A stretch of DNA of 21,897 nt from a virus, in IMG/VR virus record IMGVR_UViG_3300044960_000317, positions 1 through 21,897 of that record. The stretch is one strand, 5' to 3'. The notes beneath the pieces are model-generated. The model made no database searches. It worked only from the letters and a program-made list of their open reading frames with translations, and was not told the DNA's origin. Each line of letters begins with the position of its first letter. The first letter of the stretch is position 1. A program made the position numbers and the translations under genes. Shown piece by piece: positions 1 to 21,897 of the stretch.

Positions 1-239
1 ATAGCCCAGCGCCAGGCATCCAGGCCACGCCCAGCTTCCACTGTGGCCCACCAGCCCGGCATGTATAGGCCTACGATGCTATATATGCCTATCTGAGCCG
101 CCGGCCACGTGCGCCATTCCACACCCAGAGCAACTTCCAGCGGGCCTTGAGCCCAGACGATCTGCTCGGCATAGCACACCCCCCACAGCGGGGGGGTGTA
201 CACGACACGACACGCCGCACGACCACCTGCCAGGGCGCT
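1..239 (-). pseudogene. Truncated second copy of the small exported protein gene (runs off left edge)
   Basis: Read on the minus strand from 239, one frame stays open to the window edge and is clearly homologous to the intact gene at 13231-13539. Both contain CYAEQIVW, then GPLE, then LY.P.WWA..E.G in the same order, and the DNA around 150-176 is almost identical to 13408-13431. Upstream of the match there is no signal peptide and no good start codon. Instead the sequence switches into a copy of the M23 endopeptidase gene start (286-243), in a different frame. A run of seven C on the minus strand (196-190) lies at the point where a -1 slip would join the two frames. I read it as a decayed copy left by an internal deletion. 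The 3' end lies outside the window, so whether the rest is intact cannot be seen. Confidence 0.7.
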
Positions 240-286
240 ACCGCTCGGGCTTTCTCTGGCTGAGGGAAGGGATGCACGATTCTCAT
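89..286 (-). pseudogene. Remnant of M23 endopeptidase gene start fused to out-of-frame sequence
   Basis: The ATG at 286 overlaps the stop of the fibre-assembly gene as ATGA, so it could be translated. The first residues, MRIVHPFPQPEKAR, match the start of the intact M23 endopeptidase at 14508 (MRVVHPFPQPERAR), and the DNA around both starts is conserved. After about 14 codons the similarity ends. The remaining frame (to a stop at 89, 65 aa in total) is the out-of-frame shadow of the neighbouring exported-protein copy. No catalytic residue of the peptidase remains. It is most likely a deletion scar that is still translatable rather than a functional gene. Confidence 0.65.
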
Positions 287-759
287 GGTTCGTCCTCGGG
301 GGGTGCTGGCTCGGGCTCTGCCAGAAGCTCGAATCGGAGCGGCAACGCCTCCCACCCTACCCATTCCGGCCAAGGGATTTTATTTACCACTTCTACGCTT
401 TCGGCCTTTTCCAGCTTCTGGAGCAGCGCCTTTGCCTCCCGCTCTAGCGCGTCCAGCGCGTCGTAGTAGGCGTTCAGGGTTTGCCGTTCGCTGTCGGCTA
501 TGCGCCCGAGTTGCAGCTTAGCCATCAGGTCGGTGAAATGGTCGGGGCGCAAGCGCTCGCTTGCGCTGGCTAGCGCGACTTTTACGCGGTTGGCGGCCTC
601 CTGACGCGCCAACTCGAGCCATTCAGCCTCGAGTTCGGCTTGTAGCGCCTCGAGGTCTACATCGCTCCGGAATCCGCTGATGATGAGTGTGTCGTTCTCG
701 CGTCTTGTGATGATGCCTGATTCAGAGTAGGGTAGCAGTTTGAATATTACGCTGTTCAT
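283..759 (-). CDS. Putative tail fibre assembly / fibre-associated protein
   Basis: A 158-aa protein directly downstream of the tail fibre gene, with its ATG 9 nt after the fibre stop and a strong ribosome site (GGAGGTTACT before the ATG). Residues about 35-125 are rich in Ala, Glu, Leu and Arg and should form long helices. The C-terminus (IPWPEW.GWEALP, then an acidic Pro/Glu tail) is more irregular. The position immediately after the fibre is where Mu-like phages carry the fibre assembly chaperone (Mu U-type), and that is the only basis for the role; I do not recognise a specific family motif. Its stop overlaps the ATG of the M23 remnant by 4 nt. Confidence 0.55.
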   Translation of the reverse strand: MNSVIFKLLPYSESGIITRRENDTLIISGFRSDVDLEALQAELEAEWLELARQEAANRVKVALASASERLRPDHFTDLMAKLQLGRIADSERQTLNAYYDALDALEREAKALLQKLEKAESVEVVNKIPWPEWVGWEALPLRFELLAEPEPAPPEDEP

Positions 760-768
760 AGTAACCTC

Positions 769-1905
769 CTATCTGATTTCAAATTCAGCCCAGATGCCAG
801 CCCCATTACCGGTATCAGTGTTGGACCCTGAGCTATTTACAATCCCTAACTCCACATACGCAAGAGAAGAATTACTAAGTTGTTGATTTATTTCGATTTC
901 TCCATAATGATCTGAGCCTGTCCATGTAGATAATGTTGATGCGATACGAGGTCGTAATACTGTGCCGAATGTCGACCATCTAACTCTTCGCAAATAAAGC
1001 GATTTGCCTGATGGTAAAGAAACTCTATTAGATCCAATTACTTTAATATCGTTTGCAAGAACGGTAATATTGGGTGTATACGCCTGCACCACAAACCTGT
1101 TCTGGTGGTCGTAGCGGCCAGAAATTTCGTTGACTATAACCCGCCCGCTATCACGCTCTGCCCTGAAAACCTCACCTAGAAAGTTGCCCGCATCATCATA
1201 TCTCCATAAATAAAAGTTCGCGCCCGCGTTACTACCGCTCTCATTCCCCCCTAGGCCCAGAGCCCAGCGCAGGCCTGCGGTTCGCAGTTCTATATGGCGA
1301 TTCCCTGCTGCGGAGGTTCCCGCAGTGGTATTTGCCTGAGGCAAAGATAGCGCCCCGCTCATAGTGTCCCCGGCTTTGTTGACGGGGGTATAGCCCAGAT
1401 GCCCCACCACTGCCCCAGATGCCAGTTTGGCGGCGGTTACAGCGCCATTCACTATATGTGCACTAGCGATGCTGTTATCGCGCACATCCTGGGCCAGGCG
1501 GCCAGACCCATCAAGTGTCGCCAGCCCAAGGTTGGCCCCTTTTAGGTCTCTCTCGAGATGAATCCAGCGCCCACCGCCTGAAGCCGTTAGTACCCACAGG
1601 CCGTCAACCGTGGCGCTGGACGAGACGAATAGCCTATAAAGACCATATCCATCCACGCTCACGATGTCGCCATCAGCAAATCCCGAGGCCGCCGAGAGCG
1701 CCGAGCGAGAAGCGAACTGGCGGATGCGCTTGGTTCCGATACCCTCTAGAGTCAAGCGCGACTGATGCAGATTCTCGGTCCTGTCCAAGACAGCCTGGAT
1801 GGCCGCCTCGAGCGGCCCCAGCGTCAGCGGCTCATCGTTGCCTGCGAGCGGAAAGTTGGGGATGCTGGTGGGGAAGGTGTTTACTGGGTTCAGTGTTTTG
1901 GGCAT
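769..1905 (-). CDS. Tail fibre protein with AT-rich C-terminal tip
   Basis: A 378-aa phage fibre. The N-terminal part (residues 1-60) probably attaches to the baseplate. Residues 110-165 carry fibre-shaft style repeats (LDGSGRLAQDV, IVNGAVTAAKLASGAV). Residues 170-187 are the GYTPVNKAGDTMSGAL motif that recurs in many phage tail fibres. The last 107 or so residues are a beta-rich tip likely to bind the host receptor. That tip is encoded by DNA of strikingly low GC: by my count 89 of 240 bases in 841-1080 are G or C, against well over 60% in the neighbouring genes. The ATG follows the stop of the tailspike gene directly, with ribosome site AGGAGG. The fibre call is confident; receptor specificity is unknown. 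Confidence 0.85.
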   Translation of the reverse strand: MPKTLNPVNTFPTSIPNFPLAGNDEPLTLGPLEAAIQAVLDRTENLHQSRLTLEGIGTKRIRQFASRSALSAASGFADGDIVSVDGYGLYRLFVSSSATVDGLWVLTASGGGRWIHLERDLKGANLGLATLDGSGRLAQDVRDNSIASAHIVNGAVTAAKLASGAVVGHLGYTPVNKAGDTMSGALSLPQANTTAGTSAAGNRHIELRTAGLRWALGLGGNESGSNAGANFYLWRYDDAGNFLGEVFRAERDSGRVIVNEISGRYDHQNRFVVQAYTPNITVLANDIKVIGSNRVSLPSGKSLYLRRVRWSTFGTVLRPRIASTLSTWTGSDHYGEIEINQQLSNSSLAYVELGIVNSSGSNTDTGNGAGIWAEFEIR

Positions 1906-3543
1906 TTATACCTCCTGTAACTCGTAGGCACCGATATCGGGTGCTCCCCGCAGCCTGGGCAGGCCGTCCAGGTCGTAATCGGGGAGCTGGCTAAGCAGTG
2001 CCCCTGCGTTGATGGCCGGGCTGCTTTGCAGCAGCCTGTAGTTGCCGTTTCCGCTGGCCTGGTAATCCACGAATCTCGGGTCGGCGTTGATGCTGTTCTG
2101 GTGGGTGCTACTGGCCAGGGCCCAGTTGGTAGGGTTATTCCAGACGAGATTGTTGATGAACTGGTTGACCCCTGTTTGCGCCACCTCCTGCACCCCGTAG
2201 GAGCCATTGAGAGCGAAGATATTGTTGGCCACGATATAGCCATCAACGGTGAACCCAGGAATGTCGGTACCGAGCGAGAGGCCTCCATACCGGCAGTTCA
2301 CCACCGTGTTGTTGATGATTCGGCCGTCTTTCGGTCGATGCCAGTTATCTAGGCCGTAGCCCCGCACGCGATGCACCAGATTCCCACGCACCAGCGCCCC
2401 ATAGCCCTGAGCGTAAATACCGTGAATCCAGTTGCAAGGCCCTGCCGAGTAATCTCCAATATCGCGCACCACGTTGTAAGAGGCCTCGCAGTTTTCCGAG
2501 TACGCTGAAAGTACGATGCCTGCGCCGCCGTCTGAATCGCAGGGTGGAACAATGTCGTGCACATAGCACCACATCACCCGGTTGTTCTGATACACATTGG
2601 CCGGATTATATGTCCAGGACATGATTCCGACCCTGGACGCCCCATATACCTCAAACCCGATGACATCCACATAACTACCGCCGATGGTGATGCCGTAGTT
2701 GTTGCCCGTAGCGTTGATTTTAGCCCCATGCTTATTGTGGGACATCACCACAATACGGTTGGTTGGTGTTCCGCTTCTGTTGATGTGGACGTACTCGTTG
2801 TAGACGCCATCCATCACCCGCAGCACATCTCCGGCGACAAGCTGGCTGATCGCGTAGTTGATGGTCGCCCAGGGCTGGCTTTGGGTGCCGGGGTTGCTGT
2901 TTGAGCCCGTTGGCGCCACGTAAAAGGTGCGGAGCCCGATGGGGTTTGGGTAGTAGGCCTGCTCGGGCCAGAGCTGGATTGGGGGTGCCCCCCAGACCTG
3001 GCCAGGAGGATCCCAGGTCAGCCCGGCGGGGTCCCAGGTCAGGGGACCGGCGGGCACGTATTGCAGGCTGGCCAGCCGGGCGTGGGCGGGTTTGATCTGG
3101 TTGATCACGGCCAGGATGCGGTTGCGCTCCTCTTGCGAGCCGTCGTAGCTACGGGTGCCAGCGTACAGGTATACGTCGATCTCGCTCCAGCGCGTGTTGT
3201 CGTAGTTGCGCACCGGCACTATGGCGCTGTTGTAGCCGAGCTGAGAGAGGGCCAGGCCCAGGCCGTACTCGGTGCCCGACCACTGCCAGAACTCCCAGGC
3301 CCCCAGCACCCGCGCCCGAAAAGCGTCGCCGGATTCGCCTGGATAGCGGGTCAGGGTACGCTCGGCCCCCAGGGTGGCTAGAGCATCTTCTGGCGCTCGA
3401 GCCGCAAAACGAGCCAGCACCCCCGTGGCGGTCAGCGAGGCGCTCTCGTCCAGCACGGCCCCCAGGACCTCAGCCCAGCGCCGCCCCGCGTCCCCCTGGA
3501 GCCAGGGGGGTTGCACTCGTACCAGCCATTCCCGGTAGCTCAT
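1906..3543 (-). CDS. Baseplate gp48-like domain fused to right-handed beta-helix tailspike
   Basis: A 545-aa protein. Residues 1-165 resemble a Mu gp48/P2 I-type baseplate protein (YPGESGDAFRARVLGAWEFW, then RWSEIDVYLYAG and ILAVINQIKPAHARL), and the gene lies right after baseplate J, where gp48 belongs. Residues 166-200 are a Trp/Pro linker with repeated TWDP-like units. From residue 207 a different protein begins: FYVAPTGSNSNPGT, then many short Asn/Gly/Val-rich coils (NNTVVN, ANNIFALNG, INNLVWNN) typical of a parallel beta-helix of the pectate-lyase-like class. It ends with the DPRF...SPAINAG...PDIGAYE signature found at the C-terminus of many such helices. Its likely role is to anchor a polysaccharide-binding or -cleaving spike to the baseplate. 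No catalytic residues can be assigned by eye. The start overlaps the previous stop as ATGA. Confidence 0.85.
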   Translation of the reverse strand: MSYREWLVRVQPPWLQGDAGRRWAEVLGAVLDESASLTATGVLARFAARAPEDALATLGAERTLTRYPGESGDAFRARVLGAWEFWQWSGTEYGLGLALSQLGYNSAIVPVRNYDNTRWSEIDVYLYAGTRSYDGSQEERNRILAVINQIKPAHARLASLQYVPAGPLTWDPAGLTWDPPGQVWGAPPIQLWPEQAYYPNPIGLRTFYVAPTGSNSNPGTQSQPWATINYAISQLVAGDVLRVMDGVYNEYVHINRSGTPTNRIVVMSHNKHGAKINATGNNYGITIGGSYVDVIGFEVYGASRVGIMSWTYNPANVYQNNRVMWCYVHDIVPPCDSDGGAGIVLSAYSENCEASYNVVRDIGDYSAGPCNWIHGIYAQGYGALVRGNLVHRVRGYGLDNWHRPKDGRIINNTVVNCRYGGLSLGTDIPGFTVDGYIVANNIFALNGSYGVQEVAQTGVNQFINNLVWNNPTNWALASSTHQNSINADPRFVDYQASGNGNYRLLQSSPAINAGALLSQLPDYDLDGLPRLRGAPDIGAYELQEV

Positions 3544-4634
3544 ACTTCCTGCCAGGTCAGGGTGGGGCTAAGCACCAGGGCCTCCGTGGCGGCCATGGGC
3601 ACGTCACCGGCGGGGGCGGATAGGGCCACGTTCACCGCATAGGGCCGAGCGAACAAAGCCTCTATGAGCCTGGAGCGGTACAGGGTGCCTCCTATGGGCG
3701 TCTCCCTTTGGAGGGCCGTGAGTTCGGAGGCTACGGCGCCCTGGGCCTGGGCCAAATACCCGGCCCGCACCTGAATGGTGGCGGTGACCGCTACCGTCCT
3801 AGGGGTGGCCGCGTACACCAGCACGTTCGCCGTCACCGGCCTGCGGGCCTGGATGTAGGTATCCACCGCGCTCACCACGCTTGGGCCGATGCCGCCCTCG
3901 CCCCAGACCACCACGTCCACCGTCCCCTGGCCCCTCGGGTGGTTGTCCAGGACCCTCACCTTCGTGACGCTGGGGTGGGCCGAAAGCGCCCAGTACTCGT
4001 AGGCGGCCCGGGTGGAGCCACCCCCGAGCTCGGCCCACCGAGCCCGGCACCGGGTCCGTAGCGCGTCGTCCGACTCCTCATCCACCCCGGCCTCCAGGAG
4101 CCAGCCAGGCGGGTTCGTCACGCTCACCCCAGGAAGGGGGGTGTGAAGGACGGTGATGGCCCCGTCCGGCACGTTCCAGGCCGCGCCGGGGCTCTCAGCC
4201 CGGACCTCCAGGTCCAGCGTGCCGCCCTGGGGGAGGGTGCCTCCGGTGGTGTTGTTGAAGCGCCGTCCGTCCGGGGTCCCCACCCACAGGTCGCCGGGGG
4301 CGATGGTGTAGGGCCCCATGCCGGGTTCGGCGGTGAGCCGCACTGTCCCACGAGCAAACACGGCGGGCTTCCGTTGAACGGCGTAGAACTCCTCGGCAAT
4401 GAGGTCCAGCCAGGGGCCCTCGGCGTAGGAGAGGAACCCGCCCCGTGCGATAGCGGCGATAGTGAGCCACAGGTCCTCCAGCCCCAGGGCCGGGGTCTCC
4501 ACCGCCACATGGCGGCCCACGCTCCCCGGCACGAAGTCGGTGAGCGGGAAGCCATTTCTGCTCAGCTCGTCCAGGATGAGCTGGCGAAGCTCGTCGCGGG
4601 TCCGGGGCCTGATGAGTTCATCCAGGGTAGGCAT
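3540..4634 (-). CDS. Baseplate J-like protein (Mu gp47)
   Basis: A 364-aa wedge protein of the contractile tail baseplate. The N-terminus (TRDELRQLILDEL...) and the following segments ARGTVRLTA, IAPGDLWVGTPDGRRF, VRAESPGAAWNVPDGAI and DEESDDALRTRCRARWAELGGGST are the usual baseplate_J order, followed by the VTKVRVLDNHPRGQGTVDVVVWG segment around residues 230-252. The length fits the family. The ATG at 4634 lies inside the end of the gpW/gp25-like gene (17 nt overlap) with a GAGG site just upstream. The stop overlaps the start of the gp48-like fusion gene. With its neighbours it forms the wedge module. Confidence 0.92.
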   Translation of the reverse strand: MPTLDELIRPRTRDELRQLILDELSRNGFPLTDFVPGSVGRHVAVETPALGLEDLWLTIAAIARGGFLSYAEGPWLDLIAEEFYAVQRKPAVFARGTVRLTAEPGMGPYTIAPGDLWVGTPDGRRFNNTTGGTLPQGGTLDLEVRAESPGAAWNVPDGAITVLHTPLPGVSVTNPPGWLLEAGVDEESDDALRTRCRARWAELGGGSTRAAYEYWALSAHPSVTKVRVLDNHPRGQGTVDVVVWGEGGIGPSVVSAVDTYIQARRPVTANVLVYAATPRTVAVTATIQVRAGYLAQAQGAVASELTALQRETPIGGTLYRSRLIEALFARPYAVNVALSAPAGDVPMAATEALVLSPTLTWQEV

Positions 4635-5004
4635 TCAGCACCTCCACACTCACCCGGTCCACCCGGGCCACGAGCTCAAAGGGGCCCTCATCTGCCTCCC
4701 CCCGGATTTGGACTACAACCTCATGGGGCCAGCGGTGCTCAACGGTCGCCGCGGCGGAGAGAACCCTCGGGTCTTTCTCGCACTCCTGTTCCACCAACAT
4801 GCGCATCTCCTCCAGGAGCTCAGGGGTAACCGTCTCGTTCAGGTACTGCCGCAGATCCAGGCCGTAGGTGGGGGCGTACCAGAGGGCCCCCCTGGGCGTG
4901 ACCAGTCTCCGGACCAGGGCCTCGGCCAGGTTGCGGAAGCCCGAAACCGTTTGGTTCAGGGCCAGGTCAGGAAGCGCGGTGATGTCGGTCCCAAAATCGG
5001 CCAT
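4618..5004 (-). CDS. GPW/gp25-like baseplate wedge protein (Mu gp46)
   Basis: A 128-aa protein. The segment LNQTVSGFRNLAEALVRRLVTPRGALWYAPTYG (residues 16-48) is the standard core of the gpW/gp25 family, followed by a helical part (LLEEMRMLVEQECEKDPRV) and a beta C-terminus. It forms part of the baseplate wedge next to J. The ribosome site AAAGGAG lies upstream of the ATG at the very edge of the inserted mini-element (5005-5364), so the insertion left this gene's translation signal in place. It overlaps the following J gene by 17 nt. Confidence 0.9.
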   Translation of the reverse strand: MADFGTDITALPDLALNQTVSGFRNLAEALVRRLVTPRGALWYAPTYGLDLRQYLNETVTPELLEEMRMLVEQECEKDPRVLSAAATVEHRWPHEVVVQIRGEADEGPFELVARVDRVSVEVLNAYPG

Positions 5005-5030
5005 ACCTCACAAAACTCCTTTCGCGGATG

Positions 5031-5050
5031 CCCCGCACTTCAATGCGGGG
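5031..5050 (+). repeat. Left-end hairpin of the mini-element
   Basis: A seven-base-pair stem, CCCCGCA and TGCGGGG, around the loop CTTCAA, followed by AGGAAG. It shares sequence design and orientation with the hairpin at 5339-5358. Directly repeated imperfect palindromes at both ends are the recognition structures of Y1 (TnpA) transposases. Confidence 0.7.
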
Positions 5051-5224
5051 AGGAAGCGAAAGCCGCTCGCAGAGCGGTGCGACCTCCAAAACTGGATTTG
5101 TGGTATGATGCCTTCATGCGCAGCAACCCCACGCCTACCGTCTGTGACGGCCTTGCAGCGGCGTGCAAAGTTGGCGTGCGCGTTGGCGCAGCGGCTGGTC
5201 TGCCACGTCATGGGCCGCCTGACA

Positions 5225-5360
5225 CGGCCCGTCTGGGGCAACCCGGACAGGCTGCTCCCGCTGGGGAGCGGCTGGATGGAGTAAAGGTGTGGGCTTCGGC
5301 TCATGCAGACTCCAACCTTGAAAGTTCCGCGTAGGAACCCCCGTTCTTCAGAACGGGGAG
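5225..5360 (+). ncRNA. Possible omega-RNA-like 3' end of the mini-element
   Basis: In TnpB elements, the RNA read through the right end carries the scaffold and then takes the adjacent flank as guide. The segment here is GC-rich, ends with the typical GGAACCCCCG-hairpin-GGAGG pattern, and is followed by the phage flank starting ATATCAGCCC. Whether it is transcribed is unknown. A TATGAT hexamer at 5104-5109 on the same strand could be a -10 element, without a convincing -35. This is an inference from the right-end pattern only. Confidence 0.35.
5339..5358 (+). repeat. Right-end hairpin of the mini-element
   Basis: A perfect eight-base-pair stem, CCCCGTTC and GAACGGGG, around the loop TTCA, followed by AGG, and then 6 nt later by the stop codon of the spike gene on the other strand. 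In TnpB-type elements this hairpin is also the last stem of the guide (omega) RNA. Confidence 0.75.
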
Positions 5361-5364
5361 GATA

Positions 5365-5883
5365 TCAGCCCGAAAAGGTCTTCCCGGAACCAGAGATGAT
5401 CTCACCTGTTGCCGTGGCCGAGCCTGGGGCCACCCCGTAGACCTGGATTTGGTCACCCACTCGAGCCACGGCTGGGCCTCCACCGGCTAACTGAATGGTT
5501 GGAGCATCAATCTCTACGAGCAGCGGGTCCTCTACCCGGATTTTTTGGTTTTCGTCGTCTAGCCGCACCTTGGCCCCCCGCTCGGTCTTGATCTCCACCA
5601 CCAGGGTGCTCCCCGCCTCCCAGAGGTAGGCTACCGGGCGGCGGGGGTCGGCCGCCTCAAACCCCAGGAGGACCCGGGCCCCTGCCTTCACCTTCACGTA
5701 AGTCCCAGGGAGGAAGACCCGAAGGGGCACCCTAGTCATGAGGGGTAGCTTTGGATTATCTGGCTGAAGGTCTAGATGCATGTTGCCGTGGTCCTTCAGC
5801 ACGGTGGCCGGGTACAGGGCCAGATAGTCCAGCTCCAGGGGGCGGGAAAGGGCCTCCAGGGCACGCCGCACGCGGTCACGCAT
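5365..5883 (-). CDS. Baseplate spike / assembly protein V (Mu gp45-like)
   Basis: A 172-aa protein. I chose the ATG at 5883 because GGAGGT lies 5 nt upstream; an upstream extension exists but lacks a site. Residues 1-45 form the N-terminal part. An OB-fold-like beta region follows (VPLRVFLPGTYVKVKAGARVLLGFEAADPRRPVAYLWEAG). The C-terminus runs GGGPAVARVGDQI...GEIISGSGKTFSG and looks like the PAAR-style tip found in many gpV proteins. The Mu gp45 HxH iron-binding tip is not visible. It should form the central membrane-piercing spike. The stop lies 5 nt from the presumed end of the mini-element, so the last residues may have been changed by the insertion. It overlaps the upstream hub gene by 8 nt. 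Confidence 0.8.
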   Translation of the reverse strand: MRDRVRRALEALSRPLELDYLALYPATVLKDHGNMHLDLQPDNPKLPLMTRVPLRVFLPGTYVKVKAGARVLLGFEAADPRRPVAYLWEAGSTLVVEIKTERGAKVRLDDENQKIRVEDPLLVEIDAPTIQLAGGGPAVARVGDQIQVYGVAPGSATATGEIISGSGKTFSG

Positions 5884-6556
5884 CCCACACCTCCACACCT
5901 AGGTTTTGGGGGTCCAGGTAGTAGACCACCCGCTCGGTCTTGATGGGGGCGACCTTCCCGCCCAGCCACACGGGGAGCGTGGTGCCCGGCCGGACGGGGC
6001 CCAGCAGGGGGAGGCGGTACACCCCGGACGCTACGGCGCGGCTGGCCTTCACCTCAGGGGTTGGGGGCCACTCTGGGGCCGTCACCTCCACCTGGCCCTT
6101 CTCGTTCACCCTCCACACCCGGCCGATGGCCTGCGTGAGGCGGTCCAGGAGGCGATAGGCGGGCTCCTCATACCGAGTCCAGACGGGAAGGGTGGTATCG
6201 GCGTCCAGCTCCCCGGCCTCCTCCCCCACCTCGTTCAGGGCGTCCAGGATGGCCACCCGGGCGGGCACGTTCCGGTAAAACTTGGGTTTGAGGACCTTGT
6301 GGAGCCGGGCTTTCCCCGCCACCCACCGCACCCAGGCCCAGCCCTCGGGGGTGCGGCGAACGCCCAGGGCCGCGCCCTGGAGGGTGAGGGTGCCCTCGGG
6401 GAGCTCCAAGGTGAGCGTCCGGGTGGCCCCAGGCCCCAGGCTGAGCTCGGAGTGGGGCACGCCCATGAGGAGCGTGGCCTCGGCACGCCCAAAGGCGGGC
6501 CAGGAGAGCTGGCCCCCGGCGATGGGCTCGTCCTTCGTGAAGTAGAAGGCGGGCAT
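5876..6556 (-). CDS. Probable baseplate hub protein (Mu gp44 / gpD position)
   Basis: A 226-aa protein between a baseplate protein and the spike, the position of the Mu P/gp44 hub. It is predicted to be mostly beta strand (RTLTLELPEGTLTLQGAALGVRRT). A helical segment about residues 132-146 (EPAYRLLDRLTQAIGR) followed by WRVNEKGQVEV resembles the way hub proteins load on the spike. It is shorter than Mu gp44 (about 380 aa), so it may be a compact hub or a different hub component. ATG at 6556, with GAGG upstream. The call rests mainly on position and overall fold pattern. Confidence 0.55.
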   Translation of the reverse strand: MPAFYFTKDEPIAGGQLSWPAFGRAEATLLMGVPHSELSLGPGATRTLTLELPEGTLTLQGAALGVRRTPEGWAWVRWVAGKARLHKVLKPKFYRNVPARVAILDALNEVGEEAGELDADTTLPVWTRYEEPAYRLLDRLTQAIGRVWRVNEKGQVEVTAPEWPPTPEVKASRAVASGVYRLPLLGPVRPGTTLPVWLGGKVAPIKTERVVYYLDPQNLGVEVWDA

Positions 6557-6558
6557 GG

Positions 6559-7107
6559 CTACCTCTTAGGCGGGACAGGCGGGGCCTTGGACGGGCGGTC
6601 GGCCTCCAGGACGCTCACGTTCTGGCCGATGAGCCCGCCCCCGCTTCCGTCCTCCTGCTTCTTGGCCGTTTTGGTCTTCCGGGTCGTCTCCGGCCACCAC
6701 TCCCGCATCTGGAGGGTGAGCCGGTAGCCCTCACGCCAGGAGAGGGGAGCCTCCTCAATCCCCACGATGTAGAGCTGGGAGATGCCCCAGCGGTGCGTGG
6801 CGGGGTGCACCACCTGCACCGGGGTGTGCTTCTCGGCTCCCCGGCGGTTGCGGTAGTTTTCGGCGAAACGGCGTAGGCGGTCCAGCTGGCCGAAGTCGGC
6901 CACCCTGATTTCCACCGTCACCTCGGCCGCGGCGTAACCCAGCTTCGTCGTGACCACCCCATCTTGCCCTGGAACCTGCACCTGGGACTCCTGGAGGCCT
7001 CCACCCCGGACGGTCACCCGGACCTCGCCCACGATGTCGGCCTTTGGGTCCGGGGCGATGCGGGTACGGCCGGACGCACCGATGAGGACGATCTCCTCAT
7101 GCATCAT
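6559..7107 (-). CDS. Baseplate/hub-associated tail protein (Mu gp43 position)
   Basis: A 182-aa protein directly after the tape measure gene and before the hub. Residues 25-75 are beta-rich (VRVTVRGGGLQESQVQVPG, EVTVEIRVADF). Residues 95-135 (TPVQVVHPATHRWGISQLYIVGIEEAPLSWREGYRLTLQMREWWP) resemble the small hub/tube-initiator proteins that carry a LysM domain in other phages, but no LysM motif is visible here. The tail (residues 137-182) is Lys/Pro-rich and probably disordered. The start overlaps the tape measure stop by 11 nt; ATG at 7107 or 7104 are both possible. The function is inferred from gene order. Confidence 0.5.
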   Translation of the reverse strand: MMHEEIVLIGASGRTRIAPDPKADIVGEVRVTVRGGGLQESQVQVPGQDGVVTTKLGYAAAEVTVEIRVADFGQLDRLRRFAENYRNRRGAEKHTPVQVVHPATHRWGISQLYIVGIEEAPLSWREGYRLTLQMREWWPETTRKTKTAKKQEDGSGGGLIGQNVSVLEADRPSKAPPVPPKR

Positions 7108-9361
7108 GGCCGCCCTCCGAGGCTAGATGCTCCAGGCCCAGCACCACGATGCGCCCGGCGGCCCAATGGTCTATGGCCTGCACAACCTCGCGGACGATTT
7201 CGCCCGGCTGCCTGGCCCCATCGATGGTGATGTGGACGGTGACCGGACCGTTCCCTTGAGCGGCTGGGGCGACGGTCAGCGACGCAGGAGCCCCCGCTAC
7301 GTTCACGGATGCGGCTACAGGGGCGGCGGCCACGCTGGCCAACTGGCGCACGGCCCGCTCCACCGGTGCAACCTGCCCCAAGCCGAGGGAGAAGCCGGCC
7401 ACGGCGGCCAGACCCATGCGCATGAACTCACGGCTGGGAGACCGAATACCGAGGGCGTCTTTCCCGCCCTGCACCACCTGGCCCATCACGCCCCGGCCCC
7501 ACTCGTAGGCCCGATGAGCGGCTCCCCCGACGGCCTCTAAGCCCCTGAGCACCAGGTCGCCCCCGGGCATCTGGCGGATGACGTTCTTGAGCGCCTCCAC
7601 AAAGGCGGCTCCGGCATTCCGCACCGCCTCTACCAGGCGGCCGGGGAGCGCCTTGAACCAGTCCACTATGCCGGTGAGGGCTCGGACGGCCCCGTCCCGG
7701 ATGCGGTCCCAGTTTCTAATGATGAGTGGCGCTATGGCCATCGCGGCGGAAAGGATGAGCCCCCACGGCCCCGCCAGGCGGAAGAGCCAGGGGAGGACCC
7801 GGGCCACGATGGCGGGTAGGCGGAGGAGCCCTGCTCCGATTGCCTGAAGCGTCTGAACCCCTACCTGCAGGCCCACTCCGACGCTGGCGGCGGCCCGGGT
7901 GGCCCAGGCGTACCGCACGGCGGCGATGGTAAGCCGCCCCAACCACATCACGCCCAGCACCCCATACCGCACCAGGCTCCCGGCGGCCCCCAGGGTGACC
8001 AGGTTCACCAGCCGCCATGCCCCGGCCAGGGCGATGGCCACCCCCACCAGGCGGGCGGTGCCCCCAATGGCCCCGGCCTGGGCTCCCTCTATGCCGCCAA
8101 ACGCCTTGGCTACGGCCTCCAGCACGGGCCGGACGGAGCTCCATACCCCCTTGACGATGCCGATACCCTGCTGGAAGCCGCTCCATACCTCCAGGAGGGC
8201 GGGCTTGATGGAGCGCCACGCCTGGGAGGCGTTCTGAGCGGTCTGCTCTAGCCAGTCCAGGAACCGCCCGATGTTGGCCTGGGCCTTCTTGGGGTCCGTG
8301 GTCTCGGCTAGGGAGCCGAAAACCGCCTTCACCGCCCCCCCGATGTAGCGCTCCACCATCGCCTTGAAGCGCTTGCCTACGGCGGTAGAAGTGTCCGTGA
8401 GGGCCACCAGGTTAGAGAGAAGGTTCCTCAAGGGCTCCACATTGATGTCCATGAACAGCTCGGTGGGGCGGCTACGCAGGGTAGACCACAGCCCAGAGAT
8501 GGAGCGGGACGTGCGGTCCATGAGGCTACCCAGCTTCCCCCCACTCACCGAGTCACGCAGGGCCTCGAGGGAGGCGGTGATGCCAAGCTCAGGAGCGATG
8601 CGGCCAGCCGAGATGAGCTTTTGCACCTCGTCCGTGGTCTTCCCTATGCGCCGGGCCATGACCTCGTAGACCTTCCCCACCGGCACCCCGGCTTCGGCCA
8701 GCTGCAAGAGTTCTTCGCCTTGGAGCCGCCCCTTGGCCCGGATTTGGCTGAAGGCCATAAGCACCCGGTCAATGACGTTCTTGTCAAACCCCTTCAGGGC
8801 GGCCAGGTCGCCCACGCCCTTGAGAATGACCGGCACCTCTACCGGCTTGAACCCGGCGGTGAGGAGACGCTGATATGCATCAATCACGTCCCGCGTCTCA
8901 AACGGGGTAGCCGCGGCGAACCGCACCGCCTCTTTGAGCATCCGGTCAGCCTCACGCTTGGAGCCCAGGAGCGTTTCAAACGCGATGAGGGTGTTCTCCT
9001 TGAACGTGGCCGCGTCCAGGACGAGCTTCGCCCCGTACCCGGCGGCCCCGGCCAGGAGGAGGTTGCGCAGGTTGAAGACCGCCCCGGTGACGCTCGCCAG
9101 TTCGGCCCTAGCCCGAGCGAACCCAGCAGCTAGACCGGAGACTCCAGCACTGGCTGCTCCCACCCCCGCCACGGCGGCGCTCAACCCTCGAGCGGAGAGG
9201 GCGGCCGTACCGAACTCGGAGCGCATGGTGGCCCCGGCCCGCCTGGCCGCCCCCGTGACCGCCCCCGTAGCGGCGTTCAGCTGGCGCACCCGATCGGCGG
9301 CGGCCCGGATTTGGGCCACCTGGGCCCGCATCTCAAAAATCCATTGGAATCGGTTATCCAT
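7097..9361 (-). CDS. Tail tape measure protein
   Basis: A 754-aa protein. The N-terminus is a coiled-coil-like Ala/Arg-rich region (residues 1-100). It is followed by the conserved tape measure core, about residues 105-300, with TFKENTLIAFETLLGS, FAAATPFETRDVIDAYQRLLTAGF and GRLQGEELLQLAEAGVPV. A long hydrophobic, membrane-spanning-like region lies at about 430-560. The C-terminus has the usual AVRNAGAAFVEALKNVIRQMPGGDLV and DALGIRSPSREFMRMG segments. It sets tail length and is ejected with the DNA; the hydrophobic part may form a channel in the host membrane. At 754 aa a tail of roughly 110 nm would be expected from the usual residue-to-length rule. The start overlaps the chaperone frameshift product by 8 nt. 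Confidence 0.93.
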   Translation of the reverse strand: MDNRFQWIFEMRAQVAQIRAAADRVRQLNAATGAVTGAARRAGATMRSEFGTAALSARGLSAAVAGVGAASAGVSGLAAGFARARAELASVTGAVFNLRNLLLAGAAGYGAKLVLDAATFKENTLIAFETLLGSKREADRMLKEAVRFAAATPFETRDVIDAYQRLLTAGFKPVEVPVILKGVGDLAALKGFDKNVIDRVLMAFSQIRAKGRLQGEELLQLAEAGVPVGKVYEVMARRIGKTTDEVQKLISAGRIAPELGITASLEALRDSVSGGKLGSLMDRTSRSISGLWSTLRSRPTELFMDINVEPLRNLLSNLVALTDTSTAVGKRFKAMVERYIGGAVKAVFGSLAETTDPKKAQANIGRFLDWLEQTAQNASQAWRSIKPALLEVWSGFQQGIGIVKGVWSSVRPVLEAVAKAFGGIEGAQAGAIGGTARLVGVAIALAGAWRLVNLVTLGAAGSLVRYGVLGVMWLGRLTIAAVRYAWATRAAASVGVGLQVGVQTLQAIGAGLLRLPAIVARVLPWLFRLAGPWGLILSAAMAIAPLIIRNWDRIRDGAVRALTGIVDWFKALPGRLVEAVRNAGAAFVEALKNVIRQMPGGDLVLRGLEAVGGAAHRAYEWGRGVMGQVVQGGKDALGIRSPSREFMRMGLAAVAGFSLGLGQVAPVERAVRQLASVAAAPVAASVNVAGAPASLTVAPAAQGNGPVTVHITIDGARQPGEIVREVVQAIDHWAAGRIVVLGLEHLASEGGHDA

Positions 9362-9522
9362 CGGCGGGTATCTGGCTCAGGAGGTGGGCGGCCTCCAGCA
9401 TCGCCCCGGCGGCGGCTTCAGGGGAACGCTCTCCCCGGCGGTAGGCCAGGAGGCACCGGGCGGCCAGGGCTACGTCGCGGCGCTTGGTGGTTTCCTGGTA
9501 AAGCTCAGCCGAGCGGGACCAG
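9354..9522 (-). CDS. Tail assembly chaperone, frameshift-encoded C-terminal part
   Basis: This frame has good codon quality (WSRSAELYQETTKRRDVALAARCLL...LLSQIPADG, about 56 aa). It has no ATG or GTG start with a ribosome site; the only start is a TTG at 9569, deep in the preceding gene, giving an improbable Trp/Arg-rich N-terminus. It lies in the +1 (equivalently -2) frame relative to the upstream chaperone gene and ends where the tape measure gene begins. This is the classic arrangement of the G/GT pair in tailed phages, in which a minority of ribosomes shift to make a longer chaperone. Joining at the TTT-C at 9525-9522 gives the smooth sequence DEEARF-WSRSAELYQE. Confidence 0.7.
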
Positions 9523-9837
9523 AAATCGAGCCTCCTCGTCCTGGGCCAGGGCCACCAAGTCCGCGGCAACCTTGGAAGCGATACCGGGGTAGCGGCTCAA
9601 GACCTTGGAAAACTCGGCCCGGGTGGGGTGGACCAAGCAGTCTAAGACCAGCGCCTTCTGGGCCTGGTAGAGGTTGGCCCCCTCCCGGGAGACGGTGGTC
9701 ACGAAGCGGGAATACTCGGCCTCCAGGGGCGGGCGAAAGTAGGCCACGCCCCACTTCCCTTCGGCCTTCCAGACCTCCCCGTGCTCGGCCAGGAGGGAGT
9801 CTTCCAAGGTGCTAGCGGCTTCCTTCAACTTCTCCAT
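9505..9837 (-). CDS. Tail assembly chaperone (Mu gp41 position, short form)
   Basis: A 110-aa protein between the tail tube and the tape measure protein. It is a helical protein (LKEAASTLEDSLLAE, YSRFVTTV...NLYQAQKALVLDCLVHP, SRYPGIASKVAADLVALAQDEEARF). The segment ALVLDCLVHPTRAEFSKVLSRYPGIASKVAADL matches the usual pattern of phage tail assembly chaperones, where the core ends in an acidic helix just before the shift site. It coats the tape measure protein while the tube polymerises. The ATG at 9837 has GAGG upstream. Confidence 0.75.
   Translation of the reverse strand: MEKLKEAASTLEDSLLAEHGEVWKAEGKWGVAYFRPPLEAEYSRFVTTVSREGANLYQAQKALVLDCLVHPTRAEFSKVLSRYPGIASKVAADLVALAQDEEARFLVPLG
9522..9528 (-). 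other. Candidate +1 programmed frameshift site (CGA-TTT-C)
   Basis: Within the overlap of the two chaperone frames, the zero-frame codon TTT (9525-9523) is followed by C, so tRNA-Phe can re-pair on TTC one base on. It is preceded by the slow CGA codon. The zero-frame stop TGA is six codons away (9507-9505). No better +1 or -2 slip sequence is visible in the overlap. Confidence 0.45.
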
Positions 9838-9845
9838 GCGTCACC

Positions 9846-10283
9846 TCAAGGCCGGTAGGGGACCTTGCTCTGGGGCCAGACCTCGAGGGCCTTCCCCTTG
9901 AGCTCCACCATCACGGGCTCGGCCCCCTTGGATACGTTCACGGAACCGCCTCCGGTGAGCCGCAGGGCGCGGATGTAATCCACCGTGGTGACCCCGTCCT
10001 TATCGGCGTAGACCACCTGCACGTCGATTTCCTTGTCCTGGAAACCGTTGCCCCAGTTGTTGACCATCTGGTCGTAGATGTCCTTGGGAAGGCGGATGGT
10101 CACCTCCACCGGCTCCACCTGGCCAGGCGTGCGGGCGATAGGCTTGCCCCGCTTGTAGAGGTACTCCTCCTGAACCTCAGGGATGGAGTACTCCACCTCC
10201 GCGTCCACCGGGATGGGGTCGCCATCGATGAGGAGTTCGACGGAGGAGAAGTCGTAGGTTTTGTTGTTCCGAATCTCAGGCAT
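9846..10283 (-). CDS. Tail tube protein (Mu M-like)
   Basis: A 145-aa protein directly downstream of the sheath gene with a strong ribosome site (AGGAGGTGAAGC before the ATG). Its beta-rich pattern, with TYDFSSVELLIDGDPI near the N-terminus, YSIPEVQEEYLYKRGKPIARTPGQ in the middle and VDYIRALRLTGGGSVNVSKGAEPVMVELKGKALE at the end, fits the tube proteins of contractile tails. It polymerises inside the sheath to form the inner channel. Order sheath, tube, chaperone, tape measure supports the call. Confidence 0.85.
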   Translation of the reverse strand: MPEIRNNKTYDFSSVELLIDGDPIPVDAEVEYSIPEVQEEYLYKRGKPIARTPGQVEPVEVTIRLPKDIYDQMVNNWGNGFQDKEIDVQVVYADKDGVTTVDYIRALRLTGGGSVNVSKGAEPVMVELKGKALEVWPQSKVPYRP

Positions 10284-10293
10284 GCTTCACCTC

Positions 10294-11703
10294 CTACTTG
10301 GCCACCTTCAAGGCCGGGTTCTCAAACCCGATGTCCACCGTGACGTATTTGGCGTAGCCCAGCGGGATGATGCTGACGCTCACGGGCAAGCGGCGGCTGG
10401 AGAGGATGTTCTCGGTGCGGTCCACCCACACCCGAACGGCGGGCTGGCCGTTCTCCTCGCTGACCTTCCCCTTGAGGGCCGCCCTGAGCATCCCGGCGAT
10501 GTAGCCTTCCACCCTGATGGCGTCTCGTTCGGCGATGCCCCCGGTGGCGGGGTCCACCAAAATGGAGTCGTTCACGAACCGGAGGCCCGCCTGGTAGGCC
10601 ACGGTGCAGGCCAAATCCATGACCGAGCGGTACTGGTCAAGCTCAAAGTCACTTCCCGGAGGGGCCATGAGGCGGCCCTGGGTGAGGAAGTAGCCCGCAT
10701 ACGCCGGGTAGGTGCGGGCGGTGGTGAACCGGGCCTCGTCCAGCCCCGGCGTGACGTACTCGTCCCGGAGGAGCCTGGCCACCCCCACCAAAGGCCCAGA
10801 GGCCACCCGGCCAACGTCCTCCTGGGCCGGGCGAGCGGCGCGGCGACCGGCCCACAACCAGGCGATGGGGCGGCGGTGCACCCGGCCGGTGATGGGGCTG
10901 GCGATCTCGGCGTACCCGGCCCCCACGCCCACACGGACAGAGGCAAAGCTGACCCAGGCGGTGCGCAGGTTGGAATCGCTGTCGTCGGCGGCCTCGAGCA
11001 GCGCCCAGATGTAGCGGTGCTGGGTGGCCGCCTCCCCCATGCGAGCGTCCACACCGGCCGCTACGACAGGCGTTGCCGCCCCCACCACATGGATGAACTG
11101 GTAGCGAAGCTGGGCCTGGGCGAAGAGTGCGTTGATGGCGTTGTTCAGGTCGCTGAGGGTGTAGCTGGGGGCGGTGGTGGTGAAGCTGAACGCGTCCCCC
11201 GCGTCAAAGGTGCCCGCAAAAGTGAGAGTGAGCCCGGTGCCGGGCACGCTGTAAGTCCCCCCGGAGGGCACGGCGATCTCCGGGCTAACGGTGTCGCCCC
11301 CGTCCAGGGTGTAGGTGAAAGCGGCGGTGCCAAGACCGCCGGACCGGGTGAGCTTCACCTGGACCTCGTAGGCGTCAAGAGGAGAGCCCCCCACGGTGAG
11401 GGTGCCGGTAGACGAGGCGGCTCGAGTGACAGTAACGGCGGAAGCGGAGCCAGCCACGCTAGCGTTGGCCCGCACCGCGTAGATGGCCCCCGCGCCCTGG
11501 GCGAACGCTACACCGATGGCCTCGAGGAGCGGGCCGGAAGCGAACACTTCTTTGGCCCGCTTGGTGTCGGAAAGCGACACCACCTCGTTTACAGGCCCGG
11601 CGCTGGCTACGCCAATTTTGACGTGCACGCCCTCCCCGAGGGCAGGGAGCACGCCAAGGTTGCCGTCCTGGATGTTCAGCGAAACACCCGGCAGGTTAGG
11701 CAT
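10294..11703 (-). CDS. Contractile tail sheath protein (Mu L-like, DUF2586-type)
   Basis: A 469-aa protein that starts with MPNLPGVSLNIQDGNLGVLP, as sheath proteins of this type do. A beta-rich inserted domain (about 85-185: TGTLTVGGSPLDAYEVQVKLT...FDAGDAFSFTT) is followed by the sheath core (LSDLNNAINAL, IHVVGAATPVV, RRPIAWLWAGRRAARPAQEDVGRVASGPL). The C-terminal handshake region is RVWVDRTENILSSRRLPVSVSIIPLGYAKYVTVDIGFENP. It wraps the tube and contracts on infection. Translation is favoured by an exceptionally long Shine-Dalgarno sequence (11717-11707), fitting a highly expressed structural protein. It overlaps the upstream small gene by 8 nt. Confidence 0.92.
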   Translation of the reverse strand: MPNLPGVSLNIQDGNLGVLPALGEGVHVKIGVASAGPVNEVVSLSDTKRAKEVFASGPLLEAIGVAFAQGAGAIYAVRANASVAGSASAVTVTRAASSTGTLTVGGSPLDAYEVQVKLTRSGGLGTAAFTYTLDGGDTVSPEIAVPSGGTYSVPGTGLTLTFAGTFDAGDAFSFTTTAPSYTLSDLNNAINALFAQAQLRYQFIHVVGAATPVVAAGVDARMGEAATQHRYIWALLEAADDSDSNLRTAWVSFASVRVGVGAGYAEIASPITGRVHRRPIAWLWAGRRAARPAQEDVGRVASGPLVGVARLLRDEYVTPGLDEARFTTARTYPAYAGYFLTQGRLMAPPGSDFELDQYRSVMDLACTVAYQAGLRFVNDSILVDPATGGIAERDAIRVEGYIAGMLRAALKGKVSEENGQPAVRVWVDRTENILSSRRLPVSVSIIPLGYAKYVTVDIGFENPALKVAK

Positions 11704-11884
11704 TGCGGATCACCTCCCGTTGGGCCTGCGCGATGGCCCGGTCGTACTCGGCCTCGGCGACCTCCTGCCCGGCCGCCCAATGGGCCAGGGCACGGGCGGC
11801 AGCGAAGAGCCAGGCGGGGGTGTTTTTGGCCTCCGCCCAGGTCTCTACAGGTCGCGTTTCCTGAGTTTCCTTTTCTTTCGGCAT
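11696..11884 (-). CDS. Small protein before the sheath (Mu gp38 position)
   Basis: A 62-aa protein with ribosome site GGAGG before its ATG. It has a charged N-terminus (MPKEKETQETRPVE) and a helical remainder (PAWLFAAARALAHWAAG, then AEAEYDRAIAQAQREVIRNA). Mu also has a small gene, gp38, immediately before the sheath, but I see no sequence feature that proves homology. It ends within the sheath start and contains the sheath's long Shine-Dalgarno sequence in its last codons. The function is unknown. Confidence 0.6.
   Translation of the reverse strand: MPKEKETQETRPVETWAEAKNTPAWLFAAARALAHWAAGQEVAEAEYDRAIAQAQREVIRNA
11707..11717 (-). promoter_or_regulatory. Unusually long Shine-Dalgarno sequence for the sheath gene
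   Basis: The minus strand reads GGAGGTGATCC, an 11-nt perfect complement of the conserved 16S rRNA 3' end (GGATCACCTCC). The GGAGG core lies 9 nt before the sheath ATG, inside the last codons of the upstream gene. Most genes here have only 5-7 matching bases. Confidence 0.75.
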
Positions 11885-11897
11885 ATCAAACCTCCAT

Positions 11898-12329
11898 TCA
11901 GGCGCAGGTCAGCGCCAACGACTCGAGAATCACGTACTGGCGCGCCTCTTCTACCGGGGTGGTCAGGGTTAGCTCGAGCCGGTACGCCACCCCGTAGGCA
12001 ATGGCTCCGCCCTGAACCCACTCTCCCCGTTCCGGGGTGGCTATCGGGCCAAAGAGCTTGCGAATAGCGGTGAGCACCTCGGCCAGGGCTCCCTCTACCT
12101 CGGCCCAGGATTCAGCCCAGATGTAGAGGGCCAGCCGCACCCGACGCGCGTAGATCGGCTTTCCGGTGGGTGTCGGCCAGGAGATTCCGGTAGGTGGGGC
12201 CATCTCTTCGGCCACCGGCACCACCACCAGCCGAGGGGGACGGGCGTTCTCGTCAAGGGCCGCGTCGCCCAGGTAGATGGGGACGGCGGGGAGATGCCCA
12301 GTCAGGGCGCTTACGAACTCCGTAATCAC
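11898..12329 (-). CDS. Tail completion/terminator-type protein (Mu gp37 position)
   Basis: A 143-aa protein with a GTG start overlapping the preceding stop as GTGA. It has the pattern of Mu gp37-like/tail terminator proteins: an N-terminal helix (MITEFVSALTGHLP), a strand-rich middle (PRLVVVPVAEE, RRVRLALYIWAES), a long helix (WAEVEGALAEVLTAIRKLFG) and final strands (YRLELTLTTPVEE). It probably caps the tail tube or joins tail to head. The call rests on length, fold pattern and its place between the gpG-like gene and the sheath. Confidence 0.65.
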   Translation of the reverse strand: MITEFVSALTGHLPAVPIYLGDAALDENARPPRLVVVPVAEEMAPPTGISWPTPTGKPIYARRVRLALYIWAESWAEVEGALAEVLTAIRKLFGPIATPERGEWVQGGAIAYGVAYRLELTLTTPVEEARQYVILESLALTCA

Positions 12330-12838
12330 AGCTCGGTCTCCAGATAGGCCCGAATGGCTTCCTCCATCCGGGGGCCGTACTCCCCAGCTCGGTTTCCCCA
12401 GGGGAAGAAGGGGCGGGCGGGGAGGGTCACTTGCTTGGCGAACACCCAGGCTCCCTTTCCGCCCTTCCGTTTGCCCCGGCCACCGGGAAGGCGGAAGGCC
12501 AGGTAGCGCTTTCGGCGGGGCCGGATGGTGGCCCCGTACTGGTGGGGAGCGGCGTACTGGACGTTGGTAGCGACTACGAACCCGCGTTCGCTAACGTTCG
12601 CCACGTTGAAAGAGCGCCGAAGGCGGCCGGTGTCGCTCAGGGTCTGGCCGCCCTCAAGGGTAGCCCGCAAGGAGGGCTCCCAGGGTTTACCGTACGGGTC
12701 GGTGGTGGTGCGGAAGCGGTCGGAGAGGGCGGTCATAGCCCCCTCGGCGGCGACTCGAGCCACCGCACGGAGCCCGGCCGGGCTCGCCAGCCGGTCCAGC
12801 TTCCGGGCCAGGGCGTCCAGCTGGGCACTGAACCTCAC
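12326..12838 (-). CDS. Phage virion morphogenesis protein (Mu G / P2 S-like)
   Basis: A 170-aa protein. I chose the GTG at 12838: it overlaps the DUF1320 stop as GTGA and has AGGAGG 6 nt upstream, while the longer open frame has a Pro/Arg-rich, unlikely extension. The family pattern is clear: an N-terminal helix (ARKLDRLA), DPYGKPWEPSLRATLEGGQTLSDTGRLRRSF (residues 46-76), QYAAPHQYGATI, then a basic linker and LPARPFFPWG near the end. Members complete the tail or head-tail junction. It lies here between gp36-like and gp37-like genes, as in P2-type order, rather than beside the minor head gene as in Mu. Confidence 0.87.
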   Translation of the reverse strand: MRFSAQLDALARKLDRLASPAGLRAVARVAAEGAMTALSDRFRTTTDPYGKPWEPSLRATLEGGQTLSDTGRLRRSFNVANVSERGFVVATNVQYAAPHQYGATIRPRRKRYLAFRLPGGRGKRKGGKGAWVFAKQVTLPARPFFPWGNRAGEYGPRMEEAIRAYLETEL

Positions 12839-13227
12839 GGCCACCTCCTGGGGGTGGTGTGGGCGTGTAGCCCGGTGTCGGAAATGGTAGGGCTCGAGTC
12901 CTGGACCTGGGGGTCCACCCGTCCGGCCGCCACGTCCTGGAGCCAGCGTAGGGCGTCCTCGTAGCGCAGCCGTAGGTTCTCGTCCCCAGGGCGGTTCGGG
13001 TCGTACCCCCGGCGGCTCATCAGGTCGTAGGCGGCGATAACGGCCACCGCGCGGGTGAGTGCGGAACCCCAACTGATAATGGGCAGGGTGTAGCGAGCGG
13101 CCAAGTAGGAATCCGCCAGGCTCGAGGCCGCCTCCAAAGCCGCGTTTTGGTCAGCCGGGGTAAAGCCCGAGAGGACCGAGGCGGGGAGGCCCAATTGGGC
13201 CAGGTCAGGCGTTTCAGCGTAGCGCAT
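12835..13227 (-). CDS. DUF1320 head-tail connector protein (Mu gp36 / J)
   Basis: A 130-aa protein with the family pattern YAETPDLAQLG at the start, an ASSLADSYLAARYTLPI segment (residues 34-50) and RLRYEDALRWLQDVAAGRVD towards the end. These short adaptor proteins bind the portal ring and pass to the tail. The tail of about 22 residues after the family core is flexible. The Shine-Dalgarno is weak, so translation may be coupled to the preceding gene, whose stop is 3 nt upstream. Confidence 0.88.
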   Translation of the reverse strand: MRYAETPDLAQLGLPASVLSGFTPADQNAALEAASSLADSYLAARYTLPIISWGSALTRAVAVIAAYDLMSRRGYDPNRPGDENLRLRYEDALRWLQDVAAGRVDPQVQDSSPTISDTGLHAHTTPRRWP

Positions 13228-13230
13228 GTT

Positions 13231-13539
13231 TTACCAGCGCACTCCAAACGAAACGGCGAAAGCGAACTGGGTATTAGGCACCCGCGCACCGACCTCGAGC
13301 ACGGCCCACCACTCCGGGAAATACAGGGCCAGTGCGGTGTAGGGCATTACTCCCTCAGGGTAGCGTGCGCTCAGCCCGGTAGCCAGCTCCAGCGGCCCCG
13401 CGCTCCAGACGATCTGCTCGGCGTAGCAGGCCAATCGGGTAGCCAGGCCGAACTCAGCCCGGCACCCAGCCCGCCCGGCGGCGTTAGCGTTGCAGCCGAG
13501 CGCGGCTAGCGTCAACGTCAGAACTGCTAGCTTTCGCAT
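13231..13539 (-). CDS. Small exported protein of the lysis cassette
   Basis: A 102-aa protein. Residues 1-15 are a basic then hydrophobic signal sequence (MRKLAVLTLTLAALG) with Cys16 and a second plausible cleavage after NANA. The Cys site is close to a lipobox, but Ala rather than Leu is at -3, so a lipoprotein is only possible. The mature part is made of amphipathic strands (EQIVWSAGPLELATGLSARY, LALYFPEWWAVLEVGARV, QFAFAVSFGVRW) and ends in an aromatic residue, suggesting an envelope role. It starts 56 nt inside the holin-like gene in another frame, an overlap recalling Rz/Rz1 spanins, but the protein is not proline-rich. A decayed copy lies at 1-239. The function is unknown. Confidence 0.6.
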   Translation of the reverse strand: MRKLAVLTLTLAALGCNANAAGRAGCRAEFGLATRLACYAEQIVWSAGPLELATGLSARYPEGVMPYTALALYFPEWWAVLEVGARVPNTQFAFAVSFGVRW

Positions 13540-13867
13540 TTCCCGCGCCTAAAATGCCGCGCAACAGGTCTACTCCGCCAGAGGCCATGATGCCAGCGGA
13601 TAATCCGAAGACCAGCCAGTTAGCCCCCAGGTAACCCATCAGCTTGCCCACGAAGGCCAGCCCGACCCCGAGCGCCAGGCTGAGCACCAGCACCAGCCAG
13701 CCGTCCAGGGAGCGCAGGACGTGTTTGCGCAGCAGGGCCACCAGCGCGGCCACCACCGCGGCGAGAGAGGCGGTGGAGCCAAACCAGGCCGAGACATCGG
13801 TGGGGATGCTCGAGTCCTGCGCCACCGCCAGGCCAAACAACACCGTCATCGCCATCAAAATCCGCAT
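13484..13867 (-). CDS. Holin-like membrane protein
   Basis: A 127-aa protein. The ATG at 13867 is chosen because AGGAGG lies just upstream. Four hydrophobic segments are visible: ILMAMTVLFGLAVA (possibly a cleaved signal), ASLAAVVAALVALL, WLVLVLSLALGVGLAFVG and WLVFGLSAGIMASGGVDLL. A charged, Ser-rich C-terminus follows. Small size, several membrane helices and its place directly after the M23 endopeptidase argue for a holin that lets the endolysin reach the cell wall. No named holin family is recognised. The last 18 codons overlap the signal peptide of the next gene. Confidence 0.65.
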   Translation of the reverse strand: MRILMAMTVLFGLAVAQDSSIPTDVSAWFGSTASLAAVVAALVALLRKHVLRSLDGWLVLVLSLALGVGLAFVGKLMGYLGANWLVFGLSAGIMASGGVDLLRGILGAGNAKASSSDVDASRARLQR

Positions 13868-13875
13868 GTTTCCTC

Positions 13876-14508
13876 CTATTTCCCCCACCGGATATGCGCG
13901 GTGTAGGGGTCCTCGAGGTTGATGATCACCACACCCACACCCGGCTCGCTGTAGAGCCTGGACGTGGCCCGGACGAATCGCCGGGTGGGGTTGCCGTACT
14001 GCTTGAGAAAGGCCGCAGGGTCCACGTAATTACGCTGAATCGTCGCCCGGTCTATCCCCGGCCAGGCGTCCGGGTCCATCTCAGCCCGGCGAATCTCGAA
14101 ATGCAGGTGGGCCAGGAATGGGGCGCGGGGGTCTCCCTTGCCGATGCTTCCCACCGGTTCACCCGCCCAGACCCGTTGCCCGACCTCGACGCATACCTGA
14201 TGAAGGTGGGCGTACTGCGAGGCCAGGTAGGGCAGGTTGAGCCACCCGGCCAGTTCGGGGTGTTCGACAAGAACGATATTCCCCCACACCGCGTAGGGGC
14301 GTGCCGCCCGCACCACCCCGTCAGCGATGGCCACCACCGGGTAGCCCAAATCTTGGTCGCCCGAGGTGCCGAGCAGGTTCAGGTCAATGCCAGGGTGCTC
14401 GGCGGGGCGTAGCCCAGCACGGCGGCGCCACTCGGGATAGCTCGGGTCAAGAAAGCCCACATCGACCCGAGCCCGCTCTGGCTGAGGGAATGGATGAACA
14501 ACTCTCAT
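13876..14508 (-). CDS. M23-family peptidoglycan endopeptidase (endolysin)
   Basis: A 210-aa protein of the LytM/M23 zinc peptidase family. The zinc ligands are visible as H38 and D42 (HPGIDLNL) and H136 in the HLHFEI motif (134-139). The QYAHLHQ segment (99-104) supplies the further active-site His. The typical G.V..A..G.WGNIVLVEHP strand pattern lies between them. No signal peptide is seen, so export through a holin is expected. The C-terminal 30 residues (RATSRLYSEP...LEDPYTAHIRW) may be a small beta domain. The ATG overlaps the preceding 48-aa gene as ATGA. The start region is duplicated at 286. It is probably the phage endolysin, although a virion-associated role cannot be excluded because it sits in the head operon. 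Confidence 0.88.
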   Translation of the reverse strand: MRVVHPFPQPERARVDVGFLDPSYPEWRRRAGLRPAEHPGIDLNLLGTSGDQDLGYPVVAIADGVVRAARPYAVWGNIVLVEHPELAGWLNLPYLASQYAHLHQVCVEVGQRVWAGEPVGSIGKGDPRAPFLAHLHFEIRRAEMDPDAWPGIDRATIQRNYVDPAAFLKQYGNPTRRFVRATSRLYSEPGVGVVIINLEDPYTAHIRWGK

Positions 14509-14651
14509 TTGCGCTTGGGCTTCTGCGACTTCTGCGGGGCCTCAGCTTCCTGTTGTTTTTCCCCCCGCTGCCCTTCCTGAGGAGTTTGCGTTTCAGCTTC
14601 CCGTTGCTCTTCTTGCGCCTGGCGGTGCCTGCGCAGTGCTCCGATGCCCAT
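14505..14651 (-). CDS. 48-aa charged small protein after the capsid gene
   Basis: A short gene between the capsid stop and the M23 gene. It has an ATG at 14651 with a strong AGGAGG site, and its stop overlaps the M23 start as ATGA. The protein (MGIGALRRHRQAQEEQRE...) is almost wholly Gln, Glu, Lys and Arg after residue 6 and ends KSQKPKRK, so it should be a helix or disordered and net basic at the end. It contains no recognised domain. Similar charged small proteins follow capsid genes in other phages, but the role is unknown. Signals and overlaps make it a likely real gene. Confidence 0.72.
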   Translation of the reverse strand: MGIGALRRHRQAQEEQREAETQTPQEGQRGEKQQEAEAPQKSQKPKRK

Positions 14652-14660
14652 TCAAGCCTC

Positions 14661-15530
14661 CTACTGGGTGATGAGTCGGACCGCCACGGGCTTGGTGTCC
14701 CCGGGCAGGCGGCTGTAGCGGTGGGCCACGTAGTAGATGTGGACGGCGGCAATGGTGGTATCGGCCAGAACGTCCTCGTCGGATTTGACGCTCGGGGCGC
14801 CGTTGTACCACAGGGCCAGCGCACCGCGGCGAACAAATGTGGTGACGTACTTGGTGGGAGTTCCGGAAATGACCGGAGCCCGGTCGCTCAGGATGATGGG
14901 AAGGCCCAGAATGCTTGGGCGGCCGCCTTGGGTGGGAGCCACAAACAAAGGCTGGCCGTTGTTGTCCTTGAGCTTCATGGCGTCGAAGAAAACTTTGGAG
15001 TGCATCACCACGGCCGCTACGTCGGGAGAAGCGTCTCCAAACTTAGCCAGCGCGTCCACAATAGCGTCGTAGGAGATGGTGCCGGGGGTGCCGCCGGAGA
15101 CGTCTACGGTATTCGTTCCGCCATAGCTGGTGTTGTTGGCGGCGGTCACGAGGGCCGCGTCAAACCTGCGCCGAGCTCCCTCGAGCACCTGCCGGGTGGC
15201 CTCGGCGTAGGGGTCGGCGTAGAGCGCGGCGAATTGCGCCCAGTTGGTGATTTCGAAAGCTTTCCCGGAGCGGACCACGGATGCTTGCTCCGAGCTCATG
15301 GAGAGGGTAGCGGGAGTGAGAGCCGCGCCTTCTGCCACGTCGTCGAAATCACCTAAAATGCCGAAGTAGGGCACCTTGACGGTATCGCCCCCTCGAGCCG
15401 CGTCGGGCAGGGTGGAAGACTCCACCACCGCATCCGTCCCCAGCAGGGCGATGCGGTCGGGCCAGGCTCCGCGCACCGCGTCGGCCAAAACCTCGGGAAT
15501 GAAAAGGTTGCTCCTAGTAGTTACAGGCAT
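14661..15530 (-). CDS. Major capsid protein (HK97-fold)
   Basis: A 289-aa protein directly after the protease/scaffold gene, with ribosome site AGGAGG. It has the features of an HK97-type coat: a short N-terminal arm (TTRSNLFIPEVLADAVR), a DTVKVPYFGILGDFDDVAEGAALTP segment (E-loop region, about 49-73), the helix ATRQVLEGARRRFDAALV, an AVVMHSKVFFDAMKLKDNNGQPLF segment and GLPIILSDRAP, ending in strands VHIYYVAHRYSRLPG. It looks closer to generic HK97/P22-like coats than to Mu T itself. It assembles the head shell. Confidence 0.88.
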   Translation of the reverse strand: MPVTTRSNLFIPEVLADAVRGAWPDRIALLGTDAVVESSTLPDAARGGDTVKVPYFGILGDFDDVAEGAALTPATLSMSSEQASVVRSGKAFEITNWAQFAALYADPYAEATRQVLEGARRRFDAALVTAANNTSYGGTNTVDVSGGTPGTISYDAIVDALAKFGDASPDVAAVVMHSKVFFDAMKLKDNNGQPLFVAPTQGGRPSILGLPIILSDRAPVISGTPTKYVTTFVRRGALALWYNGAPSVKSDEDVLADTTIAAVHIYYVAHRYSRLPGDTKPVAVRLITQ

Positions 15531-15542
15531 TGTTTCCTCCTA

Positions 15543-16031
15543 TCAGTCGCCCAGCGCCTCTTTGCGCAGGGCGTAGTACATCTCCTTGTTCTCCTGGTAG
15601 AGAGCGGCCCGTTCGCCGGGAGTCATCTCCTTCCATCCCTTGAGCTTGGGCGTGCCCTCCTGAGCCTTCCCGGTGGGAACCACCTGGGGCGCTACGCTCA
15701 GGAATGCCTCGAGCGCCTCGGGGGTCTGCTGTTCCGCCCAAGAGAGCATGGCCGGGGTGAGCTTTCCAGCCTTCTTTCCCTCCTCAATGAGCCGGGCCAA
15801 CCGCTCCTTCCGGCGCTCCTCCTCCATGGCCGTCAGGCGCTCCTGGAGCCGGGGGAGCTCCTCGGCGGCCTGCTTCCAGGCCAGGATGACCGCCTCCGCC
15901 TCGTCCTCCTTGCGCTTCCCGGTGAGGGCGAACACCCGCTCGGGGAACGCCAGGAGGCGGCGAATGGCCCCCTCGGCCTCCAGTTCGGAGGCGGTCTCAC
16001 TCAGTCCCAAAAGCCGAATTACCTTTTCCAT
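15543..16031 (-). CDS. Scaffold protein from internal start (Mu Z-like)
   Basis: Met158 of the protease gene is preceded by a perfect AGGAGG 6 nt upstream (16043-16038), as strong a ribosome site as any in the window, although it lies inside a coding frame. Starting there gives a 162-aa protein consisting only of the helical scaffold half. In Mu the scaffold Z is likewise the C-terminal part of I, made from an internal in-frame start. This is direct sequence support for the same strategy here. Confidence 0.8.
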   Translation of the reverse strand: MEKVIRLLGLSETASELEAEGAIRRLLAFPERVFALTGKRKEDEAEAVILAWKQAAEELPRLQERLTAMEEERRKERLARLIEEGKKAGKLTPAMLSWAEQQTPEALEAFLSVAPQVVPTGKAQEGTPKLKGWKEMTPGERAALYQENKEMYYALRKEALGD

Positions 16032-16502
16032 GCTTGTCCTCCTGGTCTCCGTTTCGCCCCCAGCCTCTTTTGAGGCCACAAGGGGCAACATTCCTTTGGT
16101 GGCGGGCAGGTTGGTCAGGGCGATGTTGATGAGCTCGATGATGCGGCCCTTCTCGTCCGCGTAAAACGCCGGGGAGAAGTAGCGGTACTCACGCTGGGCT
16201 AGCAGCCCCTTAGCCCGCTCGGTCCACTCCACGTTGACGGCCCAGAGCCCATCGGTTCGCACCTCGAGGTCAAACCACCCGGCAGCCGGGGCGGGGCCGT
16301 TGTCCACCGGGTCAACGGCGCGGTGCTCGTAGTCGATGGAGAGCCGGTTACCCCACTCACGCCACCGGCGGATGACCTCCTGGGCCGCTTCGCGGTCAAA
16401 GGTGAAATCCCCCTTGGTGGTCTTGACGACCCCAAAGGGGAAGATGCGGAACTCCCGAGGCGTGTTAGCGGGAAGCTCGAGCTGTAGGGTGATTTTGCCC
16501 AT
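15543..16502 (-). CDS. Mu I-like prohead protease with scaffold domain
   Basis: A 319-aa protein. The N-terminal half (1-150) is the Mu I-type protease: FRIFPFGVVKTTKGDFTFDREAA, RLSIDYEHR (DYEH at 57-60), AAGWFDLEVRTDGLWA, REYRYFSPAFYADEKGRI and the IALTNLPA segment. The C-terminal half (from 158) is a long helical scaffold (LPRLQERLTAMEEERRKERLARLIEEGKKAGKL) ending in a basic LKGWKEMTPGERAALYQENK region. The protease processes the scaffold in the prohead. The ATG at 16502 has a GAGG site that lies inside a leader hairpin (16510-16528), and a promoter is present upstream. Confidence 0.9.
   Translation of the reverse strand: MGKITLQLELPANTPREFRIFPFGVVKTTKGDFTFDREAAQEVIRRWREWGNRLSIDYEHRAVDPVDNGPAPAAGWFDLEVRTDGLWAVNVEWTERAKGLLAQREYRYFSPAFYADEKGRIIELINIALTNLPATKGMLPLVASKEAGGETETRRTSMEKVIRLLGLSETASELEAEGAIRRLLAFPERVFALTGKRKEDEAEAVILAWKQAAEELPRLQERLTAMEEERRKERLARLIEEGKKAGKLTPAMLSWAEQQTPEALEAFLSVAPQVVPTGKAQEGTPKLKGWKEMTPGERAALYQENKEMYYALRKEALGD
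16038..16043 (-). promoter_or_regulatory. Internal ribosome binding site for the scaffold start
   Basis: AGGAGG on the minus strand, 6 nt before the ATG at 16031, within the coding frame of the protease gene. It decides the start of the short scaffold product. Confidence 0.78.
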
Positions 16503-16509
16503 GACAAAA

Positions 16510-16528
16510 CCTCGGGGGGTTCCCGAGG
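16510..16528 (-). promoter_or_regulatory. Leader hairpin covering the protease ribosome site
   Basis: The minus strand forms CCTCGGG-AACCC-CCCGAGG, a seven-pair perfect stem, followed by TTTTGTC and the ATG. The GAGG (16513-16510) that should recruit the ribosome is the last part of the stem, so the folded leader would hide it. The stem plus TTTT could also act as a weak intrinsic terminator or attenuator. Confidence 0.55.
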
Positions 16529-16551
16529 TACAGTTAGCCCAGATTAGCTTT

Positions 16552-16579
16552 ATTGTAGCTCAGATGGGAGCAGAGTCAA
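16552..16579 (-). promoter_or_regulatory. Sigma70-like promoter for the head gene block
   Basis: The minus strand has TTGACT (16579-16574), a 16-nt spacer and TACAAT (16557-16552), close to the bacterial consensus. The -35 overlaps the stop codon of the minor head gene. Transcription would start near 16545, giving a short leader that contains the hairpin at 16510-16528. In this tightly packed operon the 73-nt gap is the longest apart from the inserted element, and in Mu a promoter is also known ahead of gene I. Confidence 0.65.
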
Positions 16580-17610
16580 GGGGCGTAGCGCAAGAACCCC
16601 TGGCGTTTCGGCTCCAGGTGCAGGGCCACGATTACGCCCCGGTGCACCTCGAGGGTGAGGGTGACGTCCCGGTACACCTTCACGTACAGCTGGCGGAAGG
16701 CCACCCGGCGCTCATGCTGGAGGGGCAGGAGCCAAATTTCCTGCGGGTTCCCCACCAGGTCAGGGAGGAGGGCCAGATACCGCTCACGGCCCGGTGGAAG
16801 AGCCCGCACCACGGCCGGGTCCACCAGGACGGCCAGGCCGGTGGGGTCTTCCAGGTGGGTGGGGAGGCTGCCCAGGGTTTCGCTTGATGGTTTTTGCGGT
16901 TTCAGCGCTTCCGGCCGCCCGTAGCTCCTCCAGTCTGGCGGCGGCCCGGCGAAGGCGGGAATCCAAGGGAGGGCGGCCGCCTGGCGCTGGCCCTTGGCGT
17001 AGCCCTCCACCCACTCCTCCTTGGCCGGGCTGAGGCCGAAGCCCTCCTGTGACGGGACGTAAGGCAGGGTCTGGGCCACCCCCCGGCGCTGGGCCTCGGC
17101 CTCGGTGAGGGGGCGCACCCCCGAGCGGCAGTTGTGGTGAAGGGGAGGCCAGTTAGATTGCCACCACGGATCATCGGCAGGCCGCACCACCCCGTCCCTC
17201 ATGCGGCAGATGTCGGTGGTGCGGTCGTCCAGCACCGCGTCGTACATCAGGTACGGGTGGCTACGCCGCACGGCCGGGTCTTGGAGCTGGTCCCACCGCC
17301 CGGCGCTATAGGCGGCCTGGACGTTGTTGCGGAAGATGGTCTCGAGGTGGGCCTGAGAAAGCCCGCCTTGAACGATCCTGGTTGCCTCCTTCTTCCACTC
17401 CCCGAAGGGGGTGCCCTGTTCCAGCGCCCGAAGAAGGCTAGCCTGGAGGAGGCCTAGGAGGTCCAGCGAGGCCACCCCGGCGGCGGTGAAGGCCCGGCGG
17501 CGTGCCTCCTCACGGAGGAGGCCCCACTCGGACTTGAGGAGGGGCACCTTCCCACGAAACCAGTCCACCGCCTCCTGGAACTTGGCCGGGTCAGGGCTAA
17601 CGCTCCACAT
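16576..17610 (-). CDS. Minor head / head morphogenesis protein (Mu F, SPP1 gp7-like) with C-terminal PBECR-like domain
   Basis: A 344-aa protein. The head morphogenesis core is at about 85-170: SQAHLETIFRNNVQAAYSAGRWDQL, then HPYLMYDAVLDDRTTDICRMRDG and NWPPLHHNCRSGVRPLT, with the conserved Asp/His/Cys residues. It is followed by a Pro-rich linker (215-245). A second domain from about 250 (VLVDPAVVRALPP..YLALLPDLVGNPQEIWLLPLQ...YVKVYRDVTLTLEVHRGVIVALHLEP) has the pattern of the PBECR toxin-like nuclease domains often fused to Mu F proteins. The core binds the portal; the extra domain may be injected. The second assignment is less sure. It overlaps the portal stop by 14 nt. Confidence 0.85.
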   Translation of the reverse strand: MWSVSPDPAKFQEAVDWFRGKVPLLKSEWGLLREEARRRAFTAAGVASLDLLGLLQASLLRALEQGTPFGEWKKEATRIVQGGLSQAHLETIFRNNVQAAYSAGRWDQLQDPAVRRSHPYLMYDAVLDDRTTDICRMRDGVVRPADDPWWQSNWPPLHHNCRSGVRPLTEAEAQRRGVAQTLPYVPSQEGFGLSPAKEEWVEGYAKGQRQAAALPWIPAFAGPPPDWRSYGRPEALKPQKPSSETLGSLPTHLEDPTGLAVLVDPAVVRALPPGRERYLALLPDLVGNPQEIWLLPLQHERRVAFRQLYVKVYRDVTLTLEVHRGVIVALHLEPKRQGFLRYAP

Positions 17611-19030
17611 CCCGCACCACCGAGTAGCGCCCGGCCAGGGAGGCCATAAGGAGGGCTCGCTCGGTCAGGGCCACCGCTTCTTCAGGGGAGAGATTGCGGG
17701 CGGCCTTGGAGACCACCGCCATGACCTCCTCGTAGCTTTCGGCCTGTAGCAGGTCGTTCAGGAAAGGCTCGAGGGGGTTAGGCAGGCGGTCAACCGCAGC
17801 CTGGTTGACCGCATCGGTGTAGAGCTGCCCTTGGACGAACCCGGGGGCCTCGGCGGGCTTGGCCCCAGAAGCCAGCCGCACCAGGTTCTTCTGCTCGAGC
17901 ACGGGGAGGCCGAACTCCTGGGCCAGGGCGTAAAGGTCCACCGGCATCCCGGCTTGGACAAAGGCGGCTACAGCGCTGGAGAGTTTCTGTAACGTGTCTG
18001 CTTTCGCCGCCTGGTCTTCCGGTGGGGTGTAGTCCCACTTGGGCCACGGGGCGAGCTCAGGGTCCCCCAGATTCCACTCGGCCCAGGTCCTGAGGACGCC
18101 GTTCCGCAGGGCGGTGCTCAGGTACTCCGCGTCCGCCTCCAGGAGGTCCTGCCGCACCTGGCCGTGCACCCGTGCGGCGGCGTAGGAGCCCCCCTGGACT
18201 TCGGTCGTGAGGTTCTGACCCAGCACCGCCACGGCGATGGCCTGGTTGGCCCATTGGATGAGGGCCTCCTTGGAGCGCCACACATCACCGGATGGGCTCA
18301 GCATCTCCATGCGCCAGCCATCGGGGAGGACCAGACCGGTGTCGGTGCCGAGCTCAGAAAGGGTGCGGGCCAGTTCCTCACCCGTGCTTCCAGCCGGGCC
18401 ATCGGCGTAGGCTACCCGGATGGCTCCCACCTCGTTGTCCCTGGCCCAGTACCGTATTGCGTCCGTCTTGGCCAGCCAGGGGAGGGTGAGGGAGCGCCAC
18501 AGCCCCTTCTCCCAGGGCCGCTTGGGGCCGTAGGGGGTGTAGAGGAGCCAGCCGGGGCCTTCCACCGGGTGTTCACGACCTTCCCGGTCCACCACCCGCC
18601 AGCCCTGCTGGGGGTCGTAGCGGAGGGCCCCAGGATTCCAGACCTCGAGGCGTGGCCACAGACGGCCGTCTCCCTCCTCCCACACCACGGCGGCGAGCCC
18701 CACGCCGGTGAGGAGGCCCCAGGCCATGAGGTCGTAGAGGGCGTCCTCAGGGAAAAGGCCCCACCAGCGGGCCTCCAGAAGCCCGGCGGCCTTCTCCCCG
18801 CCCTCGACGGGCTCCAGCCGGAACGGGAGGCCCAGGAGGCCCCGCACCCGCACGCCCAGGACGGCGCTCACCCGGTCGTCCCCCATTAGACCCCGCGAGA
18901 GCTCGGCCACCATGCGCAGCTCACCCGCCTGAGCACGCGCCCAGGCCAACCTGAGGTCGGACGGCCCCCACTCCCGGATAGACCAGGAAGAGGGCTCGGC
19001 TATCGGTTGCGGTAGTTTAGGCTTGGCCAT
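17597..19030 (-). CDS. DUF935 portal protein (Mu gp29-like)
   Basis: A 477-aa protein. The start is the ATG at 19030, with GGAGG 8 nt upstream; the longer open frame lacks support. Family signatures are visible: DDRVSAVLGVRVRGLLGLPFRLEP (51-74), EARWWGLFPEDALYDLMAWGLLTGVGLAAVVWE, RYDPQQGWRVVD, WLLYTPYGPKRPWEKGLWRS, and the hallmark GQNLTTEVQGGSYAAARVH (271-289), which matches the Mu gp29 family. It forms the ring through which DNA enters and leaves the head. It overlaps both neighbours by 14 nt. Confidence 0.92.
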   Translation of the reverse strand: MAKPKLPQPIAEPSSWSIREWGPSDLRLAWARAQAGELRMVAELSRGLMGDDRVSAVLGVRVRGLLGLPFRLEPVEGGEKAAGLLEARWWGLFPEDALYDLMAWGLLTGVGLAAVVWEEGDGRLWPRLEVWNPGALRYDPQQGWRVVDREGREHPVEGPGWLLYTPYGPKRPWEKGLWRSLTLPWLAKTDAIRYWARDNEVGAIRVAYADGPAGSTGEELARTLSELGTDTGLVLPDGWRMEMLSPSGDVWRSKEALIQWANQAIAVAVLGQNLTTEVQGGSYAAARVHGQVRQDLLEADAEYLSTALRNGVLRTWAEWNLGDPELAPWPKWDYTPPEDQAAKADTLQKLSSAVAAFVQAGMPVDLYALAQEFGLPVLEQKNLVRLASGAKPAEAPGFVQGQLYTDAVNQAAVDRLPNPLEPFLNDLLQAESYEEVMAVVSKAARNLSPEEAVALTERALLMASLAGRYSVVRDVER

Positions 19031-19265
19031 TGATTTCCCTCCAGATTTGCAGCAGTCGCCCTCGAGCCAGGACGAACCCCAGCCGGTCTGGGGCGGCCAG
19101 GAACGCGGCCAGGTCTCGGGCTTCCTGGGAACGCTCATTAGGCGGCCGGTCGATTTCCAGAGCTTTGCGCAGGGCCTGCTGGACCTTAGCCCACGGGTAC
19201 CAGCGCCCGCCCACCCGCACCGCGTAGGAGCCCGCCCGGCCCAAAAGGGGCTGGGGCCCCCCCAT
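19017..19265 (-). CDS. Unknown small protein between zinc-ribbon and portal genes
   Basis: An 82-aa protein in a frame that ends 14 nt inside the portal gene. The confident part is SYAVRVGGRWYPWAKVQQALRKALEIDRPPNERSQEARDLAAFLAAPDRLGFVLARGRLLQIWREINGQA, a mixed helix pattern without a known motif. The start is uncertain. The ATG at 19265 lacks a clear ribosome site; a GTG at 19286 is possible; an ATG at 19418 has GGAGGGAAC but would overlap the zinc-ribbon gene by 115 nt in another frame. I see no basis for a function. Confidence 0.6.
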   Translation of the reverse strand: MGGPQPLLGRAGSYAVRVGGRWYPWAKVQQALRKALEIDRPPNERSQEARDLAAFLAAPDRLGFVLARGRLLQIWREINGQA

Positions 19266-19303
19266 CGCCCGGCCAGGGGGGCCCACCCGGCGCAAAGGGG
19301 CGC

Positions 19304-19516
19304 TCAGTGCTCCCCAGACCAGGAGAGCGGGGTCAGGTCCAGGGACACCTCGGCGGTTTTGAAGGTGTACCCGCAACTTTTGCACCGGTACTTTCTGATC
19401 AGCATCACGTCCGGCCATGTTCCCTCCAAGCCAACACGACCCCTCGAGGTAACTCGAGGGCTGCCGCATTTGGGACACGGTACAGTTTTCCCGATTCTAC
19501 GCGCATCATAGCTCAT
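19304..19516 (-). CDS. Small zinc-ribbon protein
   Basis: A 70-aa protein starting at the ATG 12 nt after the terminase stop; GGGGGAGG lies about 17 nt upstream, and a GTG at 19534 is an alternative. It has two CxxC knuckles, C14-PK-C17 and C45-KS-C48, spaced 27 residues apart. The second sits in the KYRCKSCGYTFKT context typical of zinc ribbons in transcription factors and transposon proteins. It may bind nucleic acid or act as a small regulator, for example of late transcription as Ogr-type proteins do, but that is only an analogy. Confidence 0.72.
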   Translation of the reverse strand: MSYDARRIGKTVPCPKCGSPRVTSRGRVGLEGTWPDVMLIRKYRCKSCGYTFKTAEVSLDLTPLSWSGEH

Positions 19517-19527
19517 AACGGATTCTG

Positions 19528-20769
19528 CTACCACCTCCCCCGCACCCGAGCAGGTGCGGCGGCCACCGCGCCCACTCGAGCCGCCCATACGGCCAGGGCC
19601 AGGGCCATCACCGTGTCGTCGTGCCCACCTGCCGGGGCCGAGTAGCTCACCCCGTAGGCGGTCTGGCGGGCCTCGAGGGTCTGGAGCTCCGAGAGCAGGA
19701 CCGGCTCAGGGTAGAGGGCCAGGCGCTCCTCGGCCAAGCTCAGCCTGAGCTCGGCGATGAGGGGCGGCTTGCTGTTGGCGGTGAACCGGTAGGGGTGGGT
19801 CTGGGGCCAGGCCCGCTTGAGGCGTTCGTACACCGGGTCCCCCACCCCGGTGGCGTCCACCATGAGCCGGGCTCCGTACGCCCGCACCACCTGGGCCACC
19901 CGCCCTACCGTCTCCTCCCACTCGGCCCTGAACCTTTCCAGCTTTACCAGCCGCATCGCCTCTGGGTCTGTGGCGTCCAGGACGGCCAGGGCGGTCCAGT
20001 CCTGGAGGCGGGCCAAGTCCAGCCCGGCCACGTAGCGCCGTCCGGGCTGGGGCTCCTCCGGCCCCGGTAGCCGCACCGCTCGAGCGATGTGCTCGGGGTC
20101 TATGGCCCCACCGGCCCCCACGAACTCCGCCAGGTACTCCTGCCGGAAGGCGAGCTCTCCCAGGGTGGCCTTTTCCCGCTCCAGGAAGGCTGGGTCGTAG
20201 CGGGAAATGTCGTAGGCGGTTACCCTAGCCTTCTCCCACCCCTCGGAGCCTACCCACTCTCGCCAAAACCAGCCTCGAGTACCGGCCGGGGTGGTGATGG
20301 CCAGGATGCGACCTCGAGTGACCGCCAGCATGGGGCGCACCGCCACATAGAGCTCGTCCGGAACGTAGGCCGCCTCGTCTATGATGACCAGCGCGGCCGA
20401 GTAACCCCGGACGTTCTCAGGCGCTCCGGGAAGGGCGATGACCCGGCCGCCACCTGATAGCTCCAGGTATGTGCGACCCTCGGCCTCGAGGCTGAGCCCC
20501 GCCCGCACCGCCACCGTCCTCACCTTCAAGGCGAGCTCGGTGCTCTGCCGCTCGGTGGGGGCCACGATGAGGACCGTGCCCCCGGTGGCCAGGGCGGTGT
20601 GGAGGGCGATGGCGGAGGCGACGGTGGATTTACCTGCCTGTCTGGAGGTAAGCACCAGGGTGTCGCCCTGAGCGTTCATCACCTGCTCCTGCCACGGGTC
20701 AGGGGCGGTCCCGGTGAGGAGCCGGAAGGCTGCGGCGGGGTGTATGGTGATGGCGAGCTCAGGTGCCAT
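19528..20769 (-). CDS. Terminase large subunit
   Basis: A 413-aa DNA packaging motor. The ATPase half has Walker A SRQAGKST (42-49), Walker B ALVIIDEAA (126-134, with D131 and E132 as the catalytic acidic pair) and the coupling motif ITTPAGT (158-164). The nuclease half has the RNase H-like acidic residues: GLDLARLQDWTAL (D251), MVDATGVGD (D305) and GGHDDTVMALALA (D384, D385). It pairs with the small subunit upstream and the portal downstream. The start lies 11 nt inside the upstream gene, with a GGAG site before it. Confidence 0.95.
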   Translation of the reverse strand: MAPELAITIHPAAAFRLLTGTAPDPWQEQVMNAQGDTLVLTSRQAGKSTVASAIALHTALATGGTVLIVAPTERQSTELALKVRTVAVRAGLSLEAEGRTYLELSGGGRVIALPGAPENVRGYSAALVIIDEAAYVPDELYVAVRPMLAVTRGRILAITTPAGTRGWFWREWVGSEGWEKARVTAYDISRYDPAFLEREKATLGELAFRQEYLAEFVGAGGAIDPEHIARAVRLPGPEEPQPGRRYVAGLDLARLQDWTALAVLDATDPEAMRLVKLERFRAEWEETVGRVAQVVRAYGARLMVDATGVGDPVYERLKRAWPQTHPYRFTANSKPPLIAELRLSLAEERLALYPEPVLLSELQTLEARQTAYGVSYSAPAGGHDDTVMALALAVWAARVGAVAAAPARVRGRW

Positions 20770-21241
20770 TGCCTAGCTCCAACAAGGCGTTTGCTACCTT
20801 CATCCGCACCTCTGGCGGCGCGTCCTCCAGGGCGTGTAGAATGGTTTGACGGATGGCCACCAGGTTCACCTGGACCTGGACTTTTGGCCCCGCGTCAAGC
20901 TCGCCTAAGAGCCGGGCCTCCAGCTCCAGGGCTCGGAGGGCCATGCCTATCGCCTGCACCGCGGCGGTGTACCTCCCCTTGGCGCGGGCCTCCTCCAGCA
21001 GGGTGCGGGCCTCTTGGTTCAGCTCCCTGATGCGCTCGAGGACGGAGGCCCCCCGCTCCACCGCCTGGGCCTCCTGGGCGGCCTGAACGGCGGGGGGCAG
21101 GTGGGCCTCCATGTGGCGATACAAAGCCCTGTAAGAAAACCCGTAGTGTGACGCTATATGACGGTAAGACTCCCCCATAGCGGCACGGCGTTCTATTTCC
21201 GCCCGCTCTGGGTGAGCACACACCACGCACCTACGCCCCAC
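20759..21241 (-). CDS. Putative terminase small subunit with zinc/HTH N-terminus
   Basis: A 160-aa protein with a GTG start overlapping the RusA stop (TAGTG). Residues 1-50 carry CVVCAHPERAEIERRAAMGESYRHIASHYGFSYRALYRHMEAH: a possible zinc knuckle (C5, C8, H10) followed by a helix-turn-helix. The rest is a long helical region (ERIRELNQEARTLLEEARAKG, ALRALELEARLLGEL) and a short C-terminus. DNA-binding N-terminus, oligomerising helices and place just before the large subunit fit a small terminase that recognises the packaging site. A regulator cannot be excluded. Confidence 0.72.
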   Translation of the reverse strand: MGRRCVVCAHPERAEIERRAAMGESYRHIASHYGFSYRALYRHMEAHLPPAVQAAQEAQAVERGASVLERIRELNQEARTLLEEARAKGRYTAAVQAIGMALRALELEARLLGELDAGPKVQVQVNLVAIRQTILHALEDAPPEVRMKVANALLELGNGT

Positions 21242-21603
21242 TACAGCACCTCCACTACAACCTGCACCTTGCCGGGCTTCTCAGAAGCCCGACGCGTCAT
21301 GTGTAGATCAGCCACCTGGTAGTCGTCCTCGATAATCCCTGACTTCGTGAGCGCGTCCAGGATGGGCTTGAGCAGGTTGTCCAGGTCGCGCTTCCGATGG
21401 TCAGGGGGATAGGCAACGATGCGCACCGCCACCTCGCCCTGGATGGTAGGCCGCCCGCCCCTGGCCTGCTTGAGCAGCCATAGGGCCTCCTCCAGCCATT
21501 GGCGGGCCTGGGGCGAGATGTAGCGACGGGTGCCGTTGGATTTCCAGTAGTGGTTGACCGACGGCGGCCAGGGCAGGGTGGCTTTCAGCGCAGAATCGCC
21601 CAC
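21241..21603 (-). CDS. rusA: RusA-family Holliday junction resolvase
   Basis: A 120-aa protein with the full RusA pattern: PWPPSVNHYW (11-20), GEVAVRIVAYPPDHRKRDLDNLLKPILDAL (56-85) with D73, D75 and D83, then GIIEDDYQVADL (89-100). The conserved acidic residues D73, D75 and D93/D94 should bind the metal. It cleaves branched DNA and would resolve recombination or packaging intermediates before the terminase acts. A GTG start 19 nt inside the upstream membrane gene; the stop overlaps the next start. Confidence 0.93.
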   Translation of the reverse strand: MGDSALKATLPWPPSVNHYWKSNGTRRYISPQARQWLEEALWLLKQARGGRPTIQGEVAVRIVAYPPDHRKRDLDNLLKPILDALTKSGIIEDDYQVADLHMTRRASEKPGKVQVVVEVL

Positions 21604-21761
21604 GCCATCACCCCCAGAACGCCGCCGATTGCCATCAACACCATGTACCCCACCACCGCTCCCTCCGGTGCCTGGCGATCACGCAGCCGCCAGAGGGCCA
21701 GGAGGAGAGCGAAGTAAGCGCCAATGAGGAAAGCTAGAAACCAGGCCATACTCCCACCCAT
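21585..21761 (-). CDS. Small two-helix membrane protein
   Basis: A 58-aa protein with two predicted membrane segments, AWFLAFLIGAYFALLLALW (6-24) and VVGYMVLMAIGGVLGVMAWAIL (36-57), joined by a charged turn RLRDRQAPEG. The ATG at 21761 is preferred over one at 21749 because it overlaps the stop of the upstream gene as TGATG, suggesting coupled translation. It could be a holin or other lysis-related peptide, but it lies away from the lysis cassette and no family is recognised. Confidence 0.6.
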   Translation of the reverse strand: MGGSMAWFLAFLIGAYFALLLALWRLRDRQAPEGAVVGYMVLMAIGGVLGVMAWAILR

Positions 21762-21897
21762 CAACTTTCGCCGTTGGCAATCCACATGTTCAGTACCGTG
21801 GGTGGGATGTTTTTATCTTTCCAGTCCACGTACACCAGCCGCCCAATAAGAAAGCCGTCGGGATAGCGAAAGTAGATAAACACTTTCACATGCTTAC
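21761..21897 (-). CDS. Partial unknown protein at right edge
   Basis: An open frame enters from outside the window and ends at the TGA at 21763-21761. The last 44 residues read KHVKVFIYFRYPDGF..., LIGRLVYVDWKDKNIPP and TVLNMWIANGES, with plausible composition (mixed strand and helix, aromatic rich). The stop overlaps the following start (TGATG), as expected for neighbouring genes here. The start is missing or is a GTG close to the edge, so nothing more can be said about its function. Confidence 0.6.
   Translation of the reverse strand, partial: KHVKVFIYFRYPDGFLIGRLVYVDWKDKNIPPTVLNMWIANGES

What the first reader, a model, noticed from the sequence alone, without database searches (positions are those of the whole stretch)
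1906..3543. Baseplate gp48-like domain and beta-helix tailspike in one polypeptide
The gene order (J, then this gene, then fibre) puts it at the gp48 position, and residues 1-165 look like a baseplate protein. Residues 207-545 are a parallel beta-helix with the DPRF...SPAINAG...PDIGAYE end found in carbohydrate-active helices. The two parts are joined by a short Trp/Pro linker with repeated TWDP-like units and read as one uninterrupted frame. Normally the spike is a separate protein docked on the baseplate. Here each wedge would carry a permanent spike, alongside the separate fibre encoded next to it, giving two adhesion devices. That would tie host-surface polysaccharide binding or cleavage directly to the contraction trigger.
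Basis: partly seen in the sequence, partly recalled or inferred. Interest (0 to 1): 0.75.

Follow-up and report, generated by a model that had tools for sequence, protein, structure and literature searches.

The report
Phage wedge protein carrying sugar-handling domain
A Meiothermus phage with a contractile tail has welded a sugar-directed beta-helix domain, related to proteins from its hosts' own slime-making gene clusters, onto the baseplate protein that normally only holds the tail fibre, so each virion probably carries six built-in polysaccharide tools beside its fibres.

Summary
Gene 1906-3543(-) is one intact 545-aa frame. Residues 1-193 are a wedge protein of the P2 gpI / Mu gp48 / pyocin Tri2 kind (Pfam Tail_P2_I above cut-off; Foldseek hits to solved wedges). 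Residues ~205-545 are a right-handed parallel beta-helix ending in a choice-of-anchor-Q domain. The same fusion occurs in four distinct sequences, one in the cultured strain M. taiwanensis DSM 14542, so it is not an assembly artefact.

Two corrections. The TWDP 'linker' is the normal C-terminal tail of gpI: a triple-Trp motif present in nearly all unfused relatives, where the stop follows at once. The beta-helix is therefore a cassette inserted between gpI's last codon and the fibre gene, and it has recombined at that joint. It is also not a classical trimeric tailspike. Its closest relatives (45-49% identity) are lipoproteins in Meiothermus exopolysaccharide loci. It is strongly conserved (dN/dS 0.055-0.10), while the retained fibre's tip varies.

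Best reading: a single-copy wedge protein carries an EPS-directed domain, probably an enzyme; the fibre keeps host choice and triggering. Precedent: Bacillus phage Vp4 Gp119, a wedge with carbohydrate-binding modules. Activity and the contraction link are untested.

The parts
1906..3543 (-). gpI-type baseplate wedge protein fused to a parallel beta-helix, 545 aa
   Evidence: Single open frame; same fusion in L002, L003, L004, L008, L009
3049..3543 (-). Residues 1-165: gpI / Tail_P2_I / Tri2-type wedge domain (Pfam match residues 45-153 = 3085-3411)
   Evidence: PF09684 above cut-off; AF2 model of residues 1-192, pLDDT 78; Foldseek hits to phiCD508, phi812, pyocin R2 Tri2 and diffocin wedges
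2992..3036 (-). Residues 170-184: triple-Trp motif WDPAGLTWDPPGQVW, native C-terminal tail of gpI, probable fibre-docking site
   Evidence: Present in 20 of 21 gpI proteins examined, fused or not; unfused proteins stop 9 residues after its last Trp; docking role inferred from XM1 gp17 and A-1(L) gp32 (PMC10457771, PMC10966104)
1909..2964 (-). Residues 194-545: inserted beta-helix cassette; begins where unfused relatives have their stop codon
   Evidence: Comparison with occupied and empty sites; breakpoint in L009 at this joint; absent from unfused records
1915..2079 (-). Residues 489-543: choice-of-anchor-Q domain (DPRF...SPAINAG...PDIGAYE)
   Evidence: NF041518 38.2 bits, cut-off 25
3540..4634 (-). 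Baseplate J (wedge partner)
   Evidence: PF04865 E 2.4e-47; phrog_6 baseplate wedge subunit E 4e-67
769..1905 (-). Separate tail fibre, 378 aa, start codon directly after the fusion's stop (TAAATG)
   Evidence: phrog_4013 (unknown function) and phrog_892 tail fiber; homologues annotated tail fibre in MMP7 and Riverbug; the gpI loci examined all have this fibre gene
283..759 (-). 158-aa gene after the fibre, possible fibre chaperone
   Evidence: Position and length as in MMP7; no family hit below E 0.01
10294..11703 (-). Tail sheath: shows the tail is contractile
   Evidence: phrog_907 tail sheath E 4.2e-37

Best explanation
The protein is a P2 gpI / Mu gp48-type wedge subunit, which by homology is present once per wedge, so six per virion. 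A monomeric parallel beta-helix cassette has been added after its fibre-docking tail. The cassette belongs to a family of lipoproteins encoded in Meiothermus exopolysaccharide (EPS) loci, and it most likely acts on host EPS, more likely by cutting or modifying it than by binding alone. Fixed to the wedge, six such domains would hold or open the slime layer under the baseplate, while the separate trimeric fibre docks on the retained triple-Trp tail, sets host specificity and triggers contraction. Shown by computation: the fusion, family assignments, insertion point, recombination at the joint, purifying selection and EPS-locus relatives. Inferred: copy number, EPS as substrate, catalysis, order of events at the cell surface.
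For: Wedge identity: Tail_P2_I above cut-off; Foldseek best hits are all wedge proteins of contractile systems; KPAH motif shared with Mu gp48. Cassette: unfused relatives stop exactly where it starts and the same fibre gene follows; no copy in the records of unfused phages. Mobility: window gpI is 83% identical to unfused L005 but 66-70% to other fused ones, while its beta-helix is 86-88% identical to theirs; L009 has J and gpI 99.7-100% as L004, then switches to L002 at the joint. Constraint: beta-helix dN/dS 0.055-0.10, gpI 0.09-0.41. EPS link: 10 of 18 congeneric genomes carry 45-49% identical homologues, in two copies about 15 kb apart in five genomes, in one annotated case flanking epimerase, DegT aminotransferase, GT4, Wzy_C and flippase genes; an Azospirillum homologue (34%) also sits in an EPS cluster. 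Conserved C335, D336, C370, H374 shared with all Meiothermus host homologues aligned, H402 with most. Wedge proteins anchor fibres or spikes and are proposed to relay the trigger: PMC10457771, PMC10966104, PMC11915804, PMC10996793.
Against: No catalytic site could be assigned: matches to known lyases cover only the N-terminal ~50-75 residues. The beta-helix was not modelled with confidence (pLDDT 20-40). What the host lipoproteins do is unknown; they might bind or anchor EPS rather than cut it. Direction of transfer is unresolved: phage copies form one clade on a long stem whose place among the host copies is unsettled.
Confidence: 0.6

Rival explanations
1. The beta-helix only binds host EPS, as a built-in low-affinity adhesin on each wedge, with no enzymatic activity.
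For: Direct precedent: wedge Gp119 of Bacillus phage Vp4 carries carbohydrate-binding modules absent in Deep-Blue Gp177, and GFP-Gp119 decorates cells while Gp177 does not (PMC11406892). No full-length match to a known lyase or hydrolase. Host lipoproteins could tether EPS.
Against: Very strong purifying selection and conserved Asp/His/Cys positions fit an enzyme at least as well; adhesion domains such as the neighbouring fibre tip diversify.
Confidence: 0.3
2. The beta-helix is a true tailspike-like receptor-binding device whose engagement triggers contraction.
For: gpI homologues connect to the fibre or spike and are proposed to pass its signal on to the wedge and sheath (PMC10996793, PMC10457771); a permanently attached domain would pull on the wedge directly.
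Against: One copy per wedge does not fit a homotrimeric tailspike; no tailspike family match for residues 205-545; the fibre is retained in every fused phage; it joins gpI through a probably flexible W/P-rich tail.
Confidence: 0.12
3. The domain has a lysogen-side or accessory role, such as altering surface EPS to block superinfection, and is only passively carried on the wedge.
For: The phages are found as prophages in Meiothermus genomes, and the host uses related domains at its own surface.
Against: No signal peptide or lipobox remains; it lies inside a late structural gene behind baseplate J.
Confidence: 0.04
4. The fusion is an assembly or sequencing artefact joining two genes.
For: Window and several relatives are environmental contigs.
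Against: Same in-frame fusion in four distinct sequences, including cultured M. taiwanensis DSM 14542, with conserved joint and purifying selection.
Confidence: 0.01

Closest known systems
P2 gpI / Mu gp48 / pyocin R2 PA0619 (Tri2) / XM1 gp17 wedge proteins (Pfam Tail_P2_I)
   Same: Residues 1-193: fold, Pfam match, place between J and fibre, KPAH motif shared with Mu gp48; unfused relatives of the same phages are ordinary gpI proteins of about 200 aa
   Different: Carries a 352-aa beta-helix after the docking tail; lacks the internal loop at the place of Mu gp48's fibre-docking loop
Vp4 Gp119, baseplate wedge 3 with carbohydrate-binding modules (Bacillus phage, PMC11406892)
   Same: Wedge protein just before the fibre gene with added carbohydrate-directed domains that a close relative (Deep-Blue Gp177) lacks
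   Different: Added modules there are CBM folds at residues 268-425 and 685-799; here a single beta-helix at the very C-terminus, related to host EPS-locus proteins and possibly catalytic
Beta-helix lipoproteins of Meiothermus EPS loci (L041, L046-L067)
   Same: 45-49% identity over the whole beta-helix, same conserved Cys/Asp/His positions, same choice-of-anchor-Q end
   Different: Host copies have a lipoprotein-type leader, some a bacterial Ig domain, in place of gpI
PL9 lyases (Pel9A-like beta-helix, PelN) and GH120 xylosidase
   Same: N-terminal beta-helix segment matches
   Different: No match beyond the first ~50-75 residues; catalytic residues not identified
Trimeric phage tailspikes such as P22 TSP (from general knowledge)
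   Same: Beta-helix on a phage tail facing host polysaccharide
   Different: No separate trimeric spike protein; part of a single-copy wedge subunit; not matched by tailspike families

Membership tests
gpI / Tail_P2_I wedge proteins | Profile match over the core domain | tested here: met
   PF09684 residues 45-153, 23.3 bits vs cut-off 20.6
gpI / Tail_P2_I wedge proteins | Wedge fold like pyocin Tri2 | tested here: met
   Model pLDDT 78; Foldseek 9gb2_M E 9e-5, 9euk_D 4e-4, 6u5b_0 (Tri2) 1.2e-3, 8v3w_4 1.3e-3, 8kea_c 0.025; TM-scores only 0.35-0.49
gpI / Tail_P2_I wedge proteins | Gene order J - I - fibre in a contractile-tail cluster | tested here: met
   J at 3540-4634, fibre at 769-1905, sheath at 10294-11703
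gpI / Tail_P2_I wedge proteins | One copy per wedge, six per baseplate | not testable with these tools
   Known for homologues (PMC10457771, PMC11915804)
DUF2313 | Profile match to DUF2313 | tested here: not met
   No match listed at E<=1
Right-handed parallel beta-helix (Pel9A-like / DUF1565 / choice-of-anchor Q) | Profile matches above curated cut-offs | tested here: met
   PF22842 26.7 vs 25.2, PF07602 26.2 vs 20.3; NF041518 38.2 vs 25; DUF1565 matches 16 of 16 members of A4
Right-handed parallel beta-helix (Pel9A-like / DUF1565 / choice-of-anchor Q) | Predicted beta-helix fold | tested here: inconclusive
   AF2 with a thin alignment gave pLDDT 20-40 for this part
PL9 polysaccharide lyase | Full-length match and catalytic residues | tested here: not met
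   Match to 5olq only over its first ~47 residues; PelN 38.9 bits vs cut-off 740
Trimeric tailspike depolymerase | Separate homotrimeric spike with virion-anchoring N-terminus | tested here: not met
   Domain is part of a wedge subunit; no tailspike family match for residues 205-545. Oligomeric state itself not testable
Meiothermus EPS-locus beta-helix proteins | Full-length homology of the beta-helix | tested here: met
   45-49% identity, E 1e-82 to 1e-90 over residues 206-543
Meiothermus EPS-locus beta-helix proteins | Lipoprotein signal and EPS-locus position | tested here: not met
   Phage copy has gpI in that place and lies in a tail cluster

The most novel reading that the evidence does not exclude
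The phage lineage captured a domain from its hosts' own EPS-locus proteins and plugged it into the one wedge subunit that relays the fibre signal. This would give six permanent monomeric EPS enzymes per baseplate, mobile between phages as a cassette. In addition, the triple-Trp motifs of gpI would form a docking code, one Trp repeat per subunit of a trimeric fibre and one triplet per fibre, that predicts how many fibres each wedge carries.
Probability: 0.35. Interest if true: 0.7.

Novelty: new variant of a known kind. Interest (0 to 1): 0.55.

Why it matters
It shows a compact way to arm a simple contractile tail: a carbohydrate-directed domain becomes part of the wedge itself and needs no separate docked spike. 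The comparison of empty and occupied sites gives an exact joint after the gpI tail that nature has used and recombined. The link to host EPS-locus proteins makes a testable claim about the substrate. The triple-Trp tail offers a sequence test for fibre number per wedge.

Tried and rejected
The second fold job went to the N-domain. (2) Further phage relatives of the beta-helix in IMG/VR: only the known fused loci. (3) MT837514 hit spanning residues 178-280: a separate secreted beta-helix protein, not a gpI fusion. (4) Extra copies of the beta-helix in unfused phage records: none. (5) Rooting phage versus host copies: unresolved. (6) hhalign of the gpI alignment with Mu gp48: only the KPAH helix aligned, probability 1.9%, weak on its own. 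(7) Literature: no paper found describing a gpI-beta-helix fusion; the library holds open-licence papers only. (8) I read the upstream neighbour of the host beta-helix gene as Wzz-like by eye; Pfam gave no hit, so it is not counted as shown.

Full report
WHAT IS THERE. Gene 1906-3543(-) encodes 545 aa in one frame. The window is a whole 21,897-base IMG/VR record. It carries terminase, portal, head, sheath, tape-measure and baseplate genes, so it is a contractile phage or prophage. The closest relatives with known host come from Meiothermus.

N-TERMINAL PART. Residues 45-153 match Tail_P2_I above cut-off. An AF2 model of residues 1-192 from 20 related sequences reached pLDDT 78. Its best matches among solved structures are wedge proteins: phiCD508, phi812, pyocin R2 Tri2, diffocin, a Streptomyces contractile injection system and cyanophage A-1(L). 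E-values run from 9e-5 to 0.025 and TM-scores from 0.35 to 0.49, so the match is at the family level and not close. Mu gp48 carries the same KPAH motif. DUF2313 gave no match.

THE 'LINKER'. Unfused relatives (L005-L007, L010-L012, MMP7, MMP17 and others) end ...LNWNPAGLTWNPPGQVWGAPPVVLYP-stop or a close variant, followed within 8-15 bases by the fibre gene's ATG. The fused proteins read ...QVWGAPPIQLWP-EQ and continue for about 350 residues. Their stop overlaps the same fibre start (TAAATG). So the TWDP units are gpI's own tail. Of 21 gpI proteins examined, 20 have a W-x5/6-W-x5/6-W type triplet after KPAH. Most of the more distant ones (Thermus phage Riverbug and relatives) have a second triplet before KPAH, at the place of the Mu gp48 fibre-docking loop 133-155 (PMC11915804). 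Because XM1 gp17 and A-1(L) gp32 dock fibres or spikes through their C-terminal stretches (PMC10457771, PMC10966104), the triplet is probably the fibre-docking site. One repeat per fibre subunit is my inference.

CASSETTE BEHAVIOUR. The window's gpI is 83% identical to unfused L005 but only 66-70% to the other fused proteins. Its beta-helix is 86-88% identical to theirs. L009 is 99.7-100% identical to L004 through J and gpI, then switches to L002 identity near the joint. The beta-helix is missing from the records of unfused phages. Fused phages keep the fibre: 378, 366 and 244 aa.

BETA-HELIX RELATIVES. PF22842, DUF1565 and choice_anch_Q score above cut-off. Similarity to characterised lyases or glycosidases covers only the N-terminal stretch, so no enzyme class is assigned. 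A search of genomes related to M. taiwanensis found 45-49% identical homologues in 10 of 18 genomes of its genus, and none as close in the other genomes searched in its phylum (111 in all). They carry lipoprotein-type leaders by eye. In five genomes two copies lie about 15 kb apart. One such stretch, annotated with Pfam, holds a galactose-oxidase-like protein, epimerase, DegT aminotransferase, GT4, Wzy_C ligase/polymerase and flippase genes between the two copies. An Azospirillum homologue (34%) also lies beside O-antigen ligase and tyrosine autokinase genes. The phage copies form one clade on a long stem, so capture is old or evolution was fast, and direction is open.

FUNCTION. Beta-helix dN/dS is 0.055-0.10; for gpI it is 0.09-0.41, with saturated synonymous sites in distant pairs. 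The fibre C-termini vary widely. C335, D336, C370 and H374 are shared with every Meiothermus host copy aligned and H402 with most. This favours an enzyme or tightly constrained binder acting on a constant feature of the host EPS, with specificity left to the fibre. In solved systems one gpI sits in each wedge and connects to the fibre or spike, and a role in passing on the contraction signal is proposed (PMC10457771, PMC10996793). Six monomeric beta-helices per virion therefore follow by homology. A direct contraction trigger through the beta-helix is neither supported nor excluded.

NOVELTY. Wedge proteins with added carbohydrate modules are known: Vp4 Gp119 against Deep-Blue Gp177 (PMC11406892). 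Many predicted viral proteins with this N-terminal fold are long, so appended domains may be common; I did not survey them. A beta-helix at this position, related to host EPS-locus proteins, was not found in the papers searched. I rate it a new variant of a known kind.

LIMITS. Environmental contigs may be fragments. The fold of residues 194-545 rests on profiles only.

Noticed in passing
window 5010-5368: A short inserted element between the gp25-like gene (4618-5004) and the next gene (5365-5898); this gap is 2-3 bases in MMP7 and Riverbug. Full-length relatives (L117, L118) encode a 413-434 aa TnpB-like protein (by eye: zinc-finger and NADVVASLNIA motifs). The window copy lacks most of that gene but holds an Rfam HgcC RNA match at 5210-5381 (54.2 bits, cut-off 50), perhaps an orphan TnpB guide RNA.
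   Followed up: partly
L016, L022-L034 and window 2992-3036: gpI proteins carry regular triple-Trp motifs: one in the Meiothermus phages examined, two in most of the more distant relatives, three in L023 and L034. They may be docking sites for trimeric fibres, one Trp repeat per subunit.
   Followed up: partly
L074 (1163-17920); same pair spacing in L071, L072, L073: Meiothermus EPS loci are bracketed by two paralogous beta-helix lipoproteins about 15 kb apart; in L074 a galactose-oxidase-like protein lies beside one of them. Function unknown.
   Followed up: partly
window 283-759: 158-aa gene after the fibre with no family match below E 0.01; the MMP7 gene at that position is annotated 'AMP-dependent synthetase', which looks wrong for a probable fibre chaperone.
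   Followed up: no
L105 (G008:C68:29056-29664): Genome G008 carries a second, divergent gpI with the double triple-Trp pattern on the same contig as a Meiothermus-type gpI.
   Followed up: no
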